A DNA stretch of 64,000 nucleotides, from positions 1 through 64,000 of the forward strand of contig JAJZUT010000012.1 in the NCBI GenBank assembly GCA_021847105.1, read 5' to 3'. Within the stretch, counting starts at the first letter, position 1; each line of letters opens with the position of its first letter. Source of the stretch: Pseudomonadota bacterium. GTDB taxonomy: Bacteria; Pseudomonadota; Gammaproteobacteria; Steroidobacterales; Steroidobacteraceae. The notes under the pieces were generated by a model, which was not told where the DNA came from, ran no database searches, and saw only the letters and a program-made list of their open reading frames with translations. Both the position numbers and the translations under genes were made by a program. This document shows positions 1 to 64,000 of this stretch, piece by piece.

Positions 1-45
1 TCGTCGGCGTCGCTCCAGCTCCTTGCGTTTCTCTGAGTGCTTCAT
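1..45 (-). CDS. IS630 transposase, N-terminal fragment (window edge)
   Basis: Only the first 15 codons, beginning MKHSEKRKEL, are present. They match the start of the first reading frame of the complete copy at 9715-10712. The ATG at 45 is chosen because the same start is present in all three copies. The gene continues beyond base 1, so nothing can be said about whether it is intact. Confidence 0.7.
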   Translation of the reverse strand, partial: MKHSEKRKELERRRR

Positions 46-126
46 CAGTACCCCGAATGTAACCATTCCGGGTACTTGGACCGCAAGCAGCGTAAAAAGT
101 GTCACTCACTTACGCATTTCTCAATA
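1..126 (-). mobile_element. IS630-family element, copy C, terminal part cut by window edge
   Basis: This stretch is almost identical to the last 126 bases of the intact copy at 9685-10793 and ends in the same terminal inverted repeat, finishing with CTCAATA at 120-126. It holds the 5' end of the transposase gene on the minus strand; the rest lies outside the window. Its orientation is the same as that of the other two copies. Confidence 0.9.
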
Positions 127-556
127 ACAAGAGCCGCATAGGTTATTGAAACCAATACGGTTAAAGTGTCTAATGCGTTAGACTGATCGCCTTCAGCCAT
201 ACTCTTTACTCACCGCCCCGGACCATCATGGTAAGCCGATATGATCCTCAGCCAGCGACTACGCGCTCATGAAAAGTGCCGTGCGTCTCGACTGCTCTGT
301 GTAGATCGCCGTATAAGACGATCGAGCTTTTCACGCTCAGCGAGTATACCGGCCGGCCGCGGTCGTGCCCAAGGAACATCGGTGTCGCCCTGCGCCAGTC
401 CTATTGACGATCGCGATCCGTCGGATGCTCTCGGCGCAGCAGAATCAGAGCTACTGCGGAATGTCGCGCGCCAAGACCCTATCCAGTGCATCCGCACGGG
501 TAACGGCGATTGAGTGCCCTGCGGGTCATCGCTCCATACCCATTCGATGAAAGATC
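127..556. other. No convincing gene between IS630 copy C and the sulfotransferase
   Basis: About 430 bases. The open frames here overlap on both strands, have no recognisable domain and no good ribosome binding site. The interval probably carries the upstream region of the sulfotransferase gene plus sequence scarred by the insertion element. I see no clear promoter, RNA gene or repeat. Confidence 0.5.
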
Positions 557-1486
557 ATGATGACTGAGAGAAATATCGAATTCGCCATCATTGGCGCTGC
601 AAAGTCGGCTTCTACCTGGCTGCATCTCGCGCTCCGGCAGCATCCTGCTATCTACATGCCGGGGACTGAATCCGCATTCTTCGAAGACCCATTTTACGAT
701 CCCAAGGACCTTTCACCGCTGCGAACCATCGTGGCCGAGGCACCGTCGAACACACAAATCGGTATTAAGTGCCCGAACTATCTGTGCTCCAGGGAATGCG
801 CACCACGGCTGGCGCACCACCTACCCGAAATCCGGATGATCGCGATCCTCCGCAACCCGATCGATCGAGCGATCTCCCAGTACTATCACCTCATTCGTTC
901 CGGTCGTCTACCGGTGGCGCCCGCGGATGCAGCATTCCAAACGTATCTACGCGGCGAGTTTGACCCCCCGTTTGCGAAAAAACTGATCCTCGACTTCGGT
1001 AACTACGGTGCGGGTCTGCAGGTCTACCGACAGCATTTCTCCGCCGATCGTCTCCTCGTCTTGACGGATATTGAGTTGTCCGCGGACCGACAGGAGGTCT
1101 TCCGGCGAGCCTGCCGATTCCTTGGGGTTAGCGACGATTTCATGCCGGCGACCATCGCCTTGCCACGCAATCAAGGCGTATATTTCACACCGATCTTGTC
1201 CGCGATTCAGCGTCTAAACAGCATTGGCTTCACGTTTGACCCTCGACTCGGGACCGAACGGATTCGCCCCGGTGTCCTGCCGTCATTCGCTCGGCGCCTC
1301 GCGATCATGACCAGCCGCGCGTCAGCATTGCTGCGGCATTTTGTACACGATCAGGAGCCAGCAGTCTCCGCCGAGGTTCGAGCGAAGCTTCTTGAGCATT
1401 ATCGCAGCGACGTTAAACTGCTCGAAGTGCTGACCGGGCTCGACCTGCAGCAATGGACGCAATTGCACCTGCCTGTCCGGGGCTGA
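557..1486 (+). CDS. Sulfotransferase family protein
   Basis: A 309-residue cytosolic protein with the two PAPS-binding signatures of the sulfotransferase superfamily. The 5'-phosphosulfate loop is GAAKSASTWLHLAL at about residues 13-26, with Lys16 in the expected place. The 3'-phosphate loop is RNPIDRAISQYYHLI at about 99-113, with Arg99 and Ser107. By family it moves sulfate from PAPS to a hydroxyl or amino group, typically on a glycan or lipid. Two methionines begin the frame (557 and 560). It is followed on the same strand by a methyltransferase and a FemAB-like gene, so it probably decorates a surface polysaccharide or glycolipid. The substrate cannot be read from the sequence. No PAPS synthesis genes are in the window. 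Confidence 0.85.
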   Translation: MMTERNIEFAIIGAAKSASTWLHLALRQHPAIYMPGTESAFFEDPFYDPKDLSPLRTIVAEAPSNTQIGIKCPNYLCSRECAPRLAHHLPEIRMIAILRNPIDRAISQYYHLIRSGRLPVAPADAAFQTYLRGEFDPPFAKKLILDFGNYGAGLQVYRQHFSADRLLVLTDIELSADRQEVFRRACRFLGVSDDFMPATIALPRNQGVYFTPILSAIQRLNSIGFTFDPRLGTERIRPGVLPSFARRLAIMTSRASALLRHFVHDQEPAVSAEVRAKLLEHYRSDVKLLEVLTGLDLQQWTQLHLPVRG

Positions 1487-1541
1487 AGCTCCGATCGTCC
1501 CGCGCTATTTTTCAGAGACATGTTCCACGAGGCGCATTGAC

Positions 1542-2228
1542 ATGCATCGCGACTGGCAGGTTTTTTGGTCACGACAACACGACCCACGATACGGCACGGA
1601 CGACCCCGAGTTCATCCGCAATCACGGCGAGGAAATTGCGATTCTGCTCGGCGATCTGGAGGACCGCCGTGTACTGGAACTCGGCTGTGGTTCCGGTACT
1701 CTGTACCGAGCCCTGGGTTTGCAACGGACTCAAGCCTACCGCGGCGTCGACTTTTCGCAGAGCATGCTCGATGAATTCCGCGGGCACGAACCGGACGTTC
1801 AGGTTCTGTGCGCCGATGCTGCAAGCTACCGAGATTCCGACCAGTATGATGTGGTGTTTTCGAACCAAGTCGCACAATACTTCGACCGCACGATGCTCGA
1901 GCGACACCTGGCCAACGCGTGCGCCATGCTGGCACCGGGAGGCCGCATCCTTCTCTGCTCTGTCCCCTGGAAGAACGCCCGGGCCGCCTATCACGTTCCC
2001 TCTACACCGGGCAATCTCCTGCGGTACGCACGCGGATGGTGCCGCCTCTGCCTGTCCCGGCTTGGGGTCGATCGGCTGGGCCATTGGTATTCATTCCGGG
2101 ATTTCCGGCGTTTGGCTCGCGCCCAAGGACTTGAGGTGCGTTTTTTTGGCTGTATGCATTATCCGTACCGATTCCATGCCGAGTTCCGCGCGACCCGCGT
2201 TGACGCCAGGCCTGCGCCTTCCCCATGA
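1542..2228 (+). CDS. Class I SAM-dependent methyltransferase
   Basis: A 228-residue protein with the Rossmann-fold SAM motif VLELGCGSG at about residues 44-52, the acidic end of strand 2 (GVDFSQSML), and a post-motif region NACAMLAPGGRILLC typical of Methyltransf_11/25 enzymes. It starts 55 bases after the sulfotransferase and its end overlaps the next gene by four bases (ATGA), which suggests translation from one mRNA. The acceptor is unknown. In this setting a sugar or lipid O-methylation is the simplest guess. No signal peptide or membrane segment is visible. Confidence 0.82.
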   Translation: MHRDWQVFWSRQHDPRYGTDDPEFIRNHGEEIAILLGDLEDRRVLELGCGSGTLYRALGLQRTQAYRGVDFSQSMLDEFRGHEPDVQVLCADAASYRDSDQYDVVFSNQVAQYFDRTMLERHLANACAMLAPGGRILLCSVPWKNARAAYHVPSTPGNLLRYARGWCRLCLSRLGVDRLGHWYSFRDFRRLARAQGLEVRFFGCMHYPYRFHAEFRATRVDARPAPSP

Positions 2229-3178
2229 GCGTCCAGCCTCAATCAACTAGCTACTGTCTGTTCCAGGAGCCTTGGTGGCTCGACCTTACCGCGCGCGGCG
2301 AATGGGACGAGGTGAGAATTGAAAATGCTGGGCAAGTGATCGCACGCCTCCCGTACCGCATTCTGCGTCGGCACGGAGTGCGCGTTCTCACTCAACCACC
2401 GCTTACGCCGTACCTTGGTCCGTGGTACCGACCGTCCACGGCGAAAGCCGGCAGTCAATTCTCCGAGCGGCGTCAGCTGACCGCAGAGCTTCTCGCGAAA
2501 CTGCCCAAGGCGCCACTGTTCTCGCAGAACCAATGGCCCGGCATTACGGACTGCCTACCATTTCTCTGGGAGGGATTCTCCGAGCAGATTGGATACACTC
2601 ATTGGCTGGAGAATCTGCCGGACACAGACGGCCTATGGCGCGGCTTTCTCGAGCCCACCCGCAGGGAAATCCGCAAAGCCGAAAAGCGGGTGGAGTTGAT
2701 CGAATCAGATGATGTAGACCTGCTATGTCACCTGCACGAGCGCGCCTTCACACAACGAGGCATATCTGCCCCGCGCCGGAGAGAAGTCGTGCGGCGGGTT
2801 TCGGAAGGCGCATTACGTGCAGGACACGCGCGTCTGGTATTTGCCCGTGACGACCAACAGAACATGCACGCCGCCGCACTCGTGGTTTTTGATATGCGCT
2901 CGGCCCACTACCTTCTGGGCGGTTCGGATGCCCGATTCCGCACCAGCGGTGCTGCCAGCCTCATACTCTGGGACGCCATCCGCTTCGCCTCGTCGCGATG
3001 CGCAATATTCGATTTCGAAGGTTCCATGCAGGAATCCATCGCAAGGTTCTTTCGCGGATTCAACTCCCGGCCACTCCCGGTTTTCCATCTCACCAAGGCT
3101 AGCCGCCCCGCCGAGATCGCGATCAGCCTATTCAATGCCTTTGCGGGACTAACAGGCCGTCGCCGGCTACGACTTTAG
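2225..3178 (+). CDS. FemAB/GNAT-like acyltransferase
   Basis: A 317-residue protein resembling the GNAT_6 / FemAB-type peptidoglycan bridge and polysaccharide-modifying acyltransferases. The features are an N-terminal segment with FQEPWWLDLTA, a middle section with TRREIRKAEK, and a C-terminal part reading AHYLLGGSD and DFEGSM, which is characteristic of this family. It overlaps the methyltransferase by ATGA and meets the ceramidase-like gene end to end with no gap. The three plus-strand genes form one likely operon for modifying a surface glycan. Donor and acceptor are not predictable. Confidence 0.75.
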   Translation: MSVQPQSTSYCLFQEPWWLDLTARGEWDEVRIENAGQVIARLPYRILRRHGVRVLTQPPLTPYLGPWYRPSTAKAGSQFSERRQLTAELLAKLPKAPLFSQNQWPGITDCLPFLWEGFSEQIGYTHWLENLPDTDGLWRGFLEPTRREIRKAEKRVELIESDDVDLLCHLHERAFTQRGISAPRRREVVRRVSEGALRAGHARLVFARDDQQNMHAAALVVFDMRSAHYLLGGSDARFRTSGAASLILWDAIRFASSRCAIFDFEGSMQESIARFFRGFNSRPLPVFHLTKASRPAEIAISLFNAFAGLTGRRRLRL

Positions 3179-4420
3179 TCAGTCCGAACGCGCATCACCG
3201 AGCAGCCGCTTGCTAACAATCTCGTGGACATCGCGCCTGAATCTGCCACGCAAGCCAAATCGCTTCATGAACCCATCGGCTTCGTAACCGCCCTGCGAAA
3301 CCATATCACCAACGGGGAGGTAACCGAACACATCCTCGATGCAACTGACCGGGATCACGGAGGTCGCTGGAAGGGCCGCGCGGGCGAGCGCAACGTACTC
3401 GACCACCACTTCGGCCGAAAGACCACAGATCGCCAAGTCGCCGCCGAAGCTAATAGTGCGGCACACAAGCTGTTTGCGCGATTTCAGTCCCAGCTCACTG
3501 ATATCGAGCGATCGCAGACCGCATTCGATTGGCCCGAGCACCGCCCTGCCCGGCTCCGTAATGACGCGGTCAACGGCATGTGCAAGACGATCACACCAGT
3601 CTGACCACTCCCCAGCGGACGGCGCAAAAAACTGGCTCGGCGACCGATTGCCACCCCCTTCGCCGGAGGCATAACCATAGGGATTAATGTTTCCCGAGAA
3701 ACCTTGCCAGAATAAGATTGGAATGTCGCTCGTTTGTTCTCGAAGAGCCTCCCGTACCCGCCCAGGGTATTCAGCCGAAACCGAATCTATTTCCGGAAAG
3801 GTATTCGGATGACAAGCATAGCTCCATCCTATCGCCAGAATCCTTCCATTCCCCGCCCGCATCACGAGTGCGCGCACCACATCATCACGCGGACCCGACT
3901 CATTGGGCGCAATCACAGTCCTAAAACCGACGCAGGGGTAGCATCGAGCCACACCGAAGCGGCGAACCCGTCGGTTGACTGATTGTTCCACCTTGATTTC
4001 ATAAAACGTGAACGTCGCTGGTGAACCCACTTCATTCAACAATACGTCGATGAGCTCGACAAGTCGGCGCGCTACAAAATCCCGGTAGGAGGTCGATACC
4101 TCACCGAGTGCCGGCAACGACTCTTCTGTCGCAGGCGCTGAATGGGTATGGGTTGCCGCAAGAAAGATCCTCTCCCTCGGGACACGGTCCTTAAAAGCCC
4201 GGAACACATGCTCACTGATGTGAGACCCCACATAGAGGAGATCCAAGGAGGCAAATACTGAAACCTCTCCTCGCTCTCGAATGACGACGACATTCGCCTC
4301 AAGACGATCAGCAACGGAATCGAAGGCCGGCTTCCGTTGTGCCCGATAGCTAGCAAGTGCAACTGGAGCAATCGGCGTGATGTCAACTCGTCCTGTCGCG
4401 ATTTCATACTCTCCGGTCAC
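3179..4420 (-). CDS. Neutral/alkaline ceramidase-like hydrolase
   Basis: A 413-residue protein matching the N-terminal catalytic domain of neutral/alkaline non-lysosomal ceramidases. It has the zinc-binding THTHSAP motif at about residues 90-96 and a second histidine in ACHPNTF. The family cleaves amide bonds of ceramides, but many bacterial relatives have other or unknown substrates. This one is much shorter than secreted bacterial ceramidases (about 650 residues) and lacks their C-terminal immunoglobulin-like domain. It also has no signal peptide, so a cytosolic role is likely. The start is GTG at 4420, preceded by a strong AGGAGG. It converges on the FemAB-like gene. Confidence 0.78.
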   Translation of the reverse strand: MTGEYEIATGRVDITPIAPVALASYRAQRKPAFDSVADRLEANVVVIRERGEVSVFASLDLLYVGSHISEHVFRAFKDRVPRERIFLAATHTHSAPATEESLPALGEVSTSYRDFVARRLVELIDVLLNEVGSPATFTFYEIKVEQSVNRRVRRFGVARCYPCVGFRTVIAPNESGPRDDVVRALVMRAGNGRILAIGWSYACHPNTFPEIDSVSAEYPGRVREALREQTSDIPILFWQGFSGNINPYGYASGEGGGNRSPSQFFAPSAGEWSDWCDRLAHAVDRVITEPGRAVLGPIECGLRSLDISELGLKSRKQLVCRTISFGGDLAICGLSAEVVVEYVALARAALPATSVIPVSCIEDVFGYLPVGDMVSQGGYEADGFMKRFGLRGRFRRDVHEIVSKRLLGDARSD

Positions 4421-4550
4421 GCACTCCTCCTAAGCAGACAGTGTCGCCCTTCCAAAAAATGCCTCTATTGAATCTCGAGTGGGTGATGCGGCCTTCAGAG
4501 CCCGCATCGGCGCGGGCAAATCGCGTCGACGTCAATATGCCCGCTCCCCT

Positions 4551-4868
4551 CTACTGATGACCGGGAGTGGACTTACTGACTGCGAGCGCGCAGCTGTACG
4601 TGGCAGACGGATTGACACCTTTAAACGCCGAACAAAGATAGACCTTGTCGTTACAGGCAGCATTCCAGGTCCCACTGCCATTCCACTCCAGATGTATATT
4701 CGAAATCCTATTATCTGCAGGATGGCACCCCGTGTGCCCTGCACTAATCATTTGCAGCGCGTGCGCCGTTGCAGGCGATTTCTGTATCTGACTTACGCTT
4801 GCGCAGGCAGTGGAAAGCAGAACTACTAGTGAAGCCAAAATAGCCAATTTCGCATGTCGTGAAATCAT
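4551..4868 (-). CDS. Small cysteine-rich lipoprotein of unknown function
   Basis: A 105-residue protein. The start MISRHAKL at 4868 is set by GGAGG about ten bases upstream. The N-terminus is a hydrophobic signal with lipobox LLSTAC, so the mature protein should be lipid-anchored. The mature part carries four spaced cysteines, including GTWNAAC and KVYLCSA, a pattern seen in small uncharacterised proteobacterial lipoproteins. It lies between the ceramidase-like gene and the ISL3 element and has its own short intergenic regions. No function can be assigned. Confidence 0.65.
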   Translation of the reverse strand: MISRHAKLAILASLVVLLSTACASVSQIQKSPATAHALQMISAGHTGCHPADNRISNIHLEWNGSGTWNAACNDKVYLCSAFKGVNPSATYSCALAVSKSTPGHQ

Positions 4869-5005
4869 GACTACACAACCTCCTGCGGCGCCAGTATCGC
4901 GACGGTGCTTTCGTTGTTCAGCCCTCGACGCTCTTTCCAAAGAACCACCGACGGCGAGTCCTTCGCATAATCAATGTTACCACGGCAGGCGCTAGATTGA
5001 ATTCA

Positions 5006-6475
5006 GGTTCCTCTGAGGCGACACGGTCTTCCGGGTAATCCACAGTGCGGCAGCCGACCGACGGCCGGGCGGCTGCAGGCGGCCTGGCCAAGCGGTCGGG
5101 CGAGCGTAGCGAGCGCCTGTGGACCCATGAGGGCAACCCCGTCGAGGTGGCACGATGCGTCCTTTGCTGCGGTAGGATTTCGGTTCACAGCAAACGGATA
5201 GGTCGGAATGGTCACTGAGAAAATCTTCGAGACGGCCCTCGGCATCAGCAGTCCCTGTTTCATCGCCGGGATGAACTTCGATCCAAACCAGAGGAAGCTC
5301 AATATCCATGTCGATTTCGAGGTCGGCAGCCGCTTTGCGGTGCCGGGGCAGGCAGGTATGCATCCGGTGCACGACACGGTCACCAAGACTTACCGGCACC
5401 TGAACTTCTTCCAGCACGAGTGCGAACTCGAGGTGCGCCTTCCGCGGGTGAAGCTGCCCGACGGCAAGGTCATGCAGATCACCCCGCCCTGGAGAGGCAA
5501 GCTCTCCGGGTTCACGCTACTGTTTGAGGCTTTCGTGCTGCTGCTGGCCCGAGAGACGACCTTCACCGGAGCGGCGCGCATCAGCGGGCTGTCGATCCAC
5601 CGGGTGATGAGCCTGTGCGAGCGCTACGTGGACGAGGCGGTCAGCACCGCGGACTTCAGCGAGGTACACCGGCTGGCGATCGATGAGACCTCCCGTGCCA
5701 AGGGCCACGATTACGTCAGCCTCTTTGCCGATGCCGACCCCGATCCCGAGCGCCGTCGAGTACTGTTCGTCGCCGAGGGCCGAGAGGCCGATACAGTGGG
5801 CGCCTTTGCCCCCAACCTGTGCGCCCATGGCGGCAAGCCCACCGAGATCGCCTCGATCAGCATCGACATGTCCCCGGCGTTCATCAAGGGTGTCCAGGAA
5901 CACTTTCCCAAGGCCCAGATCACCTTCGACAAGTTTCATGTGATCGCCCATGCCTCTGAGGCGATCACCACGATGCGTCGTGAGGAACAGCAGCGCGATC
6001 CGAGCCTCAAGGGGCTGCGCTGGGTGCTGTTGAAAGACCGCAGCAAGCTCACCCACGCCCAGCGCGCCGAACTCGACGGCTTGCTTTCGCGCATGACCAC
6101 CACCCGCACCGCTCGTGCCTGGCACTATCGCGAACAGCTGCGCGACATCCTCACCCGCAAGCAGCCCACCGTCGTCGCCCGGCTCCTGAACGCCTGGTGC
6201 ACCAACGTGCTGCGCTCCAAAGTCGAGCCGATGAAGAAGGTGGCCGAGATGATCCGCAGTCATTTCGACGGCATCCTCGCCTGGGTGCATTCTCGCCAGA
6301 CCAACGGCTTCCTGGAAGCCATCAACGGGTTGTTCCAGGCTGCCAAGCGCAGGGCGCGCGGATACGTCCGCTTCAAAACAATCCGCACCGTCATCTTCAT
6401 GATCGCAGGCAAGCTCGACTTCTCCAGAATCAACCCCTACGTCGCAGCGTAGCCCACTCGCTTTTCAATAGAACC
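5006..6475 (+). mobile_element. ISL3-family insertion sequence
   Basis: The transposase gene at 5208-6452 defines the element. The outer limits are tentative: GGTTCCTCTGAGG at 5006 and the reverse complement of the sequence ending at 6475 (GGTTCTATTGAA) agree at about 8 of 12 positions. No 8-bp target duplication is obvious. About 200 bases of leader lie between the left end and the transposase. The right end sits only 12 bases from IS630 copy A. Confidence 0.55.
5208..6452 (+). CDS. ISL3-family transposase
   Basis: A 414-residue DDE transposase, full length for the ISL3 family and apparently intact. The catalytic residues appear in LAIDETSRAKG (first Asp), SIDMSPAFIKG (second Asp) and NGFLEAINGLFQ (Glu). 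The central GITFDKFHVIAHA-like segment, seen here as ITFDKFHVIAHA, is a family hallmark. An N-terminal HTH-like region precedes the catalytic core (TTFTGAARISGLSIHRVM). Nothing suggests cargo. It is the only copy of this element in the window. Confidence 0.93.
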   Translation: MVTEKIFETALGISSPCFIAGMNFDPNQRKLNIHVDFEVGSRFAVPGQAGMHPVHDTVTKTYRHLNFFQHECELEVRLPRVKLPDGKVMQITPPWRGKLSGFTLLFEAFVLLLARETTFTGAARISGLSIHRVMSLCERYVDEAVSTADFSEVHRLAIDETSRAKGHDYVSLFADADPDPERRRVLFVAEGREADTVGAFAPNLCAHGGKPTEIASISIDMSPAFIKGVQEHFPKAQITFDKFHVIAHASEAITTMRREEQQRDPSLKGLRWVLLKDRSKLTHAQRAELDGLLSRMTTTRTARAWHYREQLRDILTRKQPTVVARLLNAWCTNVLRSKVEPMKKVAEMIRSHFDGILAWVHSRQTNGFLEAINGLFQAAKRRARGYVRFKTIRTVIFMIAGKLDFSRINPYVAA

Positions 6476-6517
6476 CAAAAAATCCATTATTGAGTATTGC
6501 GTAAGTACGTGACCCGC

Positions 6518-7053
6518 TCAAAACATCTCCGTCTGTTTCCAGAATGCGGTCACGAGCGTGGCGCGTCGCTGCATCGAGCGCAGGTTCCTGCGAGTGCGCT
6601 GGGCGAGATCGGTGAAGTTCGTGGCGCAGTAGTTGGGCATGGCGTGATGCTTGAGGTAACCCCAGATGCATTCGACGGGGTTCATTTCCGGTGCGTACGC
6701 CGGCAGACGCTCGAGCACGATGCGGCCACGTTGGGCCTCCACATGGGCGCGCACGAGCTTCGAGCGGTGGACCTGCAGGCCGTCCCAGATGATCAGCAAC
6801 TTCTTGCCGATCGTCGTCTGCAGGGCCTTGAGGAATTCGACGATCTGTGGACTTTTGATCGAGCCGTTGAACAGGCGAAAGTAGAAGCGCCAGTAGCTGA
6901 TCCCGGCAATCACCGACAGCTGCTTCCAGCTGAAGCGGTACTGCAGGACCGGCGTTTCACCCTTCAGAGCCCAGGTTCTCGCGCGACAAGGTCTCTCGGA
7001 CAGACCCGACTCGTCTATGAAGACGATTACTCGGCCTTGTCGCGCAGCGATTT
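6518..7053 (-). CDS. IS630 transposase, C-terminal frame (exon 2), downstream of group II intron
   Basis: This is the DDE catalytic part of the transposase: VFIDESGLS (first Asp), LLIIWDGLQVHRS (second Asp) and PEMNPVECIWGYLKH (Glu). It has no start of its own. In copy B the same protein is reached from the upstream frame by a -1 shift on a run of seven A. Here the upstream frame is separated by the intron. The full transposase therefore needs intron splicing followed by frameshifting. No stop codon interrupts the catalytic section. Confidence 0.85.
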
Positions 7054-7168
7054 GGTGGGTAGAGACGAGCCTTGAACCGGTAGCCTTTACGGAGCCAGGC
7101 TGGGGCTGCGGCTTTCGCCGCAGTGCCCCCTCCGAGCCGGCCTGGGCCCTTGAACTCGTCTCCCCGCG

Positions 7169-7203
7169 CAGAACCCGGCGTGCGGATTTCCCGCACCGGG
7201 CTC
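7169..7203 (-). ncRNA. Group II intron domain V
   Basis: Read on the minus strand from 7203, the sequence starts GAGCCCGGTGCGG, has a GAAA tetraloop, and closes with CCGCACGCCGGGTTC. It is a hairpin of the conserved length with the catalytic AGC triad at its base. This is the most conserved ribozyme element and lies between the maturase stop and the intron 3' end, as expected. Confidence 0.9.
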
Positions 7204-7229
7204 CCACAGATGTTCGCCAAGTAAGCATT

Positions 7230-8525
7230 CTAGACCATCGGATGCGCGACTCGCGCGTACGGCAGGTCGAACCACGTGCAGCGCCGCAGGTAGGCCCAGG
7301 TGATCCGGGAGCGTTGGCTGCGATGGATGAGCGTGCGCCGCCACTGAAGCAGTACCTGGTCGCGCACCCAACGCAGTTTCGGCGTCGAGTGCGGAATGGC
7401 GAAGTACTGATTGAAGCCGCGCAGCATGATGCTCAGCCGCCGCCGTTGGTCCCCGGTCCTCCAATGCATATTCCTGCGAAGCCATTCCCCCGTGCGAGCC
7501 AGGAACTTCGTGCAGCTCTTGACGCTGGGAATCCGAACAAGGGCAAAGCGCCCCTTCCGGTCTCTCCCGCAAACGTGCGTGAAGCCCAGAAACTCGAACG
7601 TCTCTGGGCGGCGCCCACGCTTGCCAGCTGCCTCCGCAGCAAAGCGGCCGAACTGCAGTAGCCGTGTCTTCTCCTCGGCCAGCTCCAGGTCAAATCGTTG
7701 CAGCCTATCCTGCAGCTGCCAGCGAAAAGCATCTGCGTCGTGCCAGTGCTGGAAACTCACCACGAAATCATGGACAAACCGTACCAGATGCGCCTCCCCT
7801 CGACACCGCGGTCGAATCTTCTTCTCGAACCACAGGTCCAGGGAGTAATGCAGGTAGATGTTGGCCAACACACAAGATATCGGACCACCTTGCGGCGTCC
7901 CTGCTCCCGTGTACATGACAACTCCGTCTTGCATGGCGCCAGCGTTGAGCCATTTGCTGATGAGACCCAGGATCACTGGGTCAGCAATGCGCTCAGCCAC
8001 CATCCGGCGAAGCCATTGATGATTGACGCGAGTGAAGTATCCGCGGATATCCGCCTCGTATACGTAGGCCACCTTCTTCGCCAGCACGTGCGTTCGCACA
8101 GCTTGCAGCGTTTGGTGTGGATTACGTCCGGGACGATACCCGTAACTGCCGTCGCAGAAGTCCGCTTCGAACACAGCCTCCAGCAGACGCGCTACCGCTC
8201 TCTGAAGCAGCCGGTCTTCGACCGTGGGGATGCCCAGCGGCCTCGTTCCGACCTTGCCGGGTCCTTTGGGAATATCAACCCGTCGGACCGGCGGAGCGCG
8301 GTATGCGCCCGCCTTGAGCCGTGCGACGATCGCCTGACATCGTTGTTCCAGCTCTCGTTCAAACTGCTGAGTACTTTCCCCATCAATCCCACTTGCCCCA
8401 CGCCGGTTCAGCTGTCTCCAGGTCTCCTGAAGAAGCCCCGGCGTGAGCAGGTGGGCCAACGAGGTGAATCGCACCTTTCGGTCACACTGTGCCTTCTTGG
8501 CGATCTGAGCCAGTTGTGTGGACAT
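7230..8525 (-). CDS. ltrA: Group II intron reverse transcriptase/maturase (catalytic motif altered)
   Basis: A 431-residue intron-encoded protein. RT motifs in order are ASGIDGESTQQF, RPLGIPTVEDRLLQ, YEADIRGYF (first catalytic Asp), GTPQGGPISCVLAN, RFVHDFVVSF, and LGFTHVCG, followed by a maturase (X) domain with RRRLSIMLRGFNQYFAIP. No endonuclease domain follows. The fifth RT motif is normally YADD; here codons 250-253 read FVHD, with His252 (bases 7770-7772, CAT) replacing a metal-binding Asp (GAT). This should abolish reverse transcription but could leave splicing activity. The start at MSTQLAQIA (8525) has GGAGAC upstream. Confidence 0.93.
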   Translation of the reverse strand: MSTQLAQIAKKAQCDRKVRFTSLAHLLTPGLLQETWRQLNRRGASGIDGESTQQFERELEQRCQAIVARLKAGAYRAPPVRRVDIPKGPGKVGTRPLGIPTVEDRLLQRAVARLLEAVFEADFCDGSYGYRPGRNPHQTLQAVRTHVLAKKVAYVYEADIRGYFTRVNHQWLRRMVAERIADPVILGLISKWLNAGAMQDGVVMYTGAGTPQGGPISCVLANIYLHYSLDLWFEKKIRPRCRGEAHLVRFVHDFVVSFQHWHDADAFRWQLQDRLQRFDLELAEEKTRLLQFGRFAAEAAGKRGRRPETFEFLGFTHVCGRDRKGRFALVRIPSVKSCTKFLARTGEWLRRNMHWRTGDQRRRLSIMLRGFNQYFAIPHSTPKLRWVRDQVLLQWRRTLIHRSQRSRITWAYLRRCTWFDLPYARVAHPMV

Positions 8526-9031
8526 CGAATCTCGTCTCCGCGTGTACGAGGAATGTTTCCCCAGCTCAGCTCCCATCTGCCTCGCCCCTTCCCCCTGTAC
8601 GCGGCTTTCCCGCGCTCCGAGTACTATGAGCGAGCCCGACTTCCACCCGTGCTTTTGTCTTACTCAGGGCTCAGGCCCTTTCGCTCGACATACTCGATCC
8701 CGTGATCAAGGCAAGAATGGATCTCTCAGGTTCCTGCCGCTTCCATCTCCGGACGTGCCGTGCTCTCAGACCCCGCCGCAGTCTCCGGCTCCCTCGCCGA
8801 TGTCGGGAACCTACGATCGCCTTCCAGAATAAAAACCCTGTCGGCCTGCGGATGTACCTCTCACGAGGCTCGATCACTTCACTTGCGTTACGGCCCATCC
8901 GTCGCTCTGTCTACGCTTAACTCACGTCGTTACCTCCGTAAGCCCAAGACTCGATTCCCGGTGAGGCGGCTTCACCTCTTTCCGGGGCAGGAATTTCACC
9001 TGCTGGAAGCGTCAGTCTTACCCTGACGCAC

Positions 9032-9493
9032 TTTTAAGGCGGGCCACCTCTTGGCTTTCCAGGCGCGGATCGCCGGTTCGTCGCGCTCTCGCGCCTGGCC
9101 GCTCGGCCGCTGCACGCTCCAGCCGAGGCGCCCGAGCAGCCGCCATACTGAGGAGGGCACCATCGAGGCCGAGAACCTGTCCTCGATCAATCGTGCAATC
9201 CTCGGCAGTGTCCACAGCTCCGTCGCAAAGCCGGCGGCCTGCGACCCTGCCTTCAGCAACCGCACCAGCTCCTCGCGCTGCGATTCGGACAGCCGCTCTG
9301 GGCGCCCGAAGTGCTCCGCTCGACGCAGCGCCTCCAGTCCACCTTGCTGGCGCAGCCTCTCCCAGCGCATCACTGTCTGGCGTGAGACTCCCACCTGCCG
9401 TGCGACCTCCGCTTGCGGGTGCCCCGCAGCCAGCAGCCTCGCCCCGCGTCGTCGGCGTCGCTCCAGCTCCTTGCGCTTCTCTGAATGCTTCAT
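9032..9493 (-). CDS. IS630 transposase, N-terminal frame (exon 1), upstream of group II intron
   Basis: This encodes the N-terminal helix-turn-helix region of the transposase: GARLLAAGHPQAEVARQVG and SRQTVMRWERLRQQ are a clear HTH of the IS630 type. The start is taken at MKHSEKRKEL (9493), with GGGG a few bases upstream. The coding sequence is cut after ...WPALK by the intron 5' end (GTGCG) at 9031. If the intron is not spliced, translation runs 11 codons into it and stops. If it is spliced, the A4 end of this exon joins the AAA of exon 2 and the slippery heptamer is restored. Confidence 0.85.
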
Positions 9494-9574
9494 CAGTACC
9501 CCGAATGTAACCATTCCGGGTGCTTGGACCGCAAGAAGCGCAAAAAGTGTCACTCACTTAAGCATTTCTCAATA

Positions 9575-9684
9575 ATCGGCGGCGAGCTTCTGAAGTTTCG
9601 TAGTAAAGCTTCGCAACGATGATGCGACTTGCCGTATAATTTCCGCGATGCTGAGACATCCGGCTGGATCGTGAAGCGACCTGC
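9575..9684. other. 110-bp spacer between two IS630 copies
   Basis: This is the only host-like DNA between copies A and B. It has no gene. It contains a possible -10-like TATAAT (9635-9640, within CCGTATAATTTCC), so a fragment of an old upstream region is possible. Confidence 0.4.
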
Positions 9685-9714
9685 TATTGAGTCTTGCGTA
9701 AGTACGTGACCATA

Positions 9715-10712
9715 TCAAAACATCTCCGCCTGTTTCCAGAATGCGGTCACGAGCGTGGCACGTCGCTGCATCGAGCGCAGGTTCCTGCGAGCGCGCTGGG
9801 CGAGATCGGTGAAGTTCGTGGCGCAGTAGTTGGGCAGGGCGTGATGCTTGAGGTAACCCCAGATGCATTCGACGGGGTTCATTTCCGGGGCGTAAGCCGG
9901 CAAACGCTCAAGCACGATGCGGCCACGCTGGGCCTCCACATGGGCGCGCACGAGCTTGGAGCGGTGGGCCTGCAGACCGTCCCATATGATCAGCAGCTTC
10001 TTGCCGATCGTCCTCTGCAGGGCTATGAGAAATTCGACGATCTGGGGGCTCTTGATCGAGCCATTGAACAGACGAAAGTAGAATCGCCAGTAGCTGATCC
10101 CGGCAATCACCGACAGCTGCTTCCAGCTGAAGCGGTACTGCAGGACCGGCGTTTCACCCTTCGGAGCCCAGGTTCTCGCGCGACACGGTCTCTCGGACAG
10201 ACCCGACTCGTCTATGAAGACGATTACTCGGCCTTGTCGCGCAGCGATTTTTTTAAGGCGGGCCACCTCTTGGCCTTCCAGGTGCGGATCGCCCGCTCGT
10301 CGCGCTCGCGGGCCTGGCCGCTCGGCCGCTGCACGCTCCAGCCGAGCCGCCCGAGCAGCCGCCACACTGAAGATGACACCATCGAGACCGAGAATCTCTC
10401 CTCGATCAATCGCGCAATCCGCGGCAGCGTCCACATCTCCGTCGCAAATCCGCCCGCCAGCGACCCTGCCTTCAGCAACCGCACCAGCTCCTCGCGCTGC
10501 GATTCGGACAGCCGCTCCGGGCGCCCGAAGTGCTCGGCACGACGCAGCGCCTCCAGTCCGCCTTGCTGTCGCAGCCTCTCCCAGCGCATTACCGTCTGGC
10601 GTGAGACGCCCACCTGCCGTGCGACCTCGGCCTGGGGTTGCCCCGCAGCCAGCAGCCTCGCCCCGCGTCGTCGGCGTCGCTCCAGCTCCTTGCGTTTCTC
10701 TGAGTGCTTCAT
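9715..10712 (-). CDS. IS630-family transposase made by -1 programmed frameshift
   Basis: Frame 1 starts MKHSEKRKEL at 10712, encodes the HTH domain and would end shortly after ...WPALKK. Frame 2 gives the DDE domain (VFIDESGLS, LLIIWDGLQAHRS, NPVECIWGYLK). The frames overlap at TTA AAA AAA TCG on the minus strand, a correctly phased A-AAA-AAA heptamer at 10248-10254. A slip of one base backward continues as ...LKK-IAARQGRV into frame 2. The fused product is about 332 residues, a normal length for IS630 transposases, several of which use -1 frameshifting. No inactivating change is visible. Confidence 0.88.
10248..10254 (-). promoter_or_regulatory. A-AAA-AAA slippery heptamer for -1 frameshifting
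   Basis: Seven A on the minus strand, phased X-XXY-YYZ relative to frame 1 (the A of TTA, then AAA, AAA). Slippage by one base joins the HTH frame to the DDE frame. I could not confirm a downstream pseudoknot or an upstream Shine-Dalgarno stimulator by eye. Confidence 0.8.
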
Positions 10713-10820
10713 CAGTACCCCGAATGTAACCATTCCGGGTACTTGGACCGCAAGCAGCGTAAAAAGTGTCACTCACTTACGCATTTCTCAATAATTGACT
10801 CACAACTAGAGCACCGATGT

Positions 10821-11570
10821 ATGGCCTCTGCCAAGGCACGATTGTCGCATAGCCTGCAGAAATCACTAGCCCTAAGTTACTGGGCCGCCGCTAGTCATTC
10901 GCGAGTGCTAGGCATCACCGCCCTAGTCCGCCGAATCGCTCACATCGGGTGGTGTCACATTTCAATTTCAGCAAAAATCATCGGCTGGTCCAATTGCAGC
11001 TTCGGCCGCAATGCAGTCATCAGTGCGCGAACTTGGATCAACGTCAGTATTCGTCGCCGAGCGGAGGCACGCGTTGTCATCGGCGAGAATACTTTCATAG
11101 GCCAAGACAATTTCATCACTACTGGCGATTCGGTCCGGTTCGGTCCCTACTGCCTAACAGCAGCGCACTGCTCATTTGTCGCGGCCAGCCATATCGTAGA
11201 TGATCCGCTACGACCCTACTCGACGACTGGAGTCACGACAGGCAATCGCATAGAAATCGGCGCAAACTGCTTCTTCGGCATTGGCGCAATGGTGCTCGGT
11301 AACGTTCGGATCGGCCGTGGGTCGATTATTGGCGCCAGGGCCATCGTAAGAGAGGACGTCCCGCCATTCTCGATTGTTGTTGGCGATCCCGCGCGGATCA
11401 TCAAATACTATGACTTCGCGAACAAACGGTGGGCAAAGGGGGAGCGCCCAGCAGGGAACACGGAGGGGATTCCCTCAGAAGACGAATATATTTTGACACT
11501 AAAGCGGGCGTGCCGATTTCCCCTGCAGCCGATTTCCGCAAGTTCGGCGTGGCTGGGTGATGTGGGATGA
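10821..11570 (+). CDS. Hexapeptide-repeat (LbH) acyltransferase, WbbJ-like
   Basis: A 249-residue protein with imperfect hexapeptide repeats from about residue 60 (IGENTFIGQDNFITTGDSV, IEIGANCFFGIGAMV, VRIGRGSIIGARAIV) and the typical end VGDPARIIKYY. This is the left-handed beta-helix fold of the sugar O-acetyltransferases and related enzymes. The frame also reads upstream out of the IS630 end; the ATG at 10821 is the first start outside the element and gives a normal N-terminus. Its native promoter may have been replaced by the insertion 28 bases upstream. The likely role is acetylation of a polysaccharide or sugar nucleotide. Confidence 0.85.
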   Translation: MASAKARLSHSLQKSLALSYWAAASHSRVLGITALVRRIAHIGWCHISISAKIIGWSNCSFGRNAVISARTWINVSIRRRAEARVVIGENTFIGQDNFITTGDSVRFGPYCLTAAHCSFVAASHIVDDPLRPYSTTGVTTGNRIEIGANCFFGIGAMVLGNVRIGRGSIIGARAIVREDVPPFSIVVGDPARIIKYYDFANKRWAKGERPAGNTEGIPSEDEYILTLKRACRFPLQPISASSAWLGDVG

Positions 11571-11676
11571 AACAGCGCCATCCCGACTCAGCCCCGATCC
11601 GAGGGAAGTAGGAGGCGCAACTCGATCTCGCGTGACGCAACCTGGGGAACCCTGTTACCGCAATCTCCTCTACTTA

Positions 11677-12618
11677 CTAATTCCGCAAGCCAGCTCGATG
11701 TTTCAGGAACCACCCATAGGTCTGCCTGATCCCATCCGACAATTCAATGCGCGAAGACCAGCCGAGATTGGCCAGTCTTGAGGTGTCGAGCAATTTCCGT
11801 GGCGTACCGTCCGGCTTTGACGGGTCAAGACGTATGGCCCCAGAGAATCCGACGACCGCCGAGATCGCCTGCGCCAGCGCATGGATGGTCAAATCCGATC
11901 CCGAGCCGACGTTGATCCAGATTTCTTCATCGTAGCGCGCCATCAAGAAAAGGCTCGCCTCCGCCAGATCATCGACGTACAAGAACTCTCTCCGAGGCGT
12001 CCCCGTTCCCCAGAGCTCTACCTCGGCGTCACCATGCTCCTTCGCTTCATGGAATTTACGAATAAGAGCGGGCAGCACATGCGAGGACCGCAGGTTGAAA
12101 TTGTCCCCAGGTCCATACAAGTTAGTCGGCATCGCCGAGATCGCATTAAAGCCATATTGTCGACGGTAGGCCTGACACATCTTAAGCCCCGCAATCTTGG
12201 CAACGGCATACCACTCGTTGGTCGGCTCAAGAGAGCCCGTCAACAAGCACTCTTCCCGCATCGGCTGGGAAGCGTGCTTCGGATAGATACAACTCGATCC
12301 CAAAAACAGCAGTTTGCGCGTTCCATTGCGGTATGCCGCATCAATCACGTTGGTCTGAATAGCAAGATTGTCCCGGAGGAACTCTGCTGGTTGAGTGTCG
12401 TTAGCGAGAATGCCTCCCACCTTGGCAGCAGCCAGGAAGACATAGTCCGGGCGGTACTCAGAAAAGAAATCTTCCACATCCGCCTGTCGCGTCAGATCCA
12501 GCTCCGCATGAGTACGCAGCAGCAGATTCGCAAATCCCTCTGCCTGCAGCCGCCGAACAATGGCCGACCCAACCATTCCCCGGTGTCCAGCAACATAGAT
12601 TAGCGACTCTCGCTTCAT
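11677..12618 (-). CDS. fcl: GDP-L-fucose synthase
   Basis: A 313-residue SDR-type epimerase/reductase that turns GDP-4-keto-6-deoxymannose into GDP-L-fucose with NADPH. The nucleotide-binding motif is [10 protein letters not shown] near the N-terminus. The catalytic set is Ser in LGSSCIYP and Tyr/Lys in [21 protein letters not shown] is a family signature. The start [11 protein letters not shown] at 12618 overlaps the end of gmd by four bases, so the two are translationally coupled; an upstream ATG at 12633 is also possible. The pair supplies fucose for a surface polysaccharide. Confidence 0.95.
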
Positions 12619-13703
12619 TCCCGGTACCGGCATGTCTTGAATCCCTCTTTCGCCAGAGACGCATCCCTACGAGCCAACTCCAAATCGGCAGCAACCATAT
12701 CAGTCACGAGGGAGTCAAAAGTCACCTCCGGTTTCCAGCCGAGTTTCACGCGGGCTTTACTCGGATCCCCGAGAAGCGTGTCAACTTCGGTTGGGCGGAA
12801 ATATCGCGGATCGACCTTGACGAGAATTCTTCCGCTATCAGCCTCCACGCCCTGCTCACTGACGCCGCTGCCTCGCCATTCGAGGCGGATCCCCAGTACC
12901 GCCGCAGCGCGAGTCACAAACTCCCGCACGGAGTGTTGCTCTCCTGTAGCGATGACGTAGTCATCAGCTTCAGCCTGCTGCAGCATGAGCCACTGGGCAC
13001 GCACATAGTCGCGCGCATGACCCCAGTCACGCAGCGAATCGAGGTTTCCCAGGTAGAGGCACTCATCCATTCCGTGGCGGATGCGCGCGAGACCGCGAGT
13101 GATCTTGCGCGTAACGAAGGTTTCGCCTCTAACTGGAGATTCATGGTTAAAGAGGATGCCGCTGCAGGCGAAAAGTCCGTAGGCCTCTCGGTAATTGACG
13201 GTGATCCAGTGACCGTATACCTTGGCCGCTCCATACGGTGAGCGCGGATAAAATGGAGTCGTCTCCTTCTGCGGGATTTCCATCACCTTGCCGAACATCT
13301 CCGAAGTCGACGCTTGATAGAAGCGCGTCTTTTTCTCCAGCCCCAAGATGCGAATAGCCTCCAGAAGTCTTAGTGTACCGAGTGCGTCGGAATTCGCCGT
13401 GTACTCGGGCGTCTCGAAAGAGACAGCAACGTGGCTCTGTGCCGCGAGGTTATAAATCTCATCTGGCTTTACCTCCTGCACAATCCGAATCAAGTTCGTG
13501 GCATCAGTTAGATCTCCATAATGCAGATGCAGTTGCACATTTCTATCATGAGGATCCTGATAAAGATGATCTATCCTGTCGGTATTGAAGGATGATGCGC
13601 GGCGCTTGATGCCATGCACTTCATAACCCTTGGCCAGTAGGAATTCCGCCAAATACGAGCCATCCTGGCCGGTAATTCCCGTGATTAGCGCTCTTCGCTG
13701 CAT
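12615..13703 (-). CDS. gmd: GDP-mannose 4,6-dehydratase
   Basis: A 362-residue enzyme catalysing the first step from GDP-mannose to GDP-fucose or GDP-rhamnose. Visible features are [14 protein letters not shown] (NADP site), [11 protein letters not shown] (catalytic Thr/Ser) and [14 protein letters not shown] (Tyr and Lys), plus [18 protein letters not shown], a strong family signature. The start MQRRALITG at 13703 is preferred; the frame opens at 13718. It sits directly upstream of fcl. No manA/manC genes are in the window, so GDP-mannose must be supplied from elsewhere. Confidence 0.96.
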
Positions 13704-13787
13704 GTCACATACACTCACTTCTTCTGGTATTCAATAACGATTGCCTACAATTCGGACGCGGCAAGTTCGCCTTTTCCGTCACAAGTG

Positions 13788-16766
13788 TTACAGCGCATGT
13801 ACCGCCGCAGCAGCGATAGCGACGTTGTACAGAATTCCGGTGACCGCCTGCCAAAACGGCAATGGCAACATCTTCTCTGCATTGATGGGTACGACGATGG
13901 TATCTCCCGGCCTGATCTGTGTACCGCCGTGACTAAACCAGAAGCTGCTGTGGCCTGCGGCCACGACGCTTCCGTCCGCTCGAACCACATAGATATGTTC
14001 CGCATCTGCCTCGGAGGTAAGGCCCCCGCTCAAGCGGATGTAGCTGCTGCGCGACAGCCGCGGGTTGTACAGGTGTGACGTCGGATCCTGTACTTCGCCG
14101 ATGACTGTCACCTCCTGTTCGAACTTCGGAACGTACAGAGCATCACCGTTGCGCAGAACGACGTCGTAGTGCGAATTCTCAGGTCTCTTCAGGATTTTCG
14201 GCAAGTTGATGACCAATCGCCCCACTGCATGCTCTGTCCGAAGTTCCTGCAGAAGCGATTTGGCCACGATCATGGTATTCGCGGCGGCACCCGGGGCGCC
14301 GCCCGTGGCAGTCACGCTCGCACGCAGCGCCAGCACGCCGAGCTCGATGCGCATGCGCTGAGCCAGAAGGCTCATCTCGTGCTGCTCGCGGCGCTGAAGC
14401 TCGGTGCGCGTGAATACCGCTCCTTCTGGGAAAGCCCACGGCGTAAGACCTCCCGCTCGCTCGATGACTGATTTGAGCGTTTCCCCCGGTCGGATGGTGT
14501 ATGTGCCGGGGAATCGGACCTGCCCATGCAGCGTCACTGTCGCCGCTCGCGCCCACTGCGAGACCTCTTCGACATTGATCACATCGAACGGCTTGAGCGC
14601 TAAATTGGACTTGGGATTACCTGCTAGTGCCTGCGCCAGATTGATGTGATAGATACGCGTCTGACGAACACCGTCTGCAGCAACGACGTAACGCGTCAGC
14701 TCCGCCCCACCCGTGTAGGCCGAATTGGACAGCCCTCCGCCCGCTCGTATCAGGTCCGCCACCCGCATACCAGGTTCCAGGGGGTATTTCCCCGGAACAT
14801 TGACCTGCCCGGCGATAGCGACGGACTGCTCGGGATGCTCGGCGCTGGATTCCGCCTGCAGAGCGTGCAGAATGGGCTCGATGATCCGCTCACGGCTCGA
14901 AGTCAGATTGAACACCGTGATTTCATCCCGCGGCATCAGGCGAATGTTCGCCGCGGAATTCGGGTGCGCCAGGGCCTGCGCTAGATTGGCCGACACCGCC
15001 TCGACGTGCAGATCGGGAAGCAGCTTGCGGCGGATCAGCACGTAGTGCAGATCCGAGTTCGGCTTCAACTCAGAAACGGATCGCAGAACGTCCGTCAAGC
15101 GCATACCGGGCTCGTACGCGTATATACCCGGGTTGTACACGTTGCCCTGGAGGGTCACGGCCTCATCCAGCGCCGGTTTCAAGCGTGGGACATGGATATA
15201 ATCCCCGTTGCGAAGCCCTTCGGCGACGCCGCCTGTGCCCAATTTCAACGGCAGCACAACTCGGGCGCCGCTCGGCAATATTCGCATCACGGTCGCATCT
15301 GCGACATCAGCATTTGGCTTCAGACCACCCGCCAAAGCCGCGATCTGCGCCGGAGTCGTCTCGTTCTTGATTTCATAAATGGCGGGTCGCTGCACTTCGC
15401 CATCGATAGACACCGTCTGGCCTACCGGCGGAACGAACACGACGTCGCCCTGCAATAGCGGCGCATCGTGTCGGGTACTGCCGTGGATCAGCAGGTTGTA
15501 GAGGTCGAGCGTGTCAATTACCTGGCCGTCGCGGATCAGCTGTACTTTGCGCAGCGAGCCAGTTCTGCTGATGCCGCCTGCGGCATAGAGCGCAGAAGTC
15601 ATCGTTGCCAGACCGCTCACGGTATACACCCCAGGCCGGAACGCGTCCCCCATGACGAAGACCTGAATGGAGCGTGTCTGCGCCATGCTGACGCTGGCGT
15701 GCACCCCGATCATCTGATGCGCAACTCGGGAAGCGATCTCGGACTGCACCGCACTGAAGAGTTGGCCTGCCACGCTGATGGGTCCAAGCTGTGGGAAGTT
15801 GATTTCCCCGTTGCGACCCACTGTGAGCTGGTAACCCTCGTTCTGATTCCCGTAGAGCTGAACATCAATGACATCGCCGGGCCCGACCTGGTAATTCGAG
15901 GGCACAGGCACGTTGCTCAGCGGGTTCATGGTCAGAAAGGTAGATGCCTCCTGCTGAAACACATCGTAACCGAAGGGACGCAATGCCTGCTCGCCGGTCT
16001 TCTCCAGCGGTAACAGCGTCACGCGCACTTGAAGGTTTTGCAACGCAGGCATCACGGACAGACGCAACGTCGCGTCGGCAGGCGTCAGACCAAGGAGTGC
16101 GATCGGGGCAAATCCGGGCAGATCGAGCATCCCGTTGGGGGTCAGCTGATAGGGATTGTGCTCTCGGATCGCGCGCATCATGTCGTTGATGCGATCCTTC
16201 TCGAGGGGACTCAACGCCGCCAGATCCGGCGGAATCTGCTGTACTTCGGCAGTCGGCAATCCATTGGTGCTGAGAGGAATGTCCGCGATCAACGGAATTC
16301 TTGGCGTCATGCCCGCGGCACCGCTTTGCAACCCACCGTACGGCAGATTTTGCGCTGCGCCGCCGCTCGTAGCCTGTAGCGCGGTCGGCTGCGTCATCGA
16401 GGTCGAGGACGGGGGCAGCTGAACGCCAATCTGCACGATGACCCAATCTCCGCCCTGCAGCTCGGGCATGACCGATTTTTCTTTCAAGGCCTCCCGCTGC
16501 GCCTGCACCGCCTGCTGCTGCTCGAGCTGTTGCAGCTCAGACTGAGTCATCATCCCCGGGGTCTGCAACAGAGTGCCGCCGAGTGCCGATCCGCCGCCGA
16601 GACGACTCATGATGGCCTGCTGCTGTGGTGACGACAGACTGTGCAGCAAAGCCAGACCAGTTGCGGAATTCAAGGCCGACTGGGCTGAGGCAGCCGCGCA
16701 GAATCCCATTCCCACGATAATCAGCAATGGGCCGACGAGTGGCCCCAGACGTCGCAGCAAGCGCAT
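13788..16766 (-). CDS. Very large polysaccharide export protein with multiple SLBB domains
   Basis: A 992-residue Wza-type outer-membrane export protein. A signal peptide covers about residues 1-29, ending AAASAQ; there is no proper lipobox, unlike Wza. Next comes a low-complexity Gln/Ser-rich region, then the Poly_export domain (about 288-370, with YQVGPGDVIDVQLYG) and a run of SLBB domains containing GEVQRPAIYEI, GNVYNPGIYAYEPG, GQVNVPGKYPLEPG, GQVRFPGTYTIRPG and GEVQDPTSHLY. Wza has about 380 residues, so this is a long-form homologue. The start at 16766 is the first with a signal peptide; the frame opens further upstream inside another gene. No Wzc-like kinase is adjacent. Confidence 0.9.
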   Translation of the reverse strand: MRLLRRLGPLVGPLLIIVGMGFCAAASAQSALNSATGLALLHSLSSPQQQAIMSRLGGGSALGGTLLQTPGMMTQSELQQLEQQQAVQAQREALKEKSVMPELQGGDWVIVQIGVQLPPSSTSMTQPTALQATSGGAAQNLPYGGLQSGAAGMTPRIPLIADIPLSTNGLPTAEVQQIPPDLAALSPLEKDRINDMMRAIREHNPYQLTPNGMLDLPGFAPIALLGLTPADATLRLSVMPALQNLQVRVTLLPLEKTGEQALRPFGYDVFQQEASTFLTMNPLSNVPVPSNYQVGPGDVIDVQLYGNQNEGYQLTVGRNGEINFPQLGPISVAGQLFSAVQSEIASRVAHQMIGVHASVSMAQTRSIQVFVMGDAFRPGVYTVSGLATMTSALYAAGGISRTGSLRKVQLIRDGQVIDTLDLYNLLIHGSTRHDAPLLQGDVVFVPPVGQTVSIDGEVQRPAIYEIKNETTPAQIAALAGGLKPNADVADATVMRILPSGARVVLPLKLGTGGVAEGLRNGDYIHVPRLKPALDEAVTLQGNVYNPGIYAYEPGMRLTDVLRSVSELKPNSDLHYVLIRRKLLPDLHVEAVSANLAQALAHPNSAANIRLMPRDEITVFNLTSSRERIIEPILHALQAESSAEHPEQSVAIAGQVNVPGKYPLEPGMRVADLIRAGGGLSNSAYTGGAELTRYVVAADGVRQTRIYHINLAQALAGNPKSNLALKPFDVINVEEVSQWARAATVTLHGQVRFPGTYTIRPGETLKSVIERAGGLTPWAFPEGAVFTRTELQRREQHEMSLLAQRMRIELGVLALRASVTATGGAPGAAANTMIVAKSLLQELRTEHAVGRLVINLPKILKRPENSHYDVVLRNGDALYVPKFEQEVTVIGEVQDPTSHLYNPRLSRSSYIRLSGGLTSEADAEHIYVVRADGSVVAAGHSSFWFSHGGTQIRPGDTIVVPINAEKMLPLPFWQAVTGILYNVAIAAAAVHAL

Positions 16767-16957
16767 CAAATACCCTTTTTTCGCCAGTGCAGAACAACGC
16801 ACGGCCGGCCCCCCGGTTGTCCGCCGGAATCCCGGTACATAAAATTTCCCGGTCCCGCCATGCTGAAGGGCCGATTGTAGCCGGGGATCGCGTGCGCGGG
16901 GAGCCGAATCGCCCGCGCACACCGAGTGGCATTCGTCGTGCCGGACTGCGCGGTGCG

Positions 16958-18070
16958 CTAGCGTATCGATTGCAAGCGCTCGGCAACCGCCTGTGCAATG
17001 GCCAGTGCCGCGGTGAGCCCTGGAGATTCGATGCCGTAAAGACTGATCAGGCCCGGCACGCCATGGTGTTGCGGTCCGTGAATGAGGAAATCGGCACTCG
17101 GGGCACCCGGACCGGCGAGCTTCGGTCGAATCCCCGCGTAGGCCGGCGACAAGGAGCGGTCTGGCAGGGCCGGCCAGTAGCGCCGAATCGAGGCATAAAA
17201 CGGCTCGGCACGCTGCGGATCGACCGTGTAGTCGATCCGCTCGATCCATTCGACATCCGGTCCGAAGCGCGCCCGACCTGACAGATCGAGCGTCAGGTGC
17301 ACGCCCAGCCCGCCCGGCTCGGGCAGCGGATACACGAGGTGCGAAAACGGGGACCCGCCGTGCAGAGTGAAGTAATTTCCCTTGGCGTAATGCAGCGGCG
17401 GGATGCAGCCCTGCGGCACCCCCAAGCGACGGGCCACGTCCTGGGCATTCAAGCCGGCGCAATTGACGACGATGTCAGCGGCGAGCGTCATCGGCTGCGC
17501 CTCCGAGCCGGCCTCGAGCACCAGACATCGCTCATCCCGCCGGCCGGCAATCACTGGCGTGCGGCACACGAGCGCCCCGCCCGCCCGCTCGATGTCCGCC
17601 ATCAGCGACAGCATCAGCCCGTGGCTGTCGATGATGCCCGTGGAGGGAGAAAGGAGTGCGGCCACACAGCGCAACGCCGGCTCGAACGTGCCGGCTTCGC
17701 CGGGTTCGAGCCAACGCAGCTCTCCGACACCGTTGCGGCGGGCGGTGGCCTCGATCGCCCGTAGCTGGGGAATCTGTGCCGCGTCCGTCGCGACCACGAG
17801 TTTCCCGCAGCGGCGATGCTGAACGCCGTGCTCGGCACAATACGCATAGAGCCGCCGCCGCCCCTCGAGGCAGAGCTGTGCCTTGGCCGAACCCGGCGGA
17901 TAATAAATCCCGGCGTGGATCACTTCACTGCTGCGCGCACTGATGCCGGTGCCCATCGCCTCTGCGGCCTCGAGCACAAGCACCTCGCGGCCCGATTGGG
18001 CCATGGCCCGGGCGACCGCAAGACCGACGACACCGGCGCCGATCACCACACAGTCCACTCGTTCAGCCAT
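16958..18070 (-). CDS. FAD-dependent oxidoreductase, L-2-hydroxyglutarate dehydrogenase-like
   Basis: A 370-residue DAO-family flavoprotein. The FAD motif is VIGAGVVGLAVARAM right at the N-terminus; SARSSEVIHAGIYYPPGS and LHYAKGNYFTL are typical of the LhgO/YgaF group, which oxidises L-2-hydroxyglutarate and passes electrons to the quinone pool. The start is MAERVDCVV at 18070. It lies 86 bases downstream of rfbB on the same strand and may be cotranscribed with the rhamnose genes, though no metabolic link is apparent. A different 2-hydroxy acid substrate cannot be excluded. Confidence 0.82.
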   Translation of the reverse strand: MAERVDCVVIGAGVVGLAVARAMAQSGREVLVLEAAEAMGTGISARSSEVIHAGIYYPPGSAKAQLCLEGRRRLYAYCAEHGVQHRRCGKLVVATDAAQIPQLRAIEATARRNGVGELRWLEPGEAGTFEPALRCVAALLSPSTGIIDSHGLMLSLMADIERAGGALVCRTPVIAGRRDERCLVLEAGSEAQPMTLAADIVVNCAGLNAQDVARRLGVPQGCIPPLHYAKGNYFTLHGGSPFSHLVYPLPEPGGLGVHLTLDLSGRARFGPDVEWIERIDYTVDPQRAEPFYASIRRYWPALPDRSLSPAYAGIRPKLAGPGAPSADFLIHGPQHHGVPGLISLYGIESPGLTAALAIAQAVAERLQSIR

Positions 18071-18156
18071 AGGCGAATTGTGCTCGAAACCACCGGACAG
18101 GCCGGCAGGAATCGCACGTCCAGCGCGGACACGGTAGGGCGTGCCCCGGCGCCGGC

Positions 18157-19254
18157 CTATCGATAGTGTGTGTCGATCCAGCGCTGATAACTGCCATCCA
18201 TGACGGCACGCCACCACCACTCATGATCGAGATACCAGGTGAATGTCTCGCGTAGGCCCTGCGCCAGGGTCACTTCGGCCTGGTAGCCGAGCTCGCGTTC
18301 CGCCTTGGTGCAGTCGATGGCATAGCGGCGATCGTGCCCGGGCCGATCCTGGACGAAGTGGATGAGGCTTGCGCTCGGCTCACCGCGCGCCGCCGGTGCC
18401 GCCGGAAAACGCGCGGCGAGATCGGTCCGCTCCCGGAACGCCGCATCGGCTACCGCACACAGAGTCCGCACGAGGGTGAGGTTCTCGCTCTCGGCCCCCC
18501 CGCCGATGTTGTACACCTCGCCCGGCTTGCCGCGCTGAAGGACACGTTCAATGCCCCGACAGTGATCCGAGACGTGCAGCCAGTCGCGCACGTTGCGCCC
18601 GTCGCCGTAGATCGGCAGCGCCCGACCGTGCAGCAGGTTCACGATCATCAACGGGATGAGCTTCTCCGGGAAATGGAATGGCCCGTAGTTGTTCGAGCAA
18701 TTGCTAATGGTCGTGTTCAAGCCGTAGGTATGGTGATAGGCGCGCACCAAGTGATCCGAGGCGGCCTTGCTCGCCGAGTACGGCGAGTTGGGTGCGTAAC
18801 GCGTCTGCTCCGTGAAAGCCGGATCATCCGGGCCCAGCGAGCCGTACACCTCGTCGGTGGACACGTGATGGAAGCGGTGGGACGACACGGTGCGTTCCTT
18901 CAGCCACACGGTGCGCGCGGCCTTGAGCATCGAGTGCGTGCCCTGCACGTTGGTCTCGATAAACGCGTCGGGCCCGTGAATGGATCGATCGACGTGCGAT
19001 TCCGCGGCGAAATGCACGATGGTGTCGATCAGCTCCTCGCGCAGCAACCGCTCCACGAGCGCGGTATCGCGAATGTCGCCCGGCTCGAAACGCAGCTCGG
19101 AACGTCCCTTGGCCGCTTCGAGATTGGCGAGGTTACCGGCATAGGTCAACGCATCGAGTACGACCACCCGCTCGCCCGGATAGGTCCTGAGCCAGTGATG
19201 TACGAAGTTTGCGCCGATGAAGCCGGCGCCGCCGGTCACGAGGAGCTTAGCCAT
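18157..19254 (-). CDS. rfbB: dTDP-glucose 4,6-dehydratase
   Basis: A 365-residue SDR enzyme, second in dTDP-L-rhamnose synthesis. Motifs are VTGGAGFIGANFVHHW (NAD site), HHVSTDEVYGSLG (catalytic Thr-Asp-Glu) and PYSASKAASDHLVRAY (Tyr and Lys), all intact, plus GDGRNVRDWLHVSDH. Its start overlaps the end of rfbD by eight bases. The gene order from upstream to downstream is rfbA, rfbC, rfbD, rfbB, a complete set for dTDP-rhamnose. Confidence 0.96.
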   Translation of the reverse strand: MAKLLVTGGAGFIGANFVHHWLRTYPGERVVVLDALTYAGNLANLEAAKGRSELRFEPGDIRDTALVERLLREELIDTIVHFAAESHVDRSIHGPDAFIETNVQGTHSMLKAARTVWLKERTVSSHRFHHVSTDEVYGSLGPDDPAFTEQTRYAPNSPYSASKAASDHLVRAYHHTYGLNTTISNCSNNYGPFHFPEKLIPLMIVNLLHGRALPIYGDGRNVRDWLHVSDHCRGIERVLQRGKPGEVYNIGGGAESENLTLVRTLCAVADAAFRERTDLAARFPAAPAARGEPSASLIHFVQDRPGHDRRYAIDCTKAERELGYQAEVTLAQGLRETFTWYLDHEWWWRAVMDGSYQRWIDTHYR

Positions 19255-20113
19255 GGGTCGATGCTTTCAGTGTCTCGCGCAACCGCTGCCGCCAATGCGC
19301 CGGGGTGAGGCCGAGCGCACTCAGTGAGCGCTTGTCGAGCACGCTATATCCTGGACGGCGCGCGGGCGTGGGGTACTCTTCCGTCGCGATGGGGGTGACC
19401 GTGACACCGGATGGCAGCAGACCGAGCGCGCTGCCCTCCTCGGCGATGGCGACGGCGAAGTCGTACCAGCTGGCCACGCCCGCGTCGGTCCAGTGATGGA
19501 TCCCGAGGACTTCCGGGCGCACTGCAATCTGCCAAAGGACCTCGGCCAGGGGCCGGGCCGCGGTCGGCGTGCCGATCTGATCGGCAACGACTCGCACCGC
19601 ACCTCGCTCGCGCATCAGGCGCAGCATGGTGTTGAGGAAATTCTTCCCCTCGGCGGCATAGACCCAGGCCGTCCGCACGACGACGGAACGCTCCGGCAGC
19701 GCCTCGAGAACGACCCGTTCGCCCTCGCACTTAGTCATGCCATAGACGCTCAGGGGATTTGTCGGCGCGTCCGGTGGATAGGGCGAGGCGGCCCGACCAT
19801 CGAAAACGAAGTCGGTCGAGAGGTGCACGAGCCGCATCCCCCCCTCGCGCGCAGCCGCGGCCAGGTACCCCGGCGCTTCGCTGTTGATGCGCCGAGCCAT
19901 TTCGGGCTCGGATTGGGCCTTGTCGACTGCCGTGTACGCCGCCGCATTGATGATCGCATCGGGACGTGCCACGGCGAGTTGCCGACGAACCGCCTCCGGA
20001 TCGCCCACGTCGAGCTCCGCATGCGTGCAGGCGATGAGATCAACGTTCCCTGGGCAGGTCGCGCGCAGCATGCGGCCGACCTGGCCGCCAGCGCCCGTCA
20101 CCAGCACCTTCAC
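19247..20113 (-). CDS. rfbD: dTDP-4-dehydrorhamnose reductase
   Basis: A 288-residue enzyme of the last step of dTDP-L-rhamnose synthesis. It has VTGAGGQVGRML (NADPH site), HLSTDFVFDG and YGMTKCEGE (Tyr/Lys pair), and the substrate segment RTAWVYAAEGKNFLNTML. The start is GTG at 20113, whose GTGA overlaps the rfbC stop. The longer open frame upstream is only read-through of the rfbC region in another frame. Confidence 0.94.
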   Translation of the reverse strand: MKVLVTGAGGQVGRMLRATCPGNVDLIACTHAELDVGDPEAVRRQLAVARPDAIINAAAYTAVDKAQSEPEMARRINSEAPGYLAAAAREGGMRLVHLSTDFVFDGRAASPYPPDAPTNPLSVYGMTKCEGERVVLEALPERSVVVRTAWVYAAEGKNFLNTMLRLMRERGAVRVVADQIGTPTAARPLAEVLWQIAVRPEVLGIHHWTDAGVASWYDFAVAIAEEGSALGLLPSGVTVTPIATEEYPTPARRPGYSVLDKRSLSALGLTPAHWRQRLRETLKASTHG

Positions 20114-20658
20114 GAATAGACCTCCGCGGCCTCGAGATAGGGCGCTGCGGCATCCTTGCCCGACAGCACGGGCTGCTCCCCGGCCGGGAGCGGCCAGCGC
20201 ACGTCCAGGGTCGGATCGTTCCAGCGGATGGCCCGCTCGTGCTCGGGGGCCCAAAAGTCGGTGACCTTGTAGAGAAAATCCGCCGACTCGCTGAGCACGA
20301 GGTAGCCGTGTGCAAACCCGGGCGGGACCCACAGCATGTGATAGTTCTCGGCGGACAGCTCCACCCCTACCCACCGGCCGAAGGTCGGAGATGCCCGGCG
20401 TATATCGACCGCGACATCAAACACCCTGCCGTGGGTGACGCGGACCAGCTTGCCCTGTGGCTGGCGGATCTGATAGTGCAGGCCGCGCAGGATGTGGCGT
20501 GCCGAGTGGCTGTGGTTGTCCTGCACGAATTTCAGATCCAGGCCCGCGGCGGCAAACTTGCGCTGCTCCCAGCTCTCCAGGAAGAACCCGCGCTCATCAC
20601 CGAATACCTTCGGGCGGATGAGCACCACCTCGGGGATCGCCGTCGGCTCGAACTGCAT
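20110..20658 (-). CDS. rfbC: dTDP-4-dehydrorhamnose 3,5-epimerase
   Basis: A 182-residue cupin-fold epimerase of normal length. GDERGFFLESW, HSHSARHILRGLHYQ (catalytic His) and VPPGFAHGYLVLSE are the family signatures, and KVTDFWAPEHERAIRWND closes the substrate pocket. It starts inside the rfbA stop codon (TAATG overlap), so both genes are tightly coupled. Confidence 0.96.
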   Translation of the reverse strand: MQFEPTAIPEVVLIRPKVFGDERGFFLESWEQRKFAAAGLDLKFVQDNHSHSARHILRGLHYQIRQPQGKLVRVTHGRVFDVAVDIRRASPTFGRWVGVELSAENYHMLWVPPGFAHGYLVLSESADFLYKVTDFWAPEHERAIRWNDPTLDVRWPLPAGEQPVLSGKDAAAPYLEAAEVYS

Positions 20659-21530
20659 TAGCGGGGCTCCTTCAGCAGCTCGAGCAGATACGTGCCGTAG
20701 CCGCTCTTGGCGAGCGGCTGGGCCAGCCGCTCAAGTTGGGTCGCATCGATGAAGCCCGCCCGGTACGCGATTTCCTCCGGGCAGCCCACCTTCAGACCCT
20801 GGCGCGCCTCGAGGGCCTCAATGAAACTCGAGGCCTGGATGAGGGACTCATGCGTGCCGGTGTCGAGCCAGGCCACGCCGCGGCCGAGCAGCTCGACGGT
20901 GAGTGCGCCGCGCTCAAGATAGAGGCGGTTGAGGTCCGTGATCTCGAGCTCACCGCGCGCCGAGGGCTGCAGGCGCTCGGCCAGCTCGACGACCTGGTGA
21001 TCGTAGAAATACAGCCCCGTGACCGCGTAGTTCGATTTAGGCGCGGCGGGCTTTTCCTCCAGCGTCACGGCCCGCCCCTCGGCATCGAAGCTCACCACGC
21101 CGTAGCGCTGCGGGTCGCGCACCCGGTAGGCAAACACGGTCGCGCCGCTGCCGCGTCCGACGGCAGCCTTCAACTGTTCGGGCAGACCGTGGCCGTAGAA
21201 AATGTTGTCGCCCAGCACCAGTGCCACGGGATCCTGGCCGATGAAGCGCTTGCCGATCAGAAAGGCCTGCGCCAGGCCCTCGGGACGGGGCTGCTCGGCA
21301 TAGGTGAACGACACGCCCCATTGCCTCCCATCGCCCAGCAAGCGGCGGAAGAGCGGCAGATCCTGGGGGGTCGAGATCAGCAGGATGTCCCGAATCCCGG
21401 CCAGCATCAGTGCCGAAATGGGGTAATACACCATGGGTTTGTCGTAGACCGGCAGCAGCTGCTTGCTGATGCTCAAAGTGACCGGATGCAACCGTGTACC
21501 GGCGCCACCGGCGAGAACGATACCTTTCAC
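20658..21530 (-). CDS. rfbA: Glucose-1-phosphate thymidylyltransferase
   Basis: A 290-residue nucleotidyltransferase forming dTDP-glucose from glucose-1-phosphate and dTTP. The pyrophosphorylase motif is [20 protein letters not shown] at the N-terminus; [15 protein letters not shown] and [13 protein letters not shown] are conserved. The start GTG (VKGIVLAGG) at 21530 gives the usual N-terminus and length; the open frame runs further upstream with no family similarity. First gene of the rhamnose operon in transcription order, with an 80-base gap from gmhB. Confidence 0.95.
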
Positions 21531-21610
21531 AGGACTGGGCTCCCCATCCCCAATGTCGGGCCTGAAGCTTGCCACGGCCGGCCAGCGAGCGTCATGCGCC
21601 AATTCTCAGC

Positions 21611-22252
21611 CTATGCCGGGCGCCCCGGCGTACTAAGGACGTCCTGCACGCAGCTGAGCAAGTCCTCGTAGACCCCGTCCGCGGCGGCAACGGCCTCTGC
21701 GGACAGAGCATACCCGGTGCGTACCAGAAAACAGCGGCCAATGCCCGCAGCGCGTCCGGCCTGCACGTCCGTGAGCCGGTCTCCGACCAGGAAGGAGCTC
21801 GCCGCATCAATCTCGAGCGCGCGGATTACTTTTACCAGCATCCCCGGTCCGGGCTTGCGGCACTCGCACGCCCGACGGTACTGCGGCACCGGCGCATCCG
21901 GCAGGTGCGGACAGTACTCGATGGCATCGAGCGTCACGCCGGCATGTCGCAGGCGCTCGCGGTACTGGTCGGTCAGGCGCTGATAGTCCGCCTCCGTGTA
22001 CAGTCCCCGGGCGATGCCGGACTGATTCGTGACCACCACCCGGCGGTAACCGGCCGCCTCGAGCGCACGCAGCGCCTGGACCACGCCGGGCAACAGCACG
22101 AAGTCCTCGATCCGGTGCACGAAGGCGCGCTCCTCATTGAGTACGCCGTCGCGATCGATGAAGGCGGCCCGCTGAGTGCGCGACCCTCTGCCTACGCCTT
22201 GCCCTGCGGGCCGGCTGCCGCCGTCGCGGATTGCTCCAGACGATTCTGTCAT
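21611..22252 (-). CDS. gmhB: D-glycero-beta-D-manno-heptose-1,7-bisphosphate 7-phosphatase
   Basis: A 213-residue HAD phosphatase of the ADP-heptose route for LPS core. The nucleophile motif is AFIDRDGVLNEE, with Asp-x-Asp; VVTNQSGIARG is motif II, and CECRKPGPGML and FLVGDRLTDVQAG complete the active site. The cysteine-rich CECRKP loop is typical of GmhB (zinc site). Its start overlaps the hldC stop by ATGA, so hldC and gmhB are coupled. It has a roughly 25-residue N-terminal extension compared with usual GmhB proteins. Confidence 0.92.
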   Translation of the reverse strand: MTESSGAIRDGGSRPAGQGVGRGSRTQRAAFIDRDGVLNEERAFVHRIEDFVLLPGVVQALRALEAAGYRRVVVTNQSGIARGLYTEADYQRLTDQYRERLRHAGVTLDAIEYCPHLPDAPVPQYRRACECRKPGPGMLVKVIRALEIDAASSFLVGDRLTDVQAGRAAGIGRCFLVRTGYALSAEAVAAADGVYEDLLSCVQDVLSTPGRPA

Positions 22253-22731
22253 GTGCCCCGGATCCGCCGCACGAGAGCCGAAGTCGAATACCCCTCGACG
22301 AACGGGATGGCGAGCGAACGGCCGCCCCAGGAGCGCATCAGGCGAGTCTCCTCCAAAGTCTCCATGTCGTAATCACCGCCCTTGACGTAGAGGTCGGGCC
22401 GGCAGCGCGAAAGCAGCTCACAGGGGGTTTTCTCATCGAACAGCGTCACGAACGAGACGCTCTCGAGCGCGGCCAGCACGATGAGCCGGTCGGACTCGGC
22501 GTTGAGCGGGCGGTCCGGACCCTTGCCCTGAAGACGGGCCGATGCATCGCTGTTGACCGCGACCAGGAGTGCGGCCCCGAGTTCTCGCGCCGCAGCCAGG
22601 TAGAGGACGTGGCCGCGATGCAGCACGTCGAACACGCCATTCGTGAACACGAGCGGGCGCGGCCACGGATAAGAGGCCGCCTCGCCGCTCGGGAGAATCT
22701 TGCGAGTCAGAGTCGGTGAGAGCTCGGTCAT
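22249..22731 (-). CDS. hldC: D-beta-D-heptose 1-phosphate adenylyltransferase (stand-alone HldC)
   Basis: A 160-residue cytidylyltransferase-fold enzyme carrying only the C-terminal half of HldE. FTNGVFDVLHRGHVLYL holds the HxGH nucleotide motif; EGYSTSALVRRIRG is the ISTT-like C-terminal motif. The kinase half is a separate gene (25610-26539), so the bifunctional enzyme is split here. The start at 22731 is the first ATG. About 1.9 kb of unrelated DNA lies upstream, between it and hldD. Confidence 0.9.
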   Translation of the reverse strand: MTELSPTLTRKILPSGEAASYPWPRPLVFTNGVFDVLHRGHVLYLAAARELGAALLVAVNSDASARLQGKGPDRPLNAESDRLIVLAALESVSFVTLFDEKTPCELLSRCRPDLYVKGGDYDMETLEETRLMRSWGGRSLAIPFVEGYSTSALVRRIRGT

Positions 22732-23206
22732 GATCGCCTTACGCGGCGGCGCTTCCGGTCACGACGCCCATCGGGCTCGCGGGAGGCAGATTCGCCGTAA
22801 ATCGTGGGTCCAAAGTGGTCATTCAAGAGGGACTTCATGACGCAAGTGTCCGAGCCAATGGCCCGTCAGCACGCGAAGACTCCCCCGATCAGCGGCGCTG
22901 CGTACGTCCGCTGCAACGGTGCGGATTGCAACTTTTTTCGACGGGACGCAACGACTGCGGAGCAGTCCGCTCGAACACCGCCGGAATATCAACACAGCAC
23001 CGTCCGGCCCTCGCCATTATCAGCGTGCGGCGGCATAAACGGCAAGGCTGCGAGCCGGCGGCGCACGAACGGGCCCGCAAGCCCCTGGGTGGAATGGGCC
23101 CCTGCGGTCCAGCCCCGCAAGTGCCGCGCTTGCGGCAGCACAGCCGGGCGCAGAGCGTGAGCCGGGGATTCGGGGACCGACATGGCCGGTGGACTCAGGA
23201 ACGGGC
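22732..23206. other. Non-coding or degraded stretch upstream of hldC
   Basis: About 475 bases with several overlapping frames on both strands that show no family resemblance. A short GACTGC-ggag-GCAGTC-like hairpin sits near 22960. It probably contains the hldC promoter plus remains of the insertion that brought the toxin-antitoxin-like genes. No RNA gene is recognised. Confidence 0.4.
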
Positions 23207-23323
23207 CGGCACGGCGATGTCGGCTCGCTGCAGCGCCTCGGATTCCCGGTCGATGTGCTCACACCCAATGCGCTGCCCGATGAATTTCGAGCCGCGGTGC
23301 TCGCTGGAGCGATCCCTCTGTGA
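23207..23323 (+). pseudogene. Remnant of an MNT-type nucleotidyltransferase (C-terminal end)
   Basis: The plus-strand frame ends LGFPVDVLTPNALPDEFR and then AAVLAGAIPL before a TGA at 23321. This matches the C-terminus of minimal nucleotidyltransferases that pair with HEPN proteins (compare the VDVVTPxxLxxxxRxRVLxEAVPL pattern). The N-terminal GSxxRG...DxD catalytic part is missing upstream. The stop overlaps a GTG (GTGA) opening VSRDSRGLHEKL, which weakly resembles the first codons of a DUF86 HEPN gene and then stops. The pair appears to be decayed. Confidence 0.5.
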
Positions 23324-23495
23324 GCCGCGACTCTCGGGGATTGCACGAGAAGCTGTCGCATAGCGACAATGCGAGCGAACGCATTGGCATTGTACCCGCG
23401 ACAAATTCTTCTCAGTGAGATCCCGCGGCACGCGTAATCGTCCAACCAATCAACCCGCCCCGTCCTATTAGCCACTCGGCAGAACCCTGCGGCCA

Positions 23496-24026
23496 CTATT
23501 GCGGCCTGTGCGGCAGCAGATCTGCCAGCGCATCCAGTGTCTTTTGCGGCAAGCGCTCCAGTGGATAGTATTTCGTGATGATCTGCAGCGCGTGCTCATA
23601 CGAGCGAACCTCCAGAAGACGAAGGAGGAAGCGGACATCCTCTTCATCGTGAAATTCCGCTCCGATGCGCATCGCCAAGCTCTTCATCGCGAGCAGATAC
23701 TCCGGTTGCGCCGTCACCACACGCAGGTGATCGAGTTCGAGAAAAGGGGAAAACTCGCCCGCCGTGCTCATGAAGCCTTTCACCGCGTCATTGAGCCAGT
23801 GAACGTCGATGCCCGCCTTAATGGCCGAGCGAGCCGCAGCCTCGCGAACCTTTTCGGGCGGACGAAAGAAGGCGTCGACATCCCGCGTCGAAGGGCGAGC
23901 GCCGTACGCCAGGCACATGACAGCGCCACCCACGAGGAAGAGCTCGCCAACGGTATCGACTTGACGCAGCTCCTCGTTCAAAAGCTCGAACAGTCGGCGA
24001 ATATCCGTCTTGCTCAGCGCCGCCAT
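23496..24026 (-). CDS. DUF6036-type nucleotidyltransferase-like protein
   Basis: A 176-residue protein with a nucleotidyltransferase-fold start: FLVGGAVMCLAYGARPSTRDVDAFF, where the GG and the DxD motif (RDVDAFF) fit the AbiEii/DUF6036 group. The rest is helical, with AMKSLAMRIGAEFHDEEDVRFLLR. It starts 7 bases after the RHH gene on the same strand. In family terms such proteins are often toxin-like partners of small DNA-binding proteins. Function here is inferred from context only. It might instead be an orphan domestic enzyme. Confidence 0.72.
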   Translation of the reverse strand: MAALSKTDIRRLFELLNEELRQVDTVGELFLVGGAVMCLAYGARPSTRDVDAFFRPPEKVREAAARSAIKAGIDVHWLNDAVKGFMSTAGEFSPFLELDHLRVVTAQPEYLLAMKSLAMRIGAEFHDEEDVRFLLRLLEVRSYEHALQIITKYYPLERLPQKTLDALADLLPHRPQ

Positions 24027-24033
24027 CTAACGC

Positions 24034-24531
24034 CTACACCTGTGCGCCGACGCTCGAATCGATGAAGATGTTGCGCCGGCGGAACGGGGCCGGTGAGTGA
24101 GTCAGCAGGTACAGGCGCAGCGACGGAAGCGCCGACCCGAACACCGGCTCCGCGAGCGCTTCGATCCTTCGGGTCCACGCAGGCGCCGCCAGACCACGCA
24201 GGTTGCAGGCCGTCTCGCACATGGCCGCAACATAATTGGCCGAAAACGGCGAGAGCTCCGCCTGCGGTGCGGCAGCAACGGCTTGACGTAGTTCCGCCGC
24301 GGTCAGGCTGGCGAGCAGAGAGTTGAGTTCCGCGAGCGCGAAGGACGGCTCCGTTGCCTCGCTGAGCGCAGCGACGGCCTCCTGAAACGCTGTCGCATGT
24401 GCCGGGAGCACGCGACTCAATACATAGGCCGACATATCCATGCCTGCCTGCTGGGCTGCGCGGCGGATCGCCGACTTTTCCGCCTCAGACACGCGCACTT
24501 GCAACTGCGAGAGCTTTACCGGCTGATTCAT
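24034..24531 (-). CDS. Ribbon-helix-helix type regulator, putative antitoxin
   Basis: A 165-residue protein. The first 45 residues (LSQLQVRVSEAEKSAIRRA and AAQQAGMDMSAYVLSRVL) fit a DUF1778/MobC-like ribbon-helix-helix: a basic strand followed by two helices. The remaining 120 residues are Ala/Leu-rich and helical and could bind the partner protein. It is the first gene of a two-gene unit with the DUF6036-type protein. A palindrome just upstream is a natural autoregulatory site. RHH plus nucleotidyltransferase suggests a toxin-antitoxin or related selfish module; this is not proven. Confidence 0.65.
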   Translation of the reverse strand: MNQPVKLSQLQVRVSEAEKSAIRRAAQQAGMDMSAYVLSRVLPAHATAFQEAVAALSEATEPSFALAELNSLLASLTAAELRQAVAAAPQAELSPFSANYVAAMCETACNLRGLAAPAWTRRIEALAEPVFGSALPSLRLYLLTHSPAPFRRRNIFIDSSVGAQV

Positions 24532-24561
24532 ACGCCTAGCGTAAAGCCGATCGACGTTTTC

Positions 24562-24581
24562 GTCAATACATACGTATTGAC
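24562..24581 (-). promoter_or_regulatory. Palindromic operator candidate upstream of the RHH gene
   Basis: GTCAATA and TATTGAC form a perfect 7-bp inverted repeat around a 6-base centre (CATACG), 30 bases before the RHH start codon. On the minus strand one arm supplies TTGACG, close to a -35 consensus. This is where an RHH protein would repress its own gene. Confidence 0.55.
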
Positions 24582-24620
24582 ATCAATGACTCCGTGCAGA
24601 GAGCGTATTTGAACCCGCCA

Positions 24621-25613
24621 TCACCCCTGTCCCGCCAGCCACTCGGCATAGCGGTGCACGCCGGACTCGACATCCGCGAACTCGACGTCGCAGCCCGTCG
24701 CGCGCAAGGCCGCGAGGTCCGCTTCGGTGCGGCACTGGTACTTGCCGATGAGCGCCTCGGGAAAGGGCGTGTACTCGATCAGGCCCGCCTGAATCTGCTC
24801 GGCAAGCGACAGTGCCGCCTCGCCACGCTCGGCGCGCGTCGCATTGATCGTGGCATGGGCGACATCATTGAAGGGCTGCGAGCGGCCCGAACCCACATTG
24901 AAGATGCCGCTGCGCTCGGGGTGACGCAGGAACCACAGGTTCACGGCCACCACGTCCCCGACGTACACGAAATCCCGGGTCTGCTCGCCCGGACCGTAAC
25001 CGCCGTACTCGCCGAAGAGTTTGACCTTGCCGTGTTCGCGCAGCTGCCCGAAATGGTGAAACGCCACGGAAGCCATGCGGCCCTTGTGCTGCTCACGCGG
25101 GCCGTAGACGTTGAAGTAGCGGAATCCCGTCACCTGGTGCCGCGCGGTCGGCAGCATGCGCCGCACGATGTTATCAAACAGGAGTTTCGAGTAGCCGTAC
25201 ACGTTCAGCGGTCGCTCGCACTCGGGACTTTCACGAAACACCGTGCTGTCACCGTAGGTCGCCGCCGAGGAGGCGTACAGCAGCCGCGTGCCCTGCGCCT
25301 GGCAGGCATCGAGCAGGCGCTTCGAGCACCGATAGTTGTTCTCGAGCATGTACTGGCCGTTGTGCTCCATGGTGTCCGAGCAAGCGCCCTCGTGAAAGAC
25401 CGCCTCGATCCGCCCGAACTCGCCGCGCTCGAAACGCCGGTAGAACTCGTCCCGATCGAAGTAATCGCTGAGCCGCGCGCCAAGCAGGTTGCGGTACTTC
25501 ATGCCCTCGGTGAGATCATCCACTGCGATGAGATCATCGATGCCGATGGCATTGAGTCCGTGCACCAGATTGCTGCCGATCATGCCGGCTGCGCCCGTCA
25601 CCACCACTTTCAT
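24621..25613 (-). CDS. hldD: ADP-L-glycero-D-manno-heptose 6-epimerase
   Basis: A 330-residue SDR epimerase converting ADP-D-glycero- to ADP-L-glycero-manno-heptose, the donor for LPS inner core. [15 protein letters not shown] is the NADP motif; [10 protein letters not shown] and [13 protein letters not shown] provide the catalytic Ser, Tyr and Lys; [15 protein letters not shown] is a strong family signature. It overlaps hldA by ATGA. Normal length and no defects. Confidence 0.96.
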
Positions 25614-26539
25614 CCAAACAACTCCTCGTAGCTCGCCGTGGCGGTGCCGAACTTGCCCACCACGATGGCCCCGGCGCGGTTGGCGATCGGCATCGCCTCG
25701 CGCAACGACACTCCAGCGGCAATCATCGAGGCGAGCGTGGCAATCACCGTGTCCCCGGCGCCGGTGACATCGAACACTTCGCGGGCCTGCGCCGCGATGC
25801 GCTGGTGCCCGTGCTCATCGAACAGCGACATGCCCTCCTCGCTGCGGGTGAGCAGCAGCGCATCGAGCCGGTGGGCGCGGCGCAGGTTCGCCACGCGCTC
25901 CTCGAGCTGGCGCTCGCTCGACCATGGGCCGATCACGTGCGCGAGCTCGGCGCGGTTCGGCGTGACGACCGTCGCGCCGGCGTAGCGGGCGTAGTTATCG
26001 CCCTTCGGATCGACCAGCACCGGCTTGCCCGCCGCGCGCGCCCGCTCGATCATCTCCGAGATGTGGGTCAGCCCGCCCTTGCCGTAATCGGAGAAGATCA
26101 CCGCGCCGCAGGCCGGCACGCTGAGCTCGAAGTCCGCGAGCATGCCGGAGAGAATTTCGTGATCGGGCTTGTTCTCGAAGTCCACCCGTACCAGCTGCTG
26201 CGCGCGGCCGATGACGCGCAGCTTCACGCTCGTGTAGAGCTGCGGATCTCGACCGAGACGGCTCTCGATCGCACGCTCGGCGAGCAGCGCCTCGAGGCGG
26301 CGCGCCGGCTCGTCATCGCCGACGACGGTGATGAGCGTCGCCACCGGTCCCAGCGCCCGCACGTTGAGTGCGACATTGGCCGCACCGCCCAATCGGTCCT
26401 CCTCGCGCGTCACCCGCACGACCGGTACGGGTGCCTCGGGCGAGATGCGCTCGACGTCCCCGAACAGGTACCGATCGAGCATCGCATCGCCGACCACCAG
26501 CACCCGCGCGCCGGCGAGACGCGCCTTCAAGTCGTTCAT
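25610..26539 (-). CDS. hldA: D-beta-D-heptose 7-phosphate kinase (stand-alone HldA)
   Basis: A 309-residue PfkB-family kinase equal to the N-terminal half of Hld[45 protein letters not shown] and [15 protein letters not shown] (anion hole and catalytic Asp) are all present. The start [10 protein letters not shown] at 26539 overlaps the gmhA stop by ATGA; the longer open frame upstream is antisense-like read-through of gmhA. The adenylyltransferase half is hldC, 2.9 kb away. Confidence 0.94.
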
Positions 26540-27129
26540 GGTGTCCCGGCCAGTCCGAGTGTTGACTCGATCAGCCCGCACAGCGTGTGTCCGATGAAGG
26601 CATGCGCCTCCTGGATGCGCGCAGTGCTGTCGCTCGGTACGACAACGGCAAGATCGCACAGCGCGCGCAGCGCTCCGCCGTCGCGCCCGAGCAGGCCGAT
26701 GACCTGCAGGCCGCGCTCGCGCGCCGCCTCGACCGCCTTGATGACGTTGCGCGAATTGCCGGAGGTCGAGATGCCGAGCAGACAATCCCCCGGCGCGCCG
26801 AGCGCGGCCACCTGCCTCGCGAACACCTCATCGAAGCTGTAGTCGTTGGCGATGCAGGTGAGCGCCGAGGTGTCGGTGGTCAGGGCGAGCGCGGCGAGCG
26901 GCCGGCGGTCGCGGACAAACCGGCCGGTGAGCTCCGCGGCGATGTGTTGGCTGTCGGCCGCCGAGCCGCCATTGCCGCACAGCAGCACCTTGCCGCCCTG
27001 CGCGAGCGCCGCGCTCAACCGCTCGCCCGCCTCACGGATCGGCTCGGCGAGCCCCGCGAGGCGCTCGAACAGCCTCTGGTGCTCGCGCAGATTGGTCTCG
27101 ATGAGAGTTGTCATGTCGTTGGTCGTCAT
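26536..27129 (-). CDS. gmhA: Sedoheptulose 7-phosphate isomerase
   Basis: A 197-residue SIS-domain isomerase, first step of ADP-heptose synthesis. LLCGNGGSAADSQHIAAEL is the signature, with TDTSALTCIANDYSFDEVF and GISTSGNSRNVIKAVEAA lining the sugar-phosphate site. Coupled to hldA through ATGA. It starts only 9 bases after the end of pgi, so pgi-gmhA-hldA-hldD is one transcription unit. A second start six codons in (MTTLIETNL) is also possible. Confidence 0.94.
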   Translation of the reverse strand: MTTNDMTTLIETNLREHQRLFERLAGLAEPIREAGERLSAALAQGGKVLLCGNGGSAADSQHIAAELTGRFVRDRRPLAALALTTDTSALTCIANDYSFDEVFARQVAALGAPGDCLLGISTSGNSRNVIKAVEAARERGLQVIGLLGRDGGALRALCDLAVVVPSDSTARIQEAHAFIGHTLCGLIESTLGLAGTP

Positions 27130-27138
27130 CTTCGCCCT

Positions 27139-28788
27139 TCAGCTCCGTGCGCTGCGCCACTCAGCCAGCTGCTCGAGCACCTTCTGCACGCCCTCGGCGC
27201 CGGCCGGCTGCCCGGACGGATCGCGCACGCTCGCCACCAGCTGCTCGGTGAGGCGCTTGCCGAATTCCACGCCCCACTGATCGAAGGAATTGATGCCCCA
27301 CAGCACCCCCTGGGTGAACACCTTATGCTCGTAGAGCGCGAGCAGGCGGCCCAGAGTCGGCGGATCGAGTCGCGCGAAGGCGATGAGCGTGCTCGGGCGC
27401 GAGCCGGGGCTGATCTTGTGCGGCTCGAGTCGCTCGCGCCACTCCTGGGGCAGACCTTCGCGCTCGAACTCGGCACGCACCGCCTCGCTGGAGTAGCCCG
27501 CCATGAACGCCTCAGCCTGCGCGAGGCAACTGGCGATCGCGAGCGCGTGCTGCGCCTCGTTGCCGCAGGAGGAGACAGCCGGTAGCAGCAGCTCGAGCGC
27601 CGCCCTCGGGCTGCCCTGGTGCAGTAACTGGTAAAACGAGTGCTGCGCATTGCTGCCCGCTCCGCCCCAGATCACCGGCGCGGTCTGCCACTGCGTCGCC
27701 CGTCCCTCGAGCGTGACCGATTTGCCGTTGCTGCCCATCTCGAGCTGCTGCAGATAGGCGGGCAGACCCCCGAGCCGCTCCTCGTAGGGCACGATCGCGA
27801 GCGTCGGCAGATCGCGGAAATTGATGTTCCACAGGCCGATGAGCGCGAGCAGCACCGGCAGGTTCTGCTCCCAGGGGGCGCTGTGAAAATGGGCGTCCAT
27901 CTCGCGCCCGCCGTCGAGAAACGCGAGATAGGCCTGCGGGCCGATGGCAATGGCAAGCGCGACGCCGATCGAGGACCACACCGAATAGCGGCCACCCACC
28001 CAATCCCACATCGTGAAGCGGTAATCAGGGTGCACGCCGAAGGTGTCCATGGCGCGGTGGTTGAGCGAGACGGCCGCGAAGTGCGCCGGTACCGCCGCCG
28101 CACCGAGCCGATCGTGCAGCCACTGCCGGGCGGTGTGCGCGTTGCTCAGCGTCTCGAGCGTCGTGAAGGTCTTGGAGGCGACGATGAACAGCGTCGTGCG
28201 TGGATCGGCTTCGGCGAGCAGATCGGCGAGCCGGCAGCCCTGCACGTTGGAGACAAATTCGCAGCGCGGCGCCCCGTGCGCGTGATGCGCCAGCGCCTGC
28301 ACCGCCATCGCCGGACCCAGATCCGAGCCGCCGATGCCGATGTGAACCACGAGCGAAAAGGGTAAGCCGTCGCTGCCGGCGATGCGCCCGCTGCGCACCC
28401 CGGCGGCGAACGCCAGCATGCGCTCACGCTCCTCGAGCACCTCGCGCTCGACCGTCTCGCCGCCGAGACGCTCGCCCGGGCGCTGACGCAACGCCACATG
28501 CAGCACCGAGCGCTGCTCGGTGACGTTGATCTTCTCCCCGCGCCACATCGCATCGCGGTAGTCGGCGAGCCCCGCCGCATCGGGCAGTGCCAGCAGCCGG
28601 CCGAGCACCACCTCATCGAGATGCTGGCGGGAAAAATCCAACAGCAGTCCGGCGCCACGGCGCGAGAAACGCTCGAAGCGGCCCGGATCGCGTTCGAACA
28701 GCTCGCGCGTCGCCACCCGTGCGAGCCGCTGCGCGTGGGAATGCAGCTCAGACCAGGATGCGCTGCGCGGGCCGGGGGCGATGTGCAT
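27139..28788 (-). CDS. pgi: Glucose-6-phosphate isomerase
   Basis: A 549-residue enzyme, the usual length, interconverting glucose- and fructose-6-phosphate. VHIGIGGSDLGPAMAVQAL, FIVASKTFTTLETLSNA, GGRYSVWSSIGVALAI and NSFDQWGVEFGKRL are the conserved active-site regions. The start MHIAPGPRSA at 28788 fits the family; the open frame continues upstream over the aminotransferase gene without similarity. Supplies fructose-6-phosphate to sugar-nucleotide and pentose-phosphate pathways, which fits its place next to gmhA. Confidence 0.95.
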   Translation of the reverse strand: MHIAPGPRSASWSELHSHAQRLARVATRELFERDPGRFERFSRRGAGLLLDFSRQHLDEVVLGRLLALPDAAGLADYRDAMWRGEKINVTEQRSVLHVALRQRPGERLGGETVEREVLEERERMLAFAAGVRSGRIAGSDGLPFSLVVHIGIGGSDLGPAMAVQALAHHAHGAPRCEFVSNVQGCRLADLLAEADPRTTLFIVASKTFTTLETLSNAHTARQWLHDRLGAAAVPAHFAAVSLNHRAMDTFGVHPDYRFTMWDWVGGRYSVWSSIGVALAIAIGPQAYLAFLDGGREMDAHFHSAPWEQNLPVLLALIGLWNINFRDLPTLAIVPYEERLGGLPAYLQQLEMGSNGKSVTLEGRATQWQTAPVIWGGAGSNAQHSFYQLLHQGSPRAALELLLPAVSSCGNEAQHALAIASCLAQAEAFMAGYSSEAVRAEFEREGLPQEWRERLEPHKISPGSRPSTLIAFARLDPPTLGRLLALYEHKVFTQGVLWGINSFDQWGVEFGKRLTEQLVASVRDPSGQPAGAEGVQKVLEQLAEWRSARS

Positions 28789-28811
28789 GACGGCAGCGCG
28801 GCCTCGGCCTC

Positions 28812-30026
28812 TCAGGCCCGCGCCGCGCGGGCGCCTGCGGAGTAGAACGCGCCGATGCACTCGACGACGTAGTTCAGCTGCTCGACGCTGAGCTCGGGGA
28901 AGATCGGCAGCGCCAGCGTCTCGCGCGCGGCCCGCTCGGACTGCGGGAAGTCCCCGCTGCGGTAGCCGAGATACGCGAAACACTTCTGCAGGTGCAGCGG
29001 GATCGGATAGTAAATCTCGGTGCCGACGCCGGCCGCAGCGAGATGCTCGCGCAGCGCATCGCGCTCGCGGGCGCGGATCACGTACTGGTTGTAGATGTGG
29101 TGAAAGCCCGGCAGTGCCGGCGGCGGGACCACCTGCGCCTCGAGCCCGGCGCGGGCGAAGGCGACATCGTAGACGCGGGCGTTCTCGGCACGCCGCTGCG
29201 ACCACTCGTCGAGATAATCGAGCTTCACGTTGAGCACCGCCGCCTGCAGCTCATCGATGCGGAAATTGCCCCCGATGAACGCATGATGGTATTTCGGCTT
29301 ACCGCCATGCACACGCAGCACCTGCAGGTGCTCGGCGAGCGCCTCGTCCGCGGTCACGCACAGGCCGGCGTCGCCGAACGCGCCGAGGTTCTTGGTCGGA
29401 AAGAACGAAAAGCAACCGACGTCGCCGAAGCTGCCGGCCGGGCGCGCGCCGGCATCGCGGGCACCGATCGCCTGGGCGGCATCCTCGATGACCCGCAACC
29501 CGGACTCGCGCGCAAGCGCGAGCAGCGGCTCCATCGGGCAGAGCTGACCGTACAGATGTACCGGCATCAGCGCCTTGACGCGCGTGCCGCTGGCGCGGTG
29601 CACCAGCGCCCCGTCGCGCCGCTCGCACTCCTGCTCGATGAACGTGCGCACCGCGGCGGCGGAGATATTGAACGTCTCGGGCTCGATGTCGCAGAACAAG
29701 GGTCGTGCGCCGGTGCGCGCGATCGTGCCGGCCGTGGCGAAAAACGTGTAGGGCGTCGTGATCACGGCGTCCCCGGGGCCGATGTCGAGGCCCATCAGCG
29801 CGAGCAGCAGCGCATCGGTGCCCGAAGACACGCCGATGCCGAATCGGGACTGGCTGTAGGCGGCGAGGCGCGCCTCGAGCGTGCGCACCTCGGGCCCGAG
29901 AATGAACTGCTGGCTGGCGCAGACCGCATCGATCACGGCTCGCACCCGCGGCGCGATGGCCTCGTACTGGGGCTTCAGGTCGAGCAGCGGCACGCGCATC
30001 GCAGGGGCCTGGGGCTTTTCGGTCAC
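28812..30026 (-). CDS. DegT/DnrJ/EryC1/StrS family PLP-dependent sugar aminotransferase
   Basis: A 404-residue PLP enzyme. VPLLDLKPQYEAI opens the family domain; GVSSGTDALLLALMGL binds phosphate; VIEDAAQAIGA carries the PLP-ring Asp; FFPTKNLGAFGDAG holds the PLP lysine. GGNFRIDELQAAVL and HIYNQYVIR are conserved. It most likely transaminates a keto sugar nucleotide for LPS or capsule. A GTG at 30026 behind GAGG is preferred; ATG at 29999 is an alternative. It ends 23 bases before pgi. Confidence 0.92.
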   Translation of the reverse strand: MTEKPQAPAMRVPLLDLKPQYEAIAPRVRAVIDAVCASQQFILGPEVRTLEARLAAYSQSRFGIGVSSGTDALLLALMGLDIGPGDAVITTPYTFFATAGTIARTGARPLFCDIEPETFNISAAAVRTFIEQECERRDGALVHRASGTRVKALMPVHLYGQLCPMEPLLALARESGLRVIEDAAQAIGARDAGARPAGSFGDVGCFSFFPTKNLGAFGDAGLCVTADEALAEHLQVLRVHGGKPKYHHAFIGGNFRIDELQAAVLNVKLDYLDEWSQRRAENARVYDVAFARAGLEAQVVPPPALPGFHHIYNQYVIRARERDALREHLAAAGVGTEIYYPIPLHLQKCFAYLGYRSGDFPQSERAARETLALPIFPELSVEQLNYVVECIGAFYSAGARAARA

Positions 30027-30104
30027 GGACGGTTCCCTCGCAGAAAGGACTATTTTAACCGGCACGGGTACGCCACGGCGGCGCACCGCACGCCCGGCGG
30101 GGGC

Positions 30105-30824
30105 TTAAGAGGAGCGCTCAGACGGCGCGGACGCTGCCGGCCAGAGGCACTTGCCGCCGCTCGCCTTGCCGATCACCGCCAACATCTGCTCGTGGGCCTG
30201 CAACTCCGCGCCGCTCGCCACCAGCACCTTCAGCGGGCCGGCCGAGCGGGTGGGCTGCACGGCGCTCGGCCCGGCCTCGCGCTCGAGCGCGGCGAGTTCG
30301 AGCGCCGCCTGCCCGCCGGTCATGGCCAGATAGACATCGGCCAGGATGCGCGCATCGAGCAACGCACCGTGCAATTCGCGGCCGGCGTTGTCGACGTTGT
30401 AGCGCTTGCAGAGCGCGTCGAGGTTGTTGCGCTGTCCCGGGTGCAGCTCGCGCGCCAGTCCGAGCGTATCGAGCACGTGCCAGCGTTCGGCAAGCTTCAT
30501 CGGCCGCCCGCAACGCTCAAGCTCAGCCTCGAGGAAACCGACGTCGAACGGGGCATTGTGCGCCACGAGCTCCGCGCCCTCGAGAAACTCGAGCAGTGCA
30601 TCGGCGATTTCGACGAAACGCGGCTGATGCGCAAGCGATTCGCGCGAGATACCGTGTACGGCGAGCGCGCCGGCGTCGATGTCGCGCTCGGGATTGAGAT
30701 ACTGGTGAAAGGTGCGGCCCGTGACCCGCCGGTTCACGAGCTCGACGCAGCCGATTTCAATGACGCGGTGCCCGAGCGAAGGCTCAAGCCCGGTGGTCTC
30801 GGTATCGAGAACGATCTGTCGCAT
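30105..30824 (-). CDS. dnaQ: DNA polymerase III epsilon subunit (3'-5' proofreading exonuclease)
   Basis: A 239-residue DEDDh exonuclease. Exo I is VLDTETTGLEP, Exo II is VAHNAPFDVGFLEAEL, Exo III is HGALLDARILADVY (catalytic His and Asp). The C-terminal tail would contact the alpha subunit. In many gammaproteobacteria dnaQ lies beside rnhA; here a lipoprotein gene and about 1 kb of empty DNA separate them. Confidence 0.95.
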   Translation of the reverse strand: MRQIVLDTETTGLEPSLGHRVIEIGCVELVNRRVTGRTFHQYLNPERDIDAGALAVHGISRESLAHQPRFVEIADALLEFLEGAELVAHNAPFDVGFLEAELERCGRPMKLAERWHVLDTLGLARELHPGQRNNLDALCKRYNVDNAGRELHGALLDARILADVYLAMTGGQAALELAALEREAGPSAVQPTRSAGPLKVLVASGAELQAHEQMLAVIGKASGGKCLWPAASAPSERSS

Positions 30825-31154
30825 GGGCGAGAGTGTAACCGCTCGCCTGTCGAACGGGGGTCCGCGCGCAGGGGAGAGGCTGCACTCGGGCCGGTGCGTT
30901 CACGCCGATCGGACGGGAAATGCCGCTTAAAAGGGGCGCCCGGGGTGGCGCTGATGCCGCGACGGGGGCACAGGCGGTTCCCGCCCGCCAGCCGCCCCGA
31001 ACACCACTCGTGCCCGGCGTTCTGGAGTCGGCCGCCACTGAACCGTCGCCCTCCTCGCCGGCTTTCGACCCTTCGCGCCCGGGTCGCGGCAGACGTTCTC
31101 CCGTTGCACAAGGTCCGGCCGCTCACGCCTCGAGCGCAGAACCGCCGACGGGCC
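30825..31154. other. No gene seen between dnaQ and the lipoprotein gene
   Basis: About 330 bases. The open frames on both strands lack starts with ribosome sites and any domain. The dnaQ promoter should be here. No terminator hairpin with a T-run was recognised. Confidence 0.5.
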
Positions 31155-31835
31155 TCAGTCACCCCGTCCTCCGAGAGCCTCCCGGGAAGCCAGGGCGGTG
31201 GATCGGGTGGAATGTGCGCCGGCTGACCGTGCGCTGCGTCCCGCAATGCCCAGTGTGCTGGGCGCCTCGCCGGCATGGGCAAGCCCGACCGGCTGCTGGC
31301 GACTCCCCTGCCAGCGGCCCATCAGCGCCCGCGCGACGTCCTCGACAAACACTCGCTCGGTGTCCCCCTGCGAGTCGGACGCCCCGAAAAAGCCGCCTCG
31401 TGACGCGCCTTGGTTCAGCGTGAACGCTTCCTCGAGCCGGTGCTGCGGCAGCGAGAAGACTTGCACTCTGGCGCCAATCAGCCCCCGGCTGCGTCCCAGC
31501 GCGGCAGCCCCCAACGATCCACCGCCGACGGAATATCGCGTAATGTGCACGGCGATCTCGTAGGGCCGCCAGGCCCCCGAGGCCGCATCGGCGCTCTGCA
31601 ATCCGCGAATGTCGTCTGAGATGTCCTGGGCCATCCGACGCTTCTGCGCAGGGAGGATTTCAACGCTCGGCGCAGCGTCGACCCTCACGCTCAGGATGTC
31701 CCTACCCGTGAGTCGAAATCCGGTCAGCCGCCCGGCAATCCGTGGAACCGGACCGGTGCTCGCGCAGGCAGCCAGAAACAGACCACTGAGCGCCACCATC
31801 GCCACGAGGCCCCGAACTCTGCTTGACGACTGCAT
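31155..31835 (-). CDS. Lipoprotein, possibly DUF4410-like
   Basis: A 226-residue protein starting MQSSSRVRGL at 31835 behind GAGAGGTGG. The signal peptide ends in lipobox FLAAC, so the mature protein should be anchored in a membrane. The body (GFRLTGRDILSVRVDA, IAVHITRYSVGGGSLGAAAL, IGARVQVFSLPQHR) resembles DUF4410-type proteins of unknown role. The last 50 residues are low-complexity and Arg/Ser-rich. It is bordered by long empty regions on both sides, and its upstream frame extension has no similarity. Confidence 0.6.
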   Translation of the reverse strand: MQSSSRVRGLVAMVALSGLFLAACASTGPVPRIAGRLTGFRLTGRDILSVRVDAAPSVEILPAQKRRMAQDISDDIRGLQSADAASGAWRPYEIAVHITRYSVGGGSLGAAALGRSRGLIGARVQVFSLPQHRLEEAFTLNQGASRGGFFGASDSQGDTERVFVEDVARALMGRWQGSRQQPVGLAHAGEAPSTLGIAGRSARSAGAHSTRSTALASREALGGRGD

Positions 31836-32568
31836 TTCCACCTCTCGTATGACAAGCTTCAGGGACGCACCGCCCGACTCATGCACGCGGCGCACACCCC
31901 ATCGCTCTCGTCTTTGCAACCTGACCGGACCCGATCGGTTCAGCAAATGAGGAGCTCCGACCTCGAGTCACAGTGGGCCTCGGTCGGAGTGGACCGAGTG
32001 CACGCATCGTGTTCCGCGCGGTGGTTTTGCGAGCCGTGCTTTCTAATAAAATTCAGCTCGCACTCAGCGGCCCCCCTGTCAGCCGCCGACCGAACCGATT
32101 GTCCGCGAGCGCTCGCGCCAGTTCAAGGGCGAAGTCTGACAATCCTCGCCTCACGGAGCGGCCGGCGGACGAATTGCCGAGAGCGCCGCTCCACGCTGCA
32201 GCTCGATCAGCGAGCCGATGGGCGCGATGTTAGCTTGGGTGCGCAACGGCCCGGGGCCGTCATCGGTGCGTCAGACTGCGGACGAGCCCAGCAAGCGGAT
32301 CGAACCGCACAGCGCCGAACTCAAGGGCACGGGAGACGCTGCGCAACGCATCGGCCTCTTGCCGCCCAGGCGTCATTCGACCGCTGCGGCGAGTGATGCC
32401 AGTGCTCCACGACACGCCTCGCGCTGCCGTCGCATGACCCACACAAGAGCCGACGAGCCGATGTTCACCTCAGTGCGCCGTCTCCCGATCCGATCGATTG
32501 CCGCCAGCCCAAGTGAATTTACGTGCGGAGTCCGCCGTCTGCGCCGCATCCTCAGATCGGACCGGCCG
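31836..32568. other. Long intergenic region between the lipoprotein gene and rnhA
   Basis: About 730 bases with only shadow-like overlapping frames. I could not find a tRNA, an insertion sequence end, a repeat or a homologous protein fragment. It may be the remains of a lost gene between the normally adjacent rnhA and dnaQ. Confidence 0.45.
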
Positions 32569-33057
32569 CTAGGGTGCCCGCTCAGCGTCGGCGCGGCCGA
32601 GCGCATCGATCGCCGCGTTCGCCAGGCGGTCGACCCGCTCGTTGCCGGGCACGCCCGCATGGCCCGGCACCCAGTGCCACTCGATGCGATGGCCCTGCGC
32701 GAGCGCATCGAGCCGCTGCCAGAGGTCCTGATTCTTCACCGGCTTGCGGTCAGCGGTGCGCCAGCCCTTGGCCTTCCAGTTCGAGAGCCACTCGGTGATG
32801 CCCCGACGCACGTACTGCGAGTCGGTATACAGACGCGCGCGCACGGGCCGCTTCAGCGCCTCCAGCGCCCCGATCACGGCCATCAGCTCCATGCGGTTGT
32901 TGGTGGTGAGCGGCTCGGCGCCGGAGAGCGTTTTCTCCCGCTCGCCGAAAATCAGCAACGCCCCCCAGCCGCCCGGTCCCGGATTGCCGCGGCAGGCCCC
33001 GTCGGTGTAGATCTCGACCCTCCCGCCCGACGCCGGATGCGCCTCGAGGCCACTCAT
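32569..33057 (-). CDS. rnhA: Ribonuclease HI
   Basis: A 162-residue endonuclease that removes RNA from RNA-DNA hybrids. The active-site carboxylates are visible: Asp in [15 protein letters not shown], Glu in [15 protein letters not shown], Asp in [10 protein letters not shown] and Asp in [10 protein letters not shown], with the His of PGHAG. The start MSGLEAHP at 33057 overlaps the methyltransferase stop by ATGA. The longer open frame upstream is a shadow of the methyltransferase. Confidence 0.96.
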
Positions 33058-33821
33058 GGCGAGCGGCGCACGCCGTGGCGTACCGGCGGGACCGGCTTCA
33101 CCAGCGCCCCGAGCACCGCGCGGCGCACGCGCGGGCGCATCGGGGTGAGCGTGTAGACCTGCTTGCGCGCCTTGAGCAGGTAGGCCCCCGCGGGCAGCGG
33201 GAAGGTCAGTCCGCGGCGCAACAGCCGCTCGGCCCCCTCGCCCTCGGCGAGCCCGCCGGCCCAGGGACTGCGGTACAGATAGCGCCGCGCGGCGAACACC
33301 TCGTAGCCGAGCAAGGCCAGCCACTCGCGCACCCGCCGCTCGGACAACACCCGGCGCAGACCCGGCGGAAAGCCGCTGCGCGAGAGGCGCGCGCGACGCC
33401 CCCAGAGACTCCACGGCTGAAAGCCGAGCACCACCAAGTGCCCCTCGCCGACCAGCACCCGGTCGGTCTCGCGCACGATGGCATAGGGGTCGCTGGCAAA
33501 TTCCAACGTATGCGGCATCAACACCGCGTCGATCGAATCCCCGCTCACCGGCAGCTGACTGGGCCGACCCAGAATGTCGGCATCTGGCGACAGCGCCGGC
33601 TGCGCGAGGATGGCTCGGTGGCGCGTGCGGCACGCACCTAACAGCTGGCGGCCCTCGCCCCAGGCGCCAATTTGCAGGCATTCCCAGCCAAACACGTCAT
33701 CGAGCGCCTCGGCGACCACCAACGTCTCGGCGGCGATGAGCGCACGGCCGGCCGGACTCGCCCACCAGCGTCTGAGCGAGTGCGCGAGCTCCGAATGCGC
33801 TGAAGTGAGAGTTTGTCCCAT
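33054..33821 (-). CDS. SAM-dependent methyltransferase upstream of rnhA
   Basis: A 255-residue protein of the Methyltransf_11 type. The SAM motif I is weak ([10 protein letters not shown]), but [20 protein letters not shown] and [21 protein letters not shown] are clear hallmarks of the conserved gammaproteobacterial protein encoded between gloB and rnhA. Its substrate is unknown. Here gloB is absent and mltD is transcribed divergently from the same 130-base interval. Confidence 0.8.
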
Positions 33822-33952
33822 CAGGGGCTAGCCATCCTGTGATATGAGAAGGTACATTTCGCGTTTGGTCGAGCTTATTGTAATGTCCGAGCGGCTCCTC
33901 CCCGAAGAGCCGCTCGCGCAGAACGTAACACGCCGCAGAGAGGGTCGGGAAA

Positions 33953-35773
33953 TTGGCGATTTCAGCGAGCTGGGCACGGTGTGCCCTGGGTGTCCTCGGT
34001 GTTCTGGCTCTGTCGGCCTGTGCCACTCGAGCCCCTCTGCGTACCGTGGTGGCGCAACGGGTGACGCCCGCCGCCGCGCCGGTCGCCCCCAAGGTGGTCG
34101 CGCCGACGCCCCCGCCCCCTCCCCCGGCCGCCCCGCCCGTCACGCCGAGCCCGAGCGCCGCACCCCCGGCGCTGCACTACGCGAACCTCTTCGCGCGCAT
34201 CCGGGCCGGCTTCCAGCTGCCCGACCCGAACAAGCCGGTGATCGCCGAGGAGGCCCGCTGGTACGCGAACCATCCGCAGTTCCTGCAGCGCGCCTTCGGC
34301 CGCGCGGACATGTATCTGTACTACATCGTCACGCAACTGCAGGCGCGGCACATGCCGCTCGAACTGGCCCTGCTGCCGGTGATCGAGAGCGCGTTTCAGC
34401 CGTTTGCCTATTCCTGGGCCCGCGCCGCGGGCATCTGGCAGTTCACTTCCGGCACCGGACGACTGTTCGGACTGAAGCAGGACTGGTGGTACGACGGCCG
34501 GCGTGACGTCATCGCCTCCACCCAGGCGGCGCTCAATTACCTGCAGCAGCTGCACGATAACCTCGGCGGGCACTGGCTGCTCGCGATCGCCGCGTACAAC
34601 TGCGGCATCCTCAACGTGCAGCGCGCCATCCGTTACAACCAGGCGCGGGGCCGTCCGACGGACTTCTGGCACTTGATCCTGCCGCGGCAGACCGAGCTGT
34701 ACGTGCCGCAGCTGCTCGCCATGGCCCGCCTGGTGCAGGATCCGGGCAAGTACGGCCTGTCTTTCAGCCCCATCCCCGATCAGCCGTACTTCACGCAGGT
34801 GCCGACCGACGGCCAGGTCAACCTCGAGGTTGCCGCACGGCTCGCCGGCATCTCCTCCGATGAGATCTATCAGCTGAACCCCGCCTTCCACCGCTGGGCG
34901 ACCGACCCCACCGGACCGTTCTACCTGCTGCTGCCCATCGACGCCGCGCCCGTGTTCGCACAGAACCTCGCCGCGCTCTCCCCAGATGAGCGCATGGGCG
35001 TCGACCGCTACGTCGTGCGCCGGGGCGACACCGTCTATTCGGTGGCGCGCCGGTTCAAGACCTCGACCGACCTGCTGCGCCGGTTGAACACGCTGCCGAA
35101 CGGGCGGCTTGTGGTCGGCGAGCAGATCGAAGTCCCCGCCACCGCCTACCACTTGCCGCAAAACGTGATGTTGGCGGCCGAGCAGGCCGATCACTCCCGG
35201 TGGCGCAGCCGCTTCCGCTTCCGCGTGGTACGGGTGCGGCCGGGCGATACGCTCTGGGCCATTGCTCAGCGCCATGGCATCACCGTGCGCCGCCTGGCGC
35301 AGATGAATGGCCTGTCGCTGCATCACACGCTTCTGCAGCCCGGTGAGCGGCTGCGCCTGTACGCCGATGGGCGTGTGGGCCGCTTCGCGCGCCCCTCGTT
35401 CCGCGTGGTGCGCGTGCGGCCGGGCGACAGTCTGTGGTCGATCGCCGTGCGTAACCACGTGAGCGTGCACGCGCTGGCGCGCGTGAACCACTTGCGTCCG
35501 GGCCAGGTCCTGCGACCCGGCGAGCGGTTGCGGATCGTGCCGGCGATGGCCGCCGTACGCTATGCACCGAGCACCGCCCGCCGGCTGCTCGCGGGAGTCG
35601 CCCGCAGCGTGCACCGGGTGATCTACACCGTGCGCTCGGGCGATACGCTCTGGCAGATCGCGCAGCGCTTCCAGGTGCGCGTCGCGCAGATCCTCAGCTG
35701 GAACGAGATGCGGCTGCGCCAGCCGATCCTCGCCGGCCAGAAGCTGATGATCATGGCCGCCTCGGGCGGCTGA
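33953..35773 (+). CDS. mltD: Membrane-bound lytic murein transglycosylase D with four LysM repeats
   Basis: A 606-residue lipoprotein that cleaves peptidoglycan. It starts with TTG at 33953 after AGAGGG; the signal ends in lipobox ALSAC. A proline/alanine-rich linker follows, then the SLT domain with catalytic Glu in LLPVIESAFQPFAYS and GIWQFTSGTG, then IAAYNCGILNV. Four LysM peptidoglycan-binding repeats follow, beginning YVVRRGDTVYSVA, VVRVRPGDTLWAIA, VVRVRPGDSLWSIA and YTVRSGDTLWQIA. The E. coli enzyme is 452 residues with two LysM, so this is a longer form. A perfect hairpin terminator follows it. Confidence 0.95.
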   Translation: MAISASWARCALGVLGVLALSACATRAPLRTVVAQRVTPAAAPVAPKVVAPTPPPPPPAAPPVTPSPSAAPPALHYANLFARIRAGFQLPDPNKPVIAEEARWYANHPQFLQRAFGRADMYLYYIVTQLQARHMPLELALLPVIESAFQPFAYSWARAAGIWQFTSGTGRLFGLKQDWWYDGRRDVIASTQAALNYLQQLHDNLGGHWLLAIAAYNCGILNVQRAIRYNQARGRPTDFWHLILPRQTELYVPQLLAMARLVQDPGKYGLSFSPIPDQPYFTQVPTDGQVNLEVAARLAGISSDEIYQLNPAFHRWATDPTGPFYLLLPIDAAPVFAQNLAALSPDERMGVDRYVVRRGDTVYSVARRFKTSTDLLRRLNTLPNGRLVVGEQIEVPATAYHLPQNVMLAAEQADHSRWRSRFRFRVVRVRPGDTLWAIAQRHGITVRRLAQMNGLSLHHTLLQPGERLRLYADGRVGRFARPSFRVVRVRPGDSLWSIAVRNHVSVHALARVNHLRPGQVLRPGERLRIVPAMAAVRYAPSTARRLLAGVARSVHRVIYTVRSGDTLWQIAQRFQVRVAQILSWNEMRLRQPILAGQKLMIMAASGG

Positions 35774-35788
35774 TTGGTCTACACTGCC

Positions 35789-35826
35789 GGCCCGGATGTC
35801 CCGCGGGACATCCGGGCCGTTTTTCT
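35789..35826 (+). terminator. Rho-independent terminator after mltD
   Basis: A perfect 30-base palindrome (arms GGCCCGGATGTCCCG and CGGGACATCCGGGCC at 35789-35818) followed by G and a run of T. It separates mltD from fabI. Confidence 0.85.
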
Positions 35827-35842
35827 GTGCAAGGGTTGTCGC

Positions 35843-36640
35843 ATGGGATTTCTCACGGGTAAGCGTGCTCTGATCGTCGGCGTCGCTTCGGACCGCTCCA
35901 TCGCCTGGGGTATCGCGCAGGCGATGCACCGCGAGGGCGCCGAACTCGCCTTCTCGTACGTGAACGACAAGATGAAGGAGCGGGTTGAGGCGCTAGCCGC
36001 CTCGATCGGCTCGCGGCTCACGATGCCGATTGACGTCACCAGCGATAGCGAGATCGACGCGGCTTTTGCGTTGCTGCAGCGTGAATGGGGTCATCTCGAC
36101 ATCCTGGTGCACGCCGTGGCGTTCGCACCCCGCGAGGGCGTCTCGGGCAGCTTCGTCGAGAACACCAGCCGAGAGGTGTTCCGCGTCGCCCATGACGTCT
36201 CGAGCTACAGTCTGACCGCACTGGCACGCGGTGCCGCGCCGCTGATGGCCGGGCGCGCCGGCGCTGTGCTGACGCTGTCTTACCTCGGCGCCGTGCGCTC
36301 GATTCCGAGCTATAACGTCATGGGGCTCGCCAAGGCCAGTCTCGAGGCCAACGTCCGCTTCCTGGCCGCCGACCTCGGTCCGCACGGCATCCGCGTCAAC
36401 GGCATCTCCGCCGGACCGATCAAGACCCTCGCCGCCGCGGGCATTGCCGGCTTTCGCAAGATGCTCAATCGGGTGGCCGAGGTCGCGCCGCTGCGCCGCA
36501 ACGTCACGCAGGAGGATGTGGGCAATGCGGCCGCCTTCCTCTGCTCGGACCTCGCCGCCGGGGTGACCGGTGAGATTCTCTACGTCGATGGCGGCTTCAG
36601 CACCGTCGGCATGAGTTTCCCGGACGCCGAACCGGCCTGA
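35843..36640 (+). CDS. fabI: Enoyl-[acyl-carrier-protein] reductase (NADH)
   Basis: A 265-residue SDR enzyme, last reduction step of fatty-acid elongation. [17 protein letters not shown] is the FabI-type NADH site; the catalytic region reads [20 protein letters not shown], with the Tyr and Lys spaced as in Fab[17 protein letters not shown] and [12 protein letters not shown] follow. The start ATG at 35843 comes after AAGGG; the longer open frame upstream includes the mltD terminator. The FabI type is the triclosan-sensitive form. Confidence 0.95.
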
Positions 36641-36665
36641 GCGCCCGCAGCGCTCGCAATGCAAA

Positions 36666-36696
36666 CGGGCATCGGGGGCAGCGCCCCCGATGCCCG
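36666..36696. terminator. Bidirectional hairpin between fabI and ppiD
   Basis: An inverted repeat with 14-base arms (CGGGCATCGGGGGC / GCCCCCGATGCCCG) around a 3-base loop, placed between the two convergent stops. It lacks a long T-run, so it may stall or end transcription weakly. Confidence 0.6.
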
Positions 36697-36712
36697 AGCG
36701 GATAGCGGGCCC

Positions 36713-38617
36713 TTACTGGAACGCGTTCGGGTTCTTGCGGACCTTGGCCGTCGCTCGCATCTGGGTGATGTAGGCCATCACGTCGCCGTCGGCGTCCGCG
36801 CGCAGCTCCTGCGCAAGCCGCGAGCGGTCCATGAGCGGATTGAGTTGCGGAGCGATGCGCACGGCGCTCACGACAAGCAGCACTGCGCCGCCATCGCCGG
36901 CCAGCGGCTTCGCCTCGATCACCGGCCCACTCTGCGGCTTCGGCGCCGCGAACACCAGCTGACTGATGGCCGTCGGCACGGACGGATCGTCCCGGCCGAT
37001 GAACTTCAACGGCGCCGCCTTCATCTTCAGCGCGCTCGCCACTTCGGCGAAGCGCTTGCCGGCGGCCAGTTGCTGCTTGGCCGCCTGGGCCGCCGCGAGT
37101 GCCGCCTGCTCGGCGCGCTGCGCGCGGATGGCCGCCGAGATGCTCTGGCTCACCTCGGCGAGCGGCTTGACCTGCGGGCCGTGGCGCGCCACCACCTTCA
37201 CGAGCACCAGCCGATCGTTATCCAGAATCACCGGTCCGCCGATCGACCCGGGGGCGATCGCGGCGCTGCCGAACACCAGGCTCTGCACCGCCGGCGCGGC
37301 CCCGAGCGGCTGAGCGCCCGTGCCGCGCAGGAACAGCGGGATCTGCCCGGTCGTGAGGCCATACTGTTTGGCGAGGGAGGCGAGGCTCACGCCCGGCTGG
37401 TCAATCGCGTTCTGCAGGCGGTCCTCGATGCGCCCGAAGCGGCTGGTTGCGCGGCTGCGGCTGAGCTGCGCGACGAGTTCCGGCTTCACCTCGGCGAACG
37501 TGCGGGTGTGGCCCGGCTGGATCGCATCGAGGCGGATGATGTGATAGCCGTAGGGGCTCTTGACCGGCCCGACGATGTCGCCGACTTTCGGGATGGCAAA
37601 CAGCGCCTGGGTGAAGGGCTTGACGAAGCCGTGCCGGCCGATCCACCCGAGGTTGCCGCCATTGCGGGCCGAGCCCGGATCCTGAGAGTACTGCTTCGCG
37701 AGCGCCGCGAAATTCGCGCCCGAGCGGGCGAGCTTGAGGATGTGCTCGGCCTGGGCGAGGGCCGCCTGCGGATCCTTGCCGAAGGGGATGAGGATGTGGC
37801 TCGCCTCGCGCCGCTCCGGCACGACGAAGCGATTGATCTGCTTCTGGTAGAGCGCCTGCAGCGTCGCGTCGGAGATCTGCTCGCTGGCGCGCACCTGGGC
37901 GAGCGTGAGCTGCGCGTAGTGCAGCGTCACCGACTCGGGGATCAGATACTCGGCCTGGTGCGCCTGGTAGTACGCCTGGATCTGCTGCGCGCTCACCGGC
38001 GCTTTGTCAGCGTAGCGGCTCGCAGGGAACTGCAGATACTGCACGTCACGCTGCTCGTTGTGCAGTGACTGGGAGCGCTGAACCTCGATCGGGGTGAGGA
38101 AATCCGATGCGCGGATGCCCTCGATGAGCTGATTGCGGCGCAGTTGGCTCTTCAGTTCGCGCTCGAACTGCGCGAGTGACAGCCCGGACTCGGCGAGCAC
38201 ATCCGCGGCCGCCTGCGCCGAGTAGTGGCCGGCGACCTGGAAAGCCGGCTCGGCACGGATCGCCTGGATCAGGTCGGCCTCGGAGACGCGGTAGCCGAGC
38301 TGCTCGGTGCGGGCGGAAATCAGCGTGTCGCGGATCAGCTCCTCGAGCACCTCGCCCTGCAGGTGCTTGCGCAGCGCGCTCGGCAGATTGCCGCCATAGG
38401 CCTTCTCGAGCTGCTGCTGGGCGCGCAACCAGGCATTTTGGGCCTGCTGCAGCGAGATCGTCACCCCGTTCGCCGTGGCCGCATAGTTACTGGTGCCAAA
38501 GTTCAGGTTCACGATGCCATAGGCACCCCAGGCCGCGAACACCAGCGCGAGGGCGCCGAGAATCGTGTACCAGAACCACTTATGGGTCGCGAGGCTGTCG
38601 GTGAGTTTTTGCAGCAT
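36713..38617 (-). CDS. ppiD: Periplasmic folding chaperone / peptidyl-prolyl isomerase
   Basis: A 634-residue inner-membrane protein. One N-terminal transmembrane helix (about residues 14-37, KWFWYTILGALALVFAAWG) places the rest in the periplasm. A SurA_N-like chaperone region follows, then a parvulin domain starting EASHILIPFG with GGNLGWIGRHGFVKPF and GPVKSPYGYHIIRLD, and a C-terminal helical section. It helps newly exported outer-membrane proteins fold. Its single gene unit converges with fabI. Length matches PpiD of E. coli (623 residues). Confidence 0.94.
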   Translation of the reverse strand: MLQKLTDSLATHKWFWYTILGALALVFAAWGAYGIVNLNFGTSNYAATANGVTISLQQAQNAWLRAQQQLEKAYGGNLPSALRKHLQGEVLEELIRDTLISARTEQLGYRVSEADLIQAIRAEPAFQVAGHYSAQAAADVLAESGLSLAQFERELKSQLRRNQLIEGIRASDFLTPIEVQRSQSLHNEQRDVQYLQFPASRYADKAPVSAQQIQAYYQAHQAEYLIPESVTLHYAQLTLAQVRASEQISDATLQALYQKQINRFVVPERREASHILIPFGKDPQAALAQAEHILKLARSGANFAALAKQYSQDPGSARNGGNLGWIGRHGFVKPFTQALFAIPKVGDIVGPVKSPYGYHIIRLDAIQPGHTRTFAEVKPELVAQLSRSRATSRFGRIEDRLQNAIDQPGVSLASLAKQYGLTTGQIPLFLRGTGAQPLGAAPAVQSLVFGSAAIAPGSIGGPVILDNDRLVLVKVVARHGPQVKPLAEVSQSISAAIRAQRAEQAALAAAQAAKQQLAAGKRFAEVASALKMKAAPLKFIGRDDPSVPTAISQLVFAAPKPQSGPVIEAKPLAGDGGAVLLVVSAVRIAPQLNPLMDRSRLAQELRADADGDVMAYITQMRATAKVRKNPNAFQ

Positions 38618-38812
38618 GGGGCGTTCGAACCGGCCCTTTGGGGACGGCCCAGGCGGTTAAACCGCCAAGGATAGCAAATCGAGCGCACACAACGGGATTG
38701 GGCTCGTCCGAGCGCCGCCTCGCGTGGCTTGTGCGGATGGGCGCTGCGCGGCCGATCGGTTACTACATAGGGCCGTGCGGCAGCGGCCGCGTGGACTGAT
38801 TGGAGCGTCCTT

Positions 38813-38983
38813 ATGAGTCCGGCGCAACGCCTCGGCGGCCTGATCGCTCTCGCGCTCGCACTCGCCCTGACGGCCGGCTGCCACCGCCGGCTGCCGCACC
38901 CGGGCAAGCCCATCGCCGCGCAACCCGCCCGGGCGGCACCCGCCCCGACACGCTCCGCCTCCCCCGGACATGATCGCTCATGA
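38813..38983 (+). CDS. Tiny lipoprotein coupled to the LonB-like protease
   Basis: A 56-residue protein with a basic start (MSPAQR), a hydrophobic Ala/Leu stretch and the lipobox LTAGC. The mature part is proline/alanine-rich and only about 35 residues. Its last codons overlap the next gene by ATGA (38980-38983), a strong sign it is translated. It may be an LptM-like or entericidin-like small lipoprotein, but the sequence is too short to assign a role. Confidence 0.65.
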   Translation: MSPAQRLGGLIALALALALTAGCHRRLPHPGKPIAAQPARAAPAPTRSASPGHDRS

Positions 38984-41412
38984 GTACGACGGCCTTGGCC
39001 GCCGCGGAGGTGCCAGCCGAGCGCCTGAACCGGCGCTGCCGGCCCGAGGAGTTCGCCTTTCGCACCACCGCGGAACTGCCTGACCCACAGCCGGGATTCG
39101 GTCAGCCGCGCGCCCTGGCGGCGCTGCAGCTGGGGGTACAGATCAGCGCGCCACACCACAACATCTTCGTGATGGGCGCTCCGGGCAGCGGCCGCCATCC
39201 GACCGTTCAGCGCTTCCTCGAGGGGATCGCCGCGGCGCGCGCGGCACCGCCCGACTGGTGCTACCTCAACCGGTTCGATGATCCGCAGCGCCCCAAGGCG
39301 CTGCAGTTGCCGACCGGTCGTGCCTCGCAGCTGAAGAGTGACATGCGCGAGCTGGTCCGTGATCTGCAGGCGAGCCTGCCCGGCGTGCTCGAATCCGAGG
39401 CACACCGCCAGCGGCGCGCCGAAGTCGAGCGCGAGTTCGACCAGCTGCAGCAGCGCTCCCTCGAGGCGCTGCAGAAGGAAGCCGAGAGCCACGAGCTCGC
39501 GATGATTCCGACGCCCGATGGGGCGGGTCTTGCGCCGCTGCACCGCGGCGAGGTTTTGGGGCGCGAGGCGTTCGAACGGCTCCCCGCGGCCGAGCAGACC
39601 CGCATCCGCGCCGACATGGAGCGCCTCGGGGAGCTGCTGCGCAAGCATCTGGAGAACGTCCCGCGCTGGCACCGCGACCGCTTCCGCAAGCTGCGCGAGC
39701 TCGACCGCACGGCCACGGCTGCCACGGTGCGCGTGCACATCGAGGAGCTCAGCGGCCGCTACGCGGACTGTCCGCAAGTGCTGCACCACCTCGAGAGCGT
39801 GCGCGATGACCTGATCGACACCGCCGGCGGTGCACTGCGGCCAGACGGACCGACCCTTGGCGTGCCGGGAATGGACAGTCCCGAGTCGCAGCCGCGGCTC
39901 TCACGCTACGACGTCAATGTGCTCGTCGATGGGCGCGCGAGCCACGGGGCGCCTCTCGTCTACGAGGGCAACCCCACCTATCAGAACCTCATCGGTGAGA
40001 TCGAGAACATCGCGCAGTTCGGCGTGCTCAAGAGCGATTTCATGCTGGTGCGCCCCGGGGCGCTGCACCGGGCGAACGGCGGGTTCCTCATGATCGATGC
40101 CGAGCGGCTGCTCGGCCAGCCGTTCGCCTGGGAAGCGCTGAAGCAGGCGCTGTTCGAGCGCAGCGTACGCATCGAGCCGCTCGGGGCGCGGCTGAGTCTG
40201 ATCAGCACCGTTGCGCTCGAGCCCGAACGCATTCCGCTCGCGGTGCGGGTCGTGCTCATCGGCACCCGCCGCCTGTACGAACTGCTCGCCCGCTACGACC
40301 CGGAGTTCGCCGAGCTGTTCAAGATCGTCGCCGACTTCGACGATGTCATCGAGCGCTCGCCGCAGAGCATCGCGCATTACGCGAACGTGGCTGCGCTCTG
40401 CGCCCGGCGCGAGCAGCTGCGGCCGCTCGAGGCCGGGGCCGTCGCGCGCCTGGTGGAGCACGGCTCGCGCCTGGCGGCAGACTCGCGCAAGCTCTCGACG
40501 CACCTGCGCAGCCTCCAGGATGTGATCAGGGAGGCCAATCAACTCGCCGCGGCCGCCGGCCGCGCGTCGATCAGCGCTGCGGACCTGGCGGGCAGCATCG
40601 CAGCGCAGCGCACGCGCCTGGCGCGCGTGCACGAGCAGATTCTCGAGGCGATCCGCCGCAACAACCTGCTCATCGAGACCCGCGGCGAGGCGGTCGGCCA
40701 GGTCAACGGACTTGCGGTCATCGAGCTGGGGCAGGTGTTGTTCGGGCAGCCGACCCGCATCACCGCCGCGGTGCGGCTCGGCGAGGGCGAGGTCGTCGAC
40801 ATCGAACGGGAGATCAAGCTCGGCGGAGCGATCCATTCCAAGGGCGTGCTGATCCTCGCGGCGCTGATCGGTGCCCGCTTCGGCACCCAGCATCCGCTCT
40901 CGCTGCACGCCAGCCTGGTGTTTGAGCAGACCTACGGCGGCGTCGACGGCGACAGCGCCTCGCTCGCGGAGGCCTGTGCACTGCTCTCGGCGATTGCCGC
41001 CGTGCCACTCAGCCAGTCGCTGGCGGTCACCGGCTCGATCAATCAGCATGGCCTCGTGCAGGTGATCGGCGGGGCCAACGAGAAGGTCGAGGGGTTCTTC
41101 GCCGCCTGCCGCGAGCACGGGCTCACCGGCACGCAGGGCGTCATCCTGCCCGCGGGGAACATCGAGCACCTGATGTTGAGCGAGGCGGTGCTCGAGGCGG
41201 TCGAGCACGGCACATTCCACATCTATGCCGTGCAGCGGCTCGATGAGGCGATCGAGCTGCTCACCGGGCGACCGGCCGGTGCCGCGGATACGGCCGGGCA
41301 CTACCCCGAAGGCTCCGTCAACGCCCTGGCGAGCGCCCGGCTCGGGGAGCTCGCCAACTGCCGCCAGGCCTTCGCGCGCGCCGCCGTGCCGAGTCTGGCG
41401 CCGCCGCACTAG
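38980..41412 (+). CDS. LonB-like ATP-dependent protease (AAA_32/Lon_C family)
   Basis: An 810-residue protease. The N-terminal AAA domain starts with a phosphate loop reading GAPGSGRHPTV, where Arg replaces the usual Lys; the long insertion after it is predicted helical (about residues 120-270). Walker-B-like GGFLMIDAERLL is near 367. The C-terminal Lon domain has catalytic Ser659 in DGDSASLAEA and Lys702 in NEKVEGFFAA, the Lon dyad. Such proteins degrade damaged or unfolded proteins. It lies downstream of a tiny lipoprotein and converges with a universal stress protein, which suggests a stress role. Confidence 0.88.
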   Translation: MSTTALAAAEVPAERLNRRCRPEEFAFRTTAELPDPQPGFGQPRALAALQLGVQISAPHHNIFVMGAPGSGRHPTVQRFLEGIAAARAAPPDWCYLNRFDDPQRPKALQLPTGRASQLKSDMRELVRDLQASLPGVLESEAHRQRRAEVEREFDQLQQRSLEALQKEAESHELAMIPTPDGAGLAPLHRGEVLGREAFERLPAAEQTRIRADMERLGELLRKHLENVPRWHRDRFRKLRELDRTATAATVRVHIEELSGRYADCPQVLHHLESVRDDLIDTAGGALRPDGPTLGVPGMDSPESQPRLSRYDVNVLVDGRASHGAPLVYEGNPTYQNLIGEIENIAQFGVLKSDFMLVRPGALHRANGGFLMIDAERLLGQPFAWEALKQALFERSVRIEPLGARLSLISTVALEPERIPLAVRVVLIGTRRLYELLARYDPEFAELFKIVADFDDVIERSPQSIAHYANVAALCARREQLRPLEAGAVARLVEHGSRLAADSRKLSTHLRSLQDVIREANQLAAAAGRASISAADLAGSIAAQRTRLARVHEQILEAIRRNNLLIETRGEAVGQVNGLAVIELGQVLFGQPTRITAAVRLGEGEVVDIEREIKLGGAIHSKGVLILAALIGARFGTQHPLSLHASLVFEQTYGGVDGDSASLAEACALLSAIAAVPLSQSLAVTGSINQHGLVQVIGGANEKVEGFFAACREHGLTGTQGVILPAGNIEHLMLSEAVLEAVEHGTFHIYAVQRLDEAIELLTGRPAGAADTAGHYPEGSVNALASARLGELANCRQAFARAAVPSLAPPH

Positions 41413-41424
41413 CGGCGGCACCGA

Positions 41425-42336
41425 TCACAGCGACTGGGGCAGCACCGCGGGGGAGGACTCGGTGCCGACGCCGGGATGCGCGTAATGGGTCTTCAGCACG
41501 AGCACGTCGCACTCGATCCGCTCGACCAGCCGCTCGCTGCCGCGGCGCAGTGCCGCCGGCTCGCTCGGCACGCCCAGCACCAGCGATTGGGCCCGCGCCT
41601 GGCGCACACAGAGCGACAACACCTCTTCGGGCGTGCCGCATGCCACGTGCACCTGCGTCGGGGCAATCTCGTGCCGTTCGGCGAGGCGGCGTACCTGGGC
41701 CTCGAGCTGCTCGCCCGGGACGTGGGGGGCACCGTCCACGGCAGGCGATTCGGCGTGACAGAGATGCACCGGCACATCGGCCAGCGCGCCGGCCAGCGTC
41801 TTGGCCGCGCCGATCGCCAGCTCATCGAGATCCCCATCCGCCTCGCGTGCGTGCGCCGGATCGACTGCCGCGACGACACACCCCTTGGAATAGACCTCGC
41901 GGGTCTTGATGAACAGCACGGCGCAGGGCGCCGCTGCGATCAGTCGCTGCTCGCGATACACCAGCGTGCGGTGCGCCTCTTGGAGCGCCAGTGCCGGAAG
42001 GATGAGCAGGTCGGGCTTGTGCCGCAGCGCCTGACGGATGATGCCCTCGTAGATCGGGAAGTCCCAGCGCACGCTGGCGTTCACCGTCACGCCCTGGTCG
42101 CGCAGAATGTCCGCCAGGCGCTCGAGGCGCCGGCGGCGCTCCTCAACCCGAGCCGCGATGAGATTGACCGCGCCGCCGCGCGCGGCCTGCGCCTGGGCGG
42201 CCTCGGGCTCATAGAGGCAATGAAACAGATCCACCTGTGCCTCGAAGGCACGCGCCAGTCGCCCGACCCGATCGAGCACGTCAATCGGCACGAGCTCCAG
42301 GCCCGTCACTGCGAGCATTAACCGACGCCAAATCAT
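41425..42336 (-). CDS. Tandem universal stress protein (UspE-like)
   Basis: A 303-residue protein with two UspA folds. Domain 1 spans about 1-145 (RRLMLAVTGLE, then DLLILPAL); domain 2 about 150-290 (GCVVAAVDPA, then SLVLGVPSEP). The nucleotide-binding GxxG-9x-GS pattern is imperfect in the second domain (GVPSEPAALRRGS), so ATP binding is uncertain. The start MIWRRLMLAV at 42336 is preferred. It lies between a LonB-like protease and a divergently transcribed phosphoribosyltransferase. Confidence 0.85.
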   Translation of the reverse strand: MIWRRLMLAVTGLELVPIDVLDRVGRLARAFEAQVDLFHCLYEPEAAQAQAARGGAVNLIAARVEERRRRLERLADILRDQGVTVNASVRWDFPIYEGIIRQALRHKPDLLILPALALQEAHRTLVYREQRLIAAAPCAVLFIKTREVYSKGCVVAAVDPAHAREADGDLDELAIGAAKTLAGALADVPVHLCHAESPAVDGAPHVPGEQLEAQVRRLAERHEIAPTQVHVACGTPEEVLSLCVRQARAQSLVLGVPSEPAALRRGSERLVERIECDVLVLKTHYAHPGVGTESSPAVLPQSL

Positions 42337-42588
42337 CAGCCGCGCCCCCAAGCCGCTCCCAGGATCGAGCATTTCACGGCTGTCCCGTACGAGGTACCCG
42401 CACGAACCGCAGCCGCCTAGGTGATTTCCCTCGCCGCTCCAGAGCGCCTCAGCGCGGGCGCCGACTCCGCAATCATACGGATGGCGCGCGTCCCCCAAAC
42501 GTGGCGCAATATTCGTATGCGCAAGGGGGCGCACGGCACGCGGCAGCGTGCCCGATGAGTCAGGCCAACCTCACGGAGACGGATCCTG

Positions 42589-43251
42589 ATGCACACAGGC
42601 CCTCCTGGGCGGACGTTTGCCGATCGCACGGCCGCCGGTGTCGCACTCGCTCGGGCGCTCGGGGAACGAGCCCTCGGCGGGCCGCTGCTCGTGCTCGGCC
42701 TACCGCGCGGCGGCGTGGCTGTGGCACGGGAGGTCGCCGCGGCGCTACACGCTCCGCTCGATGTGCTCGTGGTGCGCAAGATCGCGCTGGCGCACGACCC
42801 GGAGTTCGCCATCGGTGCGGCCGCCTCCGGCGGCATCGTCTTGTGGGACGCACAGAGCGGCGCTCCCGCCGGGGAGGTCGCCGACGCGGCGCGCGCCGCG
42901 GCCGTACACGAAATCGAGCGTCGCGAGCGGCTCTACCGTCCGGGGCGCGCACCACTCGATCTGCGCGGCAAGACGGTGATTCTGGTCGATGACGGCCTCG
43001 CCACCGGCGCGACCATGCTCGCGGCGATCCGCGCGGCACGGCAGGCCGGCGCCGCCCGCGTCATCGCCGCGGCACCGGTGGGCTCCCCGCAGGCGGCCGA
43101 GCGGGTACGCGCGGCCGCCGATTCGCTCGTGATCCTGCTGACCCCTGCGGCGCTGTTCGCCGTCGGAGAATGGTATGAGCGGTTCGAGCAGCTTGAGGAC
43201 GCCGAAGTGTGCCGCCTGCTCGGGCTCGAGGCGTCGGCCCTGCCGAGGTAA
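42589..43251 (+). CDS. Phosphoribosyltransferase family protein
   Basis: A 220-residue type I PRTase-like protein. The PRPP-binding motif is VILVDDGLATGATML at about residues 127-141; PRGGVAVAREVAAAL, RKIALAHDPEFAIGA and an N-terminal FADRTAAGVALARAL are typical of the unassigned PRTases found next to stress proteins. The substrate base is unknown. GGAG lies a short distance before the ATG. It is followed after 6 bases by the archaeal-type MAT gene, so they are probably cotranscribed. Confidence 0.85.
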   Translation: MHTGPPGRTFADRTAAGVALARALGERALGGPLLVLGLPRGGVAVAREVAAALHAPLDVLVVRKIALAHDPEFAIGAAASGGIVLWDAQSGAPAGEVADAARAAAVHEIERRERLYRPGRAPLDLRGKTVILVDDGLATGATMLAAIRAARQAGAARVIAAAPVGSPQAAERVRAAADSLVILLTPAALFAVGEWYERFEQLEDAEVCRLLGLEASALPR

Positions 43252-43257
43252 GCCGCC

Positions 43258-44451
43258 ATGGACCTGATCATCCACTGTCTCGAGCACGCCAGTCCCGCTG
43301 CTGCGGCCGTGGAGATCGTCGAGCGCAAGGGCGTCGGCCATCCCGACTCGATCTGCGACGGCATTGCCGAGCACGTCTGTGCGCGGCTCTGTCAGTACTA
43401 TCTGGAGCGCTTCGGGATCATCCTGCATCACAACGTCGACAAGGTGATGCTCTGCGCCGGCACGTCGCACCCGGCATTCGGCGGGGGCGAGATCGGCGAG
43501 CCGATCGAAATCTATCTCGGCGGACGCGCCGCGGCCGAGCACGCCGGCGTGCACATCCCGGTGCAGGACATTGCCGTCGCGGCCTGCCGCGAGTGGCTGC
43601 GCACACACCTGCCGCACCTCGATCTGGAGCATGGCGTGCGCATCGTGCCGCGGCTGCGGCCGGGCTCGCGCGACCTCAACTGGCTGTTCGCCCGGTCCGC
43701 CGCCGGCAGCCCGCTCGCCAACGACAGCTCCTGCGGCACCGGCTTCGCCCCCCTCACCGATCTGGAGAACGCCGTGCTCGCCGCGGAGCGCGCGCTGAAC
43801 GCTGCGGACACCAAACAGACTCATCCGGCATTCGGCGAGGACATCAAGGTCATGGGCGTCAGGCACGGCGAGAACATCGAGCTCACCGTCAGCTGCGCGT
43901 TCGTCGACCGCTTTCTAGCCGGCATGGACGATTACCTCGAGAACAAGCGCAGTGCCGCGGCGCTCGCCGTCGCCGCCGCGAGCCGGGCGAGCGCGCTGGC
44001 GGTGCGGGCGGTGGTCAATGCCGCCGATGACCTCGAGCGCGGCGATCTGTTCATGACCGTCACCGGCACATCGGCCGAGGCGGGCGATGATGGTCAGACC
44101 GGTCGCGGCAACCGTGCCTGCGGTCTGATCACCCCCTACCGCATCATGAGCATCGAGGGTGCGCCGGGCAAAAACCCGGTCAGTCACACCGGCAAGCTCT
44201 ACAACCTGTTGGCGCCGCGCATTGCCGCGGCGAGTGCCGCGCAGTTGCCGGCCGTCAATGCGGCCAGCTGCCTGATGGTGAGCCGCATCGGCCAGGCGCT
44301 CGATGATCCGCAGCTCGTGCAGGTCACCCTCGGCGGTGCGGCGCAAGCGCAGGCGCTCGAGCGGCAGGCGAGCGAGCTGGTGCATGCGCACCTTCGCGAG
44401 CTGCGCACCCTGCGTGAGGCGCTGCTCGCCGAACAGCTGAGTGTCTACTGA
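43258..44451 (+). CDS. Archaeal-type S-adenosylmethionine synthetase
   Basis: A 397-residue protein of the archaeal MAT family (AdoMet_Synthase), not related in sequence to the common bacterial MetK. ERKGVGHPDSICDGIAE, HHNVDKVMLCAG, NDSSCGTGFAPL and GAPGKNPVSHTGKLYNLL are characteristic. It makes SAM from ATP and methionine. In bacteria this type is uncommon and is usually an extra copy beside MetK; no metK is in the window. The neighbours (PRTase, USP, LonB) suggest a stress-related metabolic unit. Confidence 0.93.
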   Translation: MDLIIHCLEHASPAAAAVEIVERKGVGHPDSICDGIAEHVCARLCQYYLERFGIILHHNVDKVMLCAGTSHPAFGGGEIGEPIEIYLGGRAAAEHAGVHIPVQDIAVAACREWLRTHLPHLDLEHGVRIVPRLRPGSRDLNWLFARSAAGSPLANDSSCGTGFAPLTDLENAVLAAERALNAADTKQTHPAFGEDIKVMGVRHGENIELTVSCAFVDRFLAGMDDYLENKRSAAALAVAAASRASALAVRAVVNAADDLERGDLFMTVTGTSAEAGDDGQTGRGNRACGLITPYRIMSIEGAPGKNPVSHTGKLYNLLAPRIAAASAAQLPAVNAASCLMVSRIGQALDDPQLVQVTLGGAAQAQALERQASELVHAHLRELRTLREALLAEQLSVY

Positions 44452-44518
44452 TGGTCTGCCGTTGCGCAGTGACGGCGGCGGACTCACGCCCTGTGCCCCA
44501 GCCGCGGAGGACACGCTA

Positions 44519-46288
44519 GTGCCGAGTTCGTGTGCGCATCGACCGCCCGAGTGCCCCGAGCCTTCGCGCTTTTTCCGCGAGCCGAACGTGCTCGAGGCGC
44601 TGACCGGCCGTGCACTCGCCTCGCGCATCCACGCCGCGAGCGCCACCGAACCGCTGCGCGTGTGGGTGCCGGCCTGCGGCGCGGGCGAGGAGGTGTACAC
44701 GCTTGCGATCTGCCTGCTCGAGCAGTTTCAGGCGCAGGGCAAGATGCCGCGGCTGCAGATCTTTGCGACCGACGCCGACGATCAGGCCCTCGCGCTGACG
44801 CGTGCCGGTTGCTATGCGCCAAGTGCGCTGGCCGGACTCGACAGGCCGTGCCTGGAGCGCTACTTCGAGCCGCCAAAGGGCCGCTGCCGACAGGCGCGCG
44901 CGCTGCTGCGCAACCTGCTGAGCACCGCCGTGCACGATGCGCTGCGCCACCCGCCGATCTTCTCGCGTCTGGATCTGATCAGCGCCCGCAACCTGCCGGC
45001 GCACCTGCCGCGGGAAGTCGCCCGGCGCTTCGCCGCCAGCGCTCAATTCGCGCTGCGCACCGAGGGCTGGCTGCTGCTGAGCACACAGGCCGACGCCAGT
45101 GCCGCACGCGAGCAGTTCGCCGTCCTCGGCGAGGACCTGCCGATCTACCGCAAGAGTCCGCACAACCCGCGCCGCACCGAGTCGCCCGCGGAGGAACTCG
45201 AGGCGGCTCACAGCGCACTCAGCGAGCTGAACATCCAACTGAATTCGCTGCGTGAGGAGCGCGCGCTGCTCGGCATGGAGCTGCAGCACAACACGCGCCG
45301 CCTGGAGGCCGGCAACGATGATCTGGCCGGCCTGATCGACATGCTGCAGGCGACGGCGGTGTTTCTCGACCCGGATCTGCGCATCCGGCGCTACGCCGGC
45401 GGCGCCGAGGCACTGCTTGGCCTCGGCCAGGCCGATCTCGGCCGCTCACTCGCCGCTCTGAAAAGCCCGCTGATCGATGCCGCGCTGCTCGCCGCCGTGC
45501 GCCACGCGGCCGCGACCGGCACCCTCGCCCAGAAAGAAGTGCGCTGCGTGAATCAGCGCTGGTACCTGCGGCGCATCCAGCCGCACGACCTCGCCGGGGC
45601 CGCCGACGGGGTGGTCATTACCTGGGTCGACATCACGCCCATCAAGTCACTGCAGGAGGAGGTCGCGCGTATCGCCGCCCTCGAGCAGCAACGCATCGGT
45701 CAGGAACTCCACGATGGCATCCAACAGGAGCTCACCGCCCTGGCGCTGCTCGGGCAGAACCTGCGCGATGCGCTCGCCGCCGGCGCCGCTGCCGGCGCGC
45801 GCGAGCGGCAGTGAGCCGCCCACCTCACCGAAGGCATTGCCGTGGTCAACCGCCACGTGCAGGCGCTGGCGCGCGGATTGGTACCGGTGCCCATCGATGC
45901 GCCGGACCTCGCCCCCGCGCTGGCCCGGCTCGCTCGCACCACGAGCGAGTATGCCGAGGTGGCCTGCGAATTCACGCTTGAGGGGACGCTGCGCCTGCCG
46001 AACGCGGATTGCGCCACGCACCTGTACCGCATCGCACAGGAAGCCGTGACCAACGCCACGCGGCACGCACGCGCGAGCCGGATCCACATTCGGCTGAGCG
46101 CGCAGGACGGGACGGTGCAGCTCGAGATCCGTGACGATGGGATCGGGCTGCCGCCGGCGGCGGGACTCGGACGCGGCGTGGGACTGCGTCTGATGGAGCA
46201 TCGCTGCTCGCTCATTGGCGCAACACTAAGCGCACGGAGCGATCCTGCGGGCGGTACCCGCGTGGCTTGCACGCTGCCGGCGCCCTAG
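44519..46288 (+). pseudogene. CheR/PAS-containing histidine kinase split by an in-frame TGA
   Basis: Start GTG at 44519, set by GGAGG eight bases upstream. Order of domains: CheR-type methyltransferase-like region (SRFFREPNVLEAL, WVPACGAGEEVYTLAI, LLSTQ; about 10-215), a coiled coil, a PAS-like domain (about 275-395), HisKA_3 with the phospho-acceptor His (QQRIGQELHDGIQQELTAL). Codon 432 is TGA (45812-45814). The same frame then continues without break: AAHLTEGIAVVNRHV, N-box EAVTNATRHAR, DDGIGLP and GRGVGLRLMEHR of the ATPase domain. One substitution separates kinase halves. Genuine decay, readthrough or a sequencing error are all possible. Confidence 0.82.
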
Positions 46289-46303
46289 GCGCGCTCAGGC
46301 AGC

Positions 46304-46981
46304 TCAGGCTCGGCTCTCCAGCGTCCACAGCACGGCGCGACGCAACAGCTCGGTGCCGTTGCGCAGATTCAACTTGGCCCGGATGTGTTCGCGGTGCGAC
46401 TCGATCGTGTGCACGCTGAGGTGCAGCTGAGCCGCGATCGCGCGTGTGCCGGCGCCACGACCGATGAGCTCGAAGATCTGCAGCTCCCGGTCGCTCAGCA
46501 GCTCCAGGCCCTGCGCGCTGCGCCGTCCCGAGACCGCCTGACTCGCCAGCCGCTGCGCCAGACCGGGACTGAGGTAGATCTCGCCAGCGAGCACGGCACG
46601 GATCGCCTCGAGCACCGAACCGTGCAGCTCCTGTTTGTTGACATAGCCGTGCGCGCCGGCGCGCAGCATCCGCTCGGCAAACAACTCCTCATCGTAGGCG
46701 CTCACGACCAGCATCTTCGGGCCGTTGCCATCACCGCTGAGCGCCTTGACCAGATCGAGACCGCTGCCCTGCTTCAGCGCCACATCGACGATGGCCAGAT
46801 CCGGTCGTCGCGCCCGGATCATCGCAAGCGCGCTGTCAGGATCTGCCGCTTCGCAGCAGACCCGCAGATCCGGCTGGGTCGCGATACGGGCCGCGAGGCC
46901 CTCGCGCACCAAGGGGTGATCGTCGACGATCGCGATCCGTATCGGTTGCGCGACGGACGTCTGTTCCGACATTGCGCTCAT
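46304..46981 (-). CDS. NarL/FixJ-type response regulator
   Basis: A 225-residue regulator. The receiver has acidic IVDDHPLVREGL and the phospho-acceptor Asp in LAIVDVALKQGSG, with Lys in VNKQEL. The C-terminal LuxR HTH reads LLSDRELQIFELIGRGAGT and LHLSVHTIESHREHIR. It converges with the HisKA_3 kinase, the expected partner class for NarL-type regulators. The start MSAMSEQ at 46981 follows GGGAG. If the kinase is inactive, phosphorylation must come from another donor. Confidence 0.9.
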   Translation of the reverse strand: MSAMSEQTSVAQPIRIAIVDDHPLVREGLAARIATQPDLRVCCEAADPDSALAMIRARRPDLAIVDVALKQGSGLDLVKALSGDGNGPKMLVVSAYDEELFAERMLRAGAHGYVNKQELHGSVLEAIRAVLAGEIYLSPGLAQRLASQAVSGRRSAQGLELLSDRELQIFELIGRGAGTRAIAAQLHLSVHTIESHREHIRAKLNLRNGTELLRRAVLWTLESRA

Positions 46982-47216
46982 GAGCCGCTCCCGCTTGCTC
47001 CCGGGGCATGTTAACACCTTGATTCAGTGACGATATACATTGCCCGCCTGCGCGACGGCGGCCTGCGGCTCACCGATGGTGGATTCCACCACGACACCTT
47101 AGCGGTGGGCCCGATTGCGCGTTTCCTTGCTGTTACGGACGATGGGGGCGCCCTTCACCGCCCTCGGAGGGCCTCGTCATGGGGTTGCAGGGTCCACTGT
47201 CACAGCTGAGACCGCC

Positions 47217-48761
47217 ATGTTCACCGCACCGCCCGAACTCGCTCGCATCGCTCTGCAGTCCGCCCCCGATGCCATGCTCGTCATCGATGCGCTGGGGCTG
47301 ATCCTATTCGCCAACTCGCGCGTGGAGGCCTTGTTCGGCTACTCGCGCGAACAGCTGATCGGACACAGCGTTGATACGCTGCTGCCGGAACGCTCGCGGC
47401 GCGCGCATTCGCTGCTGCGTGCCCGCTACATGCGCCGCGCCCGCCGCAAGGCGATGGGCATCGGCTTCGAGCTGCGCGCACAGCGCAGCGACGGCAGCGA
47501 GCTGCCGGTGTCGGTCCGGCTCTCCCCGGTGAATTGGGGCGAGAACACCGTGATGTTGGCGGCGATTCGTGACGCCACCACGCGCAAGCGCATCGAGTCC
47601 GAGCTGCTCGCCGCGCGCCGATCGGCCGAGGAGGCCCGCGAAGCGGCCGTGCGCGCCAGTCAGGCGAAGAGCCGTTTTCTCGCCACCGCCAGTCACGATC
47701 TGCGCCAGCCGCTCCAGACCCTCGCACTGCTCAACGGCGCGCTGCGCCGCACCGTGCACGACAGCGATGCGGTGCTGGCACTGTCCCAACAGGAGCAGGC
47801 GATCGCCGCGATGTCACGCCTGCTCAACGCGCTGCTCGACATCAGCAAACTCGAGTCCGGCGCGATCAAGCCGGCACCGGCGGATTTCGCCATCGATGCG
47901 CTGTTCGAGGAGCTGCGCCGCGAGTTCAGCGGGCTCGCCGCGAATAAGGGCCTTGCGCTCGAGATCACCGGCGGGGAGCACCTCGCAAACACCGACCCGG
48001 CGCTGCTCGAGCAGCTGCTGCGCAACCTGATGTCCAACGCCGTGAAATACACCCGCAGCGGCCGCATCACGCTGCGCTGTCTGCGCGAACCGGGCGGACT
48101 GCTGCGCATCGAGGTACGCGACACGGGCATCGGCATTGCCGCCGAGCAGCTCTCGCGCATCTACGATGAGTTCTATCAGATCGGTTCCGCCGATGGTTAT
48201 GGGCTCGGGCTGACCATCGTGCGCCGCATCGTCGAGCTGCTCGGCCTGCGCCTGCAAGTCAGCTCGTGCCCCGGGGAAGGCTCGTGCTTCAGTGTGCTGC
48301 TGCCGGCAGCCACCGCCGCGCTAAGTGCCGCACCGACCGCCGAGGTGTTCGATCCGCACCTCGCCGCGCAGACGCTCGCGCACCGGCAGCGCGTTCTGTT
48401 GGTCGAGGACGACAGCGGCGTACGCGATGCCACGCGCATGTTGTTGAAAGTCGAGGGCTATCGGGTTGCCGCGGTCGCCTCGCTCGAGGAAGCGCTGGCC
48501 GCTGCCGCCGAAGGCATCGATCTGCTGGTAACGGACTATCACCTGCGTGACGGCCAGACCGGGACCGAGGTCATCGCCGCGCTGCGGCGCACGCTCGGCA
48601 AGCCGCTGAAGTGCGTACTCATCACCGGGGACACCTCGAGCTCGATCCGTCGGCTGCCGCAGGATCCGGACTTGTGCGTCGCGAGCAAGCCGGTACAGGC
48701 CGAGCAGCTGCTGACGATGCTCGAGCGGCTCGGCGCCGCCAGTGCCGCGCTCCCCCCCTGA
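47217..48761 (+). CDS. PAS-containing hybrid histidine kinase with C-terminal receiver
   Basis: A 514-residue cytosolic protein. A PAS domain (about 8-125; PDAMLVIDALGLILFAN, EALFGYSREQLIGHSVDTL), HisKA with SRFLATASHDLRQPLQTLAL, HATPase_c (NLMSNAVKYTRSG, DTGIGIAAEQL, GLGLTIVRRI) and a receiver with LLVEDDSGVRDA and phospho-acceptor Asp in LLVTDYHLRDG. No transmembrane segments, so it senses an internal signal. The upstream open frame to 47115 has no similarity. It stands divergent from the NarL-type regulator gene. Confidence 0.9.
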   Translation: MFTAPPELARIALQSAPDAMLVIDALGLILFANSRVEALFGYSREQLIGHSVDTLLPERSRRAHSLLRARYMRRARRKAMGIGFELRAQRSDGSELPVSVRLSPVNWGENTVMLAAIRDATTRKRIESELLAARRSAEEAREAAVRASQAKSRFLATASHDLRQPLQTLALLNGALRRTVHDSDAVLALSQQEQAIAAMSRLLNALLDISKLESGAIKPAPADFAIDALFEELRREFSGLAANKGLALEITGGEHLANTDPALLEQLLRNLMSNAVKYTRSGRITLRCLREPGGLLRIEVRDTGIGIAAEQLSRIYDEFYQIGSADGYGLGLTIVRRIVELLGLRLQVSSCPGEGSCFSVLLPAATAALSAAPTAEVFDPHLAAQTLAHRQRVLLVEDDSGVRDATRMLLKVEGYRVAAVASLEEALAAAAEGIDLLVTDYHLRDGQTGTEVIAALRRTLGKPLKCVLITGDTSSSIRRLPQDPDLCVASKPVQAEQLLTMLERLGAASAALPP

Positions 48762-48843
48762 GCGGCGGCCGGGAGGCGTTACCGGTGGTTTGTCACGATG
48801 GCTGCGGCCCGCACGGGTCGCTACCGTCGGGCAACACGCAGTG

Positions 48844-49812
48844 ATGCGCATGAACTGGCGGGTGAGGCGCATGTTGCACCGTTCGCAGACAAGCTCGATC
48901 GTGGCGGCCCACGGGCTCCTGCGCGCATGGCCCAAGGAGGCGCTGTGCGCCGAAGTGCTCGAGCAACTCGAGATCCCGGTGTTTCTGTTCGGCTGCGGGC
49001 CTGAGCGGACAGGACTGATCTACGCCAATCGCGCCTTCGAGCGCTGGGCCGGATGCGCCGGCGTGGCGCTCGCCGGGACCGACTGGCAAGCCCTGTGTTG
49101 CATCGCTCCAGAGGATGCGGGTCTGGCGCACCTGCAGTCCTGCGTGCGCAACGGACGCGGCGGGCAGGCCGTGGTGCGCGCCCAGCTGTCCGGCCGGACA
49201 GCGCGCTGGGCGCAGGTGCAGCTCAGCCCGCTGCCGGCCGCAGACGGCTCGCTGCGCTTCATCGGTCAGCTGCGCGATGTGACCGCCGAGGCTCGCGAGC
49301 GCGCACAGCTGCGCCGCCAGGCACTGTATGACGGACTCACCGGACTACCCAACCGGCGGCTGCTACAGATCCGTCTGCAGCAGGCGATCGAGCGGGCGCG
49401 CACCCAGTGCCTGCCCTTTGCGCTGGTGTTCCTCGACCTCGATCGCTTCAAGGCGGTCAATGACACCCTCGGTCACGAAGCGGCCGATCAACTGCTGCGG
49501 CGCATCGCGGAGCGTCTACGGCATGGGACACGGGCCGAGGATACGGTCGCGCGCCTCTATGGCGATGAGTTCGCCCTGCTGCTCACACCGCTGCCCGACG
49601 AGCCGTCGGCGGAGCGGATCTCGGCGCGGGTCGCGGCCTGGCTCAACCAGCCGTTCCACATCAATGGGATGCGGCTCACCGTCTCGTGCAGCGTCGGCGT
49701 GGCGCTGTATCCCGATGGCACGGACGGTCGCCACCTGCTCGGCAGCGCCGATCGGGACATGTACCGTCACAAGCAGATCCATCACCGGCGCATGGCCGGC
49801 GAGCCGGCGTAA
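48844..49812 (+). CDS. PAS-GGDEF protein with altered signature
   Basis: A 322-residue protein. The N-terminal PAS-like part (FLFGCGPERTGLIYANRAF ... LRFIGQLRDVTAEARERAQL) is followed by a GGDEF domain: YDGLTGLPNRRLLQIRL, FLDLDRFKAVNDTLGHEAAD, RLYGDEFALLLTP, VSCSVGVALYPDG. The signature is YGDEF (residues 239-243), with Tyr for the first Gly. The metal-binding Asp and the GDEF core remain, but the substitution affects the GTP loop. It may be a weak cyclase or a GTP-binding sensor. No RxxD inhibitory site is seen at the usual position. Confidence 0.86.
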   Translation: MRMNWRVRRMLHRSQTSSIVAAHGLLRAWPKEALCAEVLEQLEIPVFLFGCGPERTGLIYANRAFERWAGCAGVALAGTDWQALCCIAPEDAGLAHLQSCVRNGRGGQAVVRAQLSGRTARWAQVQLSPLPAADGSLRFIGQLRDVTAEARERAQLRRQALYDGLTGLPNRRLLQIRLQQAIERARTQCLPFALVFLDLDRFKAVNDTLGHEAADQLLRRIAERLRHGTRAEDTVARLYGDEFALLLTPLPDEPSAERISARVAAWLNQPFHINGMRLTVSCSVGVALYPDGTDGRHLLGSADRDMYRHKQIHHRRMAGEPA

Positions 49813-49951
49813 GGGGCTGCCCGGGGCAGCTCGGGACAGCCGCCGCGCCGGCGCCACGCTGGCCCGCGCTGCCAGAGCCAGGCAGACTGTGTCGGGTGCA
49901 CGGTGTAGCGCCTGCAGGCTCGCGCCCCGCTGCGCAGAGGATGACCCCATC

Positions 49952-51829
49952 ATGACTGCCCGTGCATTCCTGCTCGGACTGGGCGCCGCGGCCGCATCGC
50001 TGGCCGCTTCCGCCGCGGCGCCGCCAGTCCGGACGTTGCAGGCCGTCGGCGAAGCCGCCGGCGGCGCACGCTGGCGTCCCATTGTCGCCATCGCCGCCAC
50101 CGGCCGCGAAATCAAGGACGGACAGAACTGCACGGTACAGACGCTCATCGACGTGCGCAGCGGCGAGTGGCGTCGCGCAGTGCGCTGCCCGCTGTTCACC
50201 ACCGAGCGCGGCATCGACGCGCAAGGCCCCTGGCGCGAGGACCGCTCCGGCTGGGTGCATGCCCTGGATTCGCGCGAGGCCGCCCGGCTTGCGGCCACCG
50301 ACCGCTGGCTGAATCGCAACGGACCGTACTTCCCCCGCCGCTGGCCGGTGGCGTTGCGGCCGGCGCCGGCCGTGACTGCGCAGCGGCGCCGCTTTCAACG
50401 GATCGCGGCCACACCGGCGCAGGCCCGCACGGTGACGCTGTGGATCACGCCGCACCGCCATCGGCTCGCCCGCACGGTGATGCGTCGCTCATTCGAGGTC
50501 CGGCGAATCGACTTCCGCGACTATCGGCGGGTCGATGGGGTGCTGCTACCGTTTCGAATCGCCTCTCGGGATGCGCCGCACGCAGCCGCACAAATCGAGA
50601 CCATTGAGCGCTACCGGCTGCTGCACAGTCTGGGCGCGACGGCGCTCGTGCGACCGGCCAGGCCCACGCGCGACATTCGCATTCCGGTTGCGGGCACGCA
50701 CATCCCCATCACTTTTGCCGCCGACGGCAAAGTGCTGATCCGGGTGAGCATCAACGGCAAGGCCCCCCTCCCGTTCGCACTCGACACTGGCGGGCACGCC
50801 ATCCTCACACCCACCGCCGCACAGACTCTGGGACTGACCGTGCACGGCCGTGGCGTCACGTATGGCGCCGGGGCGGGCAGCACCGCCGTGCGCTATGCGC
50901 GCGTCCGCTCGCTTGGCATCGGCGCGGCCCGCATCACTGGCCAGACCGTGTTGGTGATGCCAATCTCACCGCTGCTGACCGACCGCGGTGCACGCACGCC
51001 GGTTGCCGGCATCCTCGGCCTCGAGCTCTTCGAGCGTTTTGTGGTGACCGTCGATCCGGACCACAAGCGGCTCACCCTGCAGCCGCTCGGCACCTTCCGG
51101 CCGCCGACGGGCGCGGCGGCCGTACCGCTGCGTTTCACCGGCGACATGCCGCTGATTCCGGCCCGCCTCGACGGCCGGCGAGGCCTGTTCGGTCTCGATA
51201 CCGGCAACAGCGGTCCACTGCTGCTGTTTCCCGCCTGGGCGGCCCGCGAGCACCTGCGCCACTACTATCGCTCGGGCGTGCCGCAGACCGAGGGCGGAGA
51301 CGGCGGAGCGTTCACGGTGCACCTCGCCGACATCCACTCGCTGCGCATCGGCGGTCTCGCCGTGCCGGGCCCCCTCATCGGCGCGCTCACGCCGCACGAT
51401 GCCGGCGTCGTCAGCAATCCCAGTGAGGCCGGCAACCTGGGCATGACGGTCTGGCGGGCCTTCCGGTTCACGCTCGATTACCGCCGGGAGCGGCTGTACC
51501 TGACGCCGCGGACCCATTACCGCCCCCCGCCGATGCCGCGTGCGAGCGGCGGGCTCATTGCCGTGAAGTTCACGCCAAGCGTGTTCACGGTGCTGCAGGT
51601 GAGCCCGGGCGGCCCGGCCGCGCGGGCCGGTCTGCGCACGGGCGATCGGATCGTCGCCGTGAATGGGCTCGCCGCCCGCCGGCTGGCCAGCCTGTACCTG
51701 ATGAACCTCATCAACCAACGCCGGCCGGGAACGATAGTGGCGCTGACCCGCGGCGATGGCCGGACCGTGCAGATCGTCCTCGCCTCGAACGCCGCGCGGC
51801 TGCGGGCGCTGCGCCCTGGGGCCCGGTGA
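49952..51829 (+). CDS. Secreted retropepsin-like double aspartyl protease domain protein with PDZ
   Basis: A 625-residue protein with a signal peptide (MTARAFLLGLGAAAASLAA...). The middle has two retropepsin-like motifs, PFALDTGGHAILT (Asp278) and GLFGLDTGNSGPLLLF (Asp416), each followed by the hydrophobic-Gly-hydrophobic pattern, ending in GILGLELFERF in the first copy and NLGMTVWRAF in the second. The C-terminus is a PDZ domain (SPGGPAARAGLRTGDRIVAVNG). The first 200 residues are unassigned. Its TGA overlaps the aceK GTG (GTGA). The role is unknown; extracytoplasmic proteolysis is the simplest reading. Confidence 0.82.
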   Translation: MTARAFLLGLGAAAASLAASAAAPPVRTLQAVGEAAGGARWRPIVAIAATGREIKDGQNCTVQTLIDVRSGEWRRAVRCPLFTTERGIDAQGPWREDRSGWVHALDSREAARLAATDRWLNRNGPYFPRRWPVALRPAPAVTAQRRRFQRIAATPAQARTVTLWITPHRHRLARTVMRRSFEVRRIDFRDYRRVDGVLLPFRIASRDAPHAAAQIETIERYRLLHSLGATALVRPARPTRDIRIPVAGTHIPITFAADGKVLIRVSINGKAPLPFALDTGGHAILTPTAAQTLGLTVHGRGVTYGAGAGSTAVRYARVRSLGIGAARITGQTVLVMPISPLLTDRGARTPVAGILGLELFERFVVTVDPDHKRLTLQPLGTFRPPTGAAAVPLRFTGDMPLIPARLDGRRGLFGLDTGNSGPLLLFPAWAAREHLRHYYRSGVPQTEGGDGGAFTVHLADIHSLRIGGLAVPGPLIGALTPHDAGVVSNPSEAGNLGMTVWRAFRFTLDYRRERLYLTPRTHYRPPPMPRASGGLIAVKFTPSVFTVLQVSPGGPAARAGLRTGDRIVAVNGLAARRLASLYLMNLINQRRPGTIVALTRGDGRTVQIVLASNAARLRALRPGAR

Positions 51830-53574
51830 GCCGCCCCTTGCTCGGCAATGTGACGCCGAGTGCCGCCCAGGACTGTGCGCGGCGCATTGCCGCCGCCTTC
51901 GCCGCATACAACGCGGCCTTCCGGGCGATCACCCGTCGCGCACCCGAGCGCTTCGATGCACGCGACTGGAAGGGCAGTCAGCACGACATGGTCGAGCGCA
52001 TCGAGCTGTACGACCACTTCGTCGAGCGCAGCGTCGCTGAGCTGCGCGGCCTGCTCGGCGAGCGGGCGCTCGAGCGGAGACTGTGGCGCGAGATCCGCAC
52101 CGAGTTTGCCGACCGCGTCGCGACGCTCGCGGATGCGGAGTTCCCCAAAACCTACTTCAGCTCGGTCAGTCGCCGCCTGTTCGGCACCATCGGCGTCGCA
52201 CCCGATATCGAATTCGTCGCCACCGATCTCGACCCGCTCGCCAACGCCACCTCGCCCCTCGTCACCCACACCTACCCCATCCACGGCTCGCTGAGGCTGC
52301 TCATCGAAGAACTCCTCGGCGACCTGCACTTCCGCACGCCCTGGCGCGACCTCGACGGCAGCATCCGCCAGGTCGCCAACGAAGTCAGGGTCCACCTCGA
52401 GCGTCTCGGGGCACTCTCCGCGGTGACGCGCATCGAGGTGATCCGGACCGTCTTTTACCGGATGTCGCGCGCCTACGTGGTCGGACGGATGGTGGGCCCC
52501 GGGCTGTGCATTCCGTTGGTGCTGGCGCTGCGCAATGCAGGCGGTGGCCTCGGAATCGATGCCGTCATGATGTCCGGGGCCGATGTCAGCGTCGTGTTCA
52601 GCGTCTCGCGCTCCTATTTCCACGCCGACCTGGATCGGGTGGATGAGGCGGTGGCGTTCCTGCGGTCGCTGCTGCCGCACAAGCCGGTGAGCGAGTTGTT
52701 CACGATGCTCGGGCGGGCCAAGCAGGGCAAGACCGAGCGCTACCGCGAGATCATGCGTCACCTGCAAGGCACCGAGGAGCAGTTCGTACACGCCGTCGGC
52801 GATAAGGGACTGGTGATGGTCTGCTTCACCCTGCCGTCCCTGGAGGTGGTGTTCAAGGTCATCCGCGATCGTTTCGCGTATCCGAAAAACGTGCGTCGCG
52901 AGGAAGTGCTGGCGAAATACCACCTGGTCTATACCCACGATCGGGCCGGGCGTCTGGTCGATGCGCAGGAGTTCCGTCGCCTGCGTCTGCCGCGGCGGCT
53001 GTTTGCCCCGCAGCTGCTGCAGGAGCTGCGCGAGGAGACTGCCGGTACGGTGCGCGAGGACGGCGAGGATCTCGTCTTTGATCACCTGTACATCGAGCGG
53101 CGTCTGATTCCGCTCAACCTGTATCTGCGCGCCACTTCGGGCGAGACCGCCACGCAGGCCGTGCGCGATTACGGCCAGTGCATCCGCGACCTCGCCCACA
53201 CGAACATCTTCCCCGGCGATCTGCTGCCGAAGAACTTCGGCGTCACGCGGCACGGCCGGGTGATCTTCTACGACTACGACGAGTTGTGCCGGGTGACCGA
53301 CTGCCACTTCCGGGATCTGCCCGCGCCGCGCAGCTTCGAGGACGAGATGTCGGCCGAGCCGTGGTTCTACGTGGGCGAGGCAGACGTGTTCCCGGAGACC
53401 TTCATCAACTTCATGGCGTTCGATGAGACGCAGCGCGAGACGCTCTTAAGGACCCACGCGGACATCTTCACCGCCGAGTTCTGGCGCCAGGTGCAGCAGC
53501 GCCTGAGCGCCGGCGCGGTCCTCGAGGTGCTGCCCTACCCGGTCGGCCCGGTCCGCCTTGCGAGCAGCGCCTGA
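51826..53574 (+). CDS. aceK: Isocitrate dehydrogenase kinase/phosphatase
   Basis: A 582-residue bifunctional enzyme that switches isocitrate dehydrogenase off by phosphorylation and on again, directing carbon to the glyoxylate bypass. AFPKTYFSSV-like EFPKTYFSSVSRRLF, YPIHGSLRLLIEELLGDL, MVCFTLPSLEVVFKVIRD (kinase core), PKNVRREEVLAKYHLV, DFGQ-like DYGQCIRDLAHTNIFPGD and KNFGVTRHGRVIFYDYDEL are AceK signatures. Start GTG at 51826. In enterobacteria aceK follows aceBA; neither is present here, and the coupling to a protease-like gene is unusual. Confidence 0.96.
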   Translation: MSRPLLGNVTPSAAQDCARRIAAAFAAYNAAFRAITRRAPERFDARDWKGSQHDMVERIELYDHFVERSVAELRGLLGERALERRLWREIRTEFADRVATLADAEFPKTYFSSVSRRLFGTIGVAPDIEFVATDLDPLANATSPLVTHTYPIHGSLRLLIEELLGDLHFRTPWRDLDGSIRQVANEVRVHLERLGALSAVTRIEVIRTVFYRMSRAYVVGRMVGPGLCIPLVLALRNAGGGLGIDAVMMSGADVSVVFSVSRSYFHADLDRVDEAVAFLRSLLPHKPVSELFTMLGRAKQGKTERYREIMRHLQGTEEQFVHAVGDKGLVMVCFTLPSLEVVFKVIRDRFAYPKNVRREEVLAKYHLVYTHDRAGRLVDAQEFRRLRLPRRLFAPQLLQELREETAGTVREDGEDLVFDHLYIERRLIPLNLYLRATSGETATQAVRDYGQCIRDLAHTNIFPGDLLPKNFGVTRHGRVIFYDYDELCRVTDCHFRDLPAPRSFEDEMSAEPWFYVGEADVFPETFINFMAFDETQRETLLRTHADIFTAEFWRQVQQRLSAGAVLEVLPYPVGPVRLASSA

Positions 53575-53605
53575 GGGACTGCGGCCTGGCACGCCGGGAG
53601 CGCCC

Positions 53606-54745
53606 TCAGCGCGCGGGTGCGCACACCGACTCCTGATCGAGCTGGCCGTGCTCGCGAATGGCGGGCAGCAGCTGGCTGTCGGCGAACGGGCAACCGGTGT
53701 CGAGCGGATCGCTCTGTGCGGGCTCGCCCGCCGATGAGGGCCGGTAGCCACCCTGGCGAGACAGCCGCTGCAGCATCGGCTCGTAACCGGGACGCCACGC
53801 GGTGAGCCCGGGGAAGCGGTTGCGCAGGGACTTCAGGATCTGCATGCCGGCAAAATCCAGATCCCCCCAGAACCAACAGGGACCGAGCGGCTCGGCATCC
53901 TCGAACCACCAGCGCTCGAAAGCCGCCTGCCGCGCAGGCGCACCGGGGCCGGCGAAGTGCAGCAGCGCGCCGGTGCGCTTGCGGATACGCTCGGCCGCAG
54001 CACGAAACCCCGCGGCGTAGACGAGCGCGAGCGGCGCGGCCGCGGGCGGAAAACCGGCCGCAGCGGCGGTGTAGGTATCCTGGTTCTCCACGAACAGCGT
54101 GCCGCGCCCGCTCGCGGGCAGATGCACGGCGGCCACAATCGGGCGCGCGCGGATCTGGAGCTGCGGAAACAGCGCCGCGAGCAGCTCGGCCCGCCCGTCG
54201 AGCACCTTGGAGTTGCCCCAGAAGGCCGTGGCGCTCAGCTGACGCAGCGTGAGCGGTCCGCGCAATGCGCCGATCGCCGCGAACGCCTGCACGATCTGCT
54301 CGGCCGACCGCCCCGGAATCTCGATCCGACGCGCGGTGAGCGCCGCGCCGCCCTGCGCAAACGCCGCCGCGTGACGCTCGATAGCGCGCCGCCAGGCGGC
54401 CATCAGCGGCTCGACGGGCTCGCGGCCGAGCCATTGGCGCAGCACCGCCTCGCAATCCGGCTCGAAGGCGAGCCGAGCACCCTGCCACGGTGGATCGAGC
54501 GGATGGCTCCGAGCGGCCCGCACGCGCAGCACGCCCAGCCGCTGCAGTTCGCACACCAGCACCCAGGACGGATCGGCCGCGGTCGCGCCGCGCGCGAGCG
54601 AAGGCACAAACCGCTCGGCGCTCAGCAGCACCGGGCGGTGGCGCGCCGCGCCCGGTTGCTGGTCGAAGCGGTCGAGCACCGCGTGCAGCAGCGCACTGAT
54701 TTCCGCCTCCTCCGCGAGCCAATCCGGGCGCGGCCCAATGCTCAT
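53606..54745 (-). CDS. jetD: Wadjet system nuclease subunit JetD
   Basis: A 379-residue protein. The C-terminal TOPRIM-like nuclease region shows the acidic motifs LFVENQDTYTAAA (Glu, Asp) and CWFWGDLDFAGMQILKSL (Asp-x-Asp), as in JetD and topoisomerase VI-like proteins. JetD cleaves closed circular DNA held by the JetABC loop extruder. It overlaps jetC by ATGA and is last in the operon. It converges with aceK. Confidence 0.92.
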   Translation of the reverse strand: MSIGPRPDWLAEEAEISALLHAVLDRFDQQPGAARHRPVLLSAERFVPSLARGATAADPSWVLVCELQRLGVLRVRAARSHPLDPPWQGARLAFEPDCEAVLRQWLGREPVEPLMAAWRRAIERHAAAFAQGGAALTARRIEIPGRSAEQIVQAFAAIGALRGPLTLRQLSATAFWGNSKVLDGRAELLAALFPQLQIRARPIVAAVHLPASGRGTLFVENQDTYTAAAAGFPPAAAPLALVYAAGFRAAAERIRKRTGALLHFAGPGAPARQAAFERWWFEDAEPLGPCWFWGDLDFAGMQILKSLRNRFPGLTAWRPGYEPMLQRLSRQGGYRPSSAGEPAQSDPLDTGCPFADSQLLPAIREHGQLDQESVCAPAR

Positions 54746-57700
54746 GCGCGCGCGCCGCTTTTCCTCTGCGCCGTCTCAGCCGCGACGACGTCGCTCAGGA
54801 AATCAAGCTCGGCCTGTTCGCGCACGGTGCGCCGGTGGTGCTGCCACAGCTCCCCGATACGCTCCTGGGCGCACTGTTTGCGATCGACCAGCACCCGCGT
54901 GCGCAGCTGGCCGCGCGGGGCGCTCGGCACCTTGGCGAACACGAACTCGTTGCTGATCAGATCCATGAACGGGCCGCACTTGCTGGTCGGCATGATGAAC
55001 ACCAGCTGCAGGCCGAGCGAGCGCGTCAGGTAATCGATCACCTCGCGCGAGCGGCTCTCGTCCATCTTCGAGAACGCCTCGTCCACCAGCACCATGCGCA
55101 GGTGGCTCGTCCCCTCCGCGTAGCGCAGCGCCGAGGTGATGCTCGCCGAGCGGATGATGTAGGCGGGCGTCTCGAGCTGCCCGCCGCTGCCGGTGCCGTA
55201 CTCCGAGAGCGCGATCGGCGGCTTGCCCTCGACTTCCTTGTAGATCTCGTAGCGATGATAGTTGCGGTAATCGGCGATCCGCTCGAGCTCCTGCAGGGAC
55301 TTGTGCTCATCCTCCCCGAGTAGCAGCGCCATCAGCCTCTCGCGCACCTGCGTTGATTTCGGCGACAGGCGCGTCTCGAACAGACCCTCTCCCTCCCCGA
55401 GCGCCGGATTGTGCACGACCTCCTTCAGAAACTGCGCGTATTCGCGAAACTCCGGTACCCACTCGTGCGCGAAGCGGAAGCGTTCACGGTCCGAGCCGAA
55501 GCGATGCTGGGTGAGTTCGCGGTTCAGCAGCTCGAGCTGGCGCTCCCCGTCGCGCAGCGATTGGTGAATCTCCTGACACAGATGCGAGACGAACGCCTCA
55601 TTGAAGCTCGTCTTGAGACTCTTCAGCTGCTCGTGCTTCTCGATGAGCACGTTGTTGCGCAGGATGTTGTAGATCCGATCGATCTCCCGGCGCAGCTCGC
55701 ACAGGCCGACGAACAGCGCCGCATCGTACTGACCGGCGAACGCCGTGTAGATGAGGGCATCGGACGGGCGACACTTCTGGTTGTGCTCGAGAATGCCTGC
55801 GGCAATGGCGCTCTGGGCACGGTGCAGACGGGTCTTGACCTCCTCGAGCTCGCGCCCGGCGCGAACCGGTTCGAAGTCATTCGCCTCGGCCTCGGCGTGC
55901 TGTAGACGGGCCTGCAGATCGAACTCGGGCCACTGCGTGTGTACGGCCGTCAGATCGCGCTCGGCCTGCGCCATGTGTGCCTGGGCCTCCTCTTTGTGCC
56001 GGCCGAGTTCGGCGAGCCGCCGCTGCAGATCGTTCAGCTCCTTCTGCAGCTCACCGGTGCGCTTGTGAAGCGCAGCCTCCTCGGCGCGCAGGGCGTCCTC
56101 CTCCGCCCGCAGGCTGAGCAGTTGTGCCTCGAGCCCCTCGTGCTCATCCACCTGCAGACTCTCGAGCTGCAGCTCCACGCGGCGCAGCTCCCGGTGCACC
56201 TCGAGCAGCTCCGCCAGGCAGTCTGCGTGCCTCACCGCGCCGAGCGCATCGATGGCCTGCAGCAACCGCGCGCTGTCTTGCAGGGCGAGGTTGGCCTCCT
56301 GGCGCTGCGCGGTCAGTCGCTCGAGCTCCACCTTGCGTGCCCGCAGCGCTCGCTCGCGCGCCGCGGCGCCGAACACGAGGTCCGCGTCCGCCACATCGCA
56401 GCGAAACATCGAGTAGCTGCCCGAAGCCATGCCCTCGACGGTGACCCCGCGGGCCGTCTGGCGCAGCGCCTCGGGGCCCTGCACCCGCACCACGCTGCCG
56501 TAACTGGCGCTGAGGTACGCCTGGGCAACGGCGTGCGTAAAGGTCAGCACGTGAACGATGGAGTCCGCCGGCAGACTGACGCGCGCCGCATCGCGCAGGG
56601 CCTTGCTGCCCTGGATGACCCGCGCGCGATTGTCTCTGCCGCTGAGGGCACGCACGATGCGGATGGCCTGCGCCTCGTAGTCAGGATCCACGATGAGGGC
56701 GAAGCGCGCGCCGCCGAGGTAGCCCTCGATGGCCGCTTGCCAGCGCGCCTCGGTGACCTCGATGTGATCGCAGAGCACGCGCACGTCGGCCTGCGGACAC
56801 TGCACGCGGATCGCATCGAGGGCGCGCTCGACATAAGCGGGGTAAACGACCTGCTTGGCCTCGAGCCGCGCGATCTCACGCTCTTTCTGCGTCGCCTGTT
56901 CGGTGAGCTGCGCGTAGTGCTGCCGGCGGCCCTGATGCGCATGCGCCACCGTGTCCCGGCGGCTCTCGGGGTGACTCTCGCGCCGCTGCCAATAATCGGC
57001 GAGCTGCGCGTGTGCGCGCTGCGCGCGCCGCGCCTGATCGAGCTCGGCCTCGAGCCGCGCGAGGCTGTGAGTCAGATCCTGCTGCAGGAACAGCGACACA
57101 TCGAGCGCCCCACCGGACTCCTCGAGCGCCTCGCGCACCACCCGCCGAGCCTCGAGGTCGGTGAGCGCTGGCAGCTCCGTGCGCAGCGAGGGCAGCGCCA
57201 GCAGATCCGCGAGCTCCTTCGCGGCGGCGCGATTGCGCGTGACTTGCTGAGCCTGCGTCAGCAGCTGCAGGGCGGCGGGCTTGAGCCGCGCCTCGAGCGC
57301 CGCGCGCGCGCTGTCGAGCGCATCCTTCTGCTGCAGCGCCGCAATGCCCTTGCGCTGCGCCTCGAGACTGATCAGCGTCTCGCGCAATTGCCGGCTGCGC
57401 GCGTCGGCGAGCCCGATGCTGCCGAGATTTTCCTGCAGATCCCGCGCGAGGCGCTCACGCGCTTCGCTCGTGCGCAGGAACTGCGATTGCTGCTCGAGAT
57501 AGGCCGCACGGGCGCGCGCATATTCGCGCGTGTTGAGCTCGATCCAGCCTTCCAGGTAACTCTGTGTGTGATGCCCTGCCGACTCGAGCCGCTGTGCGCT
57601 GTCCTTCAGCCCCTGCGCCTCACGCTCCAAGCCATGGATGGTCTTCAGCTGGCTCGAGACCGAGCGGATCGCCTCGCCCAGATCCTTGCGCTCGAGCACC

Positions 57701-58407
57701 TCGTCCGCGACGAACTGATTGATGCTGCTCACGGGCTTGTAGGCCATGAAGCGCGAGAACGCGCGCGCGGCGGCGAGCGCCTCGCGCTCGGAGACCGAGT
57801 CACGCTTGCCGCGCAACGCGGCGTAGAGCCGGCGCAGATACGCGCGCTTCTGGTCGTAACGCTCCACGGCACGCTGACCGTAGCGCGCGATCAGCTTCTG
57901 CTGGAGTTCATCGAGCAACACCGTGTGCCGCGCCGTGGCGCGCGTCTCGAGAAACGCGTCGATCTCGAGCTCGACCTCCGGCAGGATGAAAAACGCCAGC
58001 GCCTCCTCGCGGGCCAGGGGCTGCTTGCCCGACTGATCGAGCCAGGCGCGCACGCCAATGACCGCGGTGAACCGCTCGGCGTCCTCGCCCCGGGTGGGAT
58101 GAAACACCGCCGCGAGATATCCGTCGGTCGGTTCGGTGCGCGCATAACTGCCGTCGTCGCAGCCGAGCACGTAGGAGGCGAGCGTGCGCACCCGCTTGCC
58201 GCCACGGCCGCGCTGGGTCGTCTCCTCCTGGCCGGGGTTGTAGTGAAACAGGTGCTCGTGCGCGGCGGTCATCACGGTCTGCAGCGCATCCCCGGCGCTG
58301 GTCTTGCCCGAGCCATTGGCGCCGGAGAACAGGTTCACCGGGCCGAGGTCGAACTCCCCGTCCGGAATGTTGCCCCAGTGCACGAACACGAAGCGCTTAA
58401 GGAACAT
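54742..58407 (-). CDS. jetC: Wadjet system SMC-like ATPase JetC
   Basis: A 1,221-residue MukB/SMC-like motor. Walker A is FSGANGSGKTSAGDALQ (Lys35), the ABC signature is EYGTGSGGQLETPAYII, and Walker B is MVLVDEAFSKMDESRS. Two long coiled-coil arms flank a hinge-like core near the middle. It binds DNA, extrudes loops with JetA and JetB and presents circular plasmids to JetD. The start MFLKRFVFVHWG at 58407 has GAGAGG just upstream. All catalytic motifs look intact. Confidence 0.95.
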   Translation of the reverse strand: MFLKRFVFVHWGNIPDGEFDLGPVNLFSGANGSGKTSAGDALQTVMTAAHEHLFHYNPGQEETTQRGRGGKRVRTLASYVLGCDDGSYARTEPTDGYLAAVFHPTRGEDAERFTAVIGVRAWLDQSGKQPLAREEALAFFILPEVELEIDAFLETRATARHTVLLDELQQKLIARYGQRAVERYDQKRAYLRRLYAALRGKRDSVSEREALAAARAFSRFMAYKPVSSINQFVADEVLERKDLGEAIRSVSSQLKTIHGLEREAQGLKDSAQRLESAGHHTQSYLEGWIELNTREYARARAAYLEQQSQFLRTSEARERLARDLQENLGSIGLADARSRQLRETLISLEAQRKGIAALQQKDALDSARAALEARLKPAALQLLTQAQQVTRNRAAAKELADLLALPSLRTELPALTDLEARRVVREALEESGGALDVSLFLQQDLTHSLARLEAELDQARRAQRAHAQLADYWQRRESHPESRRDTVAHAHQGRRQHYAQLTEQATQKEREIARLEAKQVVYPAYVERALDAIRVQCPQADVRVLCDHIEVTEARWQAAIEGYLGGARFALIVDPDYEAQAIRIVRALSGRDNRARVIQGSKALRDAARVSLPADSIVHVLTFTHAVAQAYLSASYGSVVRVQGPEALRQTARGVTVEGMASGSYSMFRCDVADADLVFGAAARERALRARKVELERLTAQRQEANLALQDSARLLQAIDALGAVRHADCLAELLEVHRELRRVELQLESLQVDEHEGLEAQLLSLRAEEDALRAEEAALHKRTGELQKELNDLQRRLAELGRHKEEAQAHMAQAERDLTAVHTQWPEFDLQARLQHAEAEANDFEPVRAGRELEEVKTRLHRAQSAIAAGILEHNQKCRPSDALIYTAFAGQYDAALFVGLCELRREIDRIYNILRNNVLIEKHEQLKSLKTSFNEAFVSHLCQEIHQSLRDGERQLELLNRELTQHRFGSDRERFRFAHEWVPEFREYAQFLKEVVHNPALGEGEGLFETRLSPKSTQVRERLMALLLGEDEHKSLQELERIADYRNYHRYEIYKEVEGKPPIALSEYGTGSGGQLETPAYIIRSASITSALRYAEGTSHLRMVLVDEAFSKMDESRSREVIDYLTRSLGLQLVFIMPTSKCGPFMDLISNEFVFAKVPSAPRGQLRTRVLVDRKQCAQERIGELWQHHRRTVREQAELDFLSDVVAAETAQRKSGARA

Positions 58408-59110
58408 CCGCCTCTCCCTGCGGCTCGCGCCCGGCGTGCCCGTGCGGCACCGGCACGGCATCCGCCCCCGTGCCGGGCTCGGAGGGACCCTGCAGCGCCT
58501 CGATGGCCTCGGTACTGACGAAATCGACGATCATCGGATGAATGCGCAGCCACGCCTCGCTCTGCTCGAGCTCCTCCTCGGAACGGTACTCGATCAGGCG
58601 CAGCTGGCGCAGGCGCTGGAACAGCCGCCGCCGCTCGGTGGCCTTCTCCGGCAGCGTGCGGTTGAGCCAATTGCGCAGCGCCAGGCTCACCGCCTCGAGC
58701 GGCTCGGTGGCATAGCCCTCGCCGTCGATCTTGCCCTCGCGCAGCGCCTTGTCGTACTGCGCCCGCAGCACGAGGATCAGCGCCACCTCCTGTTGGTTGA
58801 GACGCGCGCGCAGGCTGCCGCCGAAGGCCTGCTCGGCGGCCTGCTCCATGCCGGGCGTACGGCTGCCAGGCGGATACAGACGCACGTACTCGAAGCGCCG
58901 ATCGTGATGCAGCTCGATGCCGTAGAGCGCGAGTGCCTCGAGCACGAGCGGCTCGATGCGCACGAACCGATCGTACAGCTCCCGCTCGATCTGTGACTCC
59001 GCGCGCAACAGCACCCCATAGTTGAGCAGCCGGATGAGCAGCTCGCGCAGCTGCTCGAGCGACACCCCGCTCGGCTCGAGCCGCGCCTCGAGATACCTAC
59101 TCAGCTCCAC
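58397..59110 (-). CDS. jetB: Wadjet system subunit JetB (MukE-like)
   Basis: A 237-residue winged-helix (DUF4194/MukE-like) protein. LNQQEVALILVLRAQYDKAL and ATERRRLFQRLRQLRLIEY are conserved in JetB. The GTG at 59110, placed behind AGGAGG, is the start; it overlaps the end of jetA, and the frame further upstream is jetA read in another phase. It bridges JetA and JetC in the complex. Its end overlaps jetC by 11 bases. Confidence 0.9.
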   Translation of the reverse strand: MELSRYLEARLEPSGVSLEQLRELLIRLLNYGVLLRAESQIERELYDRFVRIEPLVLEALALYGIELHHDRRFEYVRLYPPGSRTPGMEQAAEQAFGGSLRARLNQQEVALILVLRAQYDKALREGKIDGEGYATEPLEAVSLALRNWLNRTLPEKATERRRLFQRLRQLRLIEYRSEEELEQSEAWLRIHPMIVDFVSTEAIEALQGPSEPGTGADAVPVPHGHAGREPQGEADVP

Positions 59111-60551
59111 CGGCGCCTCCTGCGGACTCGACGACGCGCACCAGGAACTCATCGCTCGCCGTGAAGTACTCCCCCGCCACGCGCCGGCCGGTCGGCTGCA
59201 CCTCGAAGGCGAGACCGAAGCGCTCCCAGCCGGCCGCACCCACCTCGATCACGTGCGCGGCCTGCAGCAGCTCGCGCGCATCGCGCACCGGCAGCGCGCT
59301 GGTGCGGATCTCGTGCCCGCCCGCCAGCGCGTTGAGCAGGTACCCGTGCAGTTCGCGGTTGTTGAATGCGAAGGCGCGCTCGAGCGCCTGCTCGATGAAC
59401 AGTCGCCGGCGGGCCTCCCGGTCGTCAGCGGCCGGCGGCTCGAGCTGTGTGGCCACCGTGCGCCGCCGCTCGCCGCTGTAGAGGCGCAGGTGATCCGGGT
59501 CGACGAAGCCGACCTCGAGCGCTGCGAGGTGCTCGCCCGCGGCGGCGAGCTGCAGATCCTGCTGCGCTTCGGCGAGCGGCGCGAGCCGCTCGAATGCCGC
59601 GAGCAACGCGTGCTGGCTCGCCTCGGTGAAGCTCAGCTGACGCAGCAGAATGTCGGCCCGGCGGGTGAACCCGTGCAGCGACTGGCGCAACGCCGGCAGC
59701 ATCACCTCCGCGGCGCTGTGCAGACGGCTCTCGATCTGATCGAGCACGGTCAGGTACACCGAGCGGCGCCCCTCGCCGATCAGCTCCGGGGTGAGCCGGC
59801 GCAGCTCCCGCTCGACCGCCGCCTTGCTCTCGCGGCGCTGGGCCCGGGCGCGGCGCAGCAGCTCATCGAGCTCGTCGCGATACTTGACGACGCTGTCCTC
59901 GGAGAAGCGCAGCGCCACATCGGGCATGAAACGCTTCTCCATGAACTCGAAGAACTCCTCACTCGCCCGGCGCACCAGCTGCTGCGCCTCGACCTCGCGG
60001 ATCAGCTGGCGCTTGCGCTCCTCGAGCTCGGCGATGATGTCGGAGAAATCCGAGACGATCCGCTCGGAGTATTCGTACGCATCGAGCAGGTCGTAGACCT
60101 CGTGCTTGTCGAGAAACGAACGCAGCGCACTGCAGGTGTTGCGCATGTTGCGGTGGCGGGTGCGAAAGCGGCTGCCGGCGAGCTCCTCCAGGGGCTGGGT
60201 GAACAGCCGGCCGATCCGGGTGAAGCCGTACGTGCTGCTGAGGGTGACCTCATCGACATTGCGTTCAAGCCAGCCGTGCTCGAGCAGCAGATTGAGCATC
60301 CAGGCCGCCTGCTCGCGCTCGGCGCGGACGGGCGGGGCGGTGTCGTCCTCCTCGCTCTCGAGCACCGGCGTGCGGGTGATCGCCTCCTGGAATACCTCGA
60401 TCACGAGCTCCCGGTGCACCACGCGGCTGTAATCGGCGAGTGAGCTGTACAGCCGTGCATACAGCGTGCGCAGGCACGCCACCGCCTGCTCGCGGTACTT
60501 GCCGGTCAGGGGGCGAAAGAAATGCAGCCGCTCATCGGCAAACAGCGTCAC
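59097..60551 (-). CDS. jetA: Wadjet system subunit JetA (kleisin, MukF-like)
   Basis: A 484-residue kleisin-type protein (DUF5716). It starts VTLFADERLHFFRPLTGKY, close to the usual JetA N-terminus, so GTG at 60551 is chosen, with GAGGA about ten bases upstream. Then come a winged-helix segment, a central helical region with SAEVMLPALRQSLHG and RADILLRQLSFT, and a C-terminal wing. It closes the JetBC ring. It is first in the jetABCD operon, with 111 bases between it and the Rieske gene. Confidence 0.9.
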   Translation of the reverse strand: MTLFADERLHFFRPLTGKYREQAVACLRTLYARLYSSLADYSRVVHRELVIEVFQEAITRTPVLESEEDDTAPPVRAEREQAAWMLNLLLEHGWLERNVDEVTLSSTYGFTRIGRLFTQPLEELAGSRFRTRHRNMRNTCSALRSFLDKHEVYDLLDAYEYSERIVSDFSDIIAELEERKRQLIREVEAQQLVRRASEEFFEFMEKRFMPDVALRFSEDSVVKYRDELDELLRRARAQRRESKAAVERELRRLTPELIGEGRRSVYLTVLDQIESRLHSAAEVMLPALRQSLHGFTRRADILLRQLSFTEASQHALLAAFERLAPLAEAQQDLQLAAAGEHLAALEVGFVDPDHLRLYSGERRRTVATQLEPPAADDREARRRLFIEQALERAFAFNNRELHGYLLNALAGGHEIRTSALPVRDARELLQAAHVIEVGAAGWERFGLAFEVQPTGRRVAGEYFTASDEFLVRVVESAGGAGGAE

Positions 60552-60662
60552 GTCGGGGATTCCTCGGGCGCCGATGCGCCCGGGCGCATCGTAACGCAAC
60601 CCCGGACCGATCGGCAGCCGCACCCGGCCCGCGAGCTCCCCGAGCCGCGGATCCTCCGTGGC

Positions 60663-61760
60663 TCACAGTGGAACGCTGCAACGGGCCAGCACCTCGCGCA
60701 GATCGCGCAACGGCGGGAACACCTCGTTGTTCCAGTCGCTCCCCTGTGCATCGTGGGCGCGCTGCTCGTACTCGACGATCTCCTTGTCTTCGCGAAAGAT
60801 GTTCTCGGTAAACCACACCACGAACGGCCAGACCATGTGTATCAGGCCCGGCACGGGCGGCTTCTTCACCGACAGGTAGCCGAAGGTGCGGTTGGTGCGC
60901 TGCTCGGCATCGAGCGGCGTGTAACACAGCCACACGTCGAGCACCGGATCCTGGGTCTGCTCGATATTGCGACCCACCCAGACCTTCAGACTCTGCGCCG
61001 GATAGTCGGTGCGGATGCGCATGTGGTCGCGGAAGTCCTGCTTCTCCTCGCCGCCGCGCGTGCGCATCAGATCGACGATGACGCGCTCGCCCATCGAGGA
61101 CTTGCCCTCGGTGCGGCTGAAGCTGTATTCCACCTCGGCCCATTGCTCCCCGTGGCGCCGCCCGAGGCAGCTCGCGCGGATCGAGCCCATCTGCTTGCGG
61201 TGCAGGAACTGGTGGTTCATGTCGAAGAGATTCTCGTGCATGAACGTGTAGTGGCAGGCCACCTCGCGATTGAGCCGGCGGGTCTTGTAGTCGCGCCGCT
61301 GCGAGGCACCCAGCGAGGCCGGCAAGCGCTCGGCGGCCAGCGCCGGGTCGCCCGGGAAGATGAAGATCAGGCCATCGATCTCGCGCACCGGGTAGCTGCG
61401 CACGCCGTTCGGCCGGCGCTCCTTGCCGAGGTAGGGCACGTCCACGCACTTGCCGGCGCAGTCGTACGCCCAACCGTGGTAGTGGCACTTGAGCTGATCG
61501 CCTGCGACCACCCCGAGATGCAACGGCACCTGCCGGTGAGCGCAACGGTCCTCGAGCGCAAAGACCTGGCCGCTCTGGCCACGGTACAGCGCGATCGGTT
61601 CCCCGGCGAAGCGACGGCCGAGGATCCGGCCCGCCTTGAGCTCATCAGACCAGGCGAGCGGGTACCAATAATCCGGATTGGCCGCCGTGCGGCGCAAATC
61701 GACACCCCCTGCCGGACGCAATGCGTGCGCGGCAGCCAAAATCACTTGCTCGTCCGGCAT
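60663..61760 (-). CDS. Rieske [2Fe-2S] aromatic-ring-type oxygenase
   Basis: A 365-residue oxygenase alpha-subunit-like protein. The Rieske cluster ligands are CAHRQVPLHLG and CHYHGWAYDCAG (CxH ... CxxH). The catalytic iron site is indicated by FMHENLFDMNHQFLHRKQMG (two His, Asp-bridged). It is close to the VanA/PobA group, which demethylates or hydroxylates small aromatics. No reductase or ferredoxin partner is adjacent, so an electron donor must be elsewhere. The start MPDEQVILAA at 61760 fits; the longer frame upstream lacks similarity. Confidence 0.88.
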   Translation of the reverse strand: MPDEQVILAAAHALRPAGGVDLRRTAANPDYWYPLAWSDELKAGRILGRRFAGEPIALYRGQSGQVFALEDRCAHRQVPLHLGVVAGDQLKCHYHGWAYDCAGKCVDVPYLGKERRPNGVRSYPVREIDGLIFIFPGDPALAAERLPASLGASQRRDYKTRRLNREVACHYTFMHENLFDMNHQFLHRKQMGSIRASCLGRRHGEQWAEVEYSFSRTEGKSSMGERVIVDLMRTRGGEEKQDFRDHMRIRTDYPAQSLKVWVGRNIEQTQDPVLDVWLCYTPLDAEQRTNRTFGYLSVKKPPVPGLIHMVWPFVVWFTENIFREDKEIVEYEQRAHDAQGSDWNNEVFPPLRDLREVLARCSVPL

Positions 61761-61983
61761 GGACGCCCCCACGTTGTAGTCGTAGGGTGAGATTACGCTG
61801 AAGCCGTCTGCAGAAGAAAGGTCAGTTGTGTGACAGCGGGCGCCCCTGGCCCGGGGGCCGAGGACAAGCCCCGGGGCGCCGGCCCGCAGCCGGACGCAGG
61901 CGCGGCGTGCACGGCCCTTCGACCGAGCGGCCCGGCCACCCTGCACCACGACGCAACAGACTGTTTTTGATGAGAATTTTAGA

Positions 61984-62060
61984 GATGGCGGAGCGGACGG
62001 GACTCGAACCCGCGACCCCCGGCGTGACAGGCCGGTATTCTAACCAGCTGAACTACCGCT
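61984..62060 (-). tRNA. tRNA-Asp (anticodon GTC)
   Basis: On the minus strand the 77-nt gene begins GGAGCGGTAGTTCAGCTGG, has anticodon loop CTGTCAC with anticodon GTC, a T arm GGGTTCGAGTCCC, and ends GTCCGCTCCGCCA with the CCA encoded. The acceptor stem GGAGCGG/CCGCTCC pairs perfectly. Confidence 0.97.
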
Positions 62061-62175
62061 CCACCTGAAGGGGCGCGCATCCTAGCGAACGCGGCGTCCC
62101 TTGTCCATCCATTCGGTGCCGGTGCGCCGTGTGCGCCCAGGGCTGCGGCCGTCAACCGGAAAGAGACACAATTCG

Positions 62176-62206
62176 TTGAAGTCCCGGTGCTTCCTTTCGC
62201 TATAGT
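62176..62206 (+). promoter_or_regulatory. Candidate promoter for the DUF2844 gene
   Basis: TTGAAG (62176) and TATAGT (62201) resemble -35 and -10 boxes, but the spacing is 19 bases. The -10 box is only 6 bases before the chosen ATG, so the mRNA would be nearly leaderless. Confidence 0.35.
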
Positions 62207-62212
62207 CATGGC

Positions 62213-62692
62213 ATGAACTCGCTTGCACCCGCCGCGGCCACCGTGCTCGCGTGCACCGGTATGCTCTGTTCCCTGGCGGCCGTCGTACCCGCCCGGGCCG
62301 CCCTCGGCCAGCCGGCCACTTCGGTGGCCGCCGATCAGCTGCGCATGAAGGGCCAGATCCGTCACGCCACCGGCACCGGCTACCGGGTGGATCAAATCAC
62401 CGCGCCCGGCGGCACGCTGGTCAAGGAGTTCATCTCGCCCGCGGGCATCGTGTTCGCAGTCAGCTGGCGCGGCCCGACCCTGCCGAATCTCGCCCAGACC
62501 CTCGGCAGCACTTACTTCGGCATGCTCAAGACTGCCGAGCGCGGCGAGCGTGCCGGCCTCGGCCACAACCACGTGCAGCTGCGCACCCCGCAGCTCGTCG
62601 TGCATGCCGGCGGGCACATGCGCTACTTCTTCGGCATGGCCTATGTGCCCTCGCTTCTACCCCCGAACGTGTCGGTTGCCGACCTCCACTGA
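62213..62692 (+). CDS. DUF2844 family exported protein
   Basis: A 159-residue protein with a signal peptide (about residues 1-30, ending ARAALG). The body carries DQITAPGGTLVKEFISPAGIVF and AVSWRGPTLPNLAQTLG and ends with VVHAGGHMRYFFGMAYVP, the conserved DUF2844 pattern. Function is unknown. It is followed after 20 bases by a DUF3443 gene, a pairing seen in other proteobacteria, so they are likely coexpressed. Confidence 0.85.
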   Translation: MNSLAPAAATVLACTGMLCSLAAVVPARAALGQPATSVAADQLRMKGQIRHATGTGYRVDQITAPGGTLVKEFISPAGIVFAVSWRGPTLPNLAQTLGSTYFGMLKTAERGERAGLGHNHVQLRTPQLVVHAGGHMRYFFGMAYVPSLLPPNVSVADLH

Positions 62693-62712
62693 ATCCTGCA
62701 ACGAGGTTTTCC

Positions 62713-63993
62713 GTGCGCAAGACCCTGCTCGTCGGTCTCCTGCTGAGCGTGCTCGCCATCGCCGGATGTGGCGGCGGCGGCAGCTCGAGCGTCGCGAATT
62801 CCAGCAGTAGCGGCGGCAGTAGCGGCGGGCAGACGCCCCCCTCCTCCGGAGGGAACGTCGTCACCATGACCGTCGATGCCGGACCGAACGGCAACTCCGT
62901 CGACATTCCCTACATCACGGTCACGGTGTGCGAACCGGGCACCTCGCAATGCCAGACCTTCGATCACATCGAGGTCGACACCGGCTCCTACGGGCTGCGC
63001 ATCGTCGCGGGCGCGTTGGATACCGCCGGCAACCCGTTCTCGCTCGTGCTGCCGACGGAGACGGTGAACGGCAGCCCGCTCGTCGAATGTACCCAGTTCG
63101 TCGATGGCTACAGCTGGGGGCCGATCAAGACCGCCGATGTCGACATCGGAGGCGAGTCGGCGCAGAACGTGCCCATGCAGCTGATCGGCGATCCGAACTA
63201 CAGCAGCGTTCCGAGCGGCTGTCAGAGCACCGGCTCGGCGGAGGACACCGTGTCCACCTTCGGCGCCAACGGCATCCTCGGCGTCGGCACGTTCGCCGAT
63301 GACTGCGGCCAGACCTGTGCGCAGCAGGTCCCCCAGCCGGCGGTCTACTACATCTGCCCCGCGAGCGGCTGTCTTGGCAGCACGGTGCCCGAGAGCGAAC
63401 AGGTGACCGATCCGGCCGTGGACTTCGCCACCGACAACAACGGGGTCATCATCGAACTGCCACCGCTCGGCGCCACCGGCACCGCGAGCACGGTCACCGG
63501 CTCGCTGGTGTTCGGCATTGGCACGGAAGGCAACAACGGCATGAGCGCGCAGACGGTGCTCACGGCCAACAACTACGGCTACATCAGCACGACCTACAAC
63601 GGCCAGTCACTGCCCTACTCGTTCTTCGATACCGGCTCGAATGCCTTTTATTTCAACGACAGCACCATCCCGCACAGCTGCGTGAGTCAGGGCAGCTGGT
63701 TCTGCCCGACCAGTACGCTGACCCTCTCGGCGAGCAACCTCGGCCAGAACGGCGTGCAGTCGACGGTGACGTTCTCCCTCGCCAACGCCGGCACCGAGTT
63801 CAACCAGTACCCGTCCAATACGGCGTTCGACGACATCGGCGCGAACGCCGGCAATCAGTCCTCTTTCTGCCCGAACAGCGCCACCAACTGCTCGTTCGAC
63901 TTCGGGTTGCCCTTCTTCTTCGGACGCAACGTGTACGTCGCCTTTTACGGCGCGCTCACCAGCGCCGGCACCGGACCGTATTTCGCGTACTGA
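62713..63993 (+). CDS. DUF3443 family lipoprotein
   Basis: A 426-residue protein starting at GTG 62713 behind GAGG. The signal ends in lipobox AIAGC, then a Gly/Ser-rich linker. The body has VEVDTGSYGLRIV-like HIEVDTGSYGLRIVAGAL and YSFFDTGSNAFYFND, two DTGS motifs like aspartyl-protease fold proteins, plus several cysteines (FADDCGQTCAQQV). Function is unknown; it is the usual partner of DUF2844. Complete: the stop lies 7 bases before the window end. Confidence 0.87.
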   Translation: MRKTLLVGLLLSVLAIAGCGGGGSSSVANSSSSGGSSGGQTPPSSGGNVVTMTVDAGPNGNSVDIPYITVTVCEPGTSQCQTFDHIEVDTGSYGLRIVAGALDTAGNPFSLVLPTETVNGSPLVECTQFVDGYSWGPIKTADVDIGGESAQNVPMQLIGDPNYSSVPSGCQSTGSAEDTVSTFGANGILGVGTFADDCGQTCAQQVPQPAVYYICPASGCLGSTVPESEQVTDPAVDFATDNNGVIIELPPLGATGTASTVTGSLVFGIGTEGNNGMSAQTVLTANNYGYISTTYNGQSLPYSFFDTGSNAFYFNDSTIPHSCVSQGSWFCPTSTLTLSASNLGQNGVQSTVTFSLANAGTEFNQYPSNTAFDDIGANAGNQSSFCPNSATNCSFDFGLPFFFGRNVYVAFYGALTSAGTGPYFAY

Positions 63994-64000
63994 CGGGCAA

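Follow-up and report, generated by a model that had tools for sequence, protein, structure and literature searches.

The window analysed here, a stretch of 64,000 nucleotides, carries two copies of an IS630-family element on the minus strand. Copy A (positions 6490-9572) contains a group II intron, while copy B (9687-10791) has no intron and is 1,105 bp long. When the intron is subtracted, copy A also measures 1,105 bp, and the two copies are 93-95% identical, i.e. they diverge by 5-7%, on either side of the intron. Both ends of both copies were read: the inverted ends match and each copy is bordered by TA on both sides (6488-6489 and 9573-9574 in the case of copy A), so that the inverted terminal repeats and the TA insertion site of IS630 elements are present in both. 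The fusion product of copy B matches the IS630 transposase profile NF033545 with 220.9 bits (cutoff 100), and Pfam assigns to it the DDE_3 (PF13358) and HTH_33 (PF13592) domains, the DDE_3 and HTH combination of the family.

An ISL3-family transposase gene (DDE_Tnp_ISL3, 5208-6452, plus strand) adjoins copy A at a distance of ca 40 bp, and three IS elements therefore lie side by side. The IS cluster is adjoined by a polysaccharide export region (11677-17462, minus strand) encoding a GDP-mannose 4,6-dehydratase, an epimerase and a large SLBB/Poly_export protein. Terminal parts of the IS630 element present as copies A and B also occur at contig ends, namely at 1-113 of the window (the start of contig C15), at C15:115903-116015 and at C38:1-114, and because of this it is probable that further copies exist in the genome beyond these two and have been collapsed by the assembler.

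The transposase gene of copy A is divided by the intron into two exons. The 5' exon (9032-9493, minus strand, ATG at 9493) encodes the HTH-bearing OrfA in frame 0, and the 3' exon (6518-7053, minus strand) encodes the DDE domain in frame -1, as judged from the reading frame and from dN/dS values, with 177 amino acids after the shift. On the minus strand, copy A reads GCCCGCCTTAAAA up to the 5' boundary of the intron, which begins with GTGCGTCAGGG and ends with CTCTACCCACC, and continues with AAATCGCTG in the 3' exon. A run of seven A is thereby divided into four (9032-9035, the 3' end of the 5' exon and part of IBS1) and three (7051-7053, the start of the 3' exon). In copy B, where OrfA starts with the ATG at 10712, the corresponding A_AAA_AAA heptamer, GCCTTAAAAAAATCG, is intact at 10248-10254 (minus strand). 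An earlier note on this DNA had described both situations, the 1,978-bp intron splitting seven A four to three and the uninterrupted heptamer of copy B in the phase required for a -1 shift, and both descriptions hold to the base (positions 7051-9035 include the seven A). Removal of the intron at its ends rebuilds A7 exactly at the sequence level, as the note had also proposed.

Relative to the ATG frame, the phase of the heptamer is identical in spliced copy A and in copy B (xxA AAA AAA). Across the run, OrfA reads TTA AAA AAA TCG and stops after 162 codons, while the DDE part is open for 177 codons in frame -1; for copy A, splicing without a shift would thus give an OrfA of 162 amino acids ending at the TAA at 7029-7027. 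The reading frames of the two copy A exons are open, without a surplus of amino-acid changes. Within the window, which has 66% GC, there are only two unbroken runs of seven A or seven T, and the heptamer offers only 6 of the roughly 1,100 positions available in the IS (estimated post hoc). That the intron hit the heptamer is more than chance.

The codon-level constraint was evaluated for all pairs of four copies, i.e. copies A and B and two copies from genome G052. Upstream of the run (ORF1), dN/dS is 0.05-0.18 in frame 0, and downstream of it (ORF2) 0.03-0.13 in frame -1, while both parts give values above 1 when read in the alternative frames. For the pair of copies A and B, the values are 0.12 for the 5' exon in frame 0 and 0.13 for the 3' exon in frame -1. 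A sequencing error as the origin of the frame change can be dismissed, as the codon-level constraint switches frame at the run. Since the constraint moves from frame 0 to frame -1 at this point, the frame change is a selected property. The IS630 identity and the -1 organisation put forward in the earlier note are thus supported by the profiles and by the frame constraint, and the slippery heptamer stands in X_XXY_YYZ phase between two constrained frames, as in a programmed -1 cassette.

A candidate stimulator is the Shine-Dalgarno-like GAGGTG at 9045-9050 (minus strand), 9 nt before the first A. It is identical in copies A and B and in the near relatives, and it doubles as coding sequence for transposase residues. 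Downstream of the run, folding against shuffled sequences gave unremarkable z values of -1.2 to -1.8, and no convincing frameshift structure was found there by this approach. In E. coli, A_AAA_AAA is less shifty than A_AAA_AAG (PMC5009743). From the sequence features, we infer a ribosomal -1 shift at the heptamer.

Members of this IS without the heptamer, which the earlier note had named as a finding that would speak against its reading, were looked for, and the near relatives keep A7. The run is unbroken in copy B and likewise in each of the five relatives with 92-94% identity whose sequence includes the site (G052 and G023 contribute two each, G035 one); these are copies or part-copies, and the two from G052 are the ones that also serve in the dN/dS comparison. 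A7 is retained even in the second G023 copy (L096), whose OrfA contains a stop and whose OrfB frame is broken. In G006 (86% identity), AAAACG replaces A7, but this copy, as aligned, falls 25 bp short and has a disrupted OrfA frame; it was rejected as evidence against the heptamer and is best treated as decayed. Among more distant IS630 elements with split frames, an A run is located at the homologous codons in Caballeronia (A8), ISDra3 of Deinococcus (A9), Rhodococcus (A7) and Leptospira (A8), and a Streptomyces element has the shorter AAAAGG, also with split frames. In a Paraburkholderia homologue (L114, 568-1578), A6 occupies the position of A7 and the two parts are fused in one frame, a natural allele that needs no shift.

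We now consider the intron itself, which comprises 1,978 bp (7054-9031, minus strand), with the 5' end GTGCG and the 3' end CTACCCACC; the boundaries are based on Rfam and on the ends common to its relatives. Part of domain I is covered by a match to RF02005 (132.6 bits, gathering score 49). The RF00029 alignment of domains V and VI ends exactly at 7054, with a score of 38.6 bits, just below the gathering score of 40. Domain V, GAGCCCGGTGCGGGAAATCCGCACGCCGGGTTC, is placed at 7170-7204 (minus strand) by folding and by the same alignment, and domain VI, about 109 nt, at 7057-7165 (minus strand) by folding. The branch-point A of domain VI is bulged and lies at 7060, 7 nt short of the 3' terminus. 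The GUGYG 5' end, domain V and a domain VI whose bulged A is separated from the 3' terminus by 7-8 nt, which characterise group II introns, are therefore all present. While domain VI usually has about 35 nt, it carries here an extra branched hairpin, whose terminal part is common to the relatives.

EBS1 (TTTTA, 8830-8834, minus strand; intron nt 198-202) lies in a domain I hairpin loop, according to the RF02005 alignment, and pairs with IBS1, TAAAA, at 9036-9032. Across 10 introns this is the best-covarying position, with 41 of 45 cells pairing with the last five exon bases, and swapping exons among the introns reduces the pairing score (permutation z of 3.7 for 5 nt). The EBS1-IBS1 pairing of a group II intron, covarying among relatives, is thus found as well. 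The exact division into four and three A is explained by the T of TAAAA, because it sets the register of the pairing, and the insertion is best understood as a fit of this intron's EBS1 to this site, not as a taste for A runs. For EBS2 and EBS3, no convincing covarying site was found when domain I was compared with the exons among the intron relatives. The intron is present as a single copy in this assembly, and no close copy was found in plasmid DNA. As far as the modelled RNA parts are open to checking, the ribozyme looks intact, and we infer that splicing takes place in vivo.

The intron encodes a full-length reverse transcriptase/maturase of 448 amino acids (7230-8576, minus strand), which scores 327 bits against TIGR04416 (cutoff 300), as expected for a group II intron protein. 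RVT_1 is its sole Pfam match, and no endonuclease domain was found. The catalytic motif, at residues 267-270, is FVHD (D269H) in place of FxDD, a feature that the earlier note had overlooked. In 48 of 50 related segments the active site has DD, the remaining two being disrupted. The YxDD site of a mobile group II intron is thus missing, and since the motif reads FVHD we do not call the intron mobile: the reverse transcriptase of this copy is probably dead and the intron immobile by itself. The maturase departs 19 times from columns that are invariant in its five nearest relatives, compared to 0-11 times for each relative, a count in which branch lengths differ among the proteins. The pN/pS values are slightly higher for pairs that include it (0.30-0.34) than for other pairs (0.23-0.31), and it is perhaps under weaker constraint. 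Judging from these substitutions, its help in splicing may be weakened too; equally, it may still support splicing.

Related introns with 72-80% DNA identity and the same ends were found at seven loci (L009, L010, L023, L024, L025, L028 and L045). The other members of this intron lineage are inserted at TTACG, CTATG, CTTTG, CTTTA, CGTCG, ATATG and ACACA, where their own EBS1 fits 4-5 of the 5 positions. Unlike the window intron, the introns of the seven loci never lie in an A run, and where that part of the protein is present, their active site is FADD or FVDD, as opposed to FVHD. The earlier note had suggested that the homopolymer reflects a target-site preference. This idea can be discarded on the basis of the insertion sites of nine relatives, which lie at other sequences with matching EBS1, together with a pattern search of 396 genomes in which only the window matched and no second insertion in an A run was found. 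The intron of G519 (L120) is located at a contig end, and its 5' exon was left out of the insertion-site test. Of the interpretation given in that note, the intron, the IS630 element, the slippery heptamer and the -1 organisation stand, while the homopolymer preference falls.

For the most part, the relatives have mobile elements as hosts. In L023, L024 and L028 the insertion follows the conserved codons LHY of a reverse-transcriptase gene that belongs to another group II intron, and the exon joins keep the host frame in all three. The host of L025, which is cut at that point, is probably also such a gene, judging from the adjacent bases. These four are best read as nested introns that reuse one site. 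L009, L010 and L045 appear from their translations to sit in transposase-like genes, database matches not having been used for this assignment.

On the basis of these observations, we propose that copy A belongs to an IS630 subgroup that would fuse the HTH-bearing OrfA to the DDE-bearing OrfB by a -1 shift at an A run. An endonuclease-less group II intron, with its EBS1 TTTTA placed on TAAAA, would have entered between the fourth and the fifth A. In unspliced RNA, frame 0 is closed by a TGA at 8996-8998 (minus strand), starting at intron nt 34, and such RNA would yield only an OrfA-like HTH protein of 165 amino acids with an intron-coded tail, the tail being the only difference between this predicted product and normal OrfA. 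Splicing would rejoin AAAA and AAA, and ribosomes slipping by -1 on A_AAA_AAA would then make the full transposase. The transposase of copy A would thus depend on two successive steps at the RNA level, of which the latter uses a site absent from the DNA, and we regard this course of splicing followed by a ribosomal shift on the rebuilt A7 as fairly likely. As the DNA holds A4 and A3 apart, only ribosomal slippage could serve copy A. As its reverse transcriptase is probably dead, the intron would now travel only with its host IS. It is plausible that splicing gates the transposition of copy A, a predicted effect. By analogy to IS3-type elements, OrfA alone would act as a repressor. A more elaborate version, in which the intron is a regulated switch upstream of recoding, would have the splicing level set the amount of slippery mRNA, with unspliced RNA as a continuing source of the HTH-only protein, the position being kept because it tilts the balance from transposase to repressor; this we find quite improbable.

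The same anatomy could have a different outcome. Copy A may in effect be knocked out, with an intron that fitted its EBS1 to the site, splices rarely or never and does not act as a gate in any meaningful sense; its coinciding with the heptamer would then have no function. This has nearly even chances, and the confidence placed in it overlaps with that in splicing followed by a ribosomal shift. It would agree with the loss of the reverse-transcriptase active site, the 19 unusual changes in the maturase, the single copy in the genome, the missing second A-run insertion among 396 genomes, and the precedent of RmInt1 in ISRm2011-2, which ligates <1% of its exons in vivo (PMC4238363). It fits less well with the apparently intact ribozyme parts and with open exons that show no excess of amino-acid changes, although a recent insertion would explain the latter too. 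A trivial origin, namely that the assembler joined the intron to the wrong IS copy, could be imagined as copies at contig ends elsewhere indicate that the assembly struggles with this repeat. However, both junctions are exact to the base, the boundaries agree with those of independent introns, and EBS1 fits precisely the site occupied here. The two copies also diverge by 5-7% on either flank of the intron. Together, this makes such an artefact exceedingly improbable.

Another option is that the frame is changed by RNA polymerase slipping on the A run and not by ribosomes, a distinction missing from the earlier note. The transposase of copy A would then be abolished even with perfect splicing. 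IS elements with A8-A9, Deinococcus ones included, have been assigned to transcriptional slippage (PMC1088944), ISDra3 has nine A (PMC11219805), and A8-A9 homologues at this very position were seen here. On the other hand, seven A are fewer than the eight to nine regarded as productive (PMC1088944), and the exact A_AAA_AAA phase with GAGGTG 9 nt upstream argues for ribosomes. We consider polymerase slippage rather unlikely.

Frameshifting in IS630 elements has been noted before (PMC5009743). ISDra3-type elements resemble copies A and B in that an A run at the homologous position links an HTH part and a DDE part lying in different frames. Their runs, however, are A8-A9 and have been attributed to transcriptional slippage (PMC1088944, PMC11219805), while here the run is A7 and is interrupted by the intron in copy A. 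Which of the two processes operates is a question open for many IS elements with A runs, and copy A separates them. Because its slippery run is absent from the DNA and arises only by splicing, it constitutes a natural test of the slippage mechanism; should these elements rely on slippage by the polymerase, which has been proposed for A8-A9 runs (PMC1088944), copy A is dead.

The closest known system is RmInt1 in ISRm2011-2 of Sinorhizobium meliloti, a group II intron in an IS630-family transposase gene that has been proposed to restrain the spread of its host IS (PMC4238363, PMC5894124). Like the window intron, RmInt1 has no endonuclease domain and lies inside an IS630 transposase gene, such that splicing is needed for the transposase. 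With <1% ligation, it resembles a block more than a gate that could be tuned. RmInt1 is mobile, whereas the window intron has lost its reverse-transcriptase site. The positions also differ. RmInt1 follows TTCATCGATGAGA and lies just past the FIDE codons, at the motif of the first catalytic Asp (published IBS, PMC3123198; site in L112), in a one-frame stretch without an A run, while the window intron is located inside the frameshift heptamer, about 40 nt further upstream. That a group II intron can gate an IS630 element is hence already known from RmInt1; new are the position and splicing as a precondition for recoding. In the literature, with most subscription papers out of reach, we found no report of a group II intron that divides a frameshift site. 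The arrangement, seen in one copy, is real and makes the mechanistic question testable. For the second time, an endonuclease-less group II intron is found to have invaded an IS630 transposase gene, near to, yet distinct from, the position of RmInt1, and here splicing and ribosomal frameshifting would both act on one stretch of seven nucleotides.
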